64,000 nucleotides of DNA from Haloterrigena sp. KLK7. Lineage in GTDB: Archaea; Halobacteriota; Halobacteria; Halobacteriales; Natrialbaceae. The translations under genes were made by a program, and so were the position numbers. Below the pieces are notes generated by a model. That model was not told the origin of the DNA and made no database searches. It saw only the letters and a list, made by a program, of their open reading frames with translations. This document shows positions 1-64,000 of the stretch, one piece after another; the first letter of the stretch is position 1, and the number at the start of each line of letters is the position of its first letter. Location: NCBI RefSeq assembly GCF_037914945.1, contig NZ_CP149787.1, positions 3,224,001-3,288,000 of the forward strand, read 5' to 3'.

Positions 1-137
1 CCGGTCGCCTTCGCGGCGATGCCGAGGAGGATCGTCGCCGCGACCATCACGAGCGTCACCGCGAGCAGGTGCGGAAAGCCGAACCGTTCGATCAGCGGAC
101 GAACTACGGGACGAGAGGTCTGACTGTTGGTCGACAC
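1..137 (-). CDS. ctaA: Heme A synthase (CtaA/COX15-like), N-terminal fragment
   Basis: Only the first 45 codons lie in the window; the gene runs off the left edge. The start is taken as a GTG at 137 (MSTNSQTSRP...). A short polar N-terminus is followed by one hydrophobic helix (LLAVTLVMVAATILLGI) ending in AKATG. In haloarchaeal heme A synthases this helix and motif come just before the SGL...C loop. The family oxidises heme O to heme A in the membrane for terminal oxidases. The identification rests on this first helix from memory of the family, so another small membrane protein remains possible. The gene is divergent from the M24 gene, with about 170 bp between them. Confidence 0.5.
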   Translation of the reverse strand, partial: MSTNSQTSRPVVRPLIERFGFPHLLAVTLVMVAATILLGIAAKAT

Positions 138-308
138 GGACGTTCGAGGATGAGTTGGGACGGACCGTACTTAGGTTGCCCGAGTCGTTCTTACCGCGCT
201 GGAATCGGCCTGCTGACCCCGAATTACGTGCGATTACGATGCCGTCAGACGGCTCACCGACGGCTTCGCGTTCGTCGCATTCAAGAGTCGGCCACGCCAG
301 CACTCGGC

Positions 309-1421
309 ATGGAGAAACGCGAACGCCTCGAGGCCTACCTCGAGTCGAACGATCTCAATTCGGTCTGGTTCGCCCGACCGAACTCGTTCGCCTGGCTGAC
401 CGGGGGGAACAACGTCGTCGACCGCGAGACCGACGCCGGCGTCGCCGCCGTCGGCTACGACGGGACGGACCTGCGAATCGTGACGGACACCATCGAAGCC
501 GATCGCATCGCCGCCGAGGAGCTACCGGACCTCGACGCGGACGAGGTCTCGATCGAGCGGTTCCCGTGGCACGATTCGTCGCTCGAGGCGGCCATCGCGG
601 CCCGCGTCGGCGACGACGAACGGGCCGCCGCGGACGTCGACGCGCCGGGCCTCGAGCGCGTCGATCCGACGACGCTCCGCCAGCCGTTGACGAAGCGCGA
701 CCGCGAGCGCTACCGACGGCTGGGTCAGGAGACGGCCGCCGCCGTCGAGTCGGTCTGTCGGGAACTGCGGAGCGAGGACACGGAACACGAGGTCGCCTCG
801 GCCCTGCGAGTCGCACTCTCCGCCCGGGACGTCGAGGCGCCCGTCGTCCTCGTCGGCGGCGCCGAACGCGCCCAGCGGTACCGCCACTACACGCCGACCG
901 AGGCCGAACTCGGCGACTACGCGCTCGTCTCCGTGACGACCCAGCGGGCCGGCCTCCACGCGAGCTGTACGCGAACCGTCGCCTTCGATCCGCCGTCGTG
1001 GCTCGAGGACCGCCACGCGACCGCGGCCCGCGTCGAGGCGACGGCGCTGGCGGCGACGCAGACGGCGGCCGGGGACGGCGGGGACGCGGCGACGGCCGGG
1101 GACGTCTTCGCGGCGATTCAGGACGCCTACGACGCGCTCGGCTACGCGGGCGAGTGGGAACGTCATCACCAGGGCGGCGCCGCCGGCTTCGCGGGCCGGG
1201 AATGGATCGCGACGCCCGACCACGACGCGCCGGTGACGGCGCCGATGGCCTACGCCTGGAACCCGACCGTCGAGGGCGCGAAGAGCGAAGACACCCACCT
1301 CGTCACCGAGGACGAGGTCGAGTCGCTGACGGACACGGACGACTGGCCGACGACGACGGCCCGGGCCGTCGAGTTCGATCTGGAACTCGAGCGGCCGGAC
1401 GTGCTGACGCTCGAGGACTGA
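309..1421 (+). CDS. M24 (creatinase/aminopeptidase P-like) family protein lacking most metal ligands
   Basis: 370 residues with the two-part layout of the family: an N-terminal creatinase-like domain (about 1-125) and a C-terminal pita-bread domain (about 130-365). The ATG at 309 starts the family-like MEKRERLEAYL; longer upstream readings are low-complexity and not used. In M24 peptidases the metals are bound by Asp, Asp, His, Glu and Glu. Here the first Asp position reads Ser208 (LVSV), the second Ser219 (ASCTRT) and the first Glu is Asn (AWNPT, about 317-319). The His region is HHQGG (286-290) and the last Glu is kept (KSEDT). This suggests a non-peptidase or metal-free activity, as in creatinase. 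The substrate cannot be told from context. Confidence 0.75.
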   Translation: MEKRERLEAYLESNDLNSVWFARPNSFAWLTGGNNVVDRETDAGVAAVGYDGTDLRIVTDTIEADRIAAEELPDLDADEVSIERFPWHDSSLEAAIAARVGDDERAAADVDAPGLERVDPTTLRQPLTKRDRERYRRLGQETAAAVESVCRELRSEDTEHEVASALRVALSARDVEAPVVLVGGAERAQRYRHYTPTEAELGDYALVSVTTQRAGLHASCTRTVAFDPPSWLEDRHATAARVEATALAATQTAAGDGGDAATAGDVFAAIQDAYDALGYAGEWERHHQGGAAGFAGREWIATPDHDAPVTAPMAYAWNPTVEGAKSEDTHLVTEDEVESLTDTDDWPTTTARAVEFDLELERPDVLTLED

Positions 1422-1517
1422 GTCGCCGCACGCGGCGGGCGCCGCAGTGGCGACTCAGTCCTCGAGTCGAGAAATCGAGAGAACGGGGGCGGAGGAGCGG
1501 CCGGCGCCGCGGTGGCG

Positions 1518-2216
1518 TCACTCCTCGCGGTCGGGTTCCGACGCCGATTCGGCGGCATCGTCCTCGTCGGTCGGATCGGCGTCGCGCTCCGCGACGGCGT
1601 CCTCGGACTCGGAGCGCGCCGTCTCGGACGCGTCGGTCGCGGCGGGTTCGGGCGGTTCGGTGTCGTCGACGGTGATCGTCACCGGTTCGTTGCCGCCCTC
1701 GAGACCGGGGTCCGTCTCCCCGTGGCGATCGAGGAGCCGATCGAGCGTGAAGATGGTGTTCAGTTCCTGCTGGACCTGGTCGACGACGCCGCCGACGAGT
1801 TCGCTCGGTTGAATGGCCGTGTACTCGTAGGGGTTGTTTCCGGCGCCCTTGCTCGCGCGCTTCTCCCGGTTGACGCGCTCCTCCTCGTGGAGTTCCGCGA
1901 GGGCCTCTCGGACCGTGCTCGGATAGAGGCCGGTCCCCGTGGCGACCTCCTCGGAGGTGCTGCCCGGGTTGGCCAGCAGGTAGACGTAGATCTTCGCGCG
2001 GGTCTCCGTGTCGAGGATCCACGAGAGCAGATCGACGATCCGTCCGTCGACCTCCTCGACGGCGGCCGCTCGATCGCCCTCGTCTCGACGCTCCGCTGAA
2101 TCGCCCTCCTCGCCGGACTCGAGGAGCGACTCCTCGAGCGGATCGGTCGGTTCGTCGCGATGCGGCTGGCCGCTCCCGTCGTCTACCCGATGCTCGTCAG
2201 TGTCATCTGAAGCCAT
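1518..2216 (-). CDS. Winged-helix (TrmB/HTH-like) transcriptional regulator with acidic tails
   Basis: 232 residues starting at MASDDTDEH. An acidic N-terminal tail (about 1-55) precedes a winged-helix domain (about 60-130) containing YVYLLANPGSTSEEVATGTG and STVREALAELHEEE, typical of archaeal regulators. A basic wing (REKRASKGAGNNPYEYTA) follows, then a short helical segment (VVDQVQQELNTIFTLDRLL) that may dimerise, and a disordered acidic C-terminus. A longer in-frame start at 2282 exists, but the ATG at 2216 fits the acidic, disordered beginning seen in such proteins. It converges with the M24 gene. The DNA-binding role is known for the fold; target genes are unknown. Confidence 0.75.
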   Translation of the reverse strand: MASDDTDEHRVDDGSGQPHRDEPTDPLEESLLESGEEGDSAERRDEGDRAAAVEEVDGRIVDLLSWILDTETRAKIYVYLLANPGSTSEEVATGTGLYPSTVREALAELHEEERVNREKRASKGAGNNPYEYTAIQPSELVGGVVDQVQQELNTIFTLDRLLDRHGETDPGLEGGNEPVTITVDDTEPPEPAATDASETARSESEDAVAERDADPTDEDDAAESASEPDREE

Positions 2217-2336
2217 ATGTCCTCTCGTCCGAGACCAGGCCTCCCACAGGGGTAAACCTTTGCGGGGGTCGGTCGTCGTCACGCGTCGATGGCCGAATAG
2301 ATCAGCTGAAGCGGACGAAACCGAACGGTATCGGGT

Positions 2337-3422
2337 TCACTCGGTGCCGAGCAGCAGCGACTCGCAGAGGGCGTCGGGCCCCTCCTCGAGCAGGCGCCGC
2401 TGTCGCTCGGCGCCGCTGTCGCGCTCGTAGACGCGCTTGATGCCGTCGACGCCCAGCCGCTCGCACTCGCGGTCGACGAGTTCGCCGAGGTCGATCGTCC
2501 CCTCCATCTCGCGGTCGATGAGGCTGGCCTCGTGGCCGTGGCGGATCGCCCGCCACTTGTTCTCGTCGAGGAGTTCGCGGCGGTGGTCCCGGCCGTAGCC
2601 GTCGGCGCCGTCCTCGTACTCCTCCGCGAGGGCGCAGACGAGCGCGTGGGCGTACTCGACGAACGCGAGGACGATCTCGGGATCGGCCTGTCCGTCGGGC
2701 GTCCGCAGTTCGACGGTCCCGTGGGCGGTGTGAGGCCGCACGTCGTACCAGAGTTCGCCCCGGTCGCGGATCGACTCGGTCTCGAGCATCCGGCGCTCGA
2801 AGCGATCGAAGGCCTCGTAGTCCTCGAAGTAGGTCGGCATTCCGGTGTTGGGCAGCGCCTCGAAGATCTTCGCGCGGGCCGACTGGAGCCCGGTGTCGTA
2901 CCCGTTCCAGTACGGCGAGTTGGCCGACAGCGCGAGGATGATCGGGACGTACCAGCGCAGTTCGTTGGCGATCCAGACCGCCTTGTCGGCGTCGTCGACG
3001 CCGACGTGGACGTGGACGCCCGCCGTCGTGTTCCGGTGTTGCGGGTACTGAATTCGGTCGAGTTGCGACCGATAGCGGGGCTTTTCGGCGTGCTCGAGTT
3101 CCTGCCACTTCGCCAGCGGGTGCAGCCCCGCCGCGGCGATCTGGTACCCGTGATCGGTGGCGTGATCGACCAGCGCCCGTCGGATCTCGAGTAACGTCTC
3201 CCGAGCGTCTTCCGGGTCCTCGATCAGCGGCGTCTGGGTCTCGATGACGAACTTGAACAGTTCGTGATCGAGTCGGTCCCGCAGGATCTCGGGCGGATCG
3301 TGCTCGTAGACGAGCTCGTCGGTGCCGCTCGTGGGGCGGCCGTCGTCGTCGACGACGAAACACTCCTCTTCAATCCCCAGCGTGCCCATGCGCGTAAACG
3401 AATCCCGGGACCCGCGTTCCAT
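2337..3422 (-). CDS. gshA: Glutamate-cysteine ligase (gamma-glutamylcysteine synthetase), haloarchaeal GCS2 type
   Basis: 361 residues. The enzyme joins glutamate and cysteine with ATP to give gamma-glutamylcysteine, the main low-molecular-weight thiol of haloarchaea, which use it without glutathione. The N-terminal [15 protein letters not shown] (about residues 15-29) is the GCS2 ATP-grasp-like signature. [12 protein letters not shown] and [17 protein letters not shown] are further family motifs that line the active site. The ATG at 3422 gives [13 protein letters not shown], the usual beginning of haloarchaeal homologues. Full length, with no anomaly. It is a single-gene unit between the HTH regulator and the acyl-CoA ligase, all read leftwards but separated by more than 100 bp. 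Confidence 0.92.
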
Positions 3423-3571
3423 CGTCTGCCGTTTTCGCCCGCGACGGTAAATACCGTACGACTCGGCAGTGCCGTGGTCCCCTCGACGTTCGAACCCACG
3501 GGTCGCGAGGTGACGGTATGCGCCACTTCCGAGACCGTCCGACCAGCCGCTCGCCGCGCTGTGGGCGTCGA

Positions 3572-5164
3572 TCAGGAGGCGACGCGCTCGGCCTCGGGAT
3601 CGACGTCCGCCTCGTCCTCCCGGAGCTTGAACTTCTGGATCTTGCCGCTGGGATTCTTCGGGAGTTCGTCGACGAAGTAGTACGTCCGCGGGCGCTTGAA
3701 GTCGGCGAGCCGATCGCTCTCGAGAGCGAACTCATCGAGGGCGGCCGCATCGACGCCGTCGGCGACGACGTACGCGACGACCCGTTCGCCCCACTCCTCG
3801 TCGGGTTCGCCGACGACGGCCGCCTCTTCGACGGCGTCGTGGGCGAAGAGCACGTCCTCCACCTCGGCCGGATAGACGTTCTCGCCGCCCGAGACGATCA
3901 TGTCGTCCTTCCGGTCGACGACGTAGAGGTAGCCGTCCTCGTCGCGGTAGCCCAAGTCGCCGGTGTAGTACCACGTCGTCCCGTCGGCCTCGCGGAGCGA
4001 TCGCGCGGTCGCCTCGGGGCGGTTCCAGTACTCGCGCATCGCGCACGGACTCGAGATCAGGATCTCCCCGATATCGCCCGCCTCGACCGCGGCGTCCGGA
4101 TCGGCGTCGGGTTCGACCACGCGCACGCGGTGGTTGAGCGCGGGCAGGCCGGCCGAGCCCTGCTTCGGAATCTGGTCCTCGGGCGGCTGAAAGACCCCCG
4201 CGGGACCGATCTCGGTCATCCCGTAGGCCTGGACGTAGTCCTCACAGAGGTGATCCATGCAGTTCTCGAGGACGCGCTCGGGCATCGGCGCCGCGCCGTA
4301 GAGGCCGATCCGGAGCGAGGAGACGTCGACGTCGGCCTCGGCGGCGGTCAGCGACAGCGCGTTCCACGCGGTCGGCGCCGCGAAGAGGACCGTGACGCCG
4401 TGGGCTTCGATCGCCTCGAGGGCCGCCTCGGGCTCGAACTCGTGGTGGATGACGGTCGCCGCGCCGCGGTGGACCCGCGCGAACAGGCTGCAGTGGAGTT
4501 CGGCGCAGTGGTACAGCGGCATCATCGACAGCCCGACGTCGTCGCGGGTGAGGTCGAGCTCCGCGATACACAGCAGGTTGTGTTCCACCATACTGCGGTG
4601 CTCGTGGACGACGCCCTTCGGCCGACCCGTGGTCCCCGAGGTATAGATGAAGGCGTAGACGTCGTCCTCCTCGACGTGGACGTCGGGTCGTTCGGTAGAG
4701 CCCGACTCGAGCAGGTCGTAGAATCCCCGCGCGTACTCCGGGGCCTCCTCGCGGTCGTCGTCGATGAACACGTACTCGTCGACGGTCTCGAGGCTCGGCC
4801 GCGCCCCCTCGACCGCCTCCCGCGTCTCGGACTCGAACAGGACCAGTTGCGCCTCGGCGTCGTTGACGATGTACTCGATCTCGCCCGACGGGAGCCGGAA
4901 GTTCAGCGGGGTGAACACGGCGCCGAGCTTCGCGCACGCGTAGACGGTAAGCGCCATCTCCGACCCGTTGTACAGGACCGTCGCGACCCGATCGCCCTTC
5001 TCGATCCCGCGGTCGGCCAGCGTGTTCGCCAGTCGGTTCACGCGCTCGTCGAATTCGGCGTAGGTCCACCGCTGGTCCTTGCGCGGATAGACGATCGCGT
5101 CGCGGTCCGGATAGCGGTCGACCGTCTGCTCTACGGTGTCACCGATTGTGGGGTGTTGTGACAT
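3572..5164 (-). CDS. Long-chain acyl-CoA ligase (AMP-binding, ANL superfamily)
   Basis: 530 residues starting at [11 protein letters not shown]. It activates a carboxylic acid with ATP to an acyl-adenylate and transfers it to CoA. Visible motifs are the P-loop [11 protein letters not shown] (about 172-182), the A5 region [10 protein letters not shown], the hinge [30 protein letters not shown], and the catalytic-lysine motif [14 protein letters not shown] near the C-terminus. Length and motif order match FadD/fatty-acyl-CoA synthetases; the chain length preference is not visible. A longer in-frame start at 5248 is rejected because a TATA box at 5190-5198 lies about 26-34 bp upstream of 5164. 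Confidence 0.9.
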
Positions 5165-5189
5165 ACCACAGCCGCGTACCACGAAGGCC

Positions 5190-5198
5190 CTTATATTT
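5190..5198 (-). promoter_or_regulatory. TATA box of the acyl-CoA ligase gene
   Basis: Read on the minus strand the site is AAATATAAG, about 26-34 nt upstream of the ATG at 5164. That spacing predicts a transcript starting at or very near the start codon. Confidence 0.6.
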
Positions 5199-5553
5199 GT
5201 TATCGGGTACGCCGCCGTTCGTCGCTGTGACCGGGCGACCGCGCTCATCGAGGGCGTGGTACGGTCCCGAACTCGGAGCGTCCCGACGACGCGCCCGCTC
5301 AGCGATCAGGAGGTCGATCGAAACTCTCGGGAGTTCCATCAGAGATTACATGCTGTACGTCTCAACCCCGTCTCGAACGCTACCGTGGATTCGTGACTCC
5401 CTCGAGACACCCCCATAGTAGAATCCGATGTTACGCTACTGATCGCGAGACTAACGGTCGGAATAGCGCTCTTACCTCGATCGTCTCGTCCGGCGAATTC
5501 GGACGTTTCTACTCGCGAAACGCTCGAACGAAACGTCCGGTTTTTGTCGAATT
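5199..5553. other. Intergenic region without a recognisable gene
   Basis: About 350 bp between the divergent acyl-CoA ligase and DUF7282 genes. Short open frames on both strands (for example 5139-5339 minus and 5146-5418 plus) have no domain, no charge bias like the real proteins, and overlap each other. A run of five T at 5541-5545 lies just before the ATG at 5554. I see no RNA gene or repeat. Confidence 0.5.
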
Positions 5554-6102
5554 ATGACGGTGACATCGATGATTCCGATGCCACGTACGAGAACTATCGG
5601 CGTCGCAGTCGTCGCGGCGCTCGTCCTCCTCTCGGGGGCGAGCCTCGCGTTCGCCGCGACCGACGCCGGCACGATCCAAGAGAACGAGACGGAGAACGAA
5701 ACGGCCACGGTGACGTTCGAGAATCAGACGTCCAACGGGACGGCAGTCGTGGTCAACAACACGACGCTGCCCGAGGGCGGTTTCGCCGTCATTCACGCGG
5801 CCGCGCCCGCCGACGGAAACGAGAACGAGACCGTCACGAATCTCTCCGAGGACTACGATCCCGGGGAAGTCCTGGGTAATTCCACCTTCCTGGACTCCGG
5901 CGAGCACGAGAACGTGACCGTCGAACTCAACGAATCCCTCGAGGAGAGCCAGGTGCTGATCGCGATGGCCCATCAGGACACCAACGACAACGAGACGTAC
6001 GAGTTCCCCGAGGCCGACGACCCCTACACGAGCGACGACGAGCCGGTGACCGACGACGCGATGATCTCGCTCGAGGACGAGATGAACGAGACGTCCGAGT
6101 GA
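5554..6102 (+). CDS. Secreted DUF7282-type protein, extremely rich in N-glycosylation sequons
   Basis: 182 residues. A Sec-type signal sequence (PRTRTIGVAVVAALVLLS then GASLAFAA, about residues 10-36) is followed by one beta-rich domain resembling haloarchaeal DUF7282: VTFENQTSNGTAVVV, EGGFAVIH, LNESLEESQVLIAMAHQD and DDPYTSDDEPVTDDA. I count 13 Asn-X-Ser/Thr sequons in the mature part, including one overlapping pair, so the protein is probably a heavily N-glycosylated surface or secreted protein. There is no lipobox, sortase-like signal or C-terminal anchor. A start at the internal ATG at 5581 (MPRTRT) is also possible. Function unknown. Confidence 0.75.
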   Translation: MTVTSMIPMPRTRTIGVAVVAALVLLSGASLAFAATDAGTIQENETENETATVTFENQTSNGTAVVVNNTTLPEGGFAVIHAAAPADGNENETVTNLSEDYDPGEVLGNSTFLDSGEHENVTVELNESLEESQVLIAMAHQDTNDNETYEFPEADDPYTSDDEPVTDDAMISLEDEMNETSE

Positions 6103-6255
6103 AGGAGAGCCATCGAAGCGATCGAGACGAGAGGATCGCAACTCCCCTCCGTTCCCGTTCGCTACGAGGAGCGGATGCGATAGCCGTTCAGCCGGGATCG
6201 AGCGGTCGCTTCGCATCGTAATCGACGCGGCGTCGATCACGACCGGTCGATTCTC

Positions 6256-6891
6256 TCATCGCGGCCGCGCAACGACCCCGAGATGGTCGGCGTGATAGTT
6301 TTCGAGCCGTTGCGTCTCCACAATCTCGTACCCCTCCTCGAGTTCCTCGCGGACGTCCTCGAAGACGGCCGCCGGATCCCGGGTCACGTCCTCGCTCCGC
6401 GCCTTCACGGCCAGCAGCAACCGTCCGTCGTCGGCCAAAAAGCGCCGGTTCTCGAGCGCCACGCGGGCCTGGCCCCTCGTGGCTACGTCCTGCACGATGA
6501 CGTCGACGTCCGACTCGACGACGTGGGCGTACGTCTCGGGCTTCCGGGCGTCCTTCAGCAGCGGGAAGAGCCACGGCCGACTCTCCGCCGCCTCGAGCAG
6601 GTCCCGCGCCGGCCGCGCGGCGAACTCGACGGCGTAGGTCGGCCCGGCGAAGTCCGCGACGTGACTCACGGTCGTTCCGCTGGCCGCGCCGAGATAGAGG
6701 ACGGTCTCGCCGCCCTCGAGGCCCGTCTCCATCCCGAGTTCGAGCATCGCCCCGAGCTTCGAGCGGTTCGGGTTCCACGCGCGCCACTCACCGTCGGTCG
6801 GTTCGCCGTAGACCGGCTCGCCGCGAGTGGCGAGACGCTCGGTGCCGTCGAACGCGCGGCGCTCGACGCCGTCCGGGAGCGTCTCACTCAT
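6256..6891 (-). CDS. flpA: Fibrillarin-like rRNA/tRNA 2'-O-methyltransferase
   Basis: 211 residues. FlpA is the catalytic subunit of the archaeal box C/D RNP and methylates ribose 2'-OH groups of rRNA and tRNA with S-adenosylmethionine, guided by sRNAs. Motifs: NPNRSKLGAMLELGM, the SAM loop VLYLGAASGTTVSHVAD, YAVEF, VDVIVQDVA and LLLAVKARSED with the catalytic Lys. The length is slightly short because haloarchaeal FlpA has a compact N-terminus. The start MSETLPDG overlaps the end of nop5 by 8 bp, so the two are one transcript and probably translationally coupled; a start two codons earlier (MTMSET) is equally possible. Confidence 0.93.
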   Translation of the reverse strand: MSETLPDGVERRAFDGTERLATRGEPVYGEPTDGEWRAWNPNRSKLGAMLELGMETGLEGGETVLYLGAASGTTVSHVADFAGPTYAVEFAARPARDLLEAAESRPWLFPLLKDARKPETYAHVVESDVDVIVQDVATRGQARVALENRRFLADDGRLLLAVKARSEDVTRDPAAVFEDVREELEEGYEIVETQRLENYHADHLGVVARPR

Positions 6892-7777
6892 CGTCATCGC
6901 CTCCGTCGCCGTCGGCGCTCGAATCACCGTCGTCGGTTCGCGCCTGAATCGTCGCGATGCGCTCCTCGAGTTCGGCCCCGAGTTCCGGCTTCAGTTCCCC
7001 CGAGTAGTGGTCGACGCGGGCGGCGATGGCGAGCTTCCCGGCCACCGCGCGGGCCGCCGAACCCCGTTCGTCGGGGTGGGTTCCCCGGACCGCGTCGTGC
7101 GTGTAGATGATCCCGTGTTTGGGCGAGGGGGCGTGCCCGCGGAGGTGGGCGAACAGCGCGTCTTCGGCGCCGAGCACCTGGACCGTGCCGCTGGGTTTCT
7201 TCGCCAAGCTCTCGAGGCCGCCGGCCAGCGAGAGCAGCCGCGCCGCGAGGACGGGGCCGGCCATCGTCGCGAGGTTGGGCGCCACCGTCGGCGCGGTCCG
7301 CTCGACGTACTCGCGCAGTTCGTCGGCCTCGTCGGCGAGGCCGGCGATGCGCTCGGCCAGCGAGACGAGCGCGTCCGGCGCGGCGTCGGGCGTCTCGTCT
7401 CGACCTGCCAACTCTCGAGCGTAGTCGACGCCCGTGCCGGCGTCGGGATCGACGGTCCCCGCCCACTCGGCGAGGCGTTCGGCGAGTTCGTTCGCCGTTC
7501 GCGTGCAGTCGTCCATCGCCCGCACCGCGTGGACGAGCTGGCGGTCGTCGGCCGCCTCGCGCTCGGTCACCGCCGCCCTCGTCGCCGCCGTCGTCGCGGC
7601 CCGCAGGGCGTCGTAGTACTCCGCCTCGTCGGCGACGACCCCCGCTTCGACCGCGAGCGCGGGCCAGTCGCGGGGGTCGTCGGCGGCCCCCTCGCGAACC
7701 GCCGTCGCGGCCGCCTCGGGACCGTCGGACTCGAGGCTCTCGAACCAGCCGTCGTCCGCTCCGGCACTGTCAGTCAT
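6884..7777 (-). CDS. nop5: Nop5/Nop58-family box C/D RNP scaffold protein
   Basis: 297 residues. Nop5 bridges L7Ae-bound C/D guide RNA and fibrillarin. The N-terminal part (about 1-130) is the fibrillarin-binding and coiled-coil region. The Nop domain follows (about 140-270) with NLATMAGPVLAARLLSLAGG, LAKKPSGTVQVLGAEDALF and KHGIIYTHDAVRG, which bind the RNA-L7Ae complex. The last 20 residues are an acidic tail. The start is the ATG at 7777 (MTDSAGADDGW); the frame stays open far upstream opposite trkA, but that is an antisense artefact. It overlaps flpA, the usual archaeal pairing. Confidence 0.93.
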   Translation of the reverse strand: MTDSAGADDGWFESLESDGPEAAATAVREGAADDPRDWPALAVEAGVVADEAEYYDALRAATTAATRAAVTEREAADDRQLVHAVRAMDDCTRTANELAERLAEWAGTVDPDAGTGVDYARELAGRDETPDAAPDALVSLAERIAGLADEADELREYVERTAPTVAPNLATMAGPVLAARLLSLAGGLESLAKKPSGTVQVLGAEDALFAHLRGHAPSPKHGIIYTHDAVRGTHPDERGSAARAVAGKLAIAARVDHYSGELKPELGAELEERIATIQARTDDGDSSADGDGGDDDE

Positions 7778-8006
7778 GTCTCCACCTTGGAGGCCGCGGT
7801 CGTATATGCGTTCTCGAAACGACTCCGCCCGGCTCACAATGCGCTCGATCGGAACGGTGGCAAACGCGACGCAGCGGTGGACGCGGCGCGTCGTGATTCT
7901 TCGACCGGAGCGATTTCGTCCGGCTGACCACGCTTCGGAACGGTGACCAATCGTCGAAACGCCTATCGGTCCACCCCGAAAACGTCCGGGAAAGAATGTC
8001 CATGCG

Positions 8007-8014
8007 AAGGAGGT
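8007..8014 (+). promoter_or_regulatory. Strong Shine-Dalgarno sequence of trkA
   Basis: AAGGAGGT seven bases before the ATG at 8022 matches the 16S rRNA tail very well. Most genes here have little or no leader, so this one marks a leadered mRNA and fixes the start. Confidence 0.7.
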
Positions 8015-8021
8015 CCCAGCG

Positions 8022-9356
8022 ATGTACGTACTGATCGTCGGCGCGGGACAGGTCGGCCAGATGATCGCCGCGAACCTCGCGGACACCCACGACGTCGCAG
8101 TGGTCGAACGCGATCCCGAACTCGCCGACGAGATCACGTACTCGTACGACGTACTTTCGGTCCAGGGCGACGGGACGGAACTCGAGACGCTTCGGGAGGC
8201 CGGCCTCGAGCGAGCGGATCTGGTCGTCGCGTGTACCGACAGCGACGAGACGAACATCGTCGTCTGTGGCACCGCCAAGACCGCCAGCGACGCGTTCTCC
8301 ATCGCGCGCGTCCGACGGCGGACGCTGCTGAACACGTGGGAGGGGTCCCAGGGCGCCTTCGGCGTGGACTTCATGGTCTGTACGGACCTGCTGGTCGCCC
8401 AGACGATCTTCCGGATCTCCGGCTTCCCGCGGGCGCAGGACGTCGAGACGTTCGCCGGCGGCCTCGTCAGGATGGCCGAGTTCGAGATCGGCCCGGAGAG
8501 CCCGCTGGTCGGGAGCCGCGTCGAGGAGGCCGACCGGTACGACTCGATGACGTTCGCCGCCGTCTTCCGGGAGGAGGAACTGATCGTCGCCCGCGGTGAC
8601 ACCCAGTTCCGCGCCGGCGACCGGATCGTCGTCATCGGGAGCCCCAGTTCCGTCAAGGAGTTCGCCATGGCGATGGTTCCGGACACGACCTCGAGCGCGG
8701 ACGACGTGGTCATCGTCGGCGGCAGCGAGATCGGCTTCCAGGCCGCCCGCGAGTTCGAGGCCCACGGCTTCGAGCCGCGGCTGATCGAACGGGACGAGAA
8801 GCGCGCCCGCGAGATGGCCGAGGCGCTGCCGCACACGTTCGTCATGCAGAGCGACGCGACCGACACCGACTTCCTCACCCGCGAGCACATCGACGAGGCC
8901 GACATCGTGGTCGCCGCCCTCGACAGCGACGAGAAGAACCTGCTGGTCTCCCTGCTGGCCCAGCGCGTCGGCGTCGGTCGGACGGTCGCGATCATCGAGA
9001 ACACCGAGTACACCGACCTCTTCGAGGCCGTCGGGATCGACGTCGCGATCAACCCCCGCGAGGAGACCGCCGAGGAGATCGTCCGCTTTACGCGGACGGA
9101 CCAGACCGAGAAGATCGCGATGTTAGAACACGACCGCGCCGAGGTCATCGAGGTCGAACTCGACGCGAACAGCGCCCTGACGGGCCGGGAGATCGCGGAG
9201 TCGATGGACGATCTGCCCGACTGCGTCGTCATCGGTGCGATCTCTCGGGGCGGCGACCTCGTCACGCCCCGCGGGACGACGGTCCCGCGGGCCGGCGACC
9301 ACGTCGTGTTGTTCGTCGACGCGGCCGCCCTCGACGAAGTGTCGGCGGTGCTCTGA
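8022..9356 (+). CDS. trkA: TrkA, two-RCK potassium uptake regulator subunit
   Basis: 444 residues built as two RCK units in tandem. RCK_N-1 carries the GAGQVGQMIAANL dinucleotide loop (residues 7-19) and ends in VVERD. RCK_C-1 (about 140-215) contains SPLVGSRVEEADRY. RCK_N-2 has VIVGGSEIGFQAA (about 228-240) and IERDEKRA. RCK_C-2 ends the protein (about 370-444). Cytosolic TrkA binds NAD(H)/ATP and gates membrane TrkH. The gene is monocistronic and converges on trkH1 with no gap: its stop codon ends at 9356 and the trkH1 stop begins at 9357. The other trkA genes nearby encode only one RCK unit. Confidence 0.92.
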   Translation: MYVLIVGAGQVGQMIAANLADTHDVAVVERDPELADEITYSYDVLSVQGDGTELETLREAGLERADLVVACTDSDETNIVVCGTAKTASDAFSIARVRRRTLLNTWEGSQGAFGVDFMVCTDLLVAQTIFRISGFPRAQDVETFAGGLVRMAEFEIGPESPLVGSRVEEADRYDSMTFAAVFREEELIVARGDTQFRAGDRIVVIGSPSSVKEFAMAMVPDTTSSADDVVIVGGSEIGFQAAREFEAHGFEPRLIERDEKRAREMAEALPHTFVMQSDATDTDFLTREHIDEADIVVAALDSDEKNLLVSLLAQRVGVGRTVAIIENTEYTDLFEAVGIDVAINPREETAEEIVRFTRTDQTEKIAMLEHDRAEVIEVELDANSALTGREIAESMDDLPDCVVIGAISRGGDLVTPRGTTVPRAGDHVVLFVDAAALDEVSAVL

Positions 9357-10904
9357 TCACCGGTAGAGGCCGAGCCGTCGGAAGATCGCTCCCAGCAACA
9401 CGGCGACGGGGATGATCTCGAGGCGGCCGACCCACATGTTGAGTATCAGCATCGCCTTCGCGGTATCGGGCATGCCCGGTCCGGTGATCCCCGAGTCGAG
9501 GCCGACGTTGCTCTGGGCGCTCATCACGTCGAAGACGACGTACTCGACGGGGTGCGCCGGCGAGAGCGTCCGCAGGAGGACGGCCACGCCGACGGCGAGG
9601 AACGCGATCCAGAGCAGGAAGACGACCGCCGCTTCGGTGTACTCCCGCTGGAACTGGTCCTCGCCGAGACTCCGCTTGCCGAGCCGGAGTCGCCGAATCG
9701 CGCTGTCCGGCTGGAAGACCGAGCCGATCTGCCAGGCCGTCCCCTTGACGAGCGTGATGACGCGGACGAGTTTGAGACCGCTGACCGTCGACCCCGCCGC
9801 GGCGCCGGTCAGCATTCCCAGACACGTCACGAACGTCGCTCCGGCCGACCAGACCGATTCCGTGCCCTCGCCGACCGTCGCCGTGCCGAAACCGGTGTTC
9901 GACGTCGCGGAGACGAACTGGAACAGCGAGATCCGGAACGTCTCCTCGAACGTCTCGTACTGTCCGTTGGCCCAGAGGATCGCGGTCAAGGCCAGCGACC
10001 CGATTCCGAACCAGAGGAAGACCCAGCGCGTCTGGACGTCCTCGTAGAAGTTCTCGAGTTCGCCCCTGAAGATCAGGTAGTGGACGGGGAAGGCGATGCT
10101 GCCCGCGACCATCACCGGAACGACCGCGTACTCGATGAGGGGGCTGCCGTAGTGGCCGATCGAGTCGGCGTGGACGGAGAATCCGCCGGTAGCGATCCCC
10201 GTCATCGCGTGATTGATCGCGTCCCACAGCGGCATGCCGACGAGGAGGAACAGCGCGATCGAGGCGAGCGTCAGTCCGAGGTAGATCTTCCAGATCTCCG
10301 TGACCGTGTTAACGATGCTGGGGTGGATCTTCTCGGAGCGGGCTTCGCTCTCGTAGAGCGTCAGCGACCCGCTGCCCGGGCGAGCGAGGATCGCGACGGT
10401 GAGGACGATGACGCCGACGCCGCCGATCCACTCCGTGAAGGAGCGCCACCAGTGCAGCGATCGAGGCAGTTCCTCCTCGACGGCGGCCACCGTCAGCCCC
10501 GTCCCGGTGAAGCCGCTCATGCACTCGAACACGGCATCGAGCGGATTCAGAAAGATATCCGTCGTGTCGTTCAACGGCGGCGTGTTCGCCCACGCCGGGA
10601 ACGGGTCGATCGCGATCGTCCACGCGATCAGCAGGAACGGGAGCGCGCCGAGGACGCCGACCGCCGCCCACGCGCCGGCCGCCGTAATCATCGCCTCGAG
10701 TTTGCCGGTGGTCGACGCGTCACGGTATCGGCGGGCGAGCGCGACGCCGATCCCGCCCATCGTGACCGCGGAGACGGCGAACGCGGGGATCGCGTAGAAC
10801 TCGCGGTTGATCGCGGCGACCGGGATCGAGACGACGAGCATGAGCGAGACGACCTGGACGATTCGACCGACGTCCCGTCCGACCGCCCGATATCGAACTC
10901 TCAT
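9357..10904 (-). CDS. trkH: TrkH family potassium uptake membrane protein (copy 1)
   Basis: 515 residues, four MPM repeats forming a K+ pore. Filter loops are seen at CMSGFTGTGLTV, ATGGFSVHADS, SATSNTGFGTATV and SAQSNVGLDSG, each holding the expected Gly. The cytosolic GSGSLTLYESEARSEKIHPS segment and the GAAAGSTVSGLKLVRV motif of the gating loop are present. The gene is read with the one-RCK trkA upstream: trkA stop and trkH start share ATGA (10901-10904), so the pair is co-translated. It is a close paralogue of the TrkH at 12386-13933, with long identical stretches even at silent sites. Confidence 0.93.
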   Translation of the reverse strand: MRVRYRAVGRDVGRIVQVVSLMLVVSIPVAAINREFYAIPAFAVSAVTMGGIGVALARRYRDASTTGKLEAMITAAGAWAAVGVLGALPFLLIAWTIAIDPFPAWANTPPLNDTTDIFLNPLDAVFECMSGFTGTGLTVAAVEEELPRSLHWWRSFTEWIGGVGVIVLTVAILARPGSGSLTLYESEARSEKIHPSIVNTVTEIWKIYLGLTLASIALFLLVGMPLWDAINHAMTGIATGGFSVHADSIGHYGSPLIEYAVVPVMVAGSIAFPVHYLIFRGELENFYEDVQTRWVFLWFGIGSLALTAILWANGQYETFEETFRISLFQFVSATSNTGFGTATVGEGTESVWSAGATFVTCLGMLTGAAAGSTVSGLKLVRVITLVKGTAWQIGSVFQPDSAIRRLRLGKRSLGEDQFQREYTEAAVVFLLWIAFLAVGVAVLLRTLSPAHPVEYVVFDVMSAQSNVGLDSGITGPGMPDTAKAMLILNMWVGRLEIIPVAVLLGAIFRRLGLYR

Positions 10905-11572
10905 GCTCGATCGCCGGTAAACGCCGCGACGGCGTCGGATAACGTCGCGTCGTCGGTGAACACCGTCACGTGGTCGTCCGCGTGAATCGTCGTCTCGCCC
11001 CTCGGTGCGCAGATCTCGCCGTCCCGCTGAAGCGCGACGACGAGACAGCCGTCCGGCAGCGAACCGGTCTCGATGGCCGTCTCGAGGCGCTGCCCGTTCA
11101 TCGGGGCGTCCTCGGTGACGGTCAGTTCGACGAGTTCGGTCTCCTCGTCGAGATCGACGAAGTCGCTGACGCCGGGATATCGAACGGAATGATAGAGGTA
11201 GTCGGCGATCAGTCGCTGCGGGTTCTCGATGAGGTTGACACCGATCTTCTCGAAGACGGGGAGGTTCTCGGGATCGTGGACGACGCTGACGAGGTTCGGG
11301 ACGTCGTGTTCCTGGGCGAGCAACATCACCATGATGTTGACCGCGTCGACGTCGGTCGTCGAAATGACCGCGTCCGCTCGGTCGACGTTCGCGTCCCGGA
11401 GCGTGTCGTGGTTCGTCGCGTCGGCGTTGAGCACGAGACAGTCGTACTCCGAGGCGACGTCGTTCGCCCGCCCCTCGTCGCTTTCGATCACGACGACGTC
11501 GTTGCCGTCGCGGACCGCGAGATCGATCAGGTTCGAGCCGATACTCCCTGCGCCGATAATGATAACATACAT
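10901..11572 (-). CDS. TrkA family protein with one RCK_N and one RCK_C domain (copy 1)
   Basis: 223 residues. The N-terminal Rossmann domain begins IIIGAGSIGSNLIDLAVRDG, with IESDEG ending strand 2, followed by HDPENLPVFEKIGVN. The RCK_C domain (about 140-223) has ELTVTEDAPMNGQRLE and ends in FTGDRA. It is the regulatory subunit for the TrkH encoded immediately downstream; a half-size RCK protein must assemble as a ring of more chains than the two-RCK TrkA. It follows uspA by 14 bp. By eye it differs from the second copy (13930-14601) at about 23 of 223 positions, most of them in the RCK_C domain. Confidence 0.92.
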   Translation of the reverse strand: MYVIIIGAGSIGSNLIDLAVRDGNDVVVIESDEGRANDVASEYDCLVLNADATNHDTLRDANVDRADAVISTTDVDAVNIMVMLLAQEHDVPNLVSVVHDPENLPVFEKIGVNLIENPQRLIADYLYHSVRYPGVSDFVDLDEETELVELTVTEDAPMNGQRLETAIETGSLPDGCLVVALQRDGEICAPRGETTIHADDHVTVFTDDATLSDAVAAFTGDRA

Positions 11573-11586
11573 CGTTGGTGTCTCCG

Positions 11587-12024
11587 TCAGGCGTCGTTCG
11601 AGTCCAGTCGCGAGAAGACGACGACCGGACGCTCGCACTCGGTGATCAGTCTGTACGAATCGGACCCCGACAGCAGTCGGTGGAGTCGGCCGCCGGATCG
11701 GGGCCGAAACCCGATGGCGGTCGCGTCGACGTCCGCGGCCGCGGCGGCGATTTCGTCGACGACGTCGGTCCCGTACCTGAGTTCGCGTCGGATTGGGAGG
11801 CCGTCGGGCAGCCGCTCCTCGACGATCGAGAAGATCCGGTCGGCCTGCGCTCGGCGCGCCTCGAGGGGCGCCTTGTCCGGGTATCCGTCCGTCTTTTCGA
11901 TGACGTGGACGACGGTGATCGTCTCGATCTCCTCGACGAACGACTCCAGCGAGTCGCACGTCGCCCGCGCGTCGCGCTCGGTCGCGACCGGGACGACCGT
12001 GTGCGTCGTGATCGAATCGGTCAT
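11587..12024 (-). CDS. Universal stress protein (UspA family), first gene of the uspA-trkA-trkH operon
   Basis: 145 residues with the alpha/beta USP fold: THTVVPVATERDA at the N-terminus, ITVVHVIEKT, then AIGFRPRSGGRLHRLLSGSDSYRLITECERPVVVFSR at the end. The nucleotide-binding G-2x-G-9x-G(S/T) motif of ATP-binding USPs is degenerate (RSGGRLHRLLSGSDS). USPs often accompany Trk and other ion transporters and are thought to sense ATP or stress. The gene heads a leftward operon with trkA and trkH (14 bp, then a 4-bp overlap). A truncated homologue is found at the same position in the duplicated block (14605-14710). Confidence 0.85.
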   Translation of the reverse strand: MTDSITTHTVVPVATERDARATCDSLESFVEEIETITVVHVIEKTDGYPDKAPLEARRAQADRIFSIVEERLPDGLPIRRELRYGTDVVDEIAAAAADVDATAIGFRPRSGGRLHRLLSGSDSYRLITECERPVVVFSRLDSNDA

Positions 12025-12120
12025 CGGTTCACCACCGCCGACGGAGCCGAGCGCTCGCAGCGCCGCGCTCCCGACGTGGCTGTCGACATCGTTCCATCAC
12101 TGCTGGCGTTACGGATTCAA

Positions 12121-12129
12121 TAATATAAA
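12121..12129 (-). promoter_or_regulatory. Probable TATA box of the uspA-trkA-trkH operon
   Basis: TTTATATTA on the minus strand sits in the only AT-rich stretch of this gap. It is about 97 bp before the uspA ATG, so a leader of roughly 70 nt is implied if it is used. Confidence 0.4.
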
Positions 12130-12385
12130 CCTAGCTGATTTGCGGATACAGAATCTCCCTTAAGTTCACTTATTTCGATGGTTGACTACCGAGCGGTTCT
12201 CGTCACACGCTCGAGCGCGCAACGGCTGCGAACGGTGGACTCGGCGCTCTTCGCGTGCACGTGATCGTCCGCTCACTGGGACGGGATCCGATAGCGACCG
12301 ACCACCGGCGAAAACGCGCGCAGCGGTGGTCCGACGGCCGTCGGTGTCGCCGACGCGACCGTCTCGAGCGACGAGGCGCCGACGG
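12130..12385. other. Intergenic region between the two trk blocks
   Basis: With the promoter stretch before it, this makes a 361-bp gap between uspA and the second trkH. Short open frames here are arginine-rich and overlap on both strands. No gene, repeat or second uspA trace is visible on this side of trkH2. Confidence 0.5.
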
Positions 12386-13933
12386 TCAGCGATAGAGATC
12401 GAGCCGCTGGAAGAACGCGCCCAACAGCACCGCGACGGGGATGATCTCGAGGCGCCCGATCCACATATTGAACAGCAGGACGGTCTTGGCGGCCGTCGGC
12501 ATTCCCGGACCGGTGATCCCGGTGTCCAGCCCCACGGTGCTCTGGGCGCTCATCACCTCGAAGATGACGTACTCGAGGGGGTATTCGGGGGGCAACGCCC
12601 ACAGGAAGACCGCGACGCCGACGGCGAGCCCGGCGATCCAGAGGACGAAGACGACGGCCGCCTCGGCGTACTCGCGCTGGGCCTGTGACTGATCGAGGGT
12701 GCGCTCGCCGAGCCGGAGTCGGCGAATCGCGCTGGCCGGCGCGAAGACGCTCCTGATCTGCCAGACCGTCCCCTTGACGAGCGTGATGACGCGGACGAGT
12801 TTGAGGCCACCGACGGTCGATCCGGCGGCCGCTCCGGTCAGCATCCCGAGACAGAGCAACAGCGTCGGCCCGGCCGTCCAGACGCGGTCGGTCCCCCCGC
12901 CGATCGACGCCGTTCCGAACCCGGCGTTCGACGTCGCGGAGACGAACTGGAACAGCGCGATCCGGAACGTCTCCCCGAGCGACTCGTACTGTCCCCCTGC
13001 AGAGAGCAGCGCCATCAGTGCGACCGAACCGACGGAAAACCAGATGAACACCCACCGGGTCTGGAGATCGGCGTAGACGTTGCGCAGTTCGCCCTTGATC
13101 AGCAGGTAGTGAATCGGGAACGCGATGCTACCGGCGACCATCACCGGAACGACCGCGTACTCGATGATCGGACTGCCGTAGTGGCCGATCGAGTCGGCGT
13201 GGACGGAGAACCCGCCCGTCGCGATGGCCGTCATCGCGTGGTTGATCGCGTCCCACAGCGGCATACCGGCGACGAAGAACAGGGCGATCGCAGCGAGCGT
13301 GATCCCGAGGTAAATCTTCCAGATCTCCGTGACCGTCGAGACGATGCTGGGATGGATCTTCTCGGAGCGGGCCTCGCTCTCGTAGAGCGTCAGCGACCCG
13401 CTGCCCGGGCGGGCGAGAATCGCGACGGTGAGGACGATGACGCCGACGCCGCCGATCCACTCCGTGAACGAGCGCCACCAGTGCAGCGACCGCGGGAGGT
13501 TCTCCTCGACGGCGGCCATCGTCAGCCCGGTGCTGGTGAAGCCGCTGATGCTCTCGAAGATCCCGTTGAGGGGATGTCGAAAGACGGCGACCGTGTCGGT
13601 CATCGGCGGCGTGTTCGCCCACGCGGGATACGGATCGAGCGCGATCGTCCACGCGATGAGCAGAAAGGGGAGGCTGCCGAAGACGCCGATCGTTCCCCAC
13701 GCGGCCGCCGCCGTGACCATCGCCTCGAGCCGACCGGTGTCCGACACGCCCCCGTATCGTCGCGCGAGTCCGATCCCGAGTCCGCCCATCACGACGGCCG
13801 AGCCGACGAACGCGGGGATCGCGTAGAACTCGCGGTTGATCGCGGCGACGAGGATCGAGACGAGCGCCATCAGCGAGACGACCTGCAGGATTCGACCGAG
13901 GTCCCGACCCACTGCCGAATACCGCACCCTCAT
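12386..13933 (-). CDS. trkH: TrkH family potassium uptake membrane protein (copy 2)
   Basis: 515 residues, the same length as copy 1. Filter loops read SISGFTSTGLTM, ATGGFSVHADS, SATSNAGFGTASI and SAQSTVGLDTG. The segment from LPRSLHWWRSFTEW to ARSEKIHPSIV is identical to copy 1, while the first-filter region and several helices differ (for example CMSGFTGTG against SISGFTSTG). It forms the membrane pore for the RCK protein encoded just upstream, with a 4-bp ATGA overlap (13930-13933). The uneven pattern of identity suggests duplication followed by either gene conversion or selection on the gating region. Confidence 0.93.
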   Translation of the reverse strand: MRVRYSAVGRDLGRILQVVSLMALVSILVAAINREFYAIPAFVGSAVVMGGLGIGLARRYGGVSDTGRLEAMVTAAAAWGTIGVFGSLPFLLIAWTIALDPYPAWANTPPMTDTVAVFRHPLNGIFESISGFTSTGLTMAAVEENLPRSLHWWRSFTEWIGGVGVIVLTVAILARPGSGSLTLYESEARSEKIHPSIVSTVTEIWKIYLGITLAAIALFFVAGMPLWDAINHAMTAIATGGFSVHADSIGHYGSPIIEYAVVPVMVAGSIAFPIHYLLIKGELRNVYADLQTRWVFIWFSVGSVALMALLSAGGQYESLGETFRIALFQFVSATSNAGFGTASIGGGTDRVWTAGPTLLLCLGMLTGAAAGSTVGGLKLVRVITLVKGTVWQIRSVFAPASAIRRLRLGERTLDQSQAQREYAEAAVVFVLWIAGLAVGVAVFLWALPPEYPLEYVIFEVMSAQSTVGLDTGITGPGMPTAAKTVLLFNMWIGRLEIIPVAVLLGAFFQRLDLYR

Positions 13934-14601
13934 GAGTGGTCGTCGGTAAACGCCGCGACCGCGTCGGCCAGCGCCGTGTCGTCGGTGAACACCGTCACCT
14001 GATCGCCGGCCCGAATCGTCGTGTCGCCCCGCGGGGCGCGGATCTCGTCGCCGCGTTTGAGCGCGACGACGAGGCAGCCGTCCGGCAGCGAACCGGTCTC
14101 GATGGCCGTCTCGAGGCGTTGGCCGTCCATCGGGGCGCCCTCGGTGACGGTCAGTTCGACGAGTTCGGTCTCCTCGTCGAGGTCGATGAAGTCGCTGACG
14201 CTGGGATACCGGACCGAGTGGTAGAGGTAGTCGGCGATCAGTCGCTGCGGGTTCTCGATGAGGTTGACACCGATCTTCTCGAAGACGGGGAGGTTCTCGG
14301 GGTCGTGGACGACGCTGACGAGGTTCGGGACGTCGTGCTCCTGGGCGAGCAACATCACCATGATGTTGACCGCGTCGATGTCGGTCGTCGAGATGACGGC
14401 GTCCGCGCGGTCGATGCTCGCATCTCGGAGCGTGTCGTGGTTCGTCGCGTCGGCGTTGAGCACGAGACAGTCGTATTCCGAGGCGACGTCGTTCGCCCGC
14501 CCCTCGTCGCTTTCGATCACGACGACGTCGTTGCCGTCGCGGACCGCGAGGTCGATCAAGTTCGAGCCGATGCTGCCGGCGCCGATGATAACGATATACA
14601 T
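13930..14601 (-). CDS. TrkA family protein with one RCK_N and one RCK_C domain (copy 2)
   Basis: 223 residues starting at MYIVIIGAGSIGSN. The Rossmann domain is nearly identical to copy 1: about 7 differences in the first 150 residues. The last 73 residues (RCK_C) hold about 16 changes, such as KRGDEIRAPRGDTT against QRDGEICAPRGETT. RCK_C is where K+ channel regulators bind small effectors, so the two copies may answer different signals; that is inference. A longer in-frame start at 14652 is rejected since copy 1 starts at the same MY. The remains of a uspA gene lie directly upstream. Confidence 0.92.
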   Translation of the reverse strand: MYIVIIGAGSIGSNLIDLAVRDGNDVVVIESDEGRANDVASEYDCLVLNADATNHDTLRDASIDRADAVISTTDIDAVNIMVMLLAQEHDVPNLVSVVHDPENLPVFEKIGVNLIENPQRLIADYLYHSVRYPSVSDFIDLDEETELVELTVTEGAPMDGQRLETAIETGSLPDGCLVVALKRGDEIRAPRGDTTIRAGDQVTVFTDDTALADAVAAFTDDHS

Positions 14602-14604
14602 GTT

Positions 14605-14710
14605 CAGTCTTCCCCTGCTGATGGTTCGAGTCGCATTTCGAGCGTCCGACAACGGGTTGTTCGCTTTCGATTATTAATCTGTACGACTCGACGGCCGAAA
14701 GCAATCCGAC
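14605..14710 (-). pseudogene. Relic of a uspA 3' end upstream of trkA copy 2
   Basis: Reading leftwards from about 14710, the frame gives LLSAVESYRLIIESEQPVVGRSKCDSN. The end of the intact UspA at 11587-12024 reads LLSGSDSYRLITECERPVVVFSRLDSN. At the DNA level the shared TCGTACAGA core lies at the same distance from the following trkA ATG in both blocks. The frame upstream of LLS no longer matches UspA and the stop codon is lost, so this is a truncated leftover of an ancestral uspA-trkA-trkH block. Changed bases are mostly towards A/T and create AGATTAATAAT, a possible TATA-like element for trkA copy 2. Confidence 0.75.
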
Positions 14711-14901
14711 GAGCGCGAGCGTGATACACGCCGTCCGCCGGCGACACCGGTTGCGAACGGACTGGAACGGACCGCGTACCGAACGACCGCCGTCGATAGT
14801 CCGTCATACTTCGTTCCGATTGGAGGGCAGTCACGTCGCTAGGTGTTTCGGCGGGCGATCAAAAAGCAGAAGCCTTCAGGCACGTGGGCGTACCCGGGAC
14901 C
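14711..14901. other. Divergent promoter region between trkA copy 2 and the Lrp-RCK_C gene
   Basis: About 190 bp, GC-rich except for ATCAAAAAGCAGAAG near 14857-14871, which may serve the rightward regulator gene. No open frame here resembles a protein. Confidence 0.4.
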
Positions 14902-15642
14902 ATGAGTATCCGTCTCGACGAGGTGAACAAGCGAATCATCCACGCGTTGATGGACGACGCGCGGAACACGTCGGCGCCGATGATCGCCGACGAGGTCGGC
15001 GTCTCTCCGGCGACGATCCGAAACCGTATCGACCGACTCGAGGAGGCCGGGATCATCACGGGGTATCACGCGAACGTCGACTTCGACGCCGCCGACGAGA
15101 TGCTCACGACGCTGTACGTGGCCACGGCGCCCGTCGAGGACCGCGCGCGACTCGCCCAGCAGGCCCGGGCGATCACCGGCGTCGTCAACGTCCGGGAGTT
15201 CGTGGCCGGGCGGGAGAACCTCCACGTGCTCGCCGTCGGGAGCGACGTCGACGCGCTCAACGGCGTCGTCCGAGAGCTCACCGCGCTGGGCCTCGAGATC
15301 GACGACGAGAAGATGATCCAGCGAGAGCAGTTTCAGGCCTACCAGCCGTTCGGGCCGGCCGAGTCCCACCAGCAGTTCTCCGACTACATCAGTCTCGCCG
15401 GCGGCAACGAGGTCGTCGAACTGACCGTCGACGACGACGCGCCGATCGTCGGGAAGACCTTAGCACAGGCCGGCCGCGACGCCGTCCTCGAGGACGGCGT
15501 GCTCGTCGTCTCGATCGAACGCGACGACACCGTACTGACGCCGACGGGAGAGAGCGAGATTCGCGCCGGCGACCTGCTGACGGTGCTCTCTCGGGGCGGG
15601 ATCACGGAATCCATGCTGAACGCGTTCGAAGCCGACGACTGA
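14902..15642 (+). CDS. Lrp/AsnC-family regulator fused to an RCK_C (TrkA-C) domain
   Basis: 246 residues. The N-terminus is an Lrp-type HTH (about 1-55): LDEVNKRIIHALMDDARN, then SPATIRNRIDRLEEAGIITG. The RAM-like ligand/oligomer domain follows (about 60-140; LYVATAPVEDRARLAQQARA, GVVNVREFVAGREN). The C-terminus (about 165-246) is a TrkA-C domain: NEVVELTVDDDAPIVGKTL, DTVLTPTGESEIRAGDLLTVLS. RCK_C domains bind regulatory ligands in K+ channels. Its position, divergent from the trk copy-2 operon, makes it a candidate regulator of the trk genes. The start at the ATG at 14902 gives the usual MSIRLDEVNKR beginning. Confidence 0.88.
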   Translation: MSIRLDEVNKRIIHALMDDARNTSAPMIADEVGVSPATIRNRIDRLEEAGIITGYHANVDFDAADEMLTTLYVATAPVEDRARLAQQARAITGVVNVREFVAGRENLHVLAVGSDVDALNGVVRELTALGLEIDDEKMIQREQFQAYQPFGPAESHQQFSDYISLAGGNEVVELTVDDDAPIVGKTLAQAGRDAVLEDGVLVVSIERDDTVLTPTGESEIRAGDLLTVLSRGGITESMLNAFEADD

Positions 15643-15725
15643 GTGCGTTCTCGAGCGGACAGCACCGAGTCGAGGACGATTCGATCGGGCGCACTCGCGA
15701 TCGCTCGGATCGCGAAACGAGTTCG

Positions 15726-18038
15726 TCAGTCCGTTCTCGTCGTCTCGGATTCGGGGTTCGGCGTCGACGGCTCCGGAGTCACGCCCGTCTCCGCGTCGCT
15801 TCGGTCGCCGTTCCCGGAGCCGAAGATCCGCTCGCGAACGGAGCGTTTGTGGCGCTTCTCGGCGAGCAGCACCGAACAGTCGACGTCTTCGAGGACGTCG
15901 AGCACGAGCGAGCCGCGAACGACCCGCGAGAGCAGCCCCTTCTCCGTCGCGCCGATGACCAGCAGCGTCGCGTCCGCCGCCGCGTCGCCGATGCTCCGCT
16001 GGACGTCGCCCGTCTCGACGGTGAGCGTCGCGTCCGACAGCTCGCGTTCGTCGGCCCACGACTCGAGGAACGCGCGTCCCTGCTGGGGATCGTCCGCGAC
16101 GTGGAGGAGGGTCACCTCGGCGTCGTACTGGTCGCGCAGACAGCGCGCGACGGCCGCCGCGAGGTCGGAGTCCGGACCGCCCGCGGTCGGGAGGAGGATC
16201 CGTGACGGGTCGAACCCGCGGTCGCGGAAGACCAGGAAGTCACACGGCAGCGAGTGGGCGAGTTCGTCGGTCCTGCTCTCCACGCGGCCCGACGATCCCA
16301 GCGAGTCCGGCCCCCAGCCCATCACGCAGACGTCGGCGTCGTAGCGCGTGGCGGCGTCGAACACTTCCTCGACGCCGCGGTGGGAGAGGACCACGTGGGT
16401 CTCCACGTCGACGCCGTACGTCTCGGCGTCGGCTCGCGCCTGCTCGACCAGGTGTTCGGCCGCCTCGTAGTCCTGCTGGTCGCGTGCGGCCGTCAGCGAC
16501 GTCTGGTCGGGGACCTGCTCGACGTTGACGGCGACGACCGTCCCGTCGTTCCGGTCGGCGATCGCCGAGGCGAGCGTGATCAGGTGTTTCTCGTGGGCGG
16601 GGTTCGCGAGCGGGACCATCACTCGGTAGTCGCCGCCCTCCGGTTTGACCGCCGTCGTCGCCGACACCGCCGCGTCGGGGAGTTCGTCGGACCGCTCGAG
16701 GACGTAGTCGGCGAGCACGCCCTGCGATTCGATCTCCGACCGAGCGTAGCCGAGGTACCAGACGAGTCCGAAGACGACGAACGCCATCGAGAGGAGGATG
16801 ACGGTCGGCTCCATGAACGCGATCAGCGCGAGCGAGAGCACCGCGCCCAGAATCGGCGTGATGGGATACAGCGGCACTTCGAAGTCGGGCTCGTAGCCGG
16901 CGGGGTCCGCCTCGCGGAAGACGATCAGCGCGAGATTCAGGAGCCCGTAGACGATGAGATGGAGGACGCTGCCGGCCGACGCCAGCATCTCGAGGTTACC
17001 CAACGCGATGAACAGCAGGATGAGCGCGCCCGTGATCGCGATCGCGCGGTACGGCGTCGCGAACCGCGGGTGGATCTCGTTGATCTTCGGCGAGACGAGC
17101 TTGTCCCGGCCCATCGCGAAGTTGATCCGCGAGGACGCGAGGATCGAGGCGTTGGCCGACGAGGCGGTCGCCAGCAGGCCGCCGAACAGCAGCGCCGCGG
17201 CCCCCGCCGGTCCCATCAGCATCCGGGCGACGTCGACGACGGCCGTCTCGTTGTTCGCGACGACCTCGGTCTCGACGGCGGCAAGCACTGTCAGGAGGAT
17301 CAGGGCGTACATCACGGTCACGATGACGACGCTTCCGATGACCGCCCGCGGCAGGTTGCGGCCGGGGTTTTGAATCTCCTCGCCGACGGACGTGATCTGA
17401 ACGAACCCGAGGTAGGAAACGAAGACGAGTCCCGTCACCGGGAGGAGCGGCGCCCAGCCGAAGGGGTCGATGGGACGGAGCGTCTCCAGATCGGCGTTCA
17501 GGAGTCCGAACAGCGTGAAGACCGCCAGAATACCGACCAGCGTGACGACGATGATGTTCTGTAACCGGCCGGTCTCCTTCGCGCCGACGTAGTTGACGGT
17601 GATGAAGAAGGCGGCGCCGACCAGCCCGATCAACTGGGCCGACTCGAGGCCGACGGGACCGAGCGCCACCGCCGGGACGCTCACGAACTGGTTGACGTAC
17701 TCGCCGAACCCGTACATGTAGAACGCGGAGGCGAACGCCAGCCCCATCCAGTTCCCCCAGCCGGCGATCGAGCCGAACAGCGGCCCGAGCCCCTGGTTGA
17801 CGTAGTAGTAGGCCCCGCCGGAGACGGGCATCGCCGTCCCGAGTTCGGACGCCGAGAGCGCCGTGAACAGGGCGATCACGCCGCCGATGACGAACGCCAG
17901 CGACGCCAGCGGCCCGAGATCCGCGACGGCCTCCCCTGGGAGGACGAAGATACCCGCGCCGATCATCGTCCCGACGCCGATCGTTAGCGCGGCGAGCGGT
18001 CCGAGGTCCTTGGCGAGTTCCTCGTCGCTCCCGCTCAT
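15726..18038 (-). CDS. APC-family amino acid permease fused to two USP domains
   Basis: 770 residues. Residues about 10-430 are a 12-14-helix APC transporter starting with [20 protein letters not shown], with [19 protein letters not shown] and [21 protein letters not shown] as family motifs. The cytosolic C-terminus has two USP-like units: about 465-595 ([30 protein letters not shown]) and about 600-735 ([39 protein letters not shown]). The second carries the ATP-type G-2x-G-9x-G-S spacing. It probably imports an amino acid or polyamine under USP control. A Ser/Thr/Pro-rich tail ends the chain. Confidence 0.9.
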
Positions 18039-18286
18039 CGGTTCCCCCTCGCCGGTCTTCCGGTGAACGCGTTCTGTAGTCTTCGTTTCATTGTCGTACT
18101 GGAAACGGCGTCCGGCGTGTGACCCGCCCCGTTACCGACCGCGAACGCGGACGGGACCCGACGATACCGAGAGTCCCCGCTGTACGGAGGACCGTTCGGA
18201 CATACTCGGGCGATGTCGGACACGCGCCTTAACTGGTTCGTTTGCCGCCCAGCCGCCGAGACCGGCTCTCACGTCCGCGAATCGGA

Positions 18287-18523
18287 TCAGCGCCTCGAGT
18301 CGCGCCGCGTTCGGTCCGATCGCTGGACCGACTCCTCGAGGATTCGATTGACGGCCCAGGCGACCCAGCCGAAGACGAGGACGGTGAACACGCCCATTTC
18401 GGTGCGGACGAACGTCCCGTGCCAGATCGTCAGCACCGCAGCGACGACGACGATCGACACGGCGGTGACGGTAAAGACGTCGAAGAACGAGACCGGGCGC
18501 CGGACGCTTGGAAGTCGAGCCAT
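18287..18523 (-). CDS. Small two-helix membrane protein of unknown function
   Basis: 78 residues: a basic N-terminus (MARLPSVRRPVSFFDV), one helix (FTVTAVSIVVVAAVLTIWHG), a short loop with Arg and Glu, a second helix (GVFTVLVFGWVAWAVNRIL), and a charged Arg-rich C-terminus. The regular alternation of charge and hydrophobicity makes it a credible gene despite its size. It lies between the permease (read the same way) and the divergent trkH copy 3. I do not recognise a family. Confidence 0.65.
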   Translation of the reverse strand: MARLPSVRRPVSFFDVFTVTAVSIVVVAAVLTIWHGTFVRTEMGVFTVLVFGWVAWAVNRILEESVQRSDRTRRDSRR

Positions 18524-18644
18524 GCCGGTCGAACCTACGCGGCGAGCGCATATAGATGATCGGTTGACATGGTCGTAGTCCGTACGTTCGCTCGAGACGA
18601 CGATCGGTGTCTTCCGGCGACTCCGCCCGGTTCCCGCGATCGAA

Positions 18645-18665
18645 CCACTTCAGTGGAATTATGTA
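18645..18665 (+). promoter_or_regulatory. Palindrome abutting a TATA-like element upstream of trkH copy 3
   Basis: CCACTTCAGTGG (18645-18656; five-base arms, two-base spacer) runs straight into GAATTATGTAG. If the latter is the TATA box, the palindrome covers the BRE position, a place where a repressor or activator would control TFB binding. Arms of five bases occur often by chance, so the position is the main argument. Confidence 0.35.
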
Positions 18666-18693
18666 GCGACGTCGAGTTCCCCCGATCATGATT

Positions 18694-18712
18694 CTGGCTC
18701 GAGCGGAGCCAG
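18694..18712 (+). promoter_or_regulatory. Stem-loop just before the start codon of trkH copy 3
   Basis: CTGGCTC-GAGCG-GAGCCAG is a perfect seven-base-pair stem with a five-base loop, ending 10 nt before the ATG at 18723. It would lie in the short 5' leader and could affect ribosome access. Confidence 0.4.
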
Positions 18713-18722
18713 GCCTGAGAGT

Positions 18723-20261
18723 ATGAATATACGAGTCGATTGGCGGGCGAGCGTCGCGCTGACTGGTACCGTTCTCAAGTATCTCGCCCTGACGCTGCTC
18801 GTACCGCTGGTCGTCGCCGTCATCTATCGCGAGGATATCCTCGTGTTCGTAGCGACGATCGGGATCGTCGTTGCCATCGGGTACGGACTCGAGCGACTCG
18901 ATCCCGATCCCGACTTGCAACCGCGAGAAGCGTTGCTGCTGGTCGCGATCTCGTGGCTCGTGGTCGCGATCGTCGGTGCGATCCCGTATCTCATCGCCGG
19001 CTACGGGACCGAATCCGCGCTCAGACATCCGGTGAACGCGCTGTTCGAGTCGATGTCCGGGTTCACGACGACCGGGGCGACCGTGATGGCCGCGATCTCC
19101 GTCGAACAGCACTCCCACGCCCTCATGATGTGGCGCCAGCTCACTCAGTGGCTCGGCGGGATGGGGATCATCGTGTTGATGATCGCGATCCTGCCGGAGC
19201 TGGCGGTCAACGGCGCACAACTGATCCGCTCCGAGGCGCCGGGTCCGGAGCTGCAGAAGCTCACGCCGAAGATCGCCGAGACGGCGCGCATTCTCTGGCT
19301 CGTCTACTTCGGGTTCACGATCGTCTACATCGCGCTCCTCTACGGACTCCACCTCGGGGGGCTGGCGCCGAACATGAACTTCTACAACGCTGTCGCCCAC
19401 GGCTTCACGACGCTGCCGACCGGCGGGTTCTCGCCGAAAGCAGACAGCATCGCCGCGTTCTCCGCCGCCGTCCAGTGGGTCGTCATCCCCTTCATGGCGG
19501 TCGCCGGAACTAACTTCGCGCTCTTCTGGTACGTGTTGGACGGCGAACCGGGACGACTCTTCGAGAACACCGAGTTCCGCGCCTACGCGGGTGCGATCGC
19601 CGTCGTGACCGCGATCGTGGCCGCGTTGCTCTACAGCGGCAGCGCCCCGCCGCTCGGCGACCTCGGCGGCGCGACCGAGGGATACGGCGAGAGCGCGCTG
19701 CGCCACGCGGCCTTCCAGACCGTCTCCCTGCTGAACTCGACGGGGTACGCGACGAGCGACTTCGCGCAGTGGGACCCGATCGCACAGACCGTCCTCCTGA
19801 TCACGATGTTCATCGGCGGCTGCGCCGGCTCGACCGGCGGCGGCGTCAAGATCATCCGCTGGCTGGTCGTCCTGAAAGTCGCCCGCCGGGAGCTGTTCAC
19901 CGCCGCCCACCCCGAGGCCGTCCAGCCGATTCGGCTCGGCGGCTACGTCGTCGACGAGGACGTCATCCGCGGCGTCCTCGGCTTCACGCTGCTGTACCTG
20001 TTCATCTTCGTGATCGCGACGGTGTTCATCGCCGTCGATTCGACCCGCGGCGCGGTCTCGCTCCAGCCGATCGACGCCATCAGCGCCAGCATCGCGACGA
20101 TCGGGAACATCGGACCGGGCTTCGGCGACCTCGGTCCCTTCGGCAGCTACCGCGAGTTCCCCGTCACCTCGAAGCTCGTGATGATCTTCCTCATGTGGAT
20201 CGGCCGTCTCGAGATCATTCCGGCGCTCGTGCTGTTCACCGGGGCGTTCTGGAAACGGTGA
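18723..20261 (+). CDS. TrkH/KtrB family potassium transporter (divergent third copy)
   Basis: 512 residues, four pore repeats with filter loops SMSGFTTTGATV, TTLPTGGFSPKADS, LNSTGYATSDF and SIATIGNIGPGFG. It differs throughout from the two tandem TrkH copies and looks closer to the bacterial TrkH branch; GGCAGSTGGGVKIIRWLVV is the gating-loop motif. The N-terminus (MNIRVDWRASVALTGTVLKYL) is a normal short cytosolic start. It has no RCK gene in its operon, so it would have to use one of the TrkA proteins encoded nearby. It stands alone, divergent from the small membrane protein. Confidence 0.9.
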   Translation: MNIRVDWRASVALTGTVLKYLALTLLVPLVVAVIYREDILVFVATIGIVVAIGYGLERLDPDPDLQPREALLLVAISWLVVAIVGAIPYLIAGYGTESALRHPVNALFESMSGFTTTGATVMAAISVEQHSHALMMWRQLTQWLGGMGIIVLMIAILPELAVNGAQLIRSEAPGPELQKLTPKIAETARILWLVYFGFTIVYIALLYGLHLGGLAPNMNFYNAVAHGFTTLPTGGFSPKADSIAAFSAAVQWVVIPFMAVAGTNFALFWYVLDGEPGRLFENTEFRAYAGAIAVVTAIVAALLYSGSAPPLGDLGGATEGYGESALRHAAFQTVSLLNSTGYATSDFAQWDPIAQTVLLITMFIGGCAGSTGGGVKIIRWLVVLKVARRELFTAAHPEAVQPIRLGGYVVDEDVIRGVLGFTLLYLFIFVIATVFIAVDSTRGAVSLQPIDAISASIATIGNIGPGFGDLGPFGSYREFPVTSKLVMIFLMWIGRLEIIPALVLFTGAFWKR

Positions 20262-20344
20262 GGCGGTCGAGAGTCGACATCGCCTTCGGACGTCCGCAAG
20301 TCCCTCGGCCGGGACTCGAGAGCAACCGGTCGGCGGATCGTCGC

Positions 20345-21289
20345 TTATCTCTCTGACGGCTCCTTCTCGTACGCCTTCAGGCGGTCGTACTCCTCGGCCG
20401 TGATCGGAAGCACCGTGCCGTGTTTGAACCCGTACGGGAACGAGAACTCGTCGTCGGCGCGAACGAACTCGTCTTCCAGCGAATCCGCGACGAACGGGAC
20501 GTAGCCCTGCGTCTCCGGGCTGCCGCCGTAGTAATCCAGGAACAGACACCAGCGTCCGTCCTCGAGTCGCACGGCGGTCGGTGCCTCGTACCGTCCGCCG
20601 TCCAGTCCCTCCATGGTGCGATCGAACGCCGCCACTCGGGAGAACGGCCCGGTCGGGCGCTCGCTCTTCAGCAGGACGATTCCGGTGGGATTCCCGTCGC
20701 TCTTCGCGAAACAGTAGTACGCCCCGTCCTCCTCGTACATCGCGGAGTCGATGACGCCGCTGTCGGCCTTCCGATACAGTAGGTCCGGCTCCGAGAACGC
20801 GTCGAACGAGTCGGTCCGCGCGTAGTAGATCGCCTTGTCTCCGTAGTCGTTGCCTCGATGTGACGACGACCAGTGAACGACGTAGTCGCCGTTCTCTCGG
20901 TCGTAGGTGATATCCGGCGCCCAGAGACAGCCGAACTCCCCGTCTCCGAACTCGACCATCCGCTGTTCGGACCACTCGACTAAGTCCTCGGACTCCCACA
21001 GCACCAGCGAGTCGCTCCCGTTGCGAGTGATCGCTTCCCACGATCCGTCGTACTGATTGGGCATCCCGTACGCCAGACTGAGGTCCGTCCCCATGATCAC
21101 GAACCGCCCGTCCGTCGTCCGGGTGATCGCACAGTCCCTGACCCCCTTGTCGCCCTTATAACTCCAGAGAACGGGGTCGCCGTCGTTTACCTCCTCCCAG
21201 TGGAATCCGTCCCTGCTGATCCCGAAGTACACCTGCTCACCGTCCGGCGTCCGCTTCTCCCTGAAGTGTACGAACAAGTACGCGTCCAT
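20345..21289 (-). CDS. GH43-like five-bladed beta-propeller glycoside hydrolase
   Basis: 314 residues without a signal peptide. Repeated blade motifs typical of clan GH-F/GH43 are seen: GVRDCAITRTTDGRFVIMGTD (Asp52), LWAPDITYDRENGDYVVHW (WAPD 123-126), GVIDSAMYEEDGAYYCFAKS (Asp181) and YEAPTAVRLEDGRWCLFLDYY (Glu235). Candidate catalytic residues are Asp52, Asp181 and Glu235, in the usual base/pKa modulator/acid order. GH43 enzymes cleave arabinose- or xylose-containing glycans, but the substrate cannot be told here, and no sugar transporter or other hydrolase is nearby. Being cytosolic and solitary it may act on an imported oligosaccharide, or may be a laterally acquired gene. Confidence 0.78.
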   Translation of the reverse strand: MDAYLFVHFREKRTPDGEQVYFGISRDGFHWEEVNDGDPVLWSYKGDKGVRDCAITRTTDGRFVIMGTDLSLAYGMPNQYDGSWEAITRNGSDSLVLWESEDLVEWSEQRMVEFGDGEFGCLWAPDITYDRENGDYVVHWSSSHRGNDYGDKAIYYARTDSFDAFSEPDLLYRKADSGVIDSAMYEEDGAYYCFAKSDGNPTGIVLLKSERPTGPFSRVAAFDRTMEGLDGGRYEAPTAVRLEDGRWCLFLDYYGGSPETQGYVPFVADSLEDEFVRADDEFSFPYGFKHGTVLPITAEEYDRLKAYEKEPSER

Positions 21290-21463
21290 TGCTATCCCGT
21301 CGATTGTCAGGTGATCACGTATCCGTTTCTGTTTCCGCTCTCGCCCCCGATCGATACCGCGCCGAGGGTTTCACCGGGGCCTCGAGCGGCTATTCGGGAG
21401 TGTCCGGTCAGTCAGACGGATCCGTCGCCGGTCGAGTACGAACCCGAACCGCGACCGCGCCGC

Positions 21464-22588
21464 CTAGACGCCGAACGTCGCCCGGAGCATGTCGCGGGTG
21501 CCCGGACCGAGCCCGACGGCGACGACGGTGATCAGCATCAGGATGGCGAAGCGCGGCTGTTCGTCGAAGATCTCCTCGTTGAAGACCCAGACGACGAACG
21601 TGGCGGCGACGAGTTTCACGAGCAGGAACGGCCAGGCGGCGCCGATGGCGTCGACGACCCCGGCGGGCAGCACCGAGCCGGTGATGTCGACGATCGCCCC
21701 GTTGATGGGGTGTTTCGGCGTGAGATTGTTGGGGAGCCCGAAGGCGGTCGCCCAGTCGAGTCCGATGACGTTCGCGACGCCGTCGACCGCGTGCGCCCAG
21801 ATGACGACCAGTCCCATGTACTCCGTTCCGCGGTTGATCTCGGGGGCGAACTCCCCGATGAGGAGCCAGGTGACGGCCGTGGCGACGGTCGCACCGACGA
21901 GCGTCGTCAGCAGGAGCAGCGGATGGAAGTCGGCGTACGGCTGTGTCGACGCGTACCCCAGATAGGCGAGCGTGAGCGTCAGGTAGGCCGTCCCGATCGC
22001 CGCGAGCGGGTACTCGTAACCCGAGACGCGGTCGGTCCGGTCGAGCCAGACCGCCACGACGACGGCGATCACCGTGAGGAGGGCGACGGTGAAGTAGATC
22101 AGCGGGCTGATCAGGAAGCCGATCCACGGCAACTCCATCATGAGTTCGCCCGTCTGCCGGTAGGCGGCGACGCTCGTGTCCTCGACGACCCGGAGGGCGC
22201 CGCCGAAGAGCATGAACGGGAACAGCGCGAAGAAGCCCGCGCGGTAGCGCTCGATCTCGAGGCGGCGAACCAGGAAGAGGACCCCGATCGCCATCAGGAC
22301 GAGCGTCGGGATGTAGCCCGCGTAGGAGACGAACGTGTAGCCGGGTTCGGCGGTCGGTCCGGCGTTGGGACCGACCTCGCTACAGTGGACCGGATTCCCG
22401 TCCGCCCAGGCGACGCAGCTCCAGCCGTGGGCGTCGGCGACGACCGGGCCCCAGTAGTACTGCCAGATGAGATCCACGTAGACCCGCTGGGGGAAGAGGT
22501 ACGCAGCGAGCGCCACGCCAGCGGCGAGGAGAACGACGGTCGCGGCCCAGATCCGCTCGGCCCCGTACCGTTCGATGTACTCGTCCAT
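21464..22588 (-). CDS. DUF63 family integral membrane protein
   Basis: 374 residues with about nine hydrophobic helices. Conserved polar patches of the family are visible: [15 protein letters not shown] near the N-terminus, [25 protein letters not shown], and [17 protein letters not shown] plus [13 protein letters not shown] in the second half. The family is almost confined to archaea and its function is not known. The start [13 protein letters not shown] is the first ATG with acceptable context. It is read leftwards like the phosphatase gene 75 bp upstream and could share its transcript. Confidence 0.85.
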
Positions 22589-22663
22589 GCGGGAGTAGCT
22601 GTACGGGGGCCGCTTACCGTTTCCGATTTTTTGCAGCGGCGGTCGATCGGATCCCGCCGCCCG

Positions 22664-23476
22664 TCAGTCCCCGCCCGCGTCGATCTCCCGAGCGGCGGCG
22701 CGGAGTTCGTCGTGGAGGTGGCCGTTCGAGGCGACCAGTCCCGCGCTGTCGTGGCGCCAGCGGTTCCCCTCGAGGTCCGTCACGGTCCCGCCGGCCGCCC
22801 GGACCAGCGCGACGCCCGCGACGGTGTCCCACGGGTTGGCCCGCAGGTTCGTGATCGTCCCCTCGAGGGCCCCCGACGCGACCATCGCGAGCTCGAGCTG
22901 GGCGCAGCCGAAGCGGCGAACGTCGCCGAAGCGCTCGGTGAGACCGCGGACCGCCGCGGCGTACTGGTCGCGCTGGTCGAAGTCCCACCAGTAGGTGGGG
23001 CAGACGGTCCCGGCCTCGGGATCGGAGCGGGCGCTGACCGAGAGCGGCTCGCCGTTGCGGAACGCGCCCGTCGGCCCGACGCGATACGTGTCGCCCAGCG
23101 CGGGACAGACGGTGGCCCCGGCGACGGGTTCGCCGTCGCGGACCGCCGCGACGGCCGTCCCGAACGCGCGGATCCCGTTGACGTAGTTGTTCGTCCCGTC
23201 GATCGGATCGACGATCCAGGCCGGCCCCGTCTCGGGGACCGCCTTCAGCGCGTCCTCCTCCTCGCCGACGATCGGGTCGTCCGGGTACGACGCCTCGATC
23301 ACCTCGATCACGCGCCGCTGGGCGTCGCGGTCGGCCTGCGTGACGACGTCCGTCTTGCCGTTCTTGTGGTCGACCTCGAGCTCCCCGCGAAAGGAGGCTT
23401 CGGCGACGTCCGCCCCGGCGCGGGCGGCGTGGACCGCGACGCTCGCCCGCCGAGCGGCCCCATCGTGTTCGCTCAT
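22664..23476 (-). CDS. Inositol monophosphatase / archaeal fructose-1,6-bisphosphatase family enzyme
   Basis: 270 residues with the Mg2+-dependent phosphatase motifs in order: GKTDVVTQADRDA, PIVGEEED, the metal-binding DPIDGTNNYVNG and, near the C-terminus, NPWDTVAGVALVRAAGGTV. These residues bind three metals that activate water for phosphate hydrolysis. Archaeal members often act on both inositol phosphates and fructose-1,6-bisphosphate; the sequence alone does not decide. Length is normal. The start is MSEHDGAARRAS. DUF63 follows on the same strand. Confidence 0.88.
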   Translation of the reverse strand: MSEHDGAARRASVAVHAARAGADVAEASFRGELEVDHKNGKTDVVTQADRDAQRRVIEVIEASYPDDPIVGEEEDALKAVPETGPAWIVDPIDGTNNYVNGIRAFGTAVAAVRDGEPVAGATVCPALGDTYRVGPTGAFRNGEPLSVSARSDPEAGTVCPTYWWDFDQRDQYAAAVRGLTERFGDVRRFGCAQLELAMVASGALEGTITNLRANPWDTVAGVALVRAAGGTVTDLEGNRWRHDSAGLVASNGHLHDELRAAAREIDAGGD

Positions 23477-23808
23477 AACGGGATATGGGGGCGACGGCGT
23501 GAAAAGGCGTTACCTTTCGGAGCGGTCGCGCTCGAGGTTCTGTGCCACGATATCGTCTTGCACTATTACGAACGCATCTGGACGACCGACTGCCACACGC
23601 GCTAGTCAATCGATTCCTGCGATCCGCTCGAACGGCGCGTTCGCGCTGACCGGCGTCGGCTCGTTCCTCGTCGTGCTGGCGCGGTTTCACGGCCCCGACG
23701 CGCTCTCCGAGTGGTGATCGACGCCGCGCCGGTCGCCGGCGATGGACAGGTCTGTTCATTTCACTCGCATGACGACAGCTTTATTCGGGTTATCGCGTAC
23801 TCGCCACC
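23477..23808. other. Intergenic region between the phosphatase and the FNT channel
   Basis: 332 bp. The left part may hold the phosphatase promoter. Near 23632-23717 one plus-strand frame reads SNGAFALTGVGSFLVVLARFHG and then a stop, which looks like a membrane-protein end, but it has no start codon and no upstream coding character. It could be a degraded gene tail or chance. The FNT promoter lies at the right end. Confidence 0.35.
23779..23788 (+). promoter_or_regulatory. TATA box of the FNT channel gene
   Basis: GCTTTATTCG lies 21-30 nt before the ATG at 23809, so the mRNA should have almost no leader. Confidence 0.5.
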
Positions 23809-24786
23809 ATGAGCGCCGACGAGCGGTCCCGCGAGAAGCGGGGACGAGACGAGCCGGAGGCGGCGGAGGCACTCGACGACGAGACGATCCGAGAGGCCGT
23901 CGAGCAGTCCTCTCGCGGGGTTCCGGCGGCCGGCGCCGTCGTCCGCGACCGGTTCTCGGCGGACGAGATCTTCCACCGGATCGTCGCCGCGGCCGACGAC
24001 GAGATCACGACCGGGATCCGGGAGCTGTTTTTCAGCGCGCTGGCGGCGGGCTTCGCGATCACGCTGACGGTCATGCTCTACGCGTCGCTGACCGACGCGA
24101 CCGGCGGCGCGCCGATCGTCGGCGCGCTCCTCTACCCGCTCGGTTTCGTCTACATCATCATCGGCGACTACCAGTTGTTCACCGAGAACACGCTGCCGCC
24201 GGTCGCGCTCGTCTTCGAGCGGCTGGCGAGCGTTCCGGCGCTGCTGACCGTCTGGACGATCGTCCTGTTCGGAAACCTGGTCGGCGGCGCGATGGGCGCG
24301 TACGTGCTGGCGAACACGGGCGTCTTCTCCCCGTCCGTCATGTCCACTGCGGTCGGGATCGCCGAACAGGGCACCGCGACGCCGTGGTGGAGCCTGTTCT
24401 TCAAGGGAATGTTCGCCGGTCTGATCGTCGCGGGCGTCGTCTGGCTCGATTACGCGTCACAGGACACGACCTCGCGGCTGGTGCTGACGTATATCGCGTT
24501 CCTCGCGATCCCGCTGGGGAACCTCCACCACGGCGTGGTCTCGGCGACCGAAGTGCTGTTTCTCGTCTTTCGCGGCCAGCCGGTGCTCGCGACCGGCGTG
24601 ATCGACTTCGCCCTCCCCGTGCTCCTCGGCAACACGATCGGCGGCGTGGTGCTCGTGACCGTCGTCAACTACTTCCAGGCGGTCGAACGCGAGTATCGAG
24701 AGCAGAACTACGTGCTCTCGTTTCGCGAACTGTGCTTCGGCAGGTTCGCCCGCGGCGAGTACGCGCCACCGCCGCGAGACGATTGA
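23809..24786 (+). CDS. Formate/nitrite transporter (FNT) family channel
   Basis: 325 residues. An acidic/basic cytosolic N-terminus of about 65 residues is followed by six helices. FNT signatures include FFSALAAGFAITLTVML, LVGALLYPLGFVYIIIGDYQLFTENT, LFGNLVGGAMGAY, LAIPLGNLHHGVVSATE and LLGNTIGGVVLVTVVNYFQA. The LFTENT and GNTIGG motifs are those that line the pore in FocA/NirC proteins. These channels conduct monovalent acids such as formate, nitrite or hydrosulfide; no neighbour tells which. The N-terminus is longer than in bacterial FNTs. It is a single gene. Confidence 0.88.
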   Translation: MSADERSREKRGRDEPEAAEALDDETIREAVEQSSRGVPAAGAVVRDRFSADEIFHRIVAAADDEITTGIRELFFSALAAGFAITLTVMLYASLTDATGGAPIVGALLYPLGFVYIIIGDYQLFTENTLPPVALVFERLASVPALLTVWTIVLFGNLVGGAMGAYVLANTGVFSPSVMSTAVGIAEQGTATPWWSLFFKGMFAGLIVAGVVWLDYASQDTTSRLVLTYIAFLAIPLGNLHHGVVSATEVLFLVFRGQPVLATGVIDFALPVLLGNTIGGVVLVTVVNYFQAVEREYREQNYVLSFRELCFGRFARGEYAPPPRDD

Positions 24787-24896
24787 ACGCGGTCGCGGAA
24801 CCGCTCGAGGCCAGTCCGAAACGGTTCCGCCCTCCGAAGCGATCGAAACCGAGACGGCGGCGCACGGCGACATCGAGCGACCGGCCGACGGCGCTT

Positions 24897-25106
24897 TCAG
24901 CGGTCCGACGGGACGAGTGAGGCCTCGAGCGTGACCACGTACCGTTCGGTCTCCCTGCCCTCGTGATCGGTCAACTTCGACTCGATCTCGACCCCGCTGA
25001 CGTGTTCGATCGTCTCGTCGGCGGCGTCCATCGCGTTCTGTACGGCGTCCTCCCACGATTCGGTCGAGCTTCCGACCAGCTCGACGATTTCGGCTCTCTC
25101 ACCCAT
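24897..25106 (-). CDS. Dodecin family flavin-binding protein
   Basis: 69 residues starting at MGERAEIVELVGSSTESWEDAV, exactly the dodecin beginning. The fold is one helix between strands and forms hollow dodecamers that store and protect riboflavin and lumichrome in haloarchaea. VQNAMDAADETIEHVSGVEI and RYVVTLEASLVP are the helix and closing strands. In other dodecins a Trp stacks on the flavin; here the only Trp is in SSTESWEDA of the helix. An in-frame earlier start at 25130 would add an unneeded tail and is rejected. Confidence 0.9.
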   Translation of the reverse strand: MGERAEIVELVGSSTESWEDAVQNAMDAADETIEHVSGVEIESKLTDHEGRETERYVVTLEASLVPSDR

Positions 25107-25333
25107 TGCCGTCCCGATTGACGCCTCCACCTGGTAAGTGATACGGCCAGTACGACCGACGGAGAAGACGCTCTCGAGACGCGAGTACTCGAATTTAAAG
25201 GGCCATTGTGCCTATCGATAGCCGGTAGAACGTCAGGTTTACATACGCGAGGGAGGGGAGCCGCGTCGCTCGAGCGCGTGCGCGTCTCGAGAGACTGACG
25301 AACGGATTGCGCGCAAAAGCGCGGCGGCCGCGA

Positions 25334-26683
25334 TCAGGTGATCTGGATGATGTTTCCGTTAGACGTGACGTGCAGGTCGCGTCCGAGTTTGTACCCCTGG
25401 TTCGAGGCGAGATCGACGTACCCCGAGAACCCCTTCATGTTCTGGTGGGCGGGGATGACGTGCTGGGGCTGGAGCGCCTCCAGCATCTCGTAGTGGCCCT
25501 CCTGGCGGAGGTGACCCGAGACGTGGATGTCGGAGTAGATCCGCGCGCCCTGCATCCCGAGCAGTTTCTCGGCCTGGTAGCGCTGGCCCTCGTTGGTCGG
25601 CTCCGGAATGATCCCGGCCGAGAAGACGACCTTGTCGCCGTCGCCCAGTTCGTAGGGAGTCTCGCCGCGGCCCATCCGGGTGAGCATCGCGCGGGGCTCG
25701 CCCTGGTGGCCGGTGACGACGGGCAGGTAGTCCTCCTTCCCCTCGTTCATGATGCGCTCGAACGTGCGGTCGACGGAGTTTCGGTGGCCGAACATCCCGA
25801 GGTCGTCCGGGAAGTCGGCGAAGCCCATCCGTTCGGCGGTGCCCGAATACTGTTCCATCGAGCGGCCCAGCAGGACGGGTTGACGGCCGATGTCCTTGGC
25901 GAACTCGACGAGGCTCGTCACGCGCGAGATGTGACTCGAGAAGGTGGTGGCGACGATGCCGCCGTCGTAGTCCTCCATGCTGTAGAGGACGTCCCGGAGG
26001 TGTTCCCGGGCGACGTTCTCGGACTGGGTGCGTCCCTTCTTGTTCGCGTTGGTGCAGTCCTCGATGTAACAGAGGACGCCCTCGCCCTCGCGGCCGATCT
26101 CGCGGAACCGCTTCATGTCGATCGGATCGCCGATGACGGGCGTGTGGTCCATCCGCTTGTCCAGCCCGTAGACGACCGCGCCCTCGGGCGTGTGGAGGAC
26201 CGGGTTGATCGCGTCGATGATCGAGTGCGTGACGTTGACGAACTCGAGTTCGACCTCGCCGCTGTCGCCGATCGACATCGTCTCGCCGGCGTCCATCTTC
26301 ACGAGATCGTTCCCGCTGTCGAACTTCTGTTCGTCGGCGAGTTCGCCCTTGACGAGTTCGATCGTGAACGGCGTCGCGACGACCGGCGCGTCGTACCGGT
26401 GGGCCAACTTGGAGATGGCGCCGATGTGGTCGAGATGGCCGTGGGTCGGCACGATGGCCTTCACGTCGCCCTCGAGGTCGCTCATGATCCGATCGTCGGG
26501 GATCGCACCCATATCGATCAGATCCAGGCTGTGCATTCCTTCGGTGCGGAGGTTGTCGTGGATCAGCACCTTCGACAGGTTCAGCCCCATGTCGAAGATG
26601 ACGATGTCGTCGCCGGCCCGGACCGCGGTCATCTGCCGCCCGACTTCCTCGTAGCCGCCAATTGTTGCGATTTCGATTTCCAT
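25334..26683 (-). CDS. rnj: Archaeal ribonuclease J (beta-CASP metallo-ribonuclease)
   Basis: 449 residues. It is a 5'-3' exoribonuclease of the metallo-beta-lactamase/beta-CASP superfamily acting in mRNA decay. Zinc ligands are seen at HGHLDH (residues 81-86), in NVTHSI and near the end in [15 protein letters not shown]. The beta-CASP domain includes [14 protein letters not shown] and [15 protein letters not shown]. Length matches euryarchaeal RNase J, which lacks the C-terminal domain of the bacterial enzyme. The start is [17 protein letters not shown], the family norm. It is a monocistronic leftward gene. Confidence 0.93.
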
Positions 26684-26996
26684 AGGAAACGCCGATCATA
26701 GCGGCCTGTCACAGATGCGGTAGTCGAATTCGACTGCCGTGCGACTCCGTCGGCGGGCGCGAACGACGCTCTCGTTCCCGGCCTCGACGCAGTGTGTGAA
26801 AGACAGCGCGTCTTTCGGTCGTCCGTACAGTCGACCCTCGAACGTATATACCCGTGGGTCCGTTGGGAGTGGAAGTCAGACGCCAGTCGCGACGCGTGGG
26901 ACCGTCGATCGGGAGCAGCGTGGGGACGACTCTCGAGTCGCTTCGGGACGGCGGCGACGCGACAGCCCAGCGACTCGAAACCCGAACGCCGACCCG
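26684..26996. other. Intergenic region between RNase J and a uspA gene
   Basis: 313 bp. It contains a TATA-like GTATATACCCG around 26843-26853, about 160 bp before the RNase J start, and no credible open frame. Confidence 0.4.
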
Positions 26997-27407
26997 CTAC
27001 TTGACGGCCGTGACGGGGGACGGACTCTGTCGAATAACGGTTTCGGCGACGCTCCCGACGATGATTCGGGAGAGTCCCGTTCGACCGTGCGTGCCGATAA
27101 CGACGTGATCGACGTCGGCGTCCTCGGCGTACTCGGTGATCGTCTCGCACGTCGGTCCGATATCGGCGACGCAGTCGATCGAGACGCCGTACTCGTCGGC
27201 GATCGCGTCGGCGGTTTCCAGCCGCTGCTTCGCACTGGCGAACAACTGCCCCGTCTCTTCGGCGGCCGCGTATTTGGTCGAATATCCGATTTCGTCGATC
27301 ACCGTCAGGACGGTGATCTCCGCCTCGGGGAAGTTCTCGAGCGCGTGTTCCAGCGCGTGACGGGCCGGCAGCGACCCGTCGAACGGCACGAGAATGTGGG
27401 TGTTCAT
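26997..27407 (-). CDS. Universal stress protein (UspA family), ATP-binding type
   Basis: 136 residues with the complete USP pattern: NTHILVPFDGSLPARHALEHAL at the N-terminus, ITVLTVID, VDHVVIGTHGRTGLSRIIVGS (the G-2x-G-9x-G-S ATP-binding motif) and AETVIRQSPSPVTAVK at the end. Unlike the USP at 11587-12024, the nucleotide motif is intact. It stands alone, 170 bp downstream of tRNA-Leu on the same strand; the interval between them is unusually rich in inverted repeats. The start is the ATG at 27407. Confidence 0.92.
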   Translation of the reverse strand: MNTHILVPFDGSLPARHALEHALENFPEAEITVLTVIDEIGYSTKYAAAEETGQLFASAKQRLETADAIADEYGVSIDCVADIGPTCETITEYAEDADVDHVVIGTHGRTGLSRIIVGSVAETVIRQSPSPVTAVK

Positions 27408-27411
27408 GTAG

Positions 27412-27426
27412 TGGTATTAGTTACCA
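27412..27426. repeat. Inverted repeat TGGTA-N5-TACCA just upstream of uspA
   Basis: Perfect five-base arms five bases before the uspA ATG. It may be an operator or a leader hairpin; arms this short are common by chance. Confidence 0.35.
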
Positions 27427-27484
27427 ATAGACATGGCTGTTGTGCAGGAGCGTGCCATACTGTCCACTGGCCGGAGAGATCCGT

Positions 27485-27573
27485 CGCTCGTCGACTCGAG
27501 CGGCGCGGAGAAGTTTGCGAGGGAAGATCGCTCCGTGTTGATCTTCCGCATCTTTACCGGTGCTTTCGCACCG
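27485..27573 (-). ncRNA. Cluster of three stem-loops between tRNA-Leu and uspA (possible structured RNA)
   Basis: Three potential hairpins lie in 89 bp. The first, next to the tRNA, is CGGTGC-GAAA-GCACCG on the minus strand (27558-27573), six pairs with a GNRA tetraloop. The second is GGAAGATC-N10-GATCTTCC (27522-27547), eight pairs. The third is CGCTCG-N6-CGAGCG (27485-27502). They are transcribed, if at all, with the tRNA or as the uspA leader. They could be a processed trailer, terminator or small RNA. No coding frame fits. Confidence 0.35.
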
Positions 27574-27580
27574 CATGCGA

Positions 27581-27663
27581 TGCGAGGGAAGGGAATCGAA
27601 CCCTTGAACGTCTACACGAGCGGATCTTGAGTCCGCCGCCGTTGGCCGCTTGGCTACCCTCGC
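27581..27663 (-). tRNA. tRNA-Leu (anticodon CAA)
   Basis: Reading leftwards from 27663 the acceptor stem is GCGAGGG, pairing with CCCTCGC at the 3' end and followed by discriminator A. The D arm (AGCCAAGC..), anticodon stem GCGGA/TCCGC with loop CTCAAGA (anticodon CAA, reads UUG), a long class II variable arm and the T arm (AAGGG-TTCGATT-CCCTT) are all complete. 83 nt, no intron, CCA not encoded. It is transcribed from the TATA element at 27691-27700. Confidence 0.95.
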
Positions 27664-27690
27664 ACGCAGTGGCGAATTCTCGCCTCTTCG

Positions 27691-27700
27691 GGTTAAATCG
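27691..27700 (-). promoter_or_regulatory. TATA box of tRNA-Leu
   Basis: CGATTTAACC on the minus strand, 28-37 bp upstream of the tRNA 5' end. Confidence 0.55.
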
Positions 27701-27767
27701 TCCGATTCGGACGCGAATCGCGACCGGCGTTGAAAACGCTTAGGGGGCCACACCGGGTAGCGCGACT

Positions 27768-27995
27768 GTGAGCGAGAATCGCGTCGTTCAGGGGCGAATG
27801 GTCACGGCCGAGAAACTGGCCGAGATGGTCGAGGACGACTCCGTCATGGAGGTCGACTCCATCGAGGAGGCCGACCGCGACTGTCCGGACTGCGGCGGCA
27901 ACGTCCTCGAGGTGACCTACATGCCGTCGGTCACCGAGCTCGTCACTGGCTGGAAGTGCCAGGACTGCGACTGGAGCGAGGCCGACCGGGACTGA
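27768..27995 (+). CDS. DUF5795-type small zinc-ribbon protein
   Basis: 75 residues with a GTG start (MSENRVVQGRMVTAEKLAEMV). Two Cys pairs, CPDCGG (about 39-44) and CQDCDW (about 64-69), form a zinc ribbon. Between them lies GNVLEVTYMPSVTELVTGWK. The sequence resembles the haloarchaeal DUF5795 family by memory. Its role is unknown; small CxxC proteins of this kind act in nucleic-acid or protein binding. It is a single gene right after tRNA-Leu on the opposite strand. Confidence 0.8.
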   Translation: MSENRVVQGRMVTAEKLAEMVEDDSVMEVDSIEEADRDCPDCGGNVLEVTYMPSVTELVTGWKCQDCDWSEADRD

Positions 27996-28130
27996 GCGTC
28001 TCGTCGTCGGTCGCAGGCGACCCGAACAGCGACCGCGTTTTCGATCCGGTGATCGGGGGCTAGTAGCGCGATCTGCTTCCGCAGAACGCCCTCGAGAACG
28101 CGTTCGACGATTCGGCGGCCGAGGTCCGAA

Positions 28131-28592
28131 TCAGCCGGTTCGCCCGTCACGGCAGTGATCCGTACTGGGTATCAGGCGTCGTTTGAGAGGTGCACCCGCG
28201 CCGATGAGCACGAATAGGAACCCGCTAGCGAGCAGCAGGTACAATCCTATTTCGACGTCATACCGCTCGACCGACCGGTAGTTCCGAAAGATGGCGCCGA
28301 ACACCCAGAGTACCACTCCGCCGGCACCGACGAGTGCGATATCCGGTCGCCACGCTCGGTATCGAGACAGTGCGGCGACGCCGACGACGGCCACGACGAG
28401 CAAAACGACGAACGGGTCGATACCGCGAAGGCCGGTCTCCATGCCCGACACGTATTCTGTGGTGTAGATCGGGCGCCCGTCCCTGTAGCCGACCGGACGC
28501 TTCCGAACCCACGGGAGCCACACTCCAACGACGGCCGAGACCGCCGCGACGATCGTCGCGACGAGATACGCCGGTGACGGGGCGTTCGCCAT
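28131..28592 (-). CDS. Four-helix membrane protein of unknown function
   Basis: 153 residues. Four hydrophobic segments are clear: AYLVATIVAAVSAVVGVWLP, FVVLLVVAVVGVAALS, IALVGAGGVVLWVFGAIF and VEIGLYLLLASGFLFVLIGA. A charged loop of about 35 residues after the first helix (VRKRPVGYRDGRPIYTTEYV) is probably outside or at the membrane face. It ends in a basic cytosolic tail. I do not recognise a family. The start MANAPSPAY is the first ATG and begins directly before helix 1. Confidence 0.7.
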   Translation of the reverse strand: MANAPSPAYLVATIVAAVSAVVGVWLPWVRKRPVGYRDGRPIYTTEYVSGMETGLRGIDPFVVLLVVAVVGVAALSRYRAWRPDIALVGAGGVVLWVFGAIFRNYRSVERYDVEIGLYLLLASGFLFVLIGAGAPLKRRLIPSTDHCRDGRTG

Positions 28593-28723
28593 ACAGTACC
28601 TTCCCCTACCTCTGGTAAGTGTCTTGCCAGTTCCGGACGCGCATTTCGCACCCCGAACCGGACGACGAAGGCGACGATTAGTGCGGACGCGTCACCGATG
28701 GGGTCTCCCGCGATCGGTGCGCG

Positions 28724-29035
28724 CTACTCGCCCTCGAGCGGCTCCCCTCGCCGATCGATGCGCGTCGCCGGCAGTCCGGCGCGATCGGCGTGCTCTCGAA
28801 TCGCGTCCTCGCTCTCGGCCCGGTAGTGACAGAACGTGCCGGTGACGTCGCCGTCCTCGTCGGTCATCACTTCGGACTCGACCCACCGGATATCGGTGCC
28901 CTCGTCGCGGAGTTCCGCCAGCGCCTCCCCGGATTGCTCGCCGGCCGCCTCCAGTTCGTCTTCGCTGATCGGTTCGTCCAGGTCGCGGAGGATGAGGAAG
29001 TCCTCCATCTCCCCTTCTCGCGTTTGTTCGGACAT
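28724..29035 (-). CDS. DUF4242-type small ferredoxin-fold protein
   Basis: 103 residues. After nine charged residues the conserved part begins MEDFLILRDLDEPISEDELE, then IRWVESEVMTDEDGDVTGTFCHYRAES and DAIREHADRAGLPATRI. This pattern (strand-helix-strand, FCHYRAESEDAIREHA) matches the DUF4242/SCO4226-like nickel-binding family, whose members form small ferredoxin-like dimers. Cys and His in FCHY are the likely metal ligands, by family knowledge. The true start may be the internal MEDFLIL at 29008. It is a single gene. Confidence 0.8.
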   Translation of the reverse strand: MSEQTREGEMEDFLILRDLDEPISEDELEAAGEQSGEALAELRDEGTDIRWVESEVMTDEDGDVTGTFCHYRAESEDAIREHADRAGLPATRIDRRGEPLEGE

Positions 29036-29113
29036 GTGCTACAAGCGTTATCACACACCATGGAGACTCATAAATCCGGAGGAGCCGGTTCGCGTCGGTG
29101 ACCGGTCGACCGC

Positions 29114-29986
29114 TCACCAGACCAGCCACTCGAGACCCACCACGACGGCCGCCAGAAAGACGTGCTCGCCGTCGACGACGAACCCGTAGTACAGCGGTCC
29201 GCGGTCGGGCGTCGCGAAGGGAATGTAACAGGCGACGTAGCCGTTCATCGCGAGCACGGAGAGGAACTCGAGGGCGAGATCGCTCCCGACGACGAGGGCG
29301 ACGACGGCCGCGGCGATCGCGAGGTTCGCGGCCTGCGAGTAGCGACGGGTCGCGGCCGTCCCGAACCGGTTGGGTACGGTCGCGATCCCCTCCTGACGGT
29401 CGCCCTCGATGTCCTTGACGTCGAAGATGGCGGCCGCGACGGTGATCATCGCGGTCAGATACACCGCGAACGCGAGGATCTCGAGCGTCCAGAGCCGGCC
29501 GTAGTAGTAGCCGACGCCGAGCGGAATGACGCCCCAGGCGAACCCGACGAACAGGTTCTTCACGAGGAAGATCTGCTTGATCCCCCCGACCGAGTAGAGG
29601 AGGACGGCGACCAGCGGGAGGAGGAGATAGGCCGCGCCGGGAAGCCCGAGGACGACGGCGACGCCGATGGCGGCGACGTACAGTCCGACGCCCGCGGCGA
29701 GCAGCAGTCGGCCGTACCGCTTCGTGAACGAGGCCCGCTCCGGCACGTTCTCCTCGTCCTCCTCGAGGTCGGTGAATCGGTTGACGGTGTAGACGAACAG
29801 CGTGGCCGCGAAGACGATGAAGAGGGGGAGCGGCTCGAGCGGGAGGCCCGCGAGGACGAGCGTCGTGACGACGACGCTGGTCGTCGACAGCGAGATGAAG
29901 AGATTGCTGTGGACGAAGAGGCGGAGGGCCGACTGGAGCGACGACATCCAGCGTCGGGCCCGGTGCGATGCGATCGAGTTACTCAC
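29114..29986 (-). CDS. UbiA-family prenyltransferase
   Basis: About 290 residues, eight or nine helices. The two Asp-rich prenyl-diphosphate/Mg2+ sites are present: NRFTDLEEDEEN in the first half and DVKDIEGDRQEG in the second. YSVGGIKQIFLVKNLFVGFAWG is also typical of the family. It transfers an isoprenoid chain to an acceptor in the membrane; which pathway (quinone, carotenoid or archaeal lipid) is not visible. The start is uncertain: GTG at 29986 (VSNSIASHRARRW) or ATG at 29947 (MSSLQSALRL). The longer frame reaching 30496 is antisense artefact. Confidence 0.85.
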   Translation of the reverse strand: MSNSIASHRARRWMSSLQSALRLFVHSNLFISLSTTSVVVTTLVLAGLPLEPLPLFIVFAATLFVYTVNRFTDLEEDEENVPERASFTKRYGRLLLAAGVGLYVAAIGVAVVLGLPGAAYLLLPLVAVLLYSVGGIKQIFLVKNLFVGFAWGVIPLGVGYYYGRLWTLEILAFAVYLTAMITVAAAIFDVKDIEGDRQEGIATVPNRFGTAATRRYSQAANLAIAAAVVALVVGSDLALEFLSVLAMNGYVACYIPFATPDRGPLYYGFVVDGEHVFLAAVVVGLEWLVW

Positions 29987-30163
29987 GGATTCGGCCACGA
30001 CCGTGGGAAAACGTGGGGTGGTAGACGTTTGAATGCTGTGTTGACCCGGACCGCACGTCTCTCGAGGAGGAGCACTCGTCGCGTCTCGAGGGGACGAACT
30101 GCTCTGTGCCGTCCCGGTACCGAACAACCGTACGGATAAGTAGCGGCGCTGACTACTCCCGGT

Positions 30164-30682
30164 ATGGCAGAGATTACGTTGACGACGGCGCAACGGCGGG
30201 CGGTGACTGCGCTGGTCAACGAGTATCAGTCGAGCGATGCTCCCGTGCAGGCGAAGACCATCGCGGCGGAGCTCGGCCTCGAGACCGAGAGCGTCCGCCG
30301 ACAGATGGGACACCTGCGAGAGCTGGATCTGGTCGAGGGGGTCCAGGGACCGAAGGGCGGCTACCGGCCGACCGACGCCGCGTATTCGGCACTCGACCGG
30401 CAACCCGACGACGATCCCGAACCGAGCGTCCTGGCCCGCGACTTCGAGCGCACCGACGCGATCGTCGACGAGGTCCGCTTTACGAACGTCCACCATCCGG
30501 AGCGCTGTCGCGCACAGCTCCGCTTCCAGCAGTCCGTTCAGACGTTCGACGCGGGAGATGCGATCGCGGTCGGGATCGGCTCCGGAACGGACCTGCTGCT
30601 GGCGGGCGTGATCGACGCCGTCCAGCCGACCGACAACGTGCTGATCGTCGACATCGCGCGGCTCGAGACGCCGGCGTCGTAG
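30164..30682 (+). CDS. HTH regulator with C-terminal effector-like domain
   Basis: 172 residues. The winged helix is at about 5-70: LTTAQRRAVTALVNEYQSS, PVQAKTIAAELGLETESVRR, MGHLRELDLVEGVQGPKGGY and RPTDAAYSAL. This matches a haloarchaeal group often called Rrf2-like or TrmB-like. Residues about 90-172 form a second domain (AIVDEVRFTNVHHPERCRAQ, DAIAVGIGSGTDLLLAGVID) that may sense a ligand; it lacks the Cys cluster of iron-sulfur Rrf2 proteins. The start at the ATG at 30164 is the usual MAEITLT. It lies divergent from the prenyltransferase; targets unknown. Confidence 0.78.
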   Translation: MAEITLTTAQRRAVTALVNEYQSSDAPVQAKTIAAELGLETESVRRQMGHLRELDLVEGVQGPKGGYRPTDAAYSALDRQPDDDPEPSVLARDFERTDAIVDEVRFTNVHHPERCRAQLRFQQSVQTFDAGDAIAVGIGSGTDLLLAGVIDAVQPTDNVLIVDIARLETPAS

Positions 30683-30934
30683 TCCGACCGAGGCGTCCGG
30701 AACCGACGCGCTCCGCCGCTCCGCGACTCCGCGTCCGCCGGTGATTGATCGAATTACAAAATCGGGTACTCGAGGCAGGAATGTGCCGGTGAGTTCGGAC
30801 GAGTGGAAAGCAGTTTACGCAGGCCAGTTGAATATCTCCAGAAAGGAGTCGTCTGGAAAGACGTTCGACCCGGACGGACGCGCTGGAGTTTCCGGTCATC
30901 GATCGATTTTCCGTCGCGAGTGGAAACTAACAGG

Positions 30935-30942
30935 ATTTAAGC
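30935..30942 (+). promoter_or_regulatory. TATA box of sucCD
   Basis: ATTTAAGC, centred about 26 bp before the ATG at 30964, predicts a leaderless mRNA beginning at or near that codon. Confidence 0.55.
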
Positions 30943-30969
30943 AAGGTCGGAACGCCCGTTCGAATGGCT

Positions 30970-32118
30970 ATGAAACTGCACGAGTATCAGGCGAAGCAAG
31001 TCTTCGCCGACGCCGGCATCCCGACGCCGGCATCAGAACTCGCCTCCGACGTCGACGGCGCCGTCGCCGCGGCCGAGGAGATCGGGTATCCAGTCGCGAT
31101 CAAAGCGCAGGTACAGGTCGGCGGCCGCGGCAAGGCCGGCGGGATCAAACTCGTCGAGGACGCGGACGAAGCGCGCGAGGCGGCCGACGAGATTCTGGGG
31201 ATGGATCTCAAGGGTTACCACGTCGATCGCGTCCTCGTCGAGGAAGCGGTCGATTTCGTCAACGAACTCTACGTGGGGATCACGATGGACCGCGGCGAGG
31301 GCAAACCCGTCGCGATGGTCTCGACGAAGGGCGGCGTCAACATCGAGGAGGTCGCCGAGGAGGACCCCGACGCCATCGCGCGCGAACACATCGACCCCTC
31401 CTTCGGGATGCACGCCTACCAGGCCCGCAAGGCCGTCTACGACGCGGGGGTCGACCAGAGCGTCGCTCGCGACGTCTCGAACGTTCTCATGACCCTCTAC
31501 GAACTCTGGGACGCTCGCGACGGCTCCGACGCCGAGATCAACCCGCTGATGGTCACCAGCGACGACGAGGTCATCGCGGCCGACGCCGTGATGAACATCG
31601 ACGAGGACGCGCTGTTCCGCCAGCCCGAACTCGCCGAGATGGAAGAGGAGGCCGCGGGCGGCGACGAACTCGAGCAGAAGGCCGACGAGTACGACTTCGA
31701 CTACGTCCGTCTGGACGGTAACGTCGGCATCATCGGCAACGGCGCCGGCCTCGTGATGACGACGCTCGACCTCGTCGACCACTACGGCGGCGAGCCCGCC
31801 AACTTCCTGGACGTCGGTGGCGGCGCGAAGGCCGAGCGCATCGCGAACGCGCTCGACATGGTGTTCTCGGACGACAACGTCGACAGCGTCGTCTTCAACA
31901 TCTTCGGCGGGATCACGCGCGGCGACGAGGTCGCCCGCGGGATCAACGAGGCGCTCGAGCAGTTCGACGAGATCCCCAAGCCGGTCGTCGTGCGACTGGC
32001 CGGTACCAACTGGGAGGAAGGCATGGAAATTCTCAACGAGGACCTCGTGACGGTCGAGCAGACCCTCGAGGACGCGGTACAGCGTGCCGTCGAGTACGCT
32101 GGGGAGGTGAACGAATAA
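30970..32118 (+). CDS. sucC: Succinate-CoA ligase (ADP-forming) beta subunit
   Basis: 382 residues from [12 protein letters not shown], the family's usual start; an ATG two codons earlier (30964) is favoured by the TATA spacing and adds only Met-Ala. SucC carries the ATP-grasp domain (about 1-230: [20 protein letters not shown], and [10 protein letters not shown] for the metal site) and the CoA-ligase domain (about 235-382: [38 protein letters not shown]). With SucD it interconverts succinyl-CoA and succinate with ATP formation in the TCA cycle. It shares one base with the sucD start (TAATG). Confidence 0.96.
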
Positions 32119-32990
32119 TGAGCGTTCTAGTCGACGACGATACGCGCGTCGTGGTACAGGGCATCACCGGCGGGGAAGGCAAGTTCCACGCCCAGCAGAT
32201 GATGGAGTACGGCACCAACGTCGTGGCCGGCGCGGTCCCCGGCAAGGGCGGTCAGGAGGTCGAGGGCGTCCCGGTCTACGACACGGTCCACGAGGCCGTC
32301 GAGGAGGAGAACGCCGACACCTCGGTTATCTTCGTCCCGCCGGCGTTCGCCGGCGACGCCGTCTTCGAGTCGCTCGACGCCGATCTCGACCTCGCGGTCG
32401 CGATCACGGAGGGCATTCCGACCCAGGACATGGCCCGCGTCAACAAGCGACTCTCCGAGACCGACACGCGACTCATCGGCCCGAACTGTCCGGGGCTCAT
32501 CACCCCCGGCGAGGCCAAACTCGGCATTCTCCCCGGCAACATCTTCGCCGAGGGGAACGTCGGTCTGGTCTCCCGCTCGGGGACACTGACCTACCAGGTC
32601 GTCGACAGCCTGACCAACCGCGGTATCGGGCAGACGACCGCCATCGGTATCGGCGGCGACCCGATCATCGGCACCGACTTCGTCGACGCCCTCGAGCTGT
32701 TCGAGGACGACCCCGATACCGACGCCATCGTCATGTGCGGTGAGATCGGCGGCGAGGACGAGGAGGAGGCCGCCGCGTTCATCGACGACTACGTCGACAC
32801 GCCGGTCGCCGGCTTCATCGCCGGCCGCACGGCACCGCCGGGCAAGCGGATGGGCCACGCCGGCGCCATCGTCTCCGGTTCCGGGACCGGTACCGCCGAG
32901 AGCAAGATCAGCGCCCTCAACGACGCGGGCGTCCCCGTCGGCGACACGCCCGAGGAAGTCGCCGACCACATCGAAGAGTTCCTCGCGTAA
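32118..32990 (+). CDS. sucD: Succinate-CoA ligase (ADP-forming) alpha subunit
   Basis: 290 residues. The CoA-binding Rossmann domain is at the N-terminus ([32 protein letters not shown]). The ligase domain contains [32 protein letters not shown] and, near the end, [15 protein letters not shown], whose His247 is the residue phosphorylated in the reaction. It completes the enzyme with SucC, and its start overlaps the sucC stop. Length and motifs are normal. A T6 run about 80 bp downstream may end the transcript. Confidence 0.96.
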
Positions 32991-33068
32991 CGTCGCGACC
33001 GGTTCGGTCTCGGCGCTCGGCCTCGAGTCGCGACTCGAGGACCGTCGGCGTTCGAGTTCCGATCGCCG

Positions 33069-33074
33069 TTTTTT
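33069..33074 (+). terminator. Oligo-T stretch after sucCD
   Basis: Six T in a row about 80 bp after the sucD stop, in a GC-rich stretch. Archaeal RNA polymerase terminates at such T tracts; there is no clear hairpin. Confidence 0.35.
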
Positions 33075-33192
33075 CGAGCGCTCACGTCGAGTGTCGACCG
33101 AGCCGTCACTCCCCCGCTGAGCGACCGCTCGCTCGTCGGGACGCGCAGATCCCGGCAGCACGTCCTTGGGGGAGCCGACCGTCCGTTCGCGC

Positions 33193-33345
33193 ATGCCAGT
33201 CCGAATCGTGTGTGACGAGTGCGGAACCGCGCATACGATCCCCGAGCGACCGGACACGGACCGCGGGGGAACGGGCTGTCCCGAGTGTGGGGCCCGCCCG
33301 TACACGGTCCGCCGGGAGAATCTCGCGTGGCATCCGGACTGCTAG
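33193..33345 (+). CDS. 50-residue double-CxxC zinc-finger protein
   Basis: A complete small gene: ATG at 33193, TAG at 33343. The product begins [18 protein letters not shown] and continues [19 protein letters not shown]. The two pairs CDEC and CPEC, 26 residues apart, form a classic zinc ribbon of the CPxCG type that is frequent among haloarchaeal micro-proteins. It ends LAWHPDC with a fifth Cys. It lies 200 bp after sucD on the same strand. Function unknown; coding character is supported by the paired Cys spacing and normal composition. Confidence 0.7.
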
Positions 33346-33550
33346 CGACGGCGCGGTTACGGGCGACGACGATCGAACGAGCGCTCGATGGCCCGGGAGC
33401 GATCGACTCGAGAGCGACTCGTACTGAGAACGAAGCGACCAGCGAACGGAGCAACGAGAACGGAACGGACGGTGCCGTCGCGGATCCGACGCGACGCCGT
33501 TTCGGGGGCGAGGGAGCCGTGTTACCGGCCGATCGACTCGACCGAACCGG

Positions 33551-34450
33551 CTAGAACAGGCCGCCGAGCTTCGAGCGAAGCCAGCCGAGCAAACCGCCAG
33601 AGCCGTCGTCGTCCGTCGTCGCGGGAACGTCCGCGTTGTCGTCGACCGCGGGCGAGGTCTCCCCGGCGTCCGATTCAGTGGCGTTTGCTTCGTCGTCGGC
33701 GTCGGGTCCGGTGGACTCCGTCGGCGTCTCGGCGTCCGCCGATGCCGCGACGTCGTCGGTCGGCGTGGCGTCGCCGTCGTCAGCATCGTCGCCGTCGTCG
33801 GCCGAACCAGATGAGCTGGTTTCGTCGCCGAAGAACTCGTCGACGTCCGTCGGCGCGTCCGTCGATTCGGACTCGGAGTCGGCGTCGGAATCGATCGTCG
33901 GTTCGGACTCCTCGGACTCCGGTAGCGACGACTCCGAGTCGAGATCGCCCGCCGCGGTATCGGTCTCGGTGGGACCGTCCGCATCGGCCGCCGCAGCCGA
34001 TTCCTCGTCGGTTTCGTCGTCGTCGCTCGCCGCGTCGTCGGTCTCGATCCAGAGGAACTCCTCGTCTTTCGTCCGATCGGTCAACAGGAGGTCCTCGAGC
34101 GCGTCTTCGTCGACGAGCAGCTCGTCGTCGATCGATTCGGCGTCCGGCCCCGGTTCGTCCGCGCTCGCGATGATGTCGTCCGGACTCTCGTCCTCGAGCA
34201 CGTCGGTGACGTCGTCGGTGTCGGACACGGTTTCCTGCAGCTGGCCGAAGACCGCAGCGGCCGTCTGATCCTCGACGGTCTCGGCCCCGTCCGTGTCGTT
34301 CGACGACTCCCCAGCCGTCTCGCCGGTCGCCGCCTCGTCGGCGGCCTCCTCCCCGGGCGATTCCTCCTCGAGGTCACCGAACAGATCATCCGCCCCCCCG
34401 ACGTCGAGCGCGCCCTCACCCGAATTTGCGTTCATCGTACTATCAGTCAT
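33551..34450 (-). CDS. Very acidic, low-complexity protein with an amphipathic C-terminal tail
   Basis: 299 residues dominated by Asp, Glu, Ser, Thr and Ala. The N-terminus (ALDVGGADDLFGDLEEE) and a middle part (about 60-135: AAAVFGQLQETVSDTDDVTD, LLVDEDALEDLLLTD, DEEFLWIETDDAA) have hydrophobic residues at helix spacing. The rest (about 140-280) is disordered. The last 15 residues, GGLLGWLRSKLGGLF, form a basic-hydrophobic helix that could bind a membrane or partner. No known domain is recognised. A TATA box at 34466-34477 supports the start at 34450. It might be an intrinsically disordered adaptor. Confidence 0.7.
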   Translation of the reverse strand: MTDSTMNANSGEGALDVGGADDLFGDLEEESPGEEAADEAATGETAGESSNDTDGAETVEDQTAAAVFGQLQETVSDTDDVTDVLEDESPDDIIASADEPGPDAESIDDELLVDEDALEDLLLTDRTKDEEFLWIETDDAASDDDETDEESAAAADADGPTETDTAAGDLDSESSLPESEESEPTIDSDADSESESTDAPTDVDEFFGDETSSSGSADDGDDADDGDATPTDDVAASADAETPTESTGPDADDEANATESDAGETSPAVDDNADVPATTDDDGSGGLLGWLRSKLGGLF

Positions 34451-34465
34451 GAACTTCTTCTTCGG

Positions 34466-34477
34466 GTATACATAATC
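34466..34477 (-). promoter_or_regulatory. TATA box of the acidic protein gene
   Basis: GATTATGTATAC on the minus strand, 16-27 bp before the ATG at 34450; the mRNA is expected to be leaderless. Confidence 0.5.
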
Positions 34478-34851
34478 GCATGACTTTAACTTTCGGAATT
34501 TTTTCGCTCCCGTGGAGGGACGCCGAAAGCGTATTAGCGTGACGGCCGTTTCCGGTCAGTTCACGACGGGAAGTTGGCAAATATACAGTTTTATCGGCTC
34601 ACAACGGACAGTTCAGAAAATCAGACGTCTCGACAGATCACGGAACCAGCACGAAGGCTATCGGTCGCCGTCTCGGGAGTGGACTGTTACCGCGGCTAAA
34701 ATCGTGCACGACGACGAACTTCACCTCGCGTCCGACTCCGCAGACGCGGCTCTCGCCTCCGAGTCTCGGATCGAACCGGCCCGGCCCTCGAGCGGTGAGG
34801 CACGGAGATGCCGCGATCGCTCGGCCGGCCGCGCCGCTCGAGAACGGGGAG
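34478..34851. other. Intergenic region, partly AT-rich, no gene seen
   Basis: With the promoter element this is a 401-bp gap. The stretch 34480-34640 is clearly AT-richer than its surroundings (for example ATATACAGTTTTATCGG), and the rest is ordinary. A plus-strand open frame (34512-34898) has no protein-like composition. Nothing RNA-like is recognisable. Confidence 0.45.
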
Positions 34852-35532
34852 TCAATCGTCTTCAGTCAGTCGCTCGTAGGCCTCACGGACCAGTTTGAAC
34901 GCCGATTTGCTGCCGCTCTCCCGGTCGGGATGGGCGCGTTTGACCTGTCGGTGGAACGCCGTCTTGAGCTCGTCGTCGGTCGCGTCCGCCTCGACGCCGA
35001 GCACTTCCCGGGCTTTCGTCTTCCGCATGTCGACGTCCTTGACGATGCCGTTCGCCTCGGCGCGCTCCTTGCAGGTCGGACAGAATCGCTCGGTCCGATC
35101 GTCGATGGTCGTCACGCGGAACAGTTCGGCGGCGACCCACTCGTTGCACTGCATACAGAGGGACTCGTCGCCGTCCGTCTCCGCCCCGTCGGGATCGGTG
35201 GCCGCGCTCCCCTCGTCGCCCGCGGTCGCCGTGTCGTCGTCGCCGTCCGGCGCCTCCGTCGCACACGACGGACAGCACGCGAGGACGGTTCCGTCCGCCA
35301 AGACGACGTCCTCGAGTTCGGTCTCGAGATAGGTTCCGGTACAGCCGTCGCAGGCGGCCCGCCGCTGGTCGAGCGACGAGCACTTCCGTGCGGCCTCGCG
35401 TGCGTGTGGCTCACAGCGGGGACAGCACGCGACCCGCTCGCCGTCGGGCATCGTCACCGTCGTCAGGTCCTCGAGCGGCACCGTTCGGCCACACCCCTCG
35501 CAGCCGGCCTGACGGTCGTCGGCCACAGCCAT
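34852..35532 (-). CDS. Zinc-ribbon protein with a C-terminal J domain
   Basis: 226 residues. Three Cys clusters occupy the first 165 residues: CEGCGRTV...CCPRC, CDGCTGTY...CCPSC and CMQCNEW...CPTCKER, each with the spacing of a zinc ribbon. Disordered acidic linkers separate them. The C-terminus (about 170-226) is a J domain: AREVLGVEADATDDELKTAF, then the HPD loop (KRAHPDRE) and AFKLVREAYERL. The HPD motif is what stimulates DnaK's ATPase. There is no Gly/Phe linker or substrate domain, so this is not the general DnaJ but a specialised co-chaperone whose ribbons may bind clients. Confidence 0.85.
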   Translation of the reverse strand: MAVADDRQAGCEGCGRTVPLEDLTTVTMPDGERVACCPRCEPHAREAARKCSSLDQRRAACDGCTGTYLETELEDVVLADGTVLACCPSCATEAPDGDDDTATAGDEGSAATDPDGAETDGDESLCMQCNEWVAAELFRVTTIDDRTERFCPTCKERAEANGIVKDVDMRKTKAREVLGVEADATDDELKTAFHRQVKRAHPDRESGSKSAFKLVREAYERLTEDD

Positions 35533-35651
35533 TACCGACGCCTTCGTAGTCCTCCTTAATTAGTTTTCTTTTGATATCTTTCCGACAGCTCGGCGCCGAG
35601 GTCCGGCGGCAGACCGGGAGAGCAATAGGGACACGGCCTCGAGACACGGGT

Positions 35652-36077
35652 ATGGACACCGCAGTCCGAACGGACGACCGGGCCGAGACGGTCGATCGAG
35701 AGACGCTGCTCCTCGGCGCCGGCGACGTGATCGCGGTCGCCGCGCTGCTCGTCTACGGCCAGCTCAGTCACGGCGTGAGCCCGATCGAACAGCCCCTCGA
35801 GACCCTCGAGACGATCGCCCCGTTCGCGATCGGCTGGCTCGTCGTCGCGGCGCTGGCCGGCCTCTACAGGCGCTCGGTCTCGGTCTCGATCCCCCGAACC
35901 GTGCGCCTGACGACGGTCGTGTGGCTCGGCGCGGCCAACGTCGGCCTGATCCTCCGACAGGGCGCCTTCGGCGACACGGCCGCGTGGCCGTTCCCGCTGG
36001 TCATCACGGGCTTCGGACTCCTCCTGCTGGTCGGCTGGCGCGTCGGATACGCGGCGTTCGTCGGCCGAAACGCGTAG
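35652..36077 (+). CDS. DUF3054 family membrane protein
   Basis: 141 residues with four helices: LLLGAGDVIAVAALLVYGQL, APFAIGWLVVAALAGLY, TVRLTTVVWLGAANVGLIL and FPLVITGFGLLLLVGWRVGY. This and the GDVIAV...GQLSHG and APFAIGWLV motifs match DUF3054, a family of small integral membrane proteins found in archaea and actinobacteria with no known role. The ATG at 35652 (MDTAVRTDDRAET) is used; a longer upstream frame lacks membrane-protein logic. It is divergent from the J-domain gene. Confidence 0.82.
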   Translation: MDTAVRTDDRAETVDRETLLLGAGDVIAVAALLVYGQLSHGVSPIEQPLETLETIAPFAIGWLVVAALAGLYRRSVSVSIPRTVRLTTVVWLGAANVGLILRQGAFGDTAAWPFPLVITGFGLLLLVGWRVGYAAFVGRNA

Positions 36078-36185
36078 TCGACCCGTCGGCGGTCGCTCTC
36101 CGTCCTGACATCGGGGCCGCCGCGACCGGGGCGCGCGACGTGCCGGCTTCAATAGCTACTTGAGTCGACCACGCGACCGTCGGGT

Positions 36186-36896
36186 ATGGGCGGACGTGGG
36201 CCGAAACGCGAACTCGCGGAGAAGATCGCCGGGGAAATCACGCTGAGCGACGACCCCGGCGCCACGCTGCGGAAGTGGCGCACCGACTTCGATATCTCGC
36301 AGACGGATCTCGCCGCCGAGTTGGACGTCTCGTCGTCGGTCATCTCCGACTACGAGAGCGGCCGCCGGGAGAGCCCCGGCATCGGCGTCGTCCGCCGGCT
36401 CGTCGACGGGCTGCTCTCGATCGACGAACGGCGGGGCGGCGACCGCATCCGGCAGTACGGGCGGGTCCTCTCGGCGGGCTTCGACAGCGACGTCGTCCAC
36501 GACCTGCGAGAGTACGCGACCTCGATCCCACTGGCGAAGCTGTACGACGACATCGACGCGACCCGGATCACCACCGGGAGCACCGACCGCATCAGCGGTC
36601 ACACGGTCATCGACAGCATCCAGGCGATCACGCGCCTCTCGAGCGAGGAGTTCTTCCGGCTCTACGGGCAGAGCACGAACCGCGTGCTGGTGTTCACGGG
36701 CGTCTCCCGCGGCGAGTCGCCGCTGGTCGCCCTGCGAGTCGTCAATCCGACGCCCAACGCGGTCGTTCTACACGGGATCGAGGAGGAGGAACTCTGGGAT
36801 CACGCCGCCGATCTGGCCCGTATCGACGGCTACTCGCTGGCCGTGACGAACGCCGATCTGGACGGGATGCTCGAGTACCTCGTCGGCCTCGAGTGA
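36186..36896 (+). CDS. Archaeal XRE-type HTH transcriptional regulator
   Basis: 236 residues. The XRE/Cro HTH is at about 28-85: LRKWRTDFDISQTDLAAELD, SSSVISDYESGRRESPGIGV. The remaining 150 residues (DLREYATSIPLAKLYDDIDA, TRITTGSTDRISGHTVIDSI, VLVFTGVSRGESPLVALRVV) form a conserved archaeal C-terminal domain (COG1709-like), thought to sense a ligand. The N-terminal GPKRELAEKIAGEITLSD is also characteristic. Target unknown. It is a single gene, convergent with gcvH. Confidence 0.85.
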   Translation: MGGRGPKRELAEKIAGEITLSDDPGATLRKWRTDFDISQTDLAAELDVSSSVISDYESGRRESPGIGVVRRLVDGLLSIDERRGGDRIRQYGRVLSAGFDSDVVHDLREYATSIPLAKLYDDIDATRITTGSTDRISGHTVIDSIQAITRLSSEEFFRLYGQSTNRVLVFTGVSRGESPLVALRVVNPTPNAVVLHGIEEEELWDHAADLARIDGYSLAVTNADLDGMLEYLVGLE

Positions 36897-36960
36897 TCGC
36901 GTCGGTTCGACGCGCTACGAAGAGAAGGGAGACCGCGGCGGAGACGGGAGACGGCGCTTC

Positions 36961-37344
36961 TCAGGCGATCTGATCCTCGTACTCGTCGGCGGAGAGCAGT
37001 TCGTCGAGTTCGCTCGCGTCGTCGGCGTCGATCTCGAGCATCCAGCCGTCGCCGAAGGGGTCGTCGTTGACCAGTTCCGGCGCGTCGAACAGGTCCTCGT
37101 TGACGGCCGTGACCTCGCCGCTGACCGGCGCGTAGAGGTCGGAGACGGCCTTGATGGACTCGACGACGCCGAACTCTTCTTCCTGCGTGAGGGCGTCACC
37201 CTCGTCGGGGAGTTCGACGAAGACGACGTCGCCGAGTTCGTCCTGTGCGAAGTCGGTGATACCGACGCGGACGGTGCCGTCGTCCTCGAGTGCCCACTCG
37301 TGCGATTCTAAATAGCGTCTGTCGTCGGGAACGTCGAAGCTCAT
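36961..37344 (-). CDS. gcvH: Glycine cleavage system H protein
   Basis: 127 residues. The lipoyl carrier of the glycine cleavage system: [17 protein letters not shown] holds the lipoylated Lys65, and [20 protein letters not shown] and [12 protein letters not shown] are family motifs. It shuttles the aminomethyl group between GcvP and GcvT. The gene follows gcvT by 2 bp in the same operon; gcvP is not in the window. An acidic C-terminal tail ([16 protein letters not shown]) is a halophile feature. Confidence 0.95.
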
Positions 37345-37346
37345 GG

Positions 37347-38471
37347 TTATACGGTGTCGATGAACGGTGTCGTTTCAACTCTTGCCTTTTTGGACTGGCC
37401 GCGGACGACGACCTGCAGGGTCGTCCCCGGTTCCGCGTACTCGACGGGCACGTAGCCCAGTCCGATGGGTTGCTCGAGCGAGGGACTCATCGTGCCGCTG
37501 GTGACGGTGCCGATCACGCGGCTGTCGGTGTTCGTGATGTCGTAGCCGTGTCGCGGGACGCCGCGGTCGATCAGCTGGAAGCCGACCAGTTCCTCCTCGA
37601 CGCCCTCCCGCTCGATCTCGGCGAGGGCGTCCCGACCGACGAACTCGGTCTCGAGGGCGACCGTGAAGCCGATGCCGGCCTCGTAGGGCGTCCGCGGATC
37701 GGACTCGCGGTCGAAGTCCTGCCCGGCCAGCAGGAGGCCGGCCTCGATCCGGAGCGTGTCCCGGGCGCCCAGCCCGCAGGGCTGGCAGTCGAACAGCGAC
37801 CAGACGTGCTCGGCCTCCGACCACGGGACGATCAGTTCGAAGCCGTCCTCGCCGGTGTACCCCGTCCGGGCGATCCAGCAGTCGACGCCGTCGACCGTCG
37901 CGTACTGGGCCTCGAACCGATCCAGTTTCGTGATCGACTCCGCGGTCACGTCGTCGACCAGGTCGGCGGCGTCGGGCCCCTGAACGGCGAACATGGCGTA
38001 CTCGTCGGTCCGGTTGTCGACGGTCGCCTCGAGGTCCCACTCGTTGCGGTAGGTGATCCAGCGCTCGTGGGTCGACTCGTCGGTGCCGGCGTTGGGGACG
38101 AAGAGGTAGGTCGGCTCGCCGTCCTCGTCCGCTCGAGCCCCGTCGTCGGTCTCGTTGGGCAGCCGGTAGACGACGGTGTCGTCGATGATGACGCCGTCCT
38201 CGTCGGTGATCGTGGCGTACTGCGAGTCGCCGACGTGGAGTCGGGTGACGTCGTTGGTCGTGAGCCGTTGCATCAGTTCGGTCGCGTCCGGTCCGGTGAC
38301 GTGGATCTGTCCCATGTGGGAGACGTCGAAGATCCCGACGGCCTCGCGGACGGCCGCGTGTTCCGACCGGATCGAATCGAACTCGACCGGCATGTCCCAG
38401 CCGCCAAACTCCGTGAACTTCGCGCCACGCTCGTCGTGGAGCCCACGCAACGGCGGCGTCTGAAGCGGCAT
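37347..38471 (-). CDS. gcvT: Glycine cleavage system aminomethyltransferase (T protein)
   Basis: 374 residues. It transfers the methylene group from aminomethyl-lipoyl GcvH to tetrahydrofolate, releasing ammonia. Motifs: [54 protein letters not shown] and [17 protein letters not shown], all on the folate-binding face. The C-terminal barrel has [21 protein letters not shown]. Start [10 protein letters not shown]. It heads the gcvT-gcvH operon. Confidence 0.96.
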
Positions 38472-38587
38472 GCTCGAGTGATTCGCCGGCGGAGTAGTAA
38501 TGTCTTTTCGTCGCTCGGAGCGGGAGCGGCCACGCTACGCATCCGTTCGGGAGGGACGTTTCCCTCTCGAAAGCGACCCCTCCGGGC

Positions 38588-38597
38588 AAATTTTAAC
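38588..38597 (+). promoter_or_regulatory. TATA box of the glutaredoxin-like gene
   Basis: AAATTTTAAC, 29-38 nt before the ATG at 38626. Confidence 0.5.
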
Positions 38598-38625
38598 GAC
38601 GATCGGTCCCGATTCACACACCGCA

Positions 38626-38889
38626 ATGCTCGAATTGTACCAAGCGGAGGGCTGTCCCTACTGTGCGAACGTTCGAGAGAAGCTGACCGAGCTCGGCGTC
38701 TCGTACGTGGTGCACAATCCCCGGTTGCCGGGCGACGAAGGCGGCGACGTGCTCAACGAACGAACCCATCGAGAGCTGACCGAGTTAGGTGGTGAGGATC
38801 AGATCCCGTACCTCGTCGATACGGAGCGGGAGGAGGCGCTCTACGAGAGCGACGATATCGTCGAGTATCTGGAAGAACACTACGCCTGA
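38626..38889 (+). CDS. Glutaredoxin / GST N-terminal-domain protein with CPYC active site
   Basis: 87 residues with a thioredoxin fold: LELYQAEGCPYCANVREKL contains the redox motif CPYC (residues 10-13), then QIPYLVDTEREEALYESDDI with the cis-Pro and YESDDIVEYLEEHY, which is the glutathione-S-transferase/glutaredoxin signature. In haloarchaea the reductant is probably gamma-glutamylcysteine or a thioredoxin reductase, not glutathione; that is inference (gshA is 35 kb away). The ATG at 38626 is chosen over an upstream in-frame start (38500) because of the TATA box. Confidence 0.88.
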   Translation: MLELYQAEGCPYCANVREKLTELGVSYVVHNPRLPGDEGGDVLNERTHRELTELGGEDQIPYLVDTEREEALYESDDIVEYLEEHYA

Positions 38890-38996
38890 GCGCCGTCACG
38901 AGGGGAGTTCGAGCGATCGGCCCTCGCACCGGGTCCGTTCGACGGGCGCCCCGCCGCGAGGCGCCCGGTCGTCTCGAGTCCGAACCGCTCGGCTAC

Positions 38997-40616
38997 CTAC
39001 CGACCGCGTTCCTCGATCCGCATCGCGTACGAACCGCTGCCGGCGTTCGCGTGGATCTGGATGCGCAGATCCTCGTCGCCCGAGAGTTCGAGGTCGATCG
39101 CCTCGCCGGCGCCGTCGCCCGCGGACGACTCGTCGTGGTTCCACCGCGTCGGCGACTCGCCGTCGACGTTCACGTAGAGGTCGAAATCGGCGCCGGCGGG
39201 CCCCTCGAGCGAAACCGTCGCCGAACACGGATCGCTCGTGCGGGGCGCGTACACGTACCGATCGCTCTCGCCCCACCAGCCGCCGGAGAGGGAGCCGTCG
39301 GCGCTCGCGACGACGGTCTCGTCGCCGCACTGACCGGCGTCGTCCTCGTCGGTTCCGTCGGCGTTCTCGTTCGCGTTCGAATCCGCCTCGACGGCTGCAG
39401 CCGCGTCGACCCGGCCCGCACCCTGTGCGGTCGCCTCGAGGCCGAGGTCGGTCGCCGTCGCCAGGAGGTGATCGCGGAGTTCCAGCGGCGAGAGATCTGG
39501 ATGGGCCGAGAGCGCGAGGCCCGCGACGCCGGCGACGACGGGCGTCGCCATCGACGTCCCCGACATCCGGCCGTAGTCGTCCCAGGGGACGGGAGCGACG
39601 AGGCCCGCGCCCGGCGCGGCGAGGTCGATCTCCGGCCCCGCGTTGGAAAACGACGCCAGCGACTCGCCCTCGAGGGCCGAGACGGCGAGGACGTCCTCGT
39701 ACGCGGCGGGGTAGGCGACGCCGTCGTCGCCCGCGTTACCGGCGGCCCCGACGATCAGGACTCCCCGCTCGAGGGCGTACTCGCAGGCCGCGGCCAGCGT
39801 TCGGTAGTCGTTCGAGGCGCCCAGCGAGAGGTTGATCACGTCGGCGCCGGCGTCGACGGCCCACTGAATGCCGTCGGCGATGTCCGAGAGCGATCCCTGC
39901 CCGTTCGCGTCGAGAGCGCGGACGGCCAGCAGCGAACAGTCGCTGATCCCGGCCGTGCCGCGGCCGTTGTCGGTCGCGGCGACGGCGATGCCGGCGACGT
40001 GCGTCCCGTGCTGTTCGTCGCCGCTGGACGGGTACGGATCGCTGCCGCGTTCGGCGACGTCTTCGCCCACTCGGTCGCCGACGGCGGACTCGAGGTCGGG
40101 ATGGTCGTACTGAACGCCCTGATCGATAGTTGCGATGCGAACGTCCTCGCTCCCGAGCGTGGTCTCCCAGGCCGTCTCGCAGTTGACCTGCTGGGGGGCG
40201 CTCTGGTAGCCGTAGTAGGTGTCGTCGGGCTCGCCGAACGACCGGACGGTCGCGTTCGGTTCGGCGTACTCGACGTGCTCGGCCCGCTCGATCGCCTCGA
40301 TGAACTGCTCGCGGGCGCGGGCCGGCGCCTCGGAGGGGAAGGAGACGGTCGCGTACCTGATCGTCTCGTTCGCGTGGACGACGTCGGCGGCGCCGGGCAC
40401 GGCCGCACGCGCCTCGCGGGCGACGTCCGGTGCCGACGCCGAGATACCGACGACGAGTTCGTCCTTCTTTGGCCCCGGTTCGCGTTCCGAGGTCGCGCTG
40501 GCCACCCCGCTCGAGCCGAGCAACCCGCCCGCGGCGAGCGTGCCGGCACCGGTCAGGACCGTCCGTCTGTCGTAGCCGTCGTCCGCGTTCTCGTCTGGGC
40601 GACCGTTCTGTGGCAT
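38997..40616 (-). CDS. Tat-exported subtilisin-like serine protease (halolysin type) with C-terminal PPC-like domain
   Basis: 539 residues. A twin-arginine signal (DRRTVLTGAGTLAAGGLLGS, Arg17-Arg18) is followed by an inhibitor-like propeptide (about 50-125) and the S8 catalytic domain (about 135-415). Catalytic residues: Asp165 in IATIDQGVQYDHPDL, His203 in EQHGTHVAGI, Ser355 in SGTSMATPV, with Asn294 (AAGNAG) as oxyanion hole. After a disordered acidic linker comes a beta-sandwich (about 445-539; VSLEGPAGADFDLYVNVDG) like the pre-peptidase C-terminal domain. It is a secreted general protease. It is the upstream partner of a tandem duplicate at 40862-42235 that lacks this last domain. Confidence 0.92.
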   Translation of the reverse strand: MPQNGRPDENADDGYDRRTVLTGAGTLAAGGLLGSSGVASATSEREPGPKKDELVVGISASAPDVAREARAAVPGAADVVHANETIRYATVSFPSEAPARAREQFIEAIERAEHVEYAEPNATVRSFGEPDDTYYGYQSAPQQVNCETAWETTLGSEDVRIATIDQGVQYDHPDLESAVGDRVGEDVAERGSDPYPSSGDEQHGTHVAGIAVAATDNGRGTAGISDCSLLAVRALDANGQGSLSDIADGIQWAVDAGADVINLSLGASNDYRTLAAACEYALERGVLIVGAAGNAGDDGVAYPAAYEDVLAVSALEGESLASFSNAGPEIDLAAPGAGLVAPVPWDDYGRMSGTSMATPVVAGVAGLALSAHPDLSPLELRDHLLATATDLGLEATAQGAGRVDAAAAVEADSNANENADGTDEDDAGQCGDETVVASADGSLSGGWWGESDRYVYAPRTSDPCSATVSLEGPAGADFDLYVNVDGESPTRWNHDESSAGDGAGEAIDLELSGDEDLRIQIHANAGSGSYAMRIEERGR

Positions 40617-40669
40617 GAAGTGACAATCATCAGTTCCTGAAAGTAGTAAACTCTTATCGAACTGTGGAA

Positions 40670-40679
40670 TATTTATTCG
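40670..40679 (-). promoter_or_regulatory. Promoter of protease copy 1
   Basis: GAATAAATAT on the minus strand, with GTTCGATAAG and GTTTACTAC following it. The same order occurs before copy 2. Confidence 0.6.
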
Positions 40680-40861
40680 AAATCTCATTCGGGGAAGGGT
40701 GTCAGAAGAAAATATCGTCGACTAATAAGGGGATAACATGTACAGGCAGCCGATTAGGGGCCCCCGTTCGGCAGCGAACAACTGATCGACCGTTGGCGGC
40801 GGGCGGCAACGGGTTCCGCGTGAACGAGACGAGGAGCGGCGACGCGGTCGAGTTCGCTCCC

Positions 40862-42235
40862 TCACTCACCGGACACGTCAGCGACGGTCGCGCGAGACGG
40901 GGTATCGTCGGTCCCACCGGTCGCGTCGCCAGTGGCGGTCTCACTGGCCACGTCGTCTGCGCTGGTCTCACCGGTCACGCCCGCCTCGGCCGCACGGCCG
41001 GCGGACGGCATCGTCTCGACGGCCGCCGCGGCGTCGACGCGGCCGGCACCCTGTGCGGTCGCCTCGAGGCCGAGATCGGTGGCCGTCTCCCGGAGGTGAT
41101 CGCGCAGATCCGCCGGCGAGAGATCGGGATAGGTCGAGAGCGCGAGGCCGGCGACGCCGGCGACGACGGGGGCCGCCATCGACGTCCCCGAGATCCGGTC
41201 GTAGCCGTCCCACGGGACCGCCGAGAGGATATCCGTTCCCGGCGCGGCGAGGTCGATCTCCGACCCCGTGTTGGAGAAGTCGGCCAGCGACTCGCCCTCG
41301 AGGGCCGAGACGGCGAGGACGTCCTCGTACGCGGCGGGGTAGTCGACGCTATCGGCGCCCGCGTTGCCGGCGGCGGCGATCAGGAGCGCTCCCTGCTCGA
41401 GGGCGTACTCGCAGGCCGCCGCCAGCGTCCGGTAGTCGTTCGAGGCGCCGAACGAGACGTTGATGACGTCGGCGCCGGCGTCGGCGGCCCACTGGATCCC
41501 GTCGGCGACGTCCGAGAGCGACCCCTCGCCGTTCGCGCCGAGGGCGCGGGCGGCCAGCAGCGAACAGTTACTGATTCCCGCCGTGCCGACCCCGTTGTCC
41601 GTCGCGCCGGCGGCGATGCCGGCGACGTGGGTGCCGTGGTGCTCGTCGGCGCTGGCCGGATAGGGGTCGGCGCCGCTCCCGAGGAAGTTCGCGCTCGTCT
41701 CGCCCGCCGCGCCCTCGAGGTCGGGGTGATCGTACTGGACGCCCTGATCGACGACGGCGATGGACACGTCCTCGCTCCCGACGGTCGTCTCCCAGGCGGC
41801 CTCGCAGCCGACCTGCTGGGGCGCACTCTGTTGGCCGTACTCGCGATCGTTCGGAACGACCGAGGCGTGGAGGGACGCGTTCGGTTCGACGTACGCGACG
41901 ACGTCCGACGCCGCGATCGCCTCGAGGAACCCGTCCCGGGCCCGCTCCGACACTGACGGGAGCGACACGGTCGCGTACCCGATCGTCTCGTTCGAGTGGC
42001 GAACGTCGACGGCGTCGGGAACCGCGGTGTGCGCCGCCGCTGCGACGTCCGACACCGTCGACGAGAGGCCGACGACGAACTCGTCGGTCTCCGACCACGG
42101 GCCGCGATCCGACAGCGCGCGGAGGCCATTCGAGCCCAGCAGCCCGCCCAGTGCGAGCGAGCCGCCGGCCAGGAACGTTCGTCGATCGCAGGCGATACCG
42201 CTCTCGTCGTCGTCACGGGGACCAATCCGTTTCAT
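40862..42235 (-). CDS. Tat-exported subtilisin-like serine protease, tandem paralogue without PPC domain
   Basis: 457 residues. Twin-arginine signal at CDRRTFLAGGSLALGGLLGS (Arg18-Arg19), propeptide about 50-125, catalytic domain about 130-415 with Asp163 (AVVDQGVQYDHPD), His200 (HHGTHVAG), Asn291 (AAGNAG) and Ser352 (GTSMAAP). The catalytic triad is complete. It ends in a short low-complexity Thr/Ala/Glu tail (about 417-457) where copy 1 has its PPC-like domain. Long blocks such as YDHPDLE and ANGEGSLSDVADGIQWA are shared with copy 1, so this is a tandem gene duplication with promoters kept. Probably secreted, with a different substrate range or surface affinity. Confidence 0.92.
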   Translation of the reverse strand: MKRIGPRDDDESGIACDRRTFLAGGSLALGGLLGSNGLRALSDRGPWSETDEFVVGLSSTVSDVAAAAHTAVPDAVDVRHSNETIGYATVSLPSVSERARDGFLEAIAASDVVAYVEPNASLHASVVPNDREYGQQSAPQQVGCEAAWETTVGSEDVSIAVVDQGVQYDHPDLEGAAGETSANFLGSGADPYPASADEHHGTHVAGIAAGATDNGVGTAGISNCSLLAARALGANGEGSLSDVADGIQWAADAGADVINVSFGASNDYRTLAAACEYALEQGALLIAAAGNAGADSVDYPAAYEDVLAVSALEGESLADFSNTGSEIDLAAPGTDILSAVPWDGYDRISGTSMAAPVVAGVAGLALSTYPDLSPADLRDHLRETATDLGLEATAQGAGRVDAAAAVETMPSAGRAAEAGVTGETSADDVASETATGDATGGTDDTPSRATVADVSGE

Positions 42236-42289
42236 CGGACGGAAAGCACAACTAACGGACCGTAGTAAACGCTTCTCGAACGAGCGAGG

Positions 42290-42298
42290 ATTTATTCA
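42290..42298 (-). promoter_or_regulatory. Promoter of protease copy 2
   Basis: CTGAATAAA on the minus strand, followed by GTTCGAGAAG and GTTTACTAC as before copy 1, and about 55 bp before the ATG at 42235. Confidence 0.6.
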
Positions 42299-42510
42299 GT
42301 ATCGTATCCGGCTGAGTGTATCAGACATAAATGCGGTATCCAATTAAGTGATGAACCTGTGAAGGTGGCCACTTAGAGCCAGGTCGAGATCCCGGAACAA
42401 CTCGGTCGACGTTGGATCAATCGACCGACGCGTTTTCCCGCCACTTCCCTCGGTTCCGCCCTCGAGTCGATCCGTCACATCTATCTCGGGCCCGCTGAAA
42501 CGCCCCGTAT

Positions 42511-42981
42511 ATGTTCGACCGCGTTCGCGCCCGTCTCGCCCGCCGCGCAGGCCTGCCACCGGAGACCGAGCCGACGGTGGGGCTGCTGGTCGACGGGCCG
42601 AACGTCTTCCGCGACGAGTTCGACGTCGACCTGAACGATCTCCGGGACGCCGCTCGAGACCTCGGTCGCGTCGGCGTCATCCGCCTCTACCTCGACGAAC
42701 ACGCGACGCCGGGGCTCATTCAGGCCGCCGAGGCCCGCGGCTTCGAAGTGATCGTCACCAGCGGCGACGTCGACGTCAAGCTCGCCGTCGACGCGACCGC
42801 CCTCTGTAGCGACGGCACGGTCGACCGGCTGGCGATCGCCTCCCGCGATACCGACTTCAAGCCCGTCCTCGAGTACGCGGGCACCGTCGGCGTCGAGACG
42901 GTCGCCATCGCGCCGGGCACGTACGGGCGCTCGGACGCCCTGCGGAACGCGGCCGACGAGGCGATCACGCTCGGCGACTGA
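42511..42981 (+). CDS. NYN-domain (PIN-like) putative ribonuclease
   Basis: 156 residues. The PIN-like fold begins VGLLVDGPNVFRDEF (Asp28 and Asn30 region), continues with VIRLYLDEHATPGLIQAAEA, and GDVDVKLAVDATALC, DRLAIASRDTDFKPVLEYA. The acidic residues in these four segments are those that bind Mg2+ in NYN/PIN nucleases. It resembles the archaeal TIGR00288-type group. It is likely an RNA-processing or decay nuclease. A single gene; no toxin-antitoxin partner is visible next to it. Confidence 0.82.
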   Translation: MFDRVRARLARRAGLPPETEPTVGLLVDGPNVFRDEFDVDLNDLRDAARDLGRVGVIRLYLDEHATPGLIQAAEARGFEVIVTSGDVDVKLAVDATALCSDGTVDRLAIASRDTDFKPVLEYAGTVGVETVAIAPGTYGRSDALRNAADEAITLGD

Positions 42982-43056
42982 GGCGATAGACGACCGGCTC
43001 AGCGGCTGATACGTTCCGCGAAGGGTTCATACTCGACCCGATTTTAAGAGGACAGC

Positions 43057-44541
<1,485 letters not shown>

Positions 44542-44603
44542 TCGCCGACCCGCTTGCTAGTCACCCCCAATACGCTTAATCGGTCCCGAGTCGTCCATCA
44601 GGT

Positions 44604-44852
44604 ATGGATCACAGAACCGGTTCGAGTCCAGTGGGAGATCGTCGCCTACCTGCTCGTCGACTGCGCGAACTCGAGGCGCGACTCGAGGACGCCGAACGGC
44701 AGATCGGCCGGCTGGAGAACACGTTGCGAGGAGTCGTTCGGGAGACCAACGACGTCTCCGTCGGCGGTCCGTGTAAGTGCGGAAAGTCGCTCCTGATCGT
44801 CCGCCAGCGAACGGTCCACTGTCCGCAGTGTCAGTACCGGCGCGCGATCTAG
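44604..44852 (+). CDS. Small coiled-coil protein with a C-terminal zinc ribbon
   Basis: 82 residues from the ATG at 44604. A basic start is followed by a helix with heptad-like spacing (LRELEARLEDAERQIGRLEN), then GGPCKCGKSLLIVRQRTVHCPQCQYRR, which has Cys pairs CKC and CPQC with about 17 residues between. The layout suggests a dimeric zinc-binding protein. No family is recognised; it may be a conserved haloarchaeal micro-protein. It follows the kinase by 62 bp on the same strand. Confidence 0.6.
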   Translation: MDHRTGSSPVGDRRLPARRLRELEARLEDAERQIGRLENTLRGVVRETNDVSVGGPCKCGKSLLIVRQRTVHCPQCQYRRAI

Positions 44853-44937
44853 CGGCGCGGCGCAGCCGGCGGCGGGCGGCCTCGAGTCGGCGCCCGAAGT
44901 CGGAGCGTTTTCCCGCCCGGCCCGTCCACTATCGGCT

Positions 44938-45789
44938 ATGATCGACGACGAGACGCCGGTCCTCGATAACCACCTCCACCTCGATCCGGACAACCACCGC
45001 GGTATCGACGCCGTCCGCGACTTCGCTCGCCTCGGCGGCACCCACCTCCTCGTCGTGAACAAACCCTCCTGGCACCTCGGCGTCGAGGCCGAGACCGGCG
45101 AGGACTTCCGCGCGGTGTTCGAGCGCACCATCGAGATCGTCGACGAGGCCTCGAGCGAACTCGACGGACGGGCCTGGCCCGTGCTGGGCGTCCATCCCGG
45201 GCTGATCACGCGGCTGGTCGACGACCGCGGCTTCGCGCCCGAGGAGGCCCGCGACCTGATGCGGGCCGGAATCGACGTCGCCGCGGAGTACGTCGAGTCC
45301 GGCGAGGCGCTAGCGCTGAAATCCGGCCGGCCCCACTACGACGTCGACGACGACGTGTGGGCGGCCTCGAACGCGGTCATGCGCCGGGCCTTCCAGCGCG
45401 GCGCCGACCTCGACTGCGCCGTGCAGCTGCACGCCGAGGCCAGCGAGGACATGACCGAGGTGGCCGACTGGGCCGAGGAGGCGGGGCTGCCCGCCCGTAA
45501 GGTAGTCAAACACTACGCGAGCGGTCGCCTCGAGGGACCGATCCCGAGCGTGATGAGCGAGAAGGATCGCCTCGAGACCGCCGCCGAGCGCGGCGAGCCG
45601 TTCCTGATGGAGACCGACTACATCGACGACCCGGACCGTCCCGGCGCCGTCCTCGGGCCGAAGACGGTGCCCCGGCGGGTCCGCTGGCTGCTCGAGAACG
45701 GCCACGACGAGGCGGTCCGCATCGCCCACGTTGAGACCCCGGAACGCGTCTACGGAATCGACACGGAAGCGACCCTCGAGCGGACCTAA
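44938..45789 (+). CDS. TatD-like metal-dependent hydrolase (archaeal branch)
   Basis: 283 residues with an amidohydrolase/TatD TIM-barrel pattern: VLDNHLHLDPDN holds the His-X-His metal site (His12, His14), AWPVLGVHPGLI a further His, then VQLHAEASEDM and VKHYASGRLEG, and FLMETDYIDDP the final Asp. The metal-binding residues are all kept. In the archaeal branch (COG1099-like) the substrate is not known; TatD itself is a DNase. It stands in a rightward run between the zinc-ribbon gene and DUF2150, each with its own spacing of about 75-90 bp. Confidence 0.85.
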   Translation: MIDDETPVLDNHLHLDPDNHRGIDAVRDFARLGGTHLLVVNKPSWHLGVEAETGEDFRAVFERTIEIVDEASSELDGRAWPVLGVHPGLITRLVDDRGFAPEEARDLMRAGIDVAAEYVESGEALALKSGRPHYDVDDDVWAASNAVMRRAFQRGADLDCAVQLHAEASEDMTEVADWAEEAGLPARKVVKHYASGRLEGPIPSVMSEKDRLETAAERGEPFLMETDYIDDPDRPGAVLGPKTVPRRVRWLLENGHDEAVRIAHVETPERVYGIDTEATLERT

Positions 45790-45863
45790 AGCCGACGTTT
45801 CGGTTCAGTAAGCTCGGCGTAGAGTAGAGAAAGGCATTTCAAGCGGCCGGTGTAGGTGTCTGT

Positions 45864-46445
45864 ATGAGCAATCCCCCGACCGAGTTCTACTCGGAGGAAC
45901 GCTGGCAGAACTGGATCGGCCGCATCAAGGACGAAGACATCGATCCGGAGGACGAAGACTCGGCCCGACTCCTGCTGAATCTGCAGGACGACACGGCGAT
46001 CGCGATCGCCAAGATCGTCGCCGCCTACGACGACGGGGAACTCGATCAGGAGGAAGCGCTCGAGGAGATCAACGACGTCCGCGAGATCGTCCTCGGCGAG
46101 GTCGACATCGAGGACGAGGAGAAACTGATCCTCGTCGACGGCGTCCAGACGAGCCTCGTCTGCGTCTTCTTCGCCGCCGAGGAGTACATCGCGGGCGGCC
46201 CCGCGGAGGACGGCAGCGTCGGCGACTACCTCGGCGCCGCGGCCGACGCCGAGGCCGAGGAGGACTTAGACGCCGCGCTGGGCTACGCCGCGCAGGCGGG
46301 CACGCTCATCATCGACGGCGAGGAACTCGACATGTCCGTCGCCGAGGACCTCGAGTACGGCCTCGTCACGGAGTGGATCAACGGCCTCGACAGCCTCCAG
46401 AGCGCGATGAGCGATCCCGAGGTCGTCGAGGAAGACGACGAGTAA
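45864..46445 (+). CDS. DUF2150 family protein
   Basis: 193 residues, very acidic, all-helical in appearance. The beginning FYSEERWQNWIGRIKDEDID, the middle DDTAIAIAKIVAAYDDGELD and LILVDGVQTSLVCVFFAAEE match the haloarchaeal DUF2150 family. Nothing is known of its function. There is no signal sequence or membrane segment. The start MSNPPTEFYS is the first ATG, 75 bp after the TatD-like gene, so it could be expressed from the same or a close promoter. Confidence 0.82.
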   Translation: MSNPPTEFYSEERWQNWIGRIKDEDIDPEDEDSARLLLNLQDDTAIAIAKIVAAYDDGELDQEEALEEINDVREIVLGEVDIEDEEKLILVDGVQTSLVCVFFAAEEYIAGGPAEDGSVGDYLGAAADAEAEEDLDAALGYAAQAGTLIIDGEELDMSVAEDLEYGLVTEWINGLDSLQSAMSDPEVVEEDDE

Positions 46446-46883
46446 CCGCGACGACGCCGTCCAGTTCGCCGTCCGGACCGGCCGCGTGCGCCGCCGCCGC
46501 GCGGTCCGCCCGACCGGGGGTCGAACCCGTATCACCGACGGACCGATTCTTCGAGATCGCTCTCGAGGGAACGTCGAACCGACCCGAAGCGGCGGCTTCA
46601 TCACGACCGTCGGGATTCGGTTGCGGCAACTATTGCGCCACCTCGTCGGGCGGACCGTGACGGAATCGCGCCGCCGTCCCGGCCGTCGTGTGATCACACC
46701 GCACGGCAGACCGGACTCGAGACGCCGGTCGTTGCTCGCGTCGAGTGGCCCGAATTCGAACAGTACAGCGCCGATCTGTCGGATCGACGATTCGATTCGC
46801 CGAACGCGATCCGTGTCGGAGCGCGAAACCGTCATCGGCGACCGATCGTCGCAGGTTCCGACAGACGTTTCCGCTCCCCCAAA
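46446..46883. other. Long intergenic region without a recognised gene
   Basis: Most of a 474-bp gap. Open frames on both strands are Arg-rich and overlap, so I take them as chance. The perfect palindrome GTGTGATCACAC occurs at 46688-46699, about 220 bp before the next gene, but 12-bp palindromes are expected several times in this window by chance. The part before the PP-loop gene is AT-rich. Confidence 0.45.
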
Positions 46884-46893
46884 GCGTTTATCC
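46884..46893 (+). promoter_or_regulatory. Probable TATA box of the CysD-like gene
   Basis: GCGTTTATCC, 27-36 nt before the ATG at 46920; an AT-rich stretch (TAATTATATC) lies between it and the start. Confidence 0.45.
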
Positions 46894-46919
46894 CTCCTAA
46901 TTATATCTAATTACACTGC

Positions 46920-47891
46920 ATGAGCGAGAACTTCCCCGACTACGTCGACGTCGACTACGAGGACGGCGACGGCGAGGACCCCGAGGACTATCCCCACATT
47001 CAGGACAAGATCGAGAAGGCCATCGAGGTCACCCGCGAGGGCTTAGAGGAGTACGAGAACCCGGCCGTGATGTGGACCGGCGGCAAGGACTCCACGCTCA
47101 CGCTGTACTTCATCAAGGAGGTCGCCGACCGCTTCGACCTCGAGGTACCGCCGGCGGTCTTCATCGACCACTACCAGCACTTCGACGAGATCCACGACTT
47201 CGTCGACCACTGGGCCGACGAGTGGGACCTCGAAGTCATCTACGCGCGCAACGAGGACGTCGGCGAGTACGTCGACGAGCACGACCTCGAGCCGGGCGAC
47301 GACATCGAGATCGACGAGCTCTCCGAGCACAACCAGCACCACGTCGAGAACATCCTCGAGTACGAGGAGGACACGTTCCCGTTCCTGCTCGACACCTACG
47401 TCGGCAACCACCTGCTGAAGACGGTCGCGCTCAACGACGCGCTCGAGGAGCACGACATCGACGGCGTCATCTCCGGCGTCCGCTGGGACGAGCAGGAGGC
47501 CCGCGCCGACGAGACGTTCTTCTCGCCGCGCCACGACCCGGACATCTACCCGCCCCACGACCGCATCCAGCCCATCCTGCAGTTCGACGAGGCCGCCGTC
47601 TGGGACGCCTTCTGGAACTTCGTCGTGCCGGACACCGTCGAGAACTTCCCCGAGGAGGGCCACGTGCCCCAGTCCGACGACGACCTCCCCGAGGGCGTCG
47701 AACAGGAGGACATCCCGATCTCGCCGAAGTACTTCGCCGGCTTCCGCTCGCTGGGCAGCGAGGTCAGCACGGAGAAGAGCGACGAGGATCCCGCCTGGCT
47801 GCAGGACCTCGAGGGAACGACCGAGCGCGCGGGCCGCGCCCAGGACAAGGAGGACCTGATGGAGCGCCTGCGCGACCTCGGCTACATGTAA
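46920..47891 (+). CDS. PP-loop ATPase of the PAPS reductase / CysD family, without cysteine
   Basis: 323 residues. The PP-loop AVMWTGGKDSTLTL (WTGGKDS at 52-58) binds ATP's pyrophosphate. ISGVRWDEQEARADETFFS and HDRIQPILQFDEAAVWDAFW match the RRDEE and interface motifs of sulfate adenylyltransferase subunit 2 (CysD) and PAPS reductase. The C-terminal FAGFRSLGSEVST aligns with the family's FRTLGCWPLT-type motif, but Ser replaces Cys. The whole chain has no Cys, so it cannot be a PAPS reductase using a catalytic Cys. It is closest to a CysD-like nucleotide-alpha hydrolase. No cysN is next to it. A very acidic N-terminus is a halophile feature. Confidence 0.8.
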   Translation: MSENFPDYVDVDYEDGDGEDPEDYPHIQDKIEKAIEVTREGLEEYENPAVMWTGGKDSTLTLYFIKEVADRFDLEVPPAVFIDHYQHFDEIHDFVDHWADEWDLEVIYARNEDVGEYVDEHDLEPGDDIEIDELSEHNQHHVENILEYEEDTFPFLLDTYVGNHLLKTVALNDALEEHDIDGVISGVRWDEQEARADETFFSPRHDPDIYPPHDRIQPILQFDEAAVWDAFWNFVVPDTVENFPEEGHVPQSDDDLPEGVEQEDIPISPKYFAGFRSLGSEVSTEKSDEDPAWLQDLEGTTERAGRAQDKEDLMERLRDLGYM

Positions 47892-48075
47892 CGCCGGCCC
47901 GACGACCCGCTCCGTTCGGCCGACGGCAGTCGTTCTTTTCGACCGACTCCATCGATACGCGACGCGCCTCGAGCCGCGGCGCCGTCGGTGAGCGACGGAA
48001 TCGACGTCCTCGGCCGCGGCGGACGGTACCGATCCCGTACTCATTTGTGCGCGCGACTGGTGCCTCCGCACAGCC

Positions 48076-49311
48076 GTGACTATCTACCGAACGCGAGCGG
48101 GACTTCGCCACCAGTTCAGGGACGTCCTCAACTTCTACTACCCGGACTGTCTCGATACGACTGTCGGCGGCTACGTTTGCCAACTCGACGAGCGCGACGG
48201 GCACGTCTACGACGCCTGGACGAAACACCTCGTCGCGACGGCGCGGGCCGTCCACAACTTCAGTCTGGGCGTTCTCGCGGACGGCCCCCACTGGTGTGAA
48301 CACGCCGCCGAACACGGCCTCCGGTTCCTCTCGACCGTCCACTGGGACGCCGACCGCGAGGGGTACGACTGGCTCCTCGAGGGACGGGAGCCGACCGATC
48401 GAACGCGGTACTGCTACGGCCACGCCTTCGTCCTCCTCGCCGGCGCTCGAGCGCTACAGGCCGGGATTTCGGGCGCGGAGTCGGAACTCGAGCGGGCGTT
48501 CGAGGTCCTCGAGGAGCGGTTCTGGGAGCCCGAGCACGGACTCTACGCCGATCGAGCCTCGCCCGACTGGGACCTCTCGTCGTACCGGGGCCAGAACGCG
48601 AACATGCACGCCTGCGAGGCGCTGCTCGCGGCCTACGAGGCCACCGGCGCGGATCGATACCTCGAGCGGGCGTACACGGTCGCCGATCGGTTCACCCGCG
48701 AGGTCACCGCGGCGACGGACGGCCTGCTGTGGGAGCACTACACCGAGTCGTGGGAGCCGGACCTGGCGTACAACGAGGACGAGCCGCGCCACCAGTTCCG
48801 ACCGCCGGGCTACCAGCCCGGCCACCACGCCGAGTGGGCGAAGCTACTAGCGCTGCTGTCCGAGTACCGCGACGAGGACTGGTTGCTCGAGCGGGCGCGC
48901 GAACTGTTCGACGCCGCGGTCGACCTCGGCTGGGACGACGAGCACGGCGGGCTCTACTACACGGTCGAGGCCGACGGCGAACCGATCGTTCCCGACAAGT
49001 ACGGCTGGGTCCATACGGAGGCGATCGGCGCGAGCGGGCTGTTGAGCCGGCTCGACGAGGGCAGCGAGGAGCCCGGGACGGAGTACCTCGAGTGGTACGA
49101 CCGGCTCTGGAACGACGCGAACGAGCACCTGATCAACCCGCGCTACGGCAACTGGTACGAGCGGCTCGCGCGCGATCACGAGCGCGAGGGGCCGAACCGC
49201 GGCCCCGCGGTCGAGCCCGGCTACCACCCGCTGACGAACTGCTGGCTCCTGTTGCGAGCGCTCGAGGCGGACGGATCGACGACGCTCGGTCCTCGAACGG
49301 GCGAGAACTGA
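48076..49311 (+). CDS. AGE (N-acylglucosamine 2-epimerase) family sugar epimerase/isomerase
   Basis: 411 residues with a GTG start (MTIYRTRAGLRHQF). The (alpha/alpha)6 barrel pattern of the family is clear: GGYVCQLDERDGHVYDAWTK, RYCYGHAFVLLAGARALQAG, YRGQNANMHACEALLAAYEA, QFRPPGYQPGHHAEWAKLLA and EPGYHPLTNCWLLLRALEA. His residues in NANMH, GHHAEW and GYHP are those used for the proton transfer in AGE and mannose isomerases. Substrate could be mannose, N-acetylglucosamine or a related sugar. A stand-alone gene with no sugar operon around it. Confidence 0.87.
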   Translation: MTIYRTRAGLRHQFRDVLNFYYPDCLDTTVGGYVCQLDERDGHVYDAWTKHLVATARAVHNFSLGVLADGPHWCEHAAEHGLRFLSTVHWDADREGYDWLLEGREPTDRTRYCYGHAFVLLAGARALQAGISGAESELERAFEVLEERFWEPEHGLYADRASPDWDLSSYRGQNANMHACEALLAAYEATGADRYLERAYTVADRFTREVTAATDGLLWEHYTESWEPDLAYNEDEPRHQFRPPGYQPGHHAEWAKLLALLSEYRDEDWLLERARELFDAAVDLGWDDEHGGLYYTVEADGEPIVPDKYGWVHTEAIGASGLLSRLDEGSEEPGTEYLEWYDRLWNDANEHLINPRYGNWYERLARDHEREGPNRGPAVEPGYHPLTNCWLLLRALEADGSTTLGPRTGEN

Positions 49312-49347
49312 GGTGCCGTCCCGGCGTCGGTGCTCAACTCGGCTCGA

Positions 49348-49539
49348 TCAGTGGATCGCTCGGTACTGACCGTACATGACGCCGATGCCGAGCATGATCG
49401 CGCCGAAGACGATCATCGACGGGGCGACCATCATCAGGACGGTCTCGGTCGTCATCATCGGGGCGGCGATCAGCCCGCCGACGCCGATGGCGATCACGGC
49501 GAGAAACGCGACGGCCGTCGTGCGTTCGTTGAACTCCAT
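49348..49539 (-). CDS. Small two-helix membrane protein (DUF7333-like)
   Basis: 63 residues: MEFNERTTAVAFLAVIAIGV begins with a charged start and helix 1 (VAFLAVIAIGVGGLIA). MMTTETVLMMVAPSMIVFGA is the second helix with a conserved Met-rich start, and the end is GVMYGQYRAIH. It resembles by memory the haloarchaeal DUF7333 group; I cannot verify this. The TTETVLMMVAPSM segment and clear helix pattern argue for a real gene. Convergent with the AGE gene. Confidence 0.7.
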   Translation of the reverse strand: MEFNERTTAVAFLAVIAIGVGGLIAAPMMTTETVLMMVAPSMIVFGAIMLGIGVMYGQYRAIH

Positions 49540-49646
49540 GTCCGAGGGTTAGGAGAGGGGTCCCTAATCACCTCGGGAATCGGCAGCCCGTTTGCGGCGG
49601 TGGAAAAACGAGAGGGACGAAGGTGTTCGGCCGATTCAACGCGACG

Positions 49647-50417
49647 TCACTCGGTCGGTCGAACGAGGTTCGCCAGCGCGACGACGATCCCGAGGAACCA
49701 GCCCAGCGGAATCGAGATGCCGAGCCACATCGCCGCGTAGGCGGCCCCCTCGAGCTGGTAGTTCGAGCGGAGGTACTCGTTGACGCCGCCGACGGTGAGG
49801 ACGTTGTCGAGCGCCCAGGCGGCGAACTCGTAGCTGGGATCGAGCACGTACGGGTGCAGCGACGGCGTCACGAGGGCGGCGACGACGGGCGGGAGGAACA
49901 GCGCGGTCATCGCGAACGGATAGGCGAAGACGACCGTCACCGCTCGACCGCCGACCTTGGTACACGTCGCGGCGAGCGCGGTCGACACCGTCGCGACCGC
50001 GCTCGCGGCCGCGACGGCGAGGACCGAATTCATCGGGATGTCGACCTGTTCCATGTACGACATCGCGCCCCAGGCGACCGTCAGGAGACCCCAACCGAGC
50101 AGCGCGATGCCCGTGACGCCGACGATGCCGAGACGAGTGCGCGTCGAGTCGAGTTTCGCCGCGTAGTAGCGGGTCGCGAGTCCAATGACAGTCAAGGGGT
50201 AGAGGAGCAGTAAGCCGAACAGCCCGAGAATACTCCAACCGTTGTAACCGATCTTCTGGGGGAGCGTTTCCGGCTTCCACTTCCCCATGACGGAGTGGCC
50301 GCGGCCACGCTGACGTGGAAAGACGAGCTCCATCCAGGCACCGTGTAACCGCTGTACGTCGGCCTTGACGGCGCCGACGAACCCACCACCGCCACGTTGT
50401 CGTGAGCGGGTAGACAT
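49647..50417 (-). CDS. Six-helix membrane protein of unknown function
   Basis: 256 residues from MSTRSRQRGGGGFVG. A basic cytosolic N-terminus of about 55 residues (VQRLHGAWMELVFPRQRGRG, HSVMGKWKPETLPQKIGYNG) is followed by six hydrophobic helices: ILGLFGLLLLYPLTVIGLA, GIVGVTGIALLGWGLLTVA, VLAVAAASAVATVSTALA, VVFAYPFAMTALFLPPVVAA and two more near the end. The gene looks real by composition, but I do not recognise a family. A longer in-frame reading to 50600 is rejected. No operon partner. Confidence 0.75.
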   Translation of the reverse strand: MSTRSRQRGGGGFVGAVKADVQRLHGAWMELVFPRQRGRGHSVMGKWKPETLPQKIGYNGWSILGLFGLLLLYPLTVIGLATRYYAAKLDSTRTRLGIVGVTGIALLGWGLLTVAWGAMSYMEQVDIPMNSVLAVAAASAVATVSTALAATCTKVGGRAVTVVFAYPFAMTALFLPPVVAALVTPSLHPYVLDPSYEFAAWALDNVLTVGGVNEYLRSNYQLEGAAYAAMWLGISIPLGWFLGIVVALANLVRPTE

Positions 50418-50541
50418 ACGCGAGCCATAAAGCCGGTGTACCGTAAGCTTTCCTGAATTTCCCGCTCGAGAAACAGGTTGCAATCGACGGCCGCTTTCAC
50501 CTCGACGGCGGCTAGCGCCGGTGTCGGCCGCTCGAGAGGTA

Positions 50542-51384
50542 TCAGTTCCAGGGCGCGAAGCTGGGATCGACCTGACGGTCCGTCTCGTCGATACTGTCAA
50601 TTTTGTTGATGTCTTCGCGGTCCAGCTCGAGAGTCAGCGATTCCCAGTTGTCGCGGATGTGGTCCTCGCCGGTCGCCTTCGGAATCGCGGTGACGCCCTT
50701 CTCGCGCAGCCAGGCGAGGCTGACCTGAGCTTCACTGACGCCGTGTTTCTCGGCGACCTCCTGAATCTCGGGCTGGGTGAACACCTCGCCGCGAGCGATC
50801 GGCGAGTAGGCGACGACCTCGACGCCGGCGTTCTCGCAGGCCTCCCGGAGGTCGGGCTGGGGGAGCAGCGGGTGGAGTTCGACCTGATTGGCCAGGATCG
50901 GCGCGTCACAGATATCGACGGCCTCCTGGACCTGCTCGGGGAGGAAGTTGCTGATACCGACGTTCTCGATCAGCCCCTCGTCGTACAGCTCCGAGAACGC
51001 CGACAGCGTCCCCTCGGCGTCGTACGTCCCGGTCGGCCAGTGGATGTACAGCATATCGAGATAGTCGACGCCGAGCCGATCGATGCTCTCGCGGGCCGTC
51101 TCGAGGACGTCGTCGTGCGCGAGATTGGAGCGCCAGACCTTGGTCGCGAGGAAGATCTCGTCGCGGTCGACGTCGGCCGCCGCGATCCCCTCGCCGACGG
51201 CCGCCTCGTTCTCGTAGGCCTGCGCGGTGTCGATGTGGCGATAGCCCGCCTCGAGGGCCGCTCGGACGCTCTCGACGCACTGGTCGGGGTCGTCGTGCTG
51301 CCAGGTGCCGAACCCGAGCATCGGCATGCCGTTCGCGGTCGGACACGTTCCGGGTGCGACGGTTTCGGCGTCTTCCGTTCCCAT
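50542..51384 (-). CDS. Aldo/keto reductase
   Basis: 280 residues of the AKR (alpha/beta)8 barrel. The catalytic tetrad is present: Asp in GYRHIDTAQAYENEAAVGEG, Tyr in the same segment, Lys in IFLATKVWRSN and His in DMLYIHWPTG. GISNFLPEQV, NQVELHPLLPQ and AYSPIARGE are further AKR motifs, and IPKATGEDHIRDNWE is the NADPH-binding end. It reduces an aldehyde or ketone; substrate unknown. The start is the ATG at 51384 (MGTEDAETVAPG); the longer open frame upstream is not coding in type. Divergent from the DUF4129 operon. Confidence 0.9.
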   Translation of the reverse strand: MGTEDAETVAPGTCPTANGMPMLGFGTWQHDDPDQCVESVRAALEAGYRHIDTAQAYENEAAVGEGIAAADVDRDEIFLATKVWRSNLAHDDVLETARESIDRLGVDYLDMLYIHWPTGTYDAEGTLSAFSELYDEGLIENVGISNFLPEQVQEAVDICDAPILANQVELHPLLPQPDLREACENAGVEVVAYSPIARGEVFTQPEIQEVAEKHGVSEAQVSLAWLREKGVTAIPKATGEDHIRDNWESLTLELDREDINKIDSIDETDRQVDPSFAPWN

Positions 51385-51581
51385 GTGGGGAGCAAGGAAC
51401 AGAACGCGAAAAGGAGTTGTGTTTGCAGTAGTCCATACCGGAAAGGCGACACGAGAACCGAGGACAGGGACCGCAGTGACGCCGGCGTGCCCGTACTGAA
51501 GGTCATCGGTGGAACGCGACGCGAATTCGCACCGATCTCGACGGGAGTAAAACATTTCAGGTATTACACGAAAGAAAGAGC

Positions 51582-52553
51582 GTGGACAGAGATACGGGTC
51601 GCGTCGCCCTGATCGCCCTCCTGTGCTGTCTCGCGGTCGTGCTCGTCGCGGCGACGTTACCATCGATGGTCGAGAACGGCGGGAGCGGTGGCGGGTTCGG
51701 CGGTGACGGCGGCAGCGGCGTCAACGAGCGGAGCGACTCCCCAGCGGCCGATTCCGGCTCCGAGCAGGCCCCGGCGTACGACTTCCAGGGGCTGTGCATC
51801 GCGGTCCTCGATTCGGAACTCGGCTTCCTCGCGCTCGTTTCGGGCGCGGTCGGAATCGCCGCGCTGGCGACGCGGTCGTACGATACCAAGGTGACGATCA
51901 TGCTCTCGGTCGCGTTGCTCCCGCTGGTCGTGCTCGTCTTCGTCGTCCTCACCGGCGGCTGCGGGACGCAGACCCTCGACCCGCCGACTCCCCCGGCCGA
52001 TGTGCAGCCGCCTCCGTCGGAGAACGGCTCGAGCGGTCCGCTCGGCGGCGGCGACGGCGACGGTCCCGTTTCCGGGCCGACCCTGCCCTCGCTGCTCGTG
52101 CTGACCGTTCTCCTGGTGACGGTCGTCGGCGCGTTCGCGGCGCTGTTCTACGGCGGCGACGACGAGGGTCGGGAATCGACGGCCTCGGCCGCGGAGCCGG
52201 ACGACGACGTTCAGCGGAGCGAACTCGGCCGCGCGGCCGGACAGGCCGCCGACCGGATCGAGGCGGGCGACGACTTCGAGAACGACGTCTACCGGGCGTG
52301 GCGCGAGATGACGGACCCGCTCGAGGTCGACCGACCCGACTCGAGCACGCCCGGCGAGTTCGCGGCCGCGGCGCGGGACGCGGGGCTGGATCCGTCCCAC
52401 GTCGACGAGTTGCGGACGATGTTCGAGGACGTCCGCTACGGCGACCGCCCCGTCACGGACGACCGCGAGCGCCGCGCCGTCGAGATACTGCGGCGGATCG
52501 AAGCGGTCTACGCCGACGACGACCGCGACCGCGAGAACGGAACCACACGATGA
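51582..52553 (+). CDS. DUF4129-domain membrane protein (first gene of the DUF58 operon)
   Basis: 323 residues with a GTG start (MDRDTGRVALIALLCC). One helix at the N-terminus, a Gly/Ser-rich outside segment (about 30-65), two helices at about 75-120, a second disordered part and a fourth helix (SLLVLTVLLVTVVGAFAALF, about 168-187). The C-terminal domain (about 215-310; DDFENDVYRAWREMTDPLEV, TPGEFAAAARDAGLDPSHVD, ELRTMFEDVRYGDRPV) is the DUF4129 domain. In other prokaryotes it is coupled to transglutaminase-like or DUF58 proteins. It is the head of an operon with DUF7269, DUF58 and DUF7519. Confidence 0.85.
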   Translation: MDRDTGRVALIALLCCLAVVLVAATLPSMVENGGSGGGFGGDGGSGVNERSDSPAADSGSEQAPAYDFQGLCIAVLDSELGFLALVSGAVGIAALATRSYDTKVTIMLSVALLPLVVLVFVVLTGGCGTQTLDPPTPPADVQPPPSENGSSGPLGGGDGDGPVSGPTLPSLLVLTVLLVTVVGAFAALFYGGDDEGRESTASAAEPDDDVQRSELGRAAGQAADRIEAGDDFENDVYRAWREMTDPLEVDRPDSSTPGEFAAAARDAGLDPSHVDELRTMFEDVRYGDRPVTDDRERRAVEILRRIEAVYADDDRDRENGTTR

Positions 52554-52563
52554 CCGAACACCC

Positions 52564-53112
52564 ATGAACAAGTACGCGATAGTCGGCGCCGGACTGGTCC
52601 TGCTCGGCCTGGCGTTCGTGGCGGTCCCGGGCCTGACGCCGCCCCTCAGCCTCAGCGAGACGATCGTGTCCGTGATCGGCGCGATCGCGCTCCTCCAGGG
52701 GCTTCGAACGGTACGGGACCGCCGACACGCCGACGTCACGCAGGCCGAACTGCCGTCGCCGGAACGGCCGCGGGAGCTGCCGACCCCCGGCGAGGGGATC
52801 GACGCGAGGATCGAATCAGGGAACGTGAAGTACGGTCGAGAGGGACGGCAACTCCGCGACCGGCTCGAGCGGGCGGCCGTCGACGCGCTGGTGCTCGAGG
52901 AGGGCTTGACCGAGGACGAGGCCCGAGAGGCGCTCGAAACCGGGACCTGGACGGACGATCCGCTGGCGGCGGCGCAGTTCACGAAGTCCGTTCCCGACTG
53001 GGCGCCGTGGCGCGTCCGGATTCGAGCGGCGGTGCGTCGCGACTACCCCCGCCGTGCCAGACGTGCCGCGGACGAAATCGCGCGAATAGCAGGGGTGAGC
53101 GACGACGAATGA
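52564..53112 (+). CDS. DUF7269-like membrane protein (DUF58 operon)
   Basis: 182 residues. Two helices at the N-terminus (YAIVGAGLVLLGLAFVAVPG, ETIVSVIGAIALLQGL) and a cytosolic domain with ARIESGNVKYGREGRQLRDR, RLERAAVDALVLEEGLTEDE and ARRAADEIARIAGV, rich in charged helices. It occurs between the DUF4129 and DUF58 genes in haloarchaea. The name DUF7269 is from memory. Starts 10 bp after the first gene and shares ATGA with the DUF58 gene, so the genes are co-expressed and translationally coupled. Confidence 0.75.
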   Translation: MNKYAIVGAGLVLLGLAFVAVPGLTPPLSLSETIVSVIGAIALLQGLRTVRDRRHADVTQAELPSPERPRELPTPGEGIDARIESGNVKYGREGRQLRDRLERAAVDALVLEEGLTEDEAREALETGTWTDDPLAAAQFTKSVPDWAPWRVRIRAAVRRDYPRRARRAADEIARIAGVSDDE

Positions 53113-54626
53113 CGGGGCGTAACGACGAGGAACGATCGACCGACGGTCGAAGCGAGCGCGCCGACGGTGGCGAGGCCGCCGGTCTCGACGCCGGGTCACC
53201 CTCCGAACCTGGTCTCGACGCCGGTACCGATAGTCGGACGGACGCCGACACCGATACCGAGACGGGGTCCAGCGGGAAGGGGTCCAGCGCCGACGTCGAT
53301 ACCGAGCCCGACACCGACGGAGACACCGCACACCCCGCGGAATCGGTCGTCGTCGACTCGAGCGTCCGGGAAACCAATCGCTGGGCCGGCGTCGCCGCCG
53401 TCGCCTCGCTGTTCGGCGGCGCCGGCGTCATCGTCACGTCGCCGGCGCTGTTGCTGGCGGCGGTCGTCGGCATCGCGTACGCGGCCTACGCCCGGGTCGG
53501 TCGGCCGCCGAACCCGACGCTCTCGATCGACCGCGAACTCGAGGACGGCGACCTCGAGCCGGGCGAGTCCGTTCGCGTGACGGTGCGCGTCCGCAACGAC
53601 GGGGACGAACTCCTTCCGGACCTCCGCCTCGTCGACGGCGTGCCGGCGGAGCTCGTCGTCACCGACGGCTCCCCGAGACACGGGACCGCGCTCCGGCCGG
53701 GCGAGACGGAGACGTTCTCCTACGCGGTGACCGCCCGCCAGGGCGCCCACGCGTTCGAACCGGTGTCCGTCGTCGCGCGAGGGTTCACCGGTGCCGTCGA
53801 GCGCGTCCAGCGGATCCGCGCCGACACCGAACTCCGCTGCCCGCCCGCCGAGACGGAGACCGACGTCCCGCTGCGGTCGCTGACGCTGCCGCTGACCGGC
53901 CGCGTCGAGACCGACGTCGGCGGCGAGGGCCTCGAGTTCCACTCGACCAGGGAGTACCGCCGCGGCGATCCGCTCTCGCAGATCGACTGGAACCGCCGCG
54001 CCCGCGGCCAGGAGCTGACGACGATAACGTTTCGCGAGGAGCGGTCGGCGACGGTGATGCTCGCCGTCGACACGCGCACGGACGCGTACCGTCGACCGGA
54101 CGAGACGGGACGCCATGCAGTCGATCGCAGCATCGAGGCGGCCGTCGCCGTCTTCGACGCGCTCGACGCGGGCGGAAACAACGTCGGTCTCGCCGGCTTC
54201 GGCCCGCACCAGCAGTGGCTGTCGCCGGGATCGGGACCCGACCATCGGGCGAGGGCCCGCCGACTGCTCGCGACCGATCCGGCGTTCGGGCTCTCCCCGC
54301 CGGAGTCGTCGAAATCGATGCTGTACGTCCAGCGACAGCGGTTCCGATCGCGGATGCCGTCCGATTCGCAGGTGGTCCTGTTCACGCCGCTCTGTGACGA
54401 CGACATCGTGCGGACCGCGCAGTTGCTCGAGGCCGACGGCCACCTCGTGACGGTCGTCAGCCCCGATCCGACGGGGCGGGAGACGCCCGGCGAACGGGTC
54501 GCGGCGGTCGAACGAACGGTCCGCGTCTCGACGCTCAGAGGGGCGGGCATCAGGGTCGTCGACTGGCCGGCGGACGAGTCGCTGGCGGCGACGCTCGAGC
54601 GAAGTCGACGGCGGTGGTCGGCGTGA
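53109..54626 (+). CDS. DUF58 (vWA-like) membrane protein
   Basis: 505 residues. An N-terminal, Asp/Thr/Gly-rich region of about 85 residues is disordered, then two helices (AGVAAVASLFGGAGVIVTSP, LLLAAVVGIAYAAYARVG). A beta-rich domain (about 130-250) precedes the DUF58 core: FHSTREYRRGDPLSQIDWNR, RRARGQELTTITFREERS, ATVMLAVDTRTDAYRRPDET. This is the vWA-like metal-ion fold that works with MoxR ATPases. The ATG at 53109 overlaps the previous gene by 4 bp. It is the core of the MoxR-DUF58 module. Confidence 0.9.
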   Translation: MTGRNDEERSTDGRSERADGGEAAGLDAGSPSEPGLDAGTDSRTDADTDTETGSSGKGSSADVDTEPDTDGDTAHPAESVVVDSSVRETNRWAGVAAVASLFGGAGVIVTSPALLLAAVVGIAYAAYARVGRPPNPTLSIDRELEDGDLEPGESVRVTVRVRNDGDELLPDLRLVDGVPAELVVTDGSPRHGTALRPGETETFSYAVTARQGAHAFEPVSVVARGFTGAVERVQRIRADTELRCPPAETETDVPLRSLTLPLTGRVETDVGGEGLEFHSTREYRRGDPLSQIDWNRRARGQELTTITFREERSATVMLAVDTRTDAYRRPDETGRHAVDRSIEAAVAVFDALDAGGNNVGLAGFGPHQQWLSPGSGPDHRARARRLLATDPAFGLSPPESSKSMLYVQRQRFRSRMPSDSQVVLFTPLCDDDIVRTAQLLEADGHLVTVVSPDPTGRETPGERVAAVERTVRVSTLRGAGIRVVDWPADESLAATLERSRRRWSA

Positions 54627-55138
54627 GCGCCGACGTCGACGCGGTCGATCCCGATCACCGGCCCGCGATCCTGACCGGCGGGCTCTCGCTCGTCGCGCTG
54701 CTCTTCGGGGTGGTCTCGAGCGCGCTCTACTCCCCGCTCGTGCTCGCCGGCGGCGCCGCAGCGCTGGCGGTCGTCGGTGCCGGGCTCTGGACGGGCTCCC
54801 GTCGGGCCGTCACGATCGGCACCGCCGTCGCGCTCGCGGGGCTGCTCGCGGGCGGCGTTCGGGGCGTCCCGGCGGTGCCGATGCTCGCGAGCGTCACCGC
54901 GACCGTGCTGGCCTGGGACGCCGGCCACCACGCGATCGGGATCGGAAATCAGCTCGGACGGGAGGCGGCGACGGCGAGGGCAGAGCTCCCCCACGTCGGC
55001 GCCACGGTCGGCGTCGGACTGGTCGCCGCCGTCGGGAGCTACGCGGTCTTCGTCGCCGGTCCCAGCGGGCAGCCGGTCGCGGCCGTGATCGCCATGCTGT
55101 TCGGGGCCGTGCTCCTGCTGGCGGCGTTGCAGCGGTGA
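54623..55138 (+). CDS. DUF7519-like membrane protein (DUF58 operon)
   Basis: 171 residues with a GTG start that overlaps the DUF58 stop (GTGA, 54623-54626). About six helices: AILTGGLSLVALLFGVVSSA, LVLAGGAAALAVVGAGLW, RAVTIGTAVALAGLLAGGV, MLASVTATVLAWDAGHHAIG, TVGVGLVAAVGSYAVFV and VIAMLFGAVLLLAAL. The GREAATARAELPH loop between helices 4 and 5 is conserved in type. It is the last gene of the operon; DUF7519 is my recollection of the family name. Function unknown. Confidence 0.7.
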   Translation: MSADVDAVDPDHRPAILTGGLSLVALLFGVVSSALYSPLVLAGGAAALAVVGAGLWTGSRRAVTIGTAVALAGLLAGGVRGVPAVPMLASVTATVLAWDAGHHAIGIGNQLGREAATARAELPHVGATVGVGLVAAVGSYAVFVAGPSGQPVAAVIAMLFGAVLLLAALQR

Positions 55139-55203
55139 TCGGTTCCGCGGCGAGCGTGACCGACGTCGGTCACGGGCTCCCGAGATCCGTCGGAAGGGAC
55201 GCG

Positions 55204-56154
55204 CTACTCGAGCGTCGGGACGGGGACCGAATCGAGCACCTCGTCGACGATCGCCGTCTTCGAGGCGCCGTCGACCGAGGCGTCGGGCGTGAGAACGAGT
55301 CGGTGGGCCAACACGGGGCCGGCGACGCGTTTGACGTCGTCGGGCGTCACGTAGTCCCGTCCGGCGACGACGGCGCGGGCCCGCGTCGCCTCGAGCAGGC
55401 GCTGGGTGCCCCGCGGCGAGACCCCGGTCTCGACCTGGCTTCGAGTGCGCGTCCCGCGGGCGATATCGGCGACGTAGGACACGAGATCGTCGTCGACCCG
55501 GACCGACTCGGGGACCTCCCGGAGCGCGCGGACGCGGTCGCCGTCCAGCACGGGGTCGACGCTCGGACTCCGTTCGGTGCGCCCGAGCCGACGGTGTAAC
55601 AGCTCCCGTTCGCCGTCCGCGTCGGGATAGCCGATCGACTGTTTCACCAGGAAGCGGTCGACCTGCGCCTCCGGTAGCGGGAAGGTTCCGGCCTGCTCGA
55701 CGGGGTTCTGCGTCGCGATCACGAAAAACGGCCGCGGCAACTGATGTGTGTCGCCGTCGACGGTGACCTGTCCTTCCGCCATCGCCTCGAGCAGCGCGGC
55801 CTGGGTCTTCGGCGGCGCGCGGTTGATCTCGTCGGCCAGCACGACGTTCGCGAAGATCGGTCCGGGACTGAACTCGAAGGAGCCGTCCGACTCGTCGAAC
55901 ACGTGAGTACCGGTCACGTCGGCCGGCAGCAGGTCCGGCGTGAACTGGATCCGGGAGAACGACAGCCCGAGCGCGGACGCCAGACCGTTCGCGGTCAGGG
56001 TCTTCCCGGTTCCGGGCACGTCCTCTAAGAGCACGTGACCTCGCGCGAGGACGCCGAGGAGGACGGTCTCGAGGAACTCCCGATCCGCGATGACGCTCTC
56101 GCTGACGGCATCGAGGACGGCGTTGCACTCCGCACGCGCGTCGGTAATATCCAT
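55204..56154 (-). CDS. MoxR-family AAA+ ATPase
   Basis: 316 residues. Walker A EDVPGTGKT (residues 44-52), Walker B VVLADEI (104-110), sensor-1 VIATQNPVEQAG, then FPLPEAQVDRFLVK, and a C-terminal lid with SPRGTQRLLEATRARAVVAG. MoxR ATPases act as chaperones inserting metal ions or cofactors, or assembling partners with vWA (DUF58) proteins. Usually moxR heads the DUF58 operon; here it is convergent with it, 65 bp apart, and reads from its own promoter. That still suggests functional pairing. Confidence 0.92.
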   Translation of the reverse strand: MDITDARAECNAVLDAVSESVIADREFLETVLLGVLARGHVLLEDVPGTGKTLTANGLASALGLSFSRIQFTPDLLPADVTGTHVFDESDGSFEFSPGPIFANVVLADEINRAPPKTQAALLEAMAEGQVTVDGDTHQLPRPFFVIATQNPVEQAGTFPLPEAQVDRFLVKQSIGYPDADGERELLHRRLGRTERSPSVDPVLDGDRVRALREVPESVRVDDDLVSYVADIARGTRTRSQVETGVSPRGTQRLLEATRARAVVAGRDYVTPDDVKRVAGPVLAHRLVLTPDASVDGASKTAIVDEVLDSVPVPTLE

Positions 56155-56392
56155 GTCCTACCCGTAGCGATACTTACACATAAACGACCGTGGTCGAACG
56201 GGGGCGACCGATACTGTTCGGGGGCAGCTTGGTCTGTGTTCCCCGGCTATCACCGCGTGTCCGGACGACGGACTCGAACCGACCGATGCCATCGATCTCC
56301 CACCGTTCGACGCTCGAGGGGGTACCGTCCGTGACCGGTGAGACGATCCCGGTCGTCGAAACACCGCGATCCGAACGAGACGGCGGCCCGCG
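56155..56392. promoter_or_regulatory. Divergent promoter region moxR / methyltransferase
   Basis: 238 bp. For moxR a TATA box GTTTATGTGT (minus, 56176-56185) lies about 22-31 nt from its ATG, so it is probably leaderless. No clear element is seen for the methyltransferase. Confidence 0.5.
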
Positions 56393-57175
56393 ATGACCGG
56401 GCGACCGATCGCGGACCGACCGGTCCACGAGGTTCTCGCGGCGCTGGGAAAGCGAGTGCTCCGTCCAGGCGGCCGGGAACTGACTCGGCGGCTCCTCGAG
56501 GCGCTGGCCGTCTCGTCGGCCGACGACGTCGTCGAATTCGCGCCCGGCGCCGGAGCGACGGCCCGCCGCGCGCTGGCGTCCGGACCGAACTCGTACACCG
56601 GGATCGAACTGGACCGCGAGGCGGCGCGGGCGCTCCGGGACGAGCTGGGCGGGCCCGACTGCGAGATCGTCGTCGGTAACGCGGCCGACACCGACCTCGA
56701 GGACGGGACCGCGGACGTCGTCTACGGCGAAGCGATGCTGACGATGCAGCCGAGAGAGGGGAAGGCCGCGGTCGTCCGCGAAGCGAGCCGCCTCCTCGAG
56801 CCCGGCGGCGTCTACGGCGTCCACGAACTGGGGCTCGTCCCCGACGGACTGGACGCGGAGACGAAGGCGACGGTTCGGGACGACCTGTCTCGAGCGGCGA
56901 AGGTACACGCGCGCCCGCTGACGGAATCGGAGTGGGTGTCGCTGCTCGAGGCCGAAGGGTTCACCGTCCGGTGGCGAGCGACCGCCCCGATGCGCCTCCT
57001 CGAGCCGCGGCGAGTGCTTCGCAACGAGGGCGTGGTCCGGGCGCTGCGAATCGCGGGGACGCTCCTCGCGCGGCCCGACCTCCGCGATCGGGTTCGGTCG
57101 ATGCGACGAGCCGTCGGAAAACATGAGCGGCGGCTGAACGCGGTCGCGCTCGTCGCCGAAAGGACGGAGACGTGA
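56393..57175 (+). CDS. Class I SAM-dependent methyltransferase
   Basis: 260 residues with a Rossmann SAM domain: DDVVEFAPGAGATARRALAS (motif I), YTGIELDREAARAL (motif II), IVVGNAADTDLEDGTADVVY (motif III/IV) and LLEPGGVYGVHELGLV (motif post-IV). Substrate region unknown. C-terminal residues from LTESEWVSLLEAEGFTVRWR are characteristic of small-molecule methyltransferases. Convergent with ric, separated by 23 bp, so the two genes are not co-transcribed. The pairing may reflect a role in stress or metal handling, but there is no direct evidence. Confidence 0.8.
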   Translation: MTGRPIADRPVHEVLAALGKRVLRPGGRELTRRLLEALAVSSADDVVEFAPGAGATARRALASGPNSYTGIELDREAARALRDELGGPDCEIVVGNAADTDLEDGTADVVYGEAMLTMQPREGKAAVVREASRLLEPGGVYGVHELGLVPDGLDAETKATVRDDLSRAAKVHARPLTESEWVSLLEAEGFTVRWRATAPMRLLEPRRVLRNEGVVRALRIAGTLLARPDLRDRVRSMRRAVGKHERRLNAVALVAERTET

Positions 57176-57198
57176 TCGAATCCGCGACCCTCGGTCGA

Positions 57199-57915
57199 CT
57201 ACTCCGCGACTGCGGCCTCGAGGCGCTCCTCGGCCTCGGGGAACATGACGTTGTTCTCCTTGTGGATGTGCAGGTGCATGTCCTCCTCGAGGAGCTGCAG
57301 CCGGTCGAGCATGTTGCGATAGCTGGTACACGCGCCCTCCGGGACCGCGTAGCCGTCGGTCAGCGAACGGAGTCGCTCGAGGTGGGCGGCGGCCGCGTCG
57401 TGTTCGTCCTCGAGGTGGTCGATCGCCTCGCGGATCCGCGCCTCCTCGTCGGGCGTCAGCGACGCCTCCCCGTCGAGCCGTTCGAGTTCCGGAAAGACGG
57501 TCTCCTCCTCGTCGGAGATGTGGTGGGAGACCTCGTCGGCGAGATCGAGAAACACCGATTCAACGTCGTGGAGTTCCGGACGGGCGTCGCCGTGGACGCG
57601 GACCACCTTTCGGATCGTCCGCTCGAGCGACGGCAACTCGTCGCGGAGGTAGTCGTGGTGGCGTTCGACGACGTCGTCGACGAGCGACGATATCGAGTTC
57701 CAGTCGTTCGTCTCGCCGTCGTTGTCCGATCGGGCCGCCCGAAGTTTCTCGCGGACCGCCGCAACCTCGAGGTCGGCGTCGGCACAGGCCCGCGCGAGCG
57801 AGGCGTCGCCGCCGCAGCAGTAGTCGATTCCGACGGACTCGAACACCGGCGCGAACTCGGGGTTCTCCCTGACGAGCGCGCCGAGTCGTCGCTCCGGATC
57901 GATTTCGGCGGTCAT
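57199..57915 (-). CDS. ric: Iron-sulfur cluster repair di-iron protein (Ric/ScdA/YtfE type)
   Basis: 238 residues. The N-terminal DUF542 domain (about 1-60) contains the Cys pair in GIDYCCGGDASLARAC. The hemerythrin-like domain (about 75-238) supplies di-iron ligands in VERHHDYLRDELPS, EVSHHISDEEETVFPELE, HLEDEHDAAAAHLERL and LHIHKENNVMFPEAE. Such proteins release iron to repair Fe-S clusters after nitrosative or oxidative damage. The first ATG is used; an in-frame TAA lies upstream with no start between. A palindrome resembling a DtxR-type operator lies 107 bp upstream. Confidence 0.92.
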   Translation of the reverse strand: MTAEIDPERRLGALVRENPEFAPVFESVGIDYCCGGDASLARACADADLEVAAVREKLRAARSDNDGETNDWNSISSLVDDVVERHHDYLRDELPSLERTIRKVVRVHGDARPELHDVESVFLDLADEVSHHISDEEETVFPELERLDGEASLTPDEEARIREAIDHLEDEHDAAAAHLERLRSLTDGYAVPEGACTSYRNMLDRLQLLEEDMHLHIHKENNVMFPEAEERLEAAVAE

Positions 57916-58021
57916 CGGTCTCGAGAGCCGTCGGTGTGGCGTTCGAACGCGATACCGGTCCGACCGACGCTCCGCCGAGCGCGTCGGGCGTCGCCGCCGT
58001 CCGTGTCGTCGTCCGCTAGCC

Positions 58022-58039
58022 GTTTAGGTGGGCCTAAAC
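58022..58039. promoter_or_regulatory. GTTTAGG-N4-CCTAAAC palindrome upstream of ric
   Basis: Perfect 7-base arms around a TGGG spacer. It resembles operators of metal-dependent DtxR/SirR/Idr repressors (TTAGG...CCTAA). It lies 107-124 bp before the ric ATG, and the half site may overlap a TATA-like GAGTTTAGG. An iron-repair gene under iron control would make sense. Chance alone would give a few 7-base gapped palindromes of fixed spacing in this window. Confidence 0.45.
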
Positions 58040-58154
58040 TCATACGGTCGGAGAAAGCGACGCCGCGTCGAAGGACCTTCTCCCGAACGTGATCGGGTCG
58101 GCCGTCGCGTTCCCGAGCGCGTTCGAGAAACGAGTCGCGATCGAGCGGCGATCG

Positions 58155-58895
58155 CTACTGATACATCCGCAGCGGCTGAGCCTGCGAACTCTCCTCCTGT
58201 GCGACCTGCTGCATCTGCTGGGCGAACTGCTCTCGCTTCTCGCGGATCTCCGCCGCGCGGTCGAGCAGCTCCTGGACCTCGACCTCGACGTCGGCGATCC
58301 GGCAGACGCCGTCCTCGAGGAGGACGCTCGCGGACTCGGGATCGGGGAACTGCGGGCTCGACTCGACGACGAGTCCGACGCTGTCGTAGTCGCGCTGTGC
58401 GGCCCGGTTGATGAGCGCGCCCGTCGGTCCCGTGACGACCCCGTCCTCGGGCGGCACGTCGATGTCGTGGTCCGCGAGCCGCTCGCCGGCGTCGCCGGTG
58501 GCGACGCCGTAGATGTCGGGCTCGTCCTCGCGCTCGGCGGGCAGCCCGCTGAGGTAGAGCGGGAGCGCGTCCTGCGCGACGATCCACTCGGTGAGACACT
58601 CGGCGACGGAGCCGACGGTGTCGGCCTTGATCGGGGCGTCGCTGCGCAGCGCGAGGAGGTCGTGCTCCTCGCTGGCGTAGATTCGGACCGGCGGCCGGGC
58701 CGTCCGATCGCCGCCGCGGTAGACGCCGACGCGGGGCAGTCCTCCGCAGTCGACGCTGGCGTAGTAGCGCATGTCGAGTTCCTCGACGAGGTGGTCGGTC
58801 GCGATCTTCCCGACGAGTCCGAGTCCCGGAAATCCCTCGACGAGGACCGGCTCCTCGAGGTCCATCTCGGGACCCTGCTGACGGATCTGTGCCAT
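58155..58895 (-). CDS. PAC2-family protein (archaeal proteasome-assembly chaperone-like)
   Basis: 246 residues. PAC2 motifs: PVLVEGFPGLGLVGKIATDH, LVEELDMRYYASVDCGGLPR, EHDLLALRSDAPI, VTGPTGALINRAAQRD and SVGLVVESSPQFPDPESASV. The C-terminus (about 205-240; EVEVQELLDRAAEIREKREQ, FAQQMQQVAQEESSQ) is a coiled coil. Archaeal members are related to eukaryotic proteasome-assembly chaperone PAC2 and to PbaA/PbaB-like proteins. The ATG at 58895 (MAQIRQQGPEMDLEEP) is used; a longer reading to 59030 is rejected. It is divergent from the RNA methyltransferase gene. Confidence 0.88.
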   Translation of the reverse strand: MAQIRQQGPEMDLEEPVLVEGFPGLGLVGKIATDHLVEELDMRYYASVDCGGLPRVGVYRGGDRTARPPVRIYASEEHDLLALRSDAPIKADTVGSVAECLTEWIVAQDALPLYLSGLPAEREDEPDIYGVATGDAGERLADHDIDVPPEDGVVTGPTGALINRAAQRDYDSVGLVVESSPQFPDPESASVLLEDGVCRIADVEVEVQELLDRAAEIREKREQFAQQMQQVAQEESSQAQPLRMYQ

Positions 58896-59020
58896 ACGCG
58901 AGACGTCCGTCGGCGCCCCCATAAAATCGAGGGCGGCGGCTACCGGGGCCACGTCCCGTCGATTCGGCCGCGCCCGGCGCTTCGAAACCCACAAACGCGG
59001 GGCGCTCGAATCCGCGGGTA

Positions 59021-59929
59021 ATGGAGCCACTCGAGCGGTATCGACCGATTATCGACGATTTCGACGCGTTCCTCGAGGCCTGCGAGCGGCCGCTTGGCAA
59101 CGCCGCCCGCGTCAACACGATCAAGGCCTCGGTCGAGCGAACGCTCACGGCCCTCGAGGAGGAGGGCCTCGCGTACGAGCAGGCCGACTGGAACTCCCGC
59201 GTGCTGCGCCTCGAGACGGGGTCGCCGGGATCGACGTGGACGTCGTTCCACGGCTTTACGCACGGGCAGGAGGAGGTCTCGGCGGTGCCGCCGGTCGTCC
59301 TCGATCCCCAGCCCGGCGAGCGGGTCTGGGACAGCTGTGCCGCGCCGGGCGGGAAGGCGACCCAGATCGCGGCGCTAATGGACGACCGCGGGACCGTCGT
59401 CGCCAACGACAACAACCTCGGCCGGATTTCGGCGCTGCGGTTCAACGCCGAGCGCCTCGGTGCGACGAGCCTCGCCGTCACGAACGCCGACGCGCGCAAC
59501 TACTCCCTGAACCGGTTCGACTTCGACGAGTTCGACCGCTCGCTCGTCGACGCGCCCTGTACCTGCGAGGGGACGATCCGGAAGAACCCCGACGCGCTGG
59601 ACAACTGGTCGGAGGGGGCCATCGCGTCCGTCGCGGGCGTCCAGAAGGGCATTCTCCGGCGGGCGGTTCAGGCCACCCGCGAGGGCGGCACCGTCGTCTA
59701 CTCGACGTGTACCTTCGCGCCCGAGGAGAACGAGGCGGTCGTCCAGCACGCCCTCGAGGAGGAGGACTGCCGCGTCGTGGACTTCGATATCGACCTCGAG
59801 TACTCGCCGGGACTGACCGAGTGGGACGGCGACGAGTACGACTCGTCCCTCGAGCGGGCGGCGCGGATCTACCCCCACCAGAACGACACCGGCGGCTTCT
59901 TCGTCGCGAAACTGGAGGTGACCGCCTGA
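59021..59929 (+). CDS. RsmB/NOP-family RNA m5C methyltransferase
   Basis: 302 residues. The N-terminal ferredoxin-like part (RPLGNAARVNTIKASVERTL, about 25-60) and a Rossmann SAM domain: VWDSCAAPGGKATQIAALMD (motif I), VVANDNNLGRISALRFNAER, SLVDAPCTCEGTIRKNPD (motif IV with its Cys) and VVYSTCTFAPEENEAVVQHA (motif VI, nucleophile Cys). Both catalytic Cys are present. It methylates cytosine-5 in rRNA or tRNA. It lacks the C-terminal PUA-like domain; the next gene, overlapping by one base, appears to supply it. Confidence 0.93.
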   Translation: MEPLERYRPIIDDFDAFLEACERPLGNAARVNTIKASVERTLTALEEEGLAYEQADWNSRVLRLETGSPGSTWTSFHGFTHGQEEVSAVPPVVLDPQPGERVWDSCAAPGGKATQIAALMDDRGTVVANDNNLGRISALRFNAERLGATSLAVTNADARNYSLNRFDFDEFDRSLVDAPCTCEGTIRKNPDALDNWSEGAIASVAGVQKGILRRAVQATREGGTVVYSTCTFAPEENEAVVQHALEEEDCRVVDFDIDLEYSPGLTEWDGDEYDSSLERAARIYPHQNDTGGFFVAKLEVTA

Positions 59930-60468
59930 TGACGGACGACTCCGACGCGGACGCGGCCGAAATCGAGCGAAACGACGGGCAGCGCTTCGACCGGCTGCCC
60001 GCGACGCCGGCCGAGCGGACCGTCGAGGGCCGGGTCAGTCGCGAGGAGGTCGTCGACTACTTCGACGATCGGTTCGGGATGTCGCCCGAGACGTTCGACG
60101 ACTACACGTTCTGGGAGAAGGGCGCCGGCAAGATCTGGATCTACGGCGGCGAGGCGCCGACGCCCCTCGAGATCGAGGCAATCGGGATGACCTGTCTGCG
60201 CACTCGGCAGGAACACTGGAAGCCGACGACGGACTTCGTCCAGCGGTTCGGCGGTCACGCGACTGACTGCGTGATCGAACTCGACCGCGAGGAGGCGCGG
60301 GCGTTCGCGACCGGCGAGGATCAGGAACTCGAGCGCTGGGAGGGCGACTGGGGCTACCTGATCGGGGCCCACGAGGTTGCAGGGCAGTTCGAGCCGCTCG
60401 GAATCGGCCTCTACGTCCACGGTGAACTGCGCTCGATGGTTCCGAAGGGGCGCCAGCGAGAGCTGTAG
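59929..60468 (+). CDS. PUA-like RNA-binding protein resembling the RsmF C-terminal domain
   Basis: 179 residues, starting in TGATG shared with the methyltransferase stop. After a short disordered acidic N-terminus (about 1-40), the protein reads FGMSPETFDDYTFWEKGAGK, IWIYGGEAPTPLEIEAIGMT, HWKPTTDFVQRFGGHATDCV, ELERWEGDWGYLIGAHEVAG and EPLGIGLYVHGELRSMVPKG. This follows the C-terminal domain of bacterial RsmF (COG3270-type), with the LG.G...G.LRSMVPKG end. It probably binds the RNA target of the upstream methyltransferase, as separate chains. DUF7122 is the haloarchaeal family name I recall. Confidence 0.78.
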   Translation: MTDDSDADAAEIERNDGQRFDRLPATPAERTVEGRVSREEVVDYFDDRFGMSPETFDDYTFWEKGAGKIWIYGGEAPTPLEIEAIGMTCLRTRQEHWKPTTDFVQRFGGHATDCVIELDREEARAFATGEDQELERWEGDWGYLIGAHEVAGQFEPLGIGLYVHGELRSMVPKGRQREL

Positions 60469-60559
60469 CGGACGGGCTCGAGTCGGGGTAGCGACCCCGC
60501 GCGGTTCACAGGCTGAAGGGCCATCTAGCTACTAAGTGAGCGGTGCTGGTAGCGCCCGT

Positions 60560-61600
60560 ATGAGCGACGAAGACGCCCCGACGGCGTCCCAGCCCGACAC
60601 CGGCCTCGCCGAGCGACTCGAGGCCGGCGAACTCGTCCGGTGGCTCTACCTCTACGGCGATCGGCGCCGCCTCTCCGCGATCCTTCTCGCCGCCGTCTTC
60701 GGGCTCTCGCTGCTGTTGATCCGGGCCGGGCTGATCACGCCCGCCGCGGCCGACGACGTCACGGCGCTCTCCGGAGCGCTGATCGGCGGCATGCTCCCCT
60801 TCATCACGGTCGTCCTCGCGATCAACCAGCTGATCCTCTCCGAGGAGTTCGGCTCGACGGGAGCGTTCTTCGAGCGCTTAGAGGAGACGTCCGAGTACCG
60901 CCGTCGGATCGAGGACCACACCGGCTATCGGCCGTCGCCGGCCGAACCGTCGGAGTTCCTCCGCGTTCTGATCGAGGCGAAGCGGAAGACGGCGCTCGGG
61001 CTGCAAACTATCTGTCGGGACGGCCCGGACGACGTCCAGTCGCGGGTCGACTCGTTCGTCTCGCAGACCGATCCGCACGATCGGGACGCCATCGAGACGC
61101 TCGCCGACGTCAGGTTCGGGTCCTTCGCCGTCATCTCCGTGATCCTCCACTACAACGATCCGTGGCAGCTCCAGATCGTTCGCCAGCTCCGGGAGTACCA
61201 CCGCGACTCCCTCCCGGAGCCCGCTGACGGGCAACTCGAGCGCCTCGAGGAACTGCTGGGCGACATCCACATCGCTCGGCAGTACTTCAAGAGCGTCTAC
61301 ATGCAACAGGAACTCGCGGACCTCTCGAAGATCCTGCTCTACGTCGGCTTTCCGACGCTGCTCGGCGGCGCGTTCGTCATCATCGCCTACGGGAACCTGC
61401 TGGCGCTGGGACTCCACCCCTACGTCTACGTGCTGGTGGTGAGCGCGACGATCACGGCCCTGTTCAGCCCCTTCGCCGTTCTGTTGCTGTACGTGCTCCG
61501 GATCGCGACAATCGCCCGGCGCACGGCCGCGGACTTCGGTCCGTTCGTCCTGCAACAGGAGCTCCCCGAGGAGGAGACCGAGACGCTCGAGTTCTCGTGA
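60560..61600 (+). CDS. Four-helix membrane protein of unknown function
   Basis: 346 residues. Cytosolic acidic N-terminus (about 1-35), two helices (RLSAILLAAVFGLSLLLI, LSGALIGGMLPFITVVLAIN), a long cytosolic part (about 90-255; FFERLEETSEYRRRIEDHTG, IEAKRKTALGLQTICRDGPD, RQLREYHRDSLPEPADGQLE) with helical character, and two helices (LLYVGFPTLLGGAFVIIAYG, YVYVLVVSATITALFSPFAV). Composition is normal. I do not recognise the family. The ATG at 60560 (MSDEDAPTASQP) is preferred to one at 60536 because the longer form adds a basic start. Confidence 0.75.
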   Translation: MSDEDAPTASQPDTGLAERLEAGELVRWLYLYGDRRRLSAILLAAVFGLSLLLIRAGLITPAAADDVTALSGALIGGMLPFITVVLAINQLILSEEFGSTGAFFERLEETSEYRRRIEDHTGYRPSPAEPSEFLRVLIEAKRKTALGLQTICRDGPDDVQSRVDSFVSQTDPHDRDAIETLADVRFGSFAVISVILHYNDPWQLQIVRQLREYHRDSLPEPADGQLERLEELLGDIHIARQYFKSVYMQQELADLSKILLYVGFPTLLGGAFVIIAYGNLLALGLHPYVYVLVVSATITALFSPFAVLLLYVLRIATIARRTAADFGPFVLQQELPEEETETLEFS

Positions 61601-61895
61601 CGCCGGCTGACGTCGCGATCGCTCGCGCAGCGCGTCCGCCGAGAGACGGTATCCGAGTCGTCGGTCGGTCGCAGTCGTCAATCGGTTACGGTCGTCCGGG
61701 CGGAGCCGATACGTCGCCAGCAGTTCGCGGTGCAGCCCTGCTTCGAAATCCCTTTCGCGTCTTGTCTCATCAATGATTATCATAGCCCCTGATTACCGTG
61801 ACGATTGGTAACACATATCTCCGAATATAGTGTCCTCAGGCCCTATATCGAGAGATTAGCAACATACAAGTGTCCGAGGACCGTTTCGATATGAA

Positions 61896-62918
61896 ATGAC
61901 TGAAAGGAGATATCTAACGCTCTTCGTTCTCCTCGCCATCGCTTGGGGAACCGCCTTCGCGGCGATCGAGGTCGGACTGGCGACGCTGCCGCCGATCCTC
62001 TTTGCGGCCTTCCGACTCGACGTCGCGGCACTGCTGTTTGCCGGCGCCATCGTCGGCCTCGGACGCGAGTGGCGACCCCGGACGCGCACCGACTGGATAA
62101 CGATCGGCGTCGCGGGCGGGCTGATGGTCGGCGCTCATTACGGGCTGTTGTTCATCGGTCAGTCGTACGTCTCGAGCGCCGTCGCCGCGATCGTCCTGAG
62201 TCTGACGCCGATCGCGACGCCGCCGCTCGCGCTCGCTCTCCTCCCGCAGGAACGGCTCCGTGCGCCCGCCGTCGTCGGGCTCTTCGTCGGGCTCGCCGGC
62301 GTCGTCGTGATCGCGCTTTCGGGCGGCTCGCTCGGCGGACAGGCGATCGGCGTCGGCCTGCTGTTCGGTTCGGCGTTCGCCTTCGCGGTGGGCTCGGTGC
62401 TGACCGAACGATTGCAGCGAACGCTGCCGGTACTGTCGTTGCAGACGTGGGCGATGGCTCTCGGCGCGGGGATCCTGCACGGCGTGAGCTACGCTCACCC
62501 GGGCGAAACCGTCCCCTCGCTGACGGCGTGGACGACCGCGACGGTCGCCGCGCTCGCGTACCTGGGGATCGTCGCCACTGCGGGCGGGTTTCTCGCGTAC
62601 TTCCTCCTGCTCGACCGCATCGGCGCGAGCCAGCTCAGTCTCGTCAATTACGCGTCGCCCGTCGTCGCCACTCTCGTCGGCTGGGCGCTGCTGGGCGAAT
62701 CGATCACGCTCGCGACGATCGGCGGGTTCGGGATGATCGTCCTCGGCTTCGCCCTCTGTCAGCTCCCGTCGCTCTGGCGACTCCTGGCACCGGTCGCCGG
62801 CTACAAACCGCGGCGCCGGTCGGCCGCGGGCGATTGCGTCGTCGTCGACGGCAACGTATACGTCCCCGCCGACCGCGATACCGGTCGCGCCCCCCGCGCC
62901 GCGCCTACCGCGGACTGA
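61896..62918 (+). CDS. EamA-domain drug/metabolite transporter (DMT superfamily)
   Basis: 340 residues with ten helices in two five-helix EamA repeats: TLFVLLAIAWGTAFAAIEVG, PPILFAAFRLDVAALLFAG, YVSSAVAAIVLSLTPIATPP in the first, and SVLTERLQRTLPVLSLQTWA, GGFLAYFLLLDRIGASQLSL, YASPVVATLVGWALLGESI in the second. It exports or imports a small metabolite; the substrate is not visible. A 40-residue charged C-terminal tail (KPRRRSAAGDCVVVDGN) is longer than in most members. The ATG at 61896 lies after an AT-rich region (61740-61890). Confidence 0.88.
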   Translation: MTERRYLTLFVLLAIAWGTAFAAIEVGLATLPPILFAAFRLDVAALLFAGAIVGLGREWRPRTRTDWITIGVAGGLMVGAHYGLLFIGQSYVSSAVAAIVLSLTPIATPPLALALLPQERLRAPAVVGLFVGLAGVVVIALSGGSLGGQAIGVGLLFGSAFAFAVGSVLTERLQRTLPVLSLQTWAMALGAGILHGVSYAHPGETVPSLTAWTTATVAALAYLGIVATAGGFLAYFLLLDRIGASQLSLVNYASPVVATLVGWALLGESITLATIGGFGMIVLGFALCQLPSLWRLLAPVAGYKPRRRSAAGDCVVVDGNVYVPADRDTGRAPRAAPTAD

Positions 62919-63215
62919 CGCGTTCGGGTGCGGAGACGACCGCAGGCGCTCGTCGTTCGGATCGATCGGTTCGGAATGCACTGGTGGGACCGCGGCTCGA
63001 GTCGCGGGGGACGCCGTCCGTCCACGGATCCCGTCGGCTACCCGGCGCGCGGTCGGGACGGCGATCGCGAACTGGAGGCGGACCGCGATCGGCCCGCGGA
63101 CGACCGTCGCGTGCGCACCCTGACGACGAGCGCGGACGAGATGAGGCGGTAATTCGAGTAGATCACTCGCCTCCGACGACCAGACCGTGAGCACGAGGCT
63201 GCCGAAGACGCGCTA

Positions 63216-64000
63216 TTACTGTCGAACGCGCGCTGCCGCCTCGCCTGCGAGGAACCGCTGGACCCAGTTATCGAACCCCGCCTTTCGCTCGAGGAAGGCG
63301 CCGTGACGGGCGCCGGAGAACATCGCGAGTTGGGAGTCGGGGAGCCCCTCGTGGGTCTCCCGGAGGACCGCCTCGGGGAAGAACGGGTCGTCGGTGCCGC
63401 CGATGACCAGCGTTCGGGGCTCGATTTCCCCGAGGCGGTCGGCCCCGTCGTAGTCGTGGACCGCGTCGAAGGAGATCGACACGTCTCGCGGATCGGCGGG
63501 ATTCGGCGGCTTGACGCGTCCGATCGCCCGAGAGAGCAGCGGGACGGCCCGCCGCCGGGCGCCCGTGAACATCTCCTCGTAGAGGCGGGCCCGGATCTCG
63601 GTCCACTCCCCCTCGAGGGCGAGGCGGTGGAGTTCGCGGGCGATCGGCCGACCGCTCCCCGCGAGCCGACAGCCCGAGACGCCGAGGACGAGGCGGTCGA
63701 CCAGTTCGGGCCGCTCGCGGGCGAGCTCCTGGGCGATCAGCCCGCCCATCGAGAGCCCCAGCACGGACGCGGCGCCGACGCGGTCCGCGAGGACGTCCTC
63801 GTAGTCGCGGGCCATCGCGGCGATCGACTGGCGGTCCTCGAGTCCGCGCGGCCGACTGACCAGGTAGACGGTGTAGTCGCCGAGAAAGCGACGGAAGGTG
63901 GCAGCGGTCGTCACCGCGTCGGTGCGGCCGTACTCCCCGTCGAACATCGCGTCGCCGATCCCGGGGATCACGAGCAGCGGCTCCGGGCCGTGGCCGACGC
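63216..64000 (-). CDS. Alpha/beta hydrolase, C-terminal part (5' end outside window)
   Basis: 261 residues are in the window; the frame continues beyond the right edge as VGHGPEPLLVIPGIGD. The nucleophile Ser is in VLGLSMGGLIAQELA, an Asp in IGGTDDPFFPE and a His in ARHGAFLERK, the usual order. RPRGLEDRQSIAAMARDYED and GCRLAGSGRPIARELH are also typical of the family. Substrate unknown (esterase, lactonase or lipase-like). Convergent with the DMT transporter gene. Confidence 0.88.
   Translation of the reverse strand, partial: VGHGPEPLLVIPGIGDAMFDGEYGRTDAVTTAATFRRFLGDYTVYLVSRPRGLEDRQSIAAMARDYEDVLADRVGAASVLGLSMGGLIAQELARERPELVDRLVLGVSGCRLAGSGRPIARELHRLALEGEWTEIRARLYEEMFTGARRRAVPLLSRAIGRVKPPNPADPRDVSISFDAVHDYDGADRLGEIEPRTLVIGGTDDPFFPEAVLRETHEGLPDSQLAMFSGARHGAFLERKAGFDNWVQRFLAGEAAARVRQ

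Follow-up and report, generated by a model that had tools for sequence, protein, structure and literature searches.

An Lrp-type regulator with a TrkA-like RCK_C domain and a predicted operator pair in a haloarchaeal cluster of duplicated trk genes

The cytoplasm of haloarchaea is very rich in K+ and, to our knowledge, the regulation of their Trk genes is poorly known. In Haloterrigena sp. KLK7, a gene for an Lrp-type regulator that ends in an RCK_C domain lies within a cluster of trk genes, which raises the question of whether this protein controls K+ uptake, from which promoter and in response to which ligand. A preliminary description of this DNA had proposed a direct route from the K+/nucleotide signal read by Trk gating subunits to transcription. 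The window analysed here is a 64,000-nucleotide stretch of the genome; the genes at issue are as follows.

14902-15642, plus strand: Lrp-TrkA_C fusion regulator (HTH, residues 5-53; RAM-like domain, residues 60-140; linker, residues ~140-160; RCK_C, residues 162-242)
13930-14601, minus strand: single-RCK trkA1, proximal copy (TrkA_N and TrkA_C by Pfam), divergent from the regulator
12386-13933, minus strand: trkH, proximal copy (PF02386, E = 1.2e-74)
11587-12024, minus strand: universal stress protein gene usp (PF00582, E = 4.6e-6), leading the predicted target operon
10901-11572, minus strand: single-RCK trkA1, distal copy (TrkA_C match)
9357-10904, minus strand: trkH, distal copy (PF02386, E = 3.3e-71)
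8022-9356, plus strand: two-RCK trkA (Pfam)
18723-20261, plus strand: third trkH of the cluster (Pfam)
15726-18038, minus strand: APC-family permease of the amino-acid type, with Usp domains at its C terminus; the conserved gene most often found near fusion regulators
14614-14704, minus strand: remnant of a usp C terminus (27 aa align to the intact usp at 59% identity)

The open reading frame begins at an ATG and encodes 246 amino acids. Pfam detects an AsnC-type HTH at residues 5-47 (PF13404, E = 2.2e-10) and TrkA_C at residues 171-229 (E = 6.2e-11; 42.5 bits, with a curated cut-off of 27), with no Pfam match to a RAM domain in the middle part. An AlphaFold2 model of the monomer, built from 78 homologues (mean pLDDT 90.6, pTM 0.61), has three domains: the HTH (7-48), a RAM-like domain with the order beta-alpha-beta-beta-alpha-beta (68-138) and RCK_C (162-242). 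The linker between the last two is modelled less confidently near residues 150-160 (pLDDT 63), and this and the pTM mean that the placement of RCK_C relative to the other domains is not fixed. In Foldseek searches, the first 140-150 residues match the Lrp/AsnC chains 4pcq and 2cyy and the halophilic Lrp 8q90, and the last 70-77 residues match RCK_C of TM1088 (3jxo, rmsd 1.1-1.4 Å) and of KtrA (6s2j); profile and fold matches span HTH and RAM together (for example, 7fby over residues 3-144 and 4pcq over about 150 residues). Pfam, AlphaFold2 and Foldseek bear out the earlier statement that an Lrp domain is joined to RCK_C, including the RCK_C fold for which a structure prediction had been named as the check, and they add the RAM-like domain that the earlier domain list, right on HTH and RCK_C, had left unmentioned. 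On these models and profiles, the protein is an Lrp/FFRP transcription factor of the Trh2 type, with HTH, diverged RAM and RCK_C. Residues R207, P214 and D224 of its RCK_C domain are invariant across 78 diverse fusions, a pattern common to the RCK_C domain of TrkA1.

The regulator is indeed divergent from a trk operon, as the preliminary description had it, with trkA1 (13930-14601) and trkH (12386-13933) both on the minus strand. The genome holds six TrkH loci, one of them short, and three of these lie in the window cluster. Two trk units within it, 9357-11678 and 12386-14706, are 83.6% identical over 2.3 kb, and the proximal copy stops within the usp C terminus. Judged by this alignment, the proximal unit is a truncated tandem duplicate that lost most of usp and its promoter; because of that truncation, the regulator faces a trk pair that lacks both usp and the usp promoter. 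Several relatives have the order TrkH-trkA1-usp facing the regulator, and two trkA1-trkH copies also occur in the relatives at loci L041-L043. On the other side of the regulator stands the APC-Usp permease; the genome encodes two full-length permeases of this kind (>55% identity), each adjoining one of its two fusion regulators. We considered this permease as a KimA-like K+ transporter and rejected the assignment, the best solved relatives being amino-acid transporters such as 6f34.

Is the association with trk genes a feature of this genome or of the fusion? Of 292 genomes sampled from the class, 183 have fusion matches at E <= 1e-45, and almost all of these matches are full-length; as far as such matches tell, the architecture is not a chance product and most of the class has retained it. 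Within five genes of 144 fusion genes from 140 loci, we counted an APC(-Usp) gene in 87 cases and TrkH in 56, approximate figures since the gene calls are automatic (a first pass with a six-gene span gave 98 and 54); APC directly adjoins the fusion in 63. TrkH neighbours recur in eight families across the fusion tree. Among 20 control loci of the most similar non-fusion Lrps, APC was adjacent in 9 and TrkH present in 1, and that sole locus also carries a fusion gene; for TrkH, the difference between fusions and non-fusion Lrps gives a Fisher p of 0.002, with related genomes that are not independent. The TrkH association is thus specific to fusions, and the APC link persists near the closest non-fusion Lrps. 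The earlier focus on Trk holds for the neighbours themselves; the most constant partner across relatives is the APC-Usp permease rather than Trk. Because the closest non-fusion Lrps lie beside APC genes with related palindromes (L180, L181 and L183), the APC link is probably older than the RCK_C fusion.

Some loci depart from this picture. In one fusion clade (L059-L070), the neighbours resemble, by eye, sugar-nucleotide or polysaccharide genes and not transporters, and the neighbourhood has strong motif sites, as at position 8350 of L067 (22.3 bits). The TrkA-C fusion described in Trh2 of Halobacterium salinarum by Plaisier et al. 2014 was said to be restricted to Halobacteriaceae (PMC4236453). 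This restriction is not upheld: genome G356, in the same phylum but outside class Halobacteria, encodes a full-length fusion of 35% identity (L328, G356:C2, 6992-7726). It faces a Usp gene and an APC gene that has a further Usp gene behind it, and no TrkH; the intergenic region has one 12.8-bit site, which is weak evidence in DNA of 35% GC.

The RCK_C end has a traceable relationship to the adjacent channel subunits. In a tree of RCK_C domains, short sequences with modest internal support values, each of the 39 sampled fusions had the domain of a single-RCK TrkA as its nearest non-fusion relative, and homology between fusion and TrkA1 extends to a short DFxxL segment that precedes RCK_C. The fused domain is closest to RCK_C of the neighbouring single-RCK TrkA, which gives substance to the link with Trk gating subunits drawn in the preliminary description. 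Because of the uniform tree placement and the DFxxL homology, the likely history is that an Lrp beside an APC permease gained RCK_C from a TrkA1 neighbour.

To which DNA might such a protein bind? Upstream of 78 thinned fusion genes, palindromes are enriched in one register (TACT-N5-AGTA, TTAC-N7-GTAA), and they yield a 17-bp palindromic matrix with the consensus ATTNCTGAWTCAGNAAT. Scores above 11 bits occur in 44-56% of held-out upstream regions against 2.4-2.8% of shuffles, in a split that is not clade-independent, the upstream regions of the training set being partly related to each other. The sites are also paired: of 75 second-site matches around strong sites, 45 lie 30-31 bp away, about three helical turns, and the remaining 107 distances together account for 30. 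The stretches upstream of fusion, trkA, trkH, APC or usp genes make up 6.6% of the sequence of the thinned loci and contain 56 of their 78 strong sites; many of the 56 are training sequences, and 20 are upstream of non-fusion gene types only. The palindrome, often as a pair, marks fusion, usp-trk and APC promoters among relatives. In sister loci (for example, L044, L045, L050, L051, L058 and L061) the fusion gene stands on one side of the pair and usp or trkA on the other, and in L041 and L043 the pair precedes usp or trkA1; sites of a similar kind also occur near the APC genes of related non-fusion Lrps. At the paralogue locus of the genome (L090, G000:C1:940631-955371) and its relatives (L072-L091), the APC/regulator intergenic region has two sites conserved in this clade, of the types ATTGCTGATTNCT and ATTGCCGTATCGGCA; they are separated by about 31 bp and have a TATA-like box on either side, the two boxes being divergent. 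Palindromic, helically phased paired sites are typical of the Lrp/AsnC family, and these pairs are consistent with Lrp-family assembly into dimers or octamers and with DNA binding by the regulator.

In the window, the matrix singles out one promoter, with these elements.

12108-12124, no strand assigned: predicted operator site 1, GTTACGGATTCAATAAT (19.7 bits, the top score of the 64 kb), overlapping the TATA-like element
12139-12155, no strand assigned: predicted operator site 2, TTTGCGGATACAGAATC (11.8 bits), at a distance of 31 bp from the first and across the TATA-like element
12120-12130, minus strand: TATA-like element TTTATATTA in the promoter of usp-trkA-trkH, identified in the alignment by eye

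The TATA-like element sits between the two palindromes and runs into site 1; a close variant is present in seven of seven aligned promoters, and relatives retain the overlap. When training excluded the whole clade, 12108-12124 (18.6 bits) and 12139-12155 (11.7 bits) were still the top two sites of the window, and the maximum in 200 shuffled windows was 17.3 bits against 18.6 for the first. A strict pattern, RTTNYKGAWTCMRNAAY, has a single match in the 4.64-Mb genome, at the window site, a count of strict-pattern matches rather than of a matrix scan. Across 292 genomes of the class it has 67 matches; of 30 that were retrieved, six have a related gene nearby; each of these six, the window site included, belongs to a fusion or usp-trk locus, and the other 24 look like background. 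Presence of the strict motif was accordingly rejected as a genome marker of the fusion, as background matches dominate and it does not discriminate. At up to three mismatches, the pattern shows no enrichment in the window, so the operator prediction depends on exact match, pairing and position.

The adjacent intergenic region between trkA1 and the regulator (14608-14901) has no site in the matrix scan, with a best score of 1.8 bits, and we attribute this to the adjoining trk copy being a truncated duplicate. The APC promoter of the window reaches no more than 6.4 bits. The promoter that we predict as the target is that of usp-trkA-trkH, at about 12030-12160, and not the adjacent one: the earlier expectation of a trk-promoter target gains support for the cluster, though not for the promoter next to the regulator.

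Domains and fold, neighbourhood, RCK_C relatedness, motif, pairing and position were each computed, and on them we build a model that we regard as probable, in which the regulator, under the control of an RCK_C ligand, occludes the TATA-like element and so represses K+ uptake through usp-trkA-trkH. The fusion protein would bind the paired 17-bp palindromes that flank and overlap the TATA-like element of usp-trkA-trkH (12024-9357) and, in relatives, like pairs that precede APC-Usp permease genes and the regulator's own gene; we infer this recognition from proximity. Bound protein would keep TBP/TFB off the promoter and so repress the K+ uptake genes. Repression, rather than activation, seems the most likely outcome because a site overlaps the TATA-like element, by analogy with archaeal promoter biology. 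DNA binding would be switched by a ligand that the RCK_C dimer probably has in common with TrkA1 RCK_C, so that a single signal would govern both the gating of the channel and the transcription of the operon.

The neighbour statistics allow a different emphasis, in which the regulator mainly controls the APC-Usp permease, as classical Lrps do, with Trk genes as neighbours in a common salt or osmotic setting and RCK_C only tuning oligomerisation. APC genes are the most frequent neighbours (87 of 144, 63 directly adjacent) and occur beside the closest non-fusion Lrps (9 of 20), both close APC-Usp genes of the genome adjoin fusion genes, and the out-of-class fusion faces Usp and APC genes with no TrkH. 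We nevertheless consider this emphasis unlikely, as the strong pair of the window is at the usp-trkA-trkH promoter, the APC promoter scoring 6.4 bits only, and the TrkH association is specific to fusions.

Slightly less probable still is that the pair is the site of another Lrp, such as the paralogue at G000:C1:947631 (54% identical), and that the fusion gene has another target. The HTH is similar across the clade, non-fusion sisters have related sites and the window regulator gene has no site in its own upstream region; the strongest sites and pairs, however, cluster around fusion genes in many genera, and in sister loci the pairs lie between the fusion gene and usp or trkA. We give very little credence to the idea that RCK_C is a structural leftover without ligand sensing, in a constitutive local regulator: the polar segment of the c-di-AMP pocket of BusR and KtrA is indeed not recognisably conserved, the matching segment being acidic and longer, but R207, P214 and D224 are invariant in 78 fusions, in the pattern of TrkA1 RCK_C, and most of the class retains the fusion. 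Repression of usp-trkA-trkH by the fusion protein is the reading that we carry forward.

What could the ligand be? In Trk and Ktr subunits, ATP and NAD(H) bind the RCK_N/Rossmann domain. The regulator has no PF02254 (TrkA_N) match in Pfam, which runs counter to the earlier claim that it reads the nucleotide signal of Trk; with RCK_C and no RCK_N, the ATP/NAD(H) site would be unusable, and sensing of ATP or NADH appears unlikely. The simplest guess is a ligand common to TrkA1, because both RCK_C domains have the same motif pattern. RCK_C of BusR, KtrA and CpaA binds c-di-AMP (PMC8517857), and Haloferax makes c-di-AMP, which is essential under standard conditions, in a study that named no TrkA, RCK or Lrp proteins as its targets (PMC6741144). 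The genome has a diadenylate cyclase domain gene; it lies at G000:C1:2854130-2856742, near a distant APC permease homologue (28% identity). In known receptors, the pocket helix has a hydrophobic pocket and a polar rim (Asn/Asp157, His160); the regulator segment differs, with an insertion relative to KtrC. We regard c-di-AMP as a possible ligand. It is a more speculative thought, and on balance a doubtful one, that the protein is an archaeal RCK_C second-messenger switch sharing its sensor with the adjacent TrkA gate, perhaps the first archaeal c-di-AMP-responsive transcription factor; if so, one signal would close the K+ channel and silence its operon. The fusion family is a candidate c-di-AMP target worth testing, and a named protein with an operator pair and a gate-type sensor domain makes K+-dependent transcription directly testable in haloarchaea.

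Several known systems bear on this reading. The regulator shares the HTH and ferredoxin-like RAM fold of Lrp/AsnC proteins (AldR, 4pcq; halophilic Lrp, 8q90) and differs from them in the extra RCK_C and in a RAM too diverged for Pfam. It shares the RCK_C fold with the single-RCK gating subunits TM1088 and KtrA, the neighbouring TrkA1 being closest in sequence, but unlike TrkA/KtrA it has no RCK_N and no ATP/NAD(H) site and is attached to a DNA-binding protein. The nearest functional precedent is BusR, likewise a DNA-binding domain with a C-terminal RCK_C, which responds to c-di-AMP and acts as the repressor of an osmolyte importer, contacting DNA at paired positions separated by a fixed distance (PMC8517857). 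BusR differs in being bacterial, with a GntR-type HTH and a coiled-coil ruler in place of Lrp HTH and RAM; the HTH found here is AsnC-type by Pfam, and the c-di-AMP pocket residues of BusR are not recognisable.

The closest relative in architecture is Trh2 (VNG1285G) of H. salinarum NRC-1, with the same HTH, diverged RAM and TrkA_C; two Lrp-TrkA_C proteins are also listed for Haloferax mediterranei (PMC8229911). The fusion and K+/NAD+ as the Trh2 effector, the latter as a proposal only, were published in 2014, when trh2 deletion gave no growth phenotype in the conditions used (PMC4236453), and to that extent the preliminary idea was not new. In the sampled H. salinarum genome (G136, L257/L145), the only match at E <= 1e-45 is 53% identical, with TrkH and a single-RCK trkA beside it, and we infer that this is the trh2 locus; the only 31-bp pair there is a weak one (7.9 and 4.7 bits). 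Relative to Trh2, the window represents a different genus, duplicated trk genes and a strong operator pair. What is new here are the predictions of a trk target and of the origin of the sensor end, the neighbour statistics and the paired motif, which give a known architecture a well-supported prediction of a new regulon.

Follow-up and report, generated by a model that had tools for sequence, protein, structure and literature searches.

A probable two-chain m5C RNA methyltransferase with the RsmF domain order, encoded by overlapping genes in haloarchaea

The locus considered here lies near the end of a 64,000-nucleotide stretch of DNA from Haloterrigena sp. KLK7 (contig NZ_CP149787.1, positions 3,224,001 to 3,288,000), referred to below as the window. 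It comprises two genes of the forward strand, A and B, the second of which begins on the last nucleotide of the first. Their features are as follows.

59021-59929, + strand: gene A, m5C methyltransferase core, 302 aa, RsmB/F-type class I m5C RNA methyltransferase
59914-59921, + strand: GGAGGTGA, Shine-Dalgarno motif lying within the 3' end of A, 7 nt upstream of the B start codon
59927-59931, + strand: TGATG, stop of A and start of B, 1-nt overlap read from the sequence
59929-60468, + strand: gene B, stand-alone chain with predicted pre-PUA and PUA domains, 179 aa, PF23437 6e-30
59986-60264, + strand: putative pre-PUA domain of B, residues 20-112, structure predicted alone, VIA match to RsmF
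60229-60465, + strand: PUA-like domain of B, about residues 101-179, predicted structure with VIA matches

Two genes of the opposite strand precede the pair. The one at 57202-57915 (-) encodes ScdA_N and hemerythrin domains, and its product is presumably a di-iron repair protein. The other, at 58158-59030 (-), belongs to the PAC2 family (1.9e-43) and is divergent from A; with the start listed it has 10 nt in common with A, and MAQIRQQGPEM, further in, looks the likelier beginning. Downstream, at 60536-61600 (+), lies a gene for a protein of 354 aa in which hydrophobic stretches can be recognized by eye and which gives no Pfam match at E<=1.

Gene A passes the cut-offs of PF01189 (NOL1/NOP2/sun; 179.1 bits, E 1.1e-52, cut-off 27) and of TIGR00446 (225.7 bits, cut-off 210.45), and its best PDB match is 1ixk, which we take to be a P. 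horikoshii protein. Residues C180 (in DAPC-T/S-C) and C230 (in STCTFAPEEN) are conserved without exception in all 26 sequences aligned and are presumably the catalytic cysteines of motifs IV and VI. In the alignment with E. coli RsmF (2frx, 479 residues), residues 9-301 of A correspond to positions 21-311, and gene A ends where the C-terminal module of RsmF starts. The scores of A lie under the cut-offs of the E. coli RsmF equivalog (203.2 bits, cut-off 588) and the Thermus-type RsmF equivalog (193.2 bits, cut-off 690), both models being built on the fused protein, and far under that of NF040814, the model of the tRNA C49 m5C methyltransferase (213.5 bits, cut-off 550). Three B-linked A proteins of other families score 467.2, 233, and 232 bits against NF040814, again all under 550. 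The closest named relative of the pair among the best 80 of 169 is Haloterrigena salina, with identities of 96% for A and 92% for B. Another contig of the window's genome gives a second, weak match to PF01189 (6.4e-6, 27.3 bits, just above the cut-off); it was rejected as a second gene of the family, the match lying in a class I methyltransferase of 245 aa whose translation, on reading, showed neither cysteine motif.

For gene B, window B yields two Pfam families at E<=1, PF23437 and PF13636. The former, DUF7122, spans residues 10-86 and passes its cut-off (103.9 bits, cut-off 27), and the latter, the RsmF PUA family, is weak (E 0.066, 13.7 bits, under the cut-off of 27.6), as is the match to the NCBIfam RsmF model (E 0.056). 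Among haloarchaeal B proteins DUF7122 is found at E<=1 in 42 of 42 and PF13636 in 33 of 42 (best 1.7e-6), while the relatives of B in other archaeal families match PF13636 down to 3.2e-18. The database family of B is presumably COG3270. PDB searches with the single B sequence, and likewise with a profile confined to haloarchaeal B proteins, gave no RsmF match; a profile of 21 B proteins, with other archaeal families included, retrieved E. coli RsmF 2frx (3.4e-7) and 3m4x (1.4e-6), a NOL1/NOP2/sun protein, and nothing beyond these two at E<=10. When the wider-family profile was compared by hhalign with bacterial RsmF C-termini, the alignment was colinear, with a probability of 98.7 and an E-value, for a comparison of one, of 2e-15. 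The bacterial side consisted of three RsmF C-termini and one short tail of 21 residues (L219). The haloarchaea-only profile matches bacterial RsmF weakly (hhalign probability 42, E 4e-5; best hmmsearch E 0.005). As an aside, L219 is an RsmF gene on a Limosilactobacillus fermentum plasmid record that is broken into pieces spread over more than one frame, either a decayed gene or the product of a sequencing error.

The AlphaFold2 model of B has a pLDDT of 75.7, and its ten-residue blocks from residue 101 on average 83-96. The six top Foldseek matches of this model are all RsmF chains, two of them at E<=0.001, with 2frx the best (4.5e-4). In VIA comparisons of the PUA part, 3m4x ranks first (Z 9.6, 1.7 A, 73 aligned), followed by T. 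thermophilus RsmF 3m6v (Z 7.9) and E. coli RsmF 2frx_B (Z 6.9). The pre-PUA part was predicted alone, the best of five models reaching a pLDDT of 82.4 and the others 71.5 to 49.6. With this part alone Foldseek gave no match at E<=0.001, and VIA placed residues 329-407 of E. coli RsmF first (2.3 A, 74 aligned) at Z 7.5, a value which, being under 8, may reflect a mere common arrangement; next came a human pre-60S chain, 8fkt_NH (Z 6.5), and then MCT-1. According to Pfam, YebU_pre-PUA corresponds to residues 329-405 of E. coli RsmF. From the structural match to that stretch and the colinear profile alignment, DUF7122 can most likely be identified with the pre-PUA domain in a detached module of the RsmF type, and B, judged by its domains, would be an RNA-binding protein. 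The resemblance of B to the C-terminal domain of bacterial RsmF, proposed in an earlier note made from the bare sequence, is thus borne out by PF13636 in the 33 proteins, by the wider profile, and by the predicted structures: the pre-PUA/PUA module that makes up the C-terminal third of RsmF has its homologue in B, though window B itself is a weak case that falls under the PF13636 cut-off. UPF0113 (the Nip7 PUA family) has no Pfam match in window B at E<=1, the likeness in fold leaving room for distant kinship, and its two weak matches in the window's genome are both below the cut-off and away from B. A literature search found no paper on DUF7122, COG3270, a split RsmF with a PUA domain, HVO_1595, or HVO_1593, and no experiment on B; HVO_1594 turned up in two papers.

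The junction of the two genes is as the earlier note had described it: TGA (59927-59929) of A and ATG (59929-59931) of B have the adenine at 59929 in common. Among the best 80 of 169 relatives, an overlap of 1 or 4 nt is seen in 78 of the 80 named loci (4 nt, n=40; 1 nt, n=38), and the genes are spaced in the other two, L044 and L073; L073, from a metagenome assembly, looks frameshifted. The overlap is conserved as well in 30 of 30 further adjacent loci of the window's order (L084-L113), a set that contains the window's own genome and shares some strains with the 80 loci. As about 450 of the 2,511 H. volcanii gene pairs lying on one strand are reported to overlap by 4 or 1 nt (PMC10666635), the overlap of A and B is by itself ordinary; its conservation is not. 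Relative to A, B occupies the -1 frame in all 78 overlapping loci, and a frame common to both genes is found at none of the 80. A spurious ORF or a chance overlap is ruled out by the conservation of B and of the overlap. A programmed frameshift giving an A-B fusion was also considered and rejected, no slippery heptamer being found at some junctions read by eye.

With six or more matching bases within 18 nt taken as a Shine-Dalgarno match, such a match stands before B in 78 of 79 regions versus 1 of 78 before A, and it occurs in 1.8% of 20,773 same-phase control windows inside A. In L057, L058, L065, and L066 the C-terminus of A is longer and the motif is found just ahead of the shifted start of B; it tracks that start and is therefore not merely a by-product of the conserved end of A. 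GTG encodes the valine that falls within the motif in 67 of 78 loci, compared with 445 of 1,951 valine codons elsewhere in A. The missing motif before A fits the reported rarity of Shine-Dalgarno motifs before leading genes in haloarchaea (PMC6728339). The pair therefore shows what marks coupled pairs, a 4- or 1-nt overlap together with a Shine-Dalgarno motif in the upstream gene. Coupling was reported for 13 of 14 tested gene pairs of H. volcanii and E. coli (PMC6728339), and termination-reinitiation at such overlaps has been measured in H. volcanii for other pairs (PMC6728339, PMC10666635); HVO_1594 is not named in the main text of PMC6728339. In the same organism 45.2% of close or overlapping pairs, versus 5.6% of spaced pairs, are reported to have been judged subunits of a complex (PMC10666635). 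Translational coupling, which the earlier note had suggested, is probable for A and B, the conserved overlap (78/80) and the motif (78/79) both fitting it.

The distribution of the two genes was surveyed in 392 genomes of the phylum, B being accepted with the B profile at E<=0.01 or PF13636 at E<=0.001, and PF01189 with a limit of E<=1e-10. The survey gave 156 genomes with B and 168 with PF01189; 155 have both, 13 PF01189 only, one B only, and 223 neither. In raw counts, uncorrected for shared ancestry, B is thus present in 155 of 168 genomes with PF01189 versus 1 of 224 without it. The sole B-only genome, G383, has a weak match with stops and was left out of the fetched loci. Within the window's order 81 of 81 genomes have B and PF01189, as read from listings in which matches are followed by misses sorted by relatedness, the earliest of these misses belonging to genomes of other orders; PF01189 is single in 80 of them and double in G124.

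Outside the order 74 loci were fetched and 73 have B in the stretch, L196 (no B, contig end) having been dropped. A lies directly upstream of B on the same strand in 65 of these 73, and no A is present in the fetched stretch of the other eight (L116, L127, L145, L157, L169, L173, L182, and L195). Inside the order adjacency was examined in 31 of the 81 genomes (L084-L114, some being the same strains as in the 80-locus set), and 30 of these 31 further loci are adjacent, the exception being L114 (G134). L135-L142 were omitted from the adjacency counts as second copies of loci counted elsewhere. L114 and the eight loci outside the order are natural cases of B possibly acting in trans, and the separation of B from A in some genomes means only that adjacency is dispensable. 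In a neighbour control of 79 loci the divergent PAC2 gene is kept in 40 and the gene downstream of the pair (60536-61600 in the window) in only 4. No A-B fusion exists among the 95 of 95 loci with adjacent A and B (30 in the order, 65 outside), and the window, with two genes in different frames, departs from RsmF understood as core, pre-PUA, and PUA in one polypeptide. Archease was detected in 368 of the 392 genomes and in 72 of the 81 genomes of the order (no match in G018, G099, G109, G240, G288, G308, G326, G347, and G374). A replacement of archease by B was ruled out, since archease is present in those 368 genomes and shows no complementarity with B.

Two trees of the catalytic cores were built. 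The first, of 48 cores, drew on 20 adjacent pairs chosen from the 65 and on 20 further PF01189 proteins among the matches listed, and on it the label "B adjacent" requires 4 changes. The second, of 44 rows, included four bacterial RsmF, one of them a fragment, and left out seven close relatives; L216 and L217, with B elsewhere in their genomes, were counted as B-linked, and L219 was represented by its longest open stretch alone. In both trees the B-linked archaeal catalytic chains fall together with bacterial RsmF (support 98/95 in the second), separate from 13 of 14 other archaeal paralogs and from E. coli RsmB. The exception, L213, falls inside the RsmF group; its genome is 84% complete and no B was detected in it. 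The precise position of several bacterial rows, which sit on long branches, is uncertain, and the tree is compatible with fusion and with fission alike.

The likely substrate can be approached through H. volcanii, in which HVO_1594 is reported to be the one COG0144 member, with m5C at tRNA positions 39, 40, 48, and 49 and none in rRNA, an unidentified modified C still being listed in RNA (Grosjean et al. 2008, PMC2584109). In a gene-deletion paper of 2010, deletion of HVO_1594 is described as removing the m5C peak from bulk tRNA, with growth of the deletion strain in rich medium at 0.0107 vs 0.0227 (PMC3017900). HVO_1594 is probably the ortholog of A, as indicated by PF01189 being single-copy in 80 of the order's 81 genomes and by the Haloferax loci in which A adjoins B. 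The substrate of the haloarchaeal pair is therefore most likely tRNA rather than rRNA, to which the one B-linked A protein reaching 467 of the 550 bits of NF040814 also points, and for such a substrate the name RsmF would mislead.

The reading preferred here, to which we give a probability of roughly 0.7, is that A and B are two chains of one m5C RNA methyltransferase with the domain order of RsmF, whose haloarchaeal substrate is most likely tRNA. The earlier note had spoken of a split RsmF-like enzyme; the domain order over two chains and the grouping of the catalytic chains with bacterial RsmF uphold the likeness, but not the functional identity, since A scores 203 bits against the cut-off of 588 and the literature on HVO_1594 points to tRNA. 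The split would fall between the methyltransferase core in A and the pre-PUA/PUA module in B. Chain A would bind SAM and methylate C5 of cytosines (positions 39, 40, 48, and 49 in H. volcanii tRNA), and chain B would bind both A and tRNA and set affinity or site choice, a role like the one ascribed to the fused module of RsmF. Termination-reinitiation at TGATG/ATGA, aided by the Shine-Dalgarno motif inside A, would provide for the translation of B, and the two chains would in this way be made together. The fused relative, co-occurrence, linkage, and coupling signals suggest a subunit role for B; a complex of A and B is predicted, as is the part that B would play in it.

The proposed enzyme can be compared with several known systems. 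Bacterial RsmF (YebU; 2frx, 3m6u-x), the 16S rRNA m5C1407 methyltransferase, has core, pre-PUA, and PUA in the same order as A plus B, but it is one chain with an rRNA substrate, whereas the haloarchaeal pair is two chains acting most likely on tRNA. For Nop2 and Nip7 of eukaryotes, the pre-60S entries 6elz and 8fkt contain a Nop2-type methyltransferase matched by A, and other chains of the same entries, 6elz_l and 8fkt_NH, which we take to be Nip7, are matched by B. Nop2 and Nip7 may be in direct contact in the pre-60S particle. They are ribosome assembly factors acting on rRNA, in contrast to the pair described here with its probable tRNA substrate. In NSUN6 (human, P. horikoshii), a tRNA C72 m5C methyltransferase, the PUA domain is reported to help hold the tRNA and is inserted in the same chain (PMC6393295), whereas in the pair it is on the separate chain B; VIA comparison of NSUN6 with the B model gives Z 3.8-4.1. 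Archaeal Trm4 (P. abyssi PAB1947, and H. volcanii HVO_1594, the probable ortholog of A), a tRNA m5C methyltransferase, is treated as a single gene product, with no PUA partner mentioned, in the published passages considered here, and in Pyrococcus its helper is archease.

With Trm4 as the example, one may suppose that the catalytic chain acts on tRNA mostly alone and can do without the PUA chain, which would be a helper like archease in the case of the P. abyssi enzyme (PMC6313347). This would agree with a report that the archaeal tRNA-guanine transglycosylase does not require its PUA domain, yet B is kept with the methyltransferase in all 81 genomes of the order, nine of them without detected archease, and the supposition is regarded as rather unlikely. 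B may instead bind RNA or assist ribosome assembly in its own right, as a factor of the Nip7/MCT-1 type that is co-expressed with A and no subunit of the methyltransferase. MCT-1 and Nip7-type structures do match the domains of B, and B persists apart from A in nine examined loci; however, RsmF-type chains outrank them for both halves of B (for pre-PUA narrowly, Z 7.5 vs 6.5), window B at E<=1 gives PF23437 and PF13636 alone in Pfam, and B almost never occurs without a PF01189 gene, all of which makes a function independent of A quite doubtful. A true split RsmF methylating 16S rRNA, which the grouping of the B-linked catalytic chains with bacterial RsmF and the RsmF C-terminal module in B would allow, is highly improbable in view of the reported lack of m5C in H. 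volcanii rRNA with HVO_1594 as the only COG0144 member (PMC2584109), the loss of tRNA m5C on its deletion (PMC3017900), and scores of A far under the RsmF equivalog cut-offs, which are set for the fused protein.

The two-chain methyltransferase may also be pictured in a bolder form, put forward only tentatively and with odds rather against it, in which A and B are an obligate heterodimer, in line with the obligate two-chain enzyme of the earlier note, and B selects the tRNA cytosines for the only m5C enzyme of the cell. RsmF would then be the fused form, or the archaeal pair a product of fission, the substrate having switched between tRNA and rRNA, and the separate chains would be old, occurring also as Nop2 with Nip7.

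For the family, DUF7122 gains a likely identity as the pre-PUA part of a detached RNA-binding module of the RsmF type, and a single family would be seen to have fused and split forms with different RNA targets. For haloarchaea, the analysis predicts an unrecognised subunit of what is reportedly their only tRNA m5C enzyme, and the two-chain design may account for the choice of several tRNA sites by a single enzyme.
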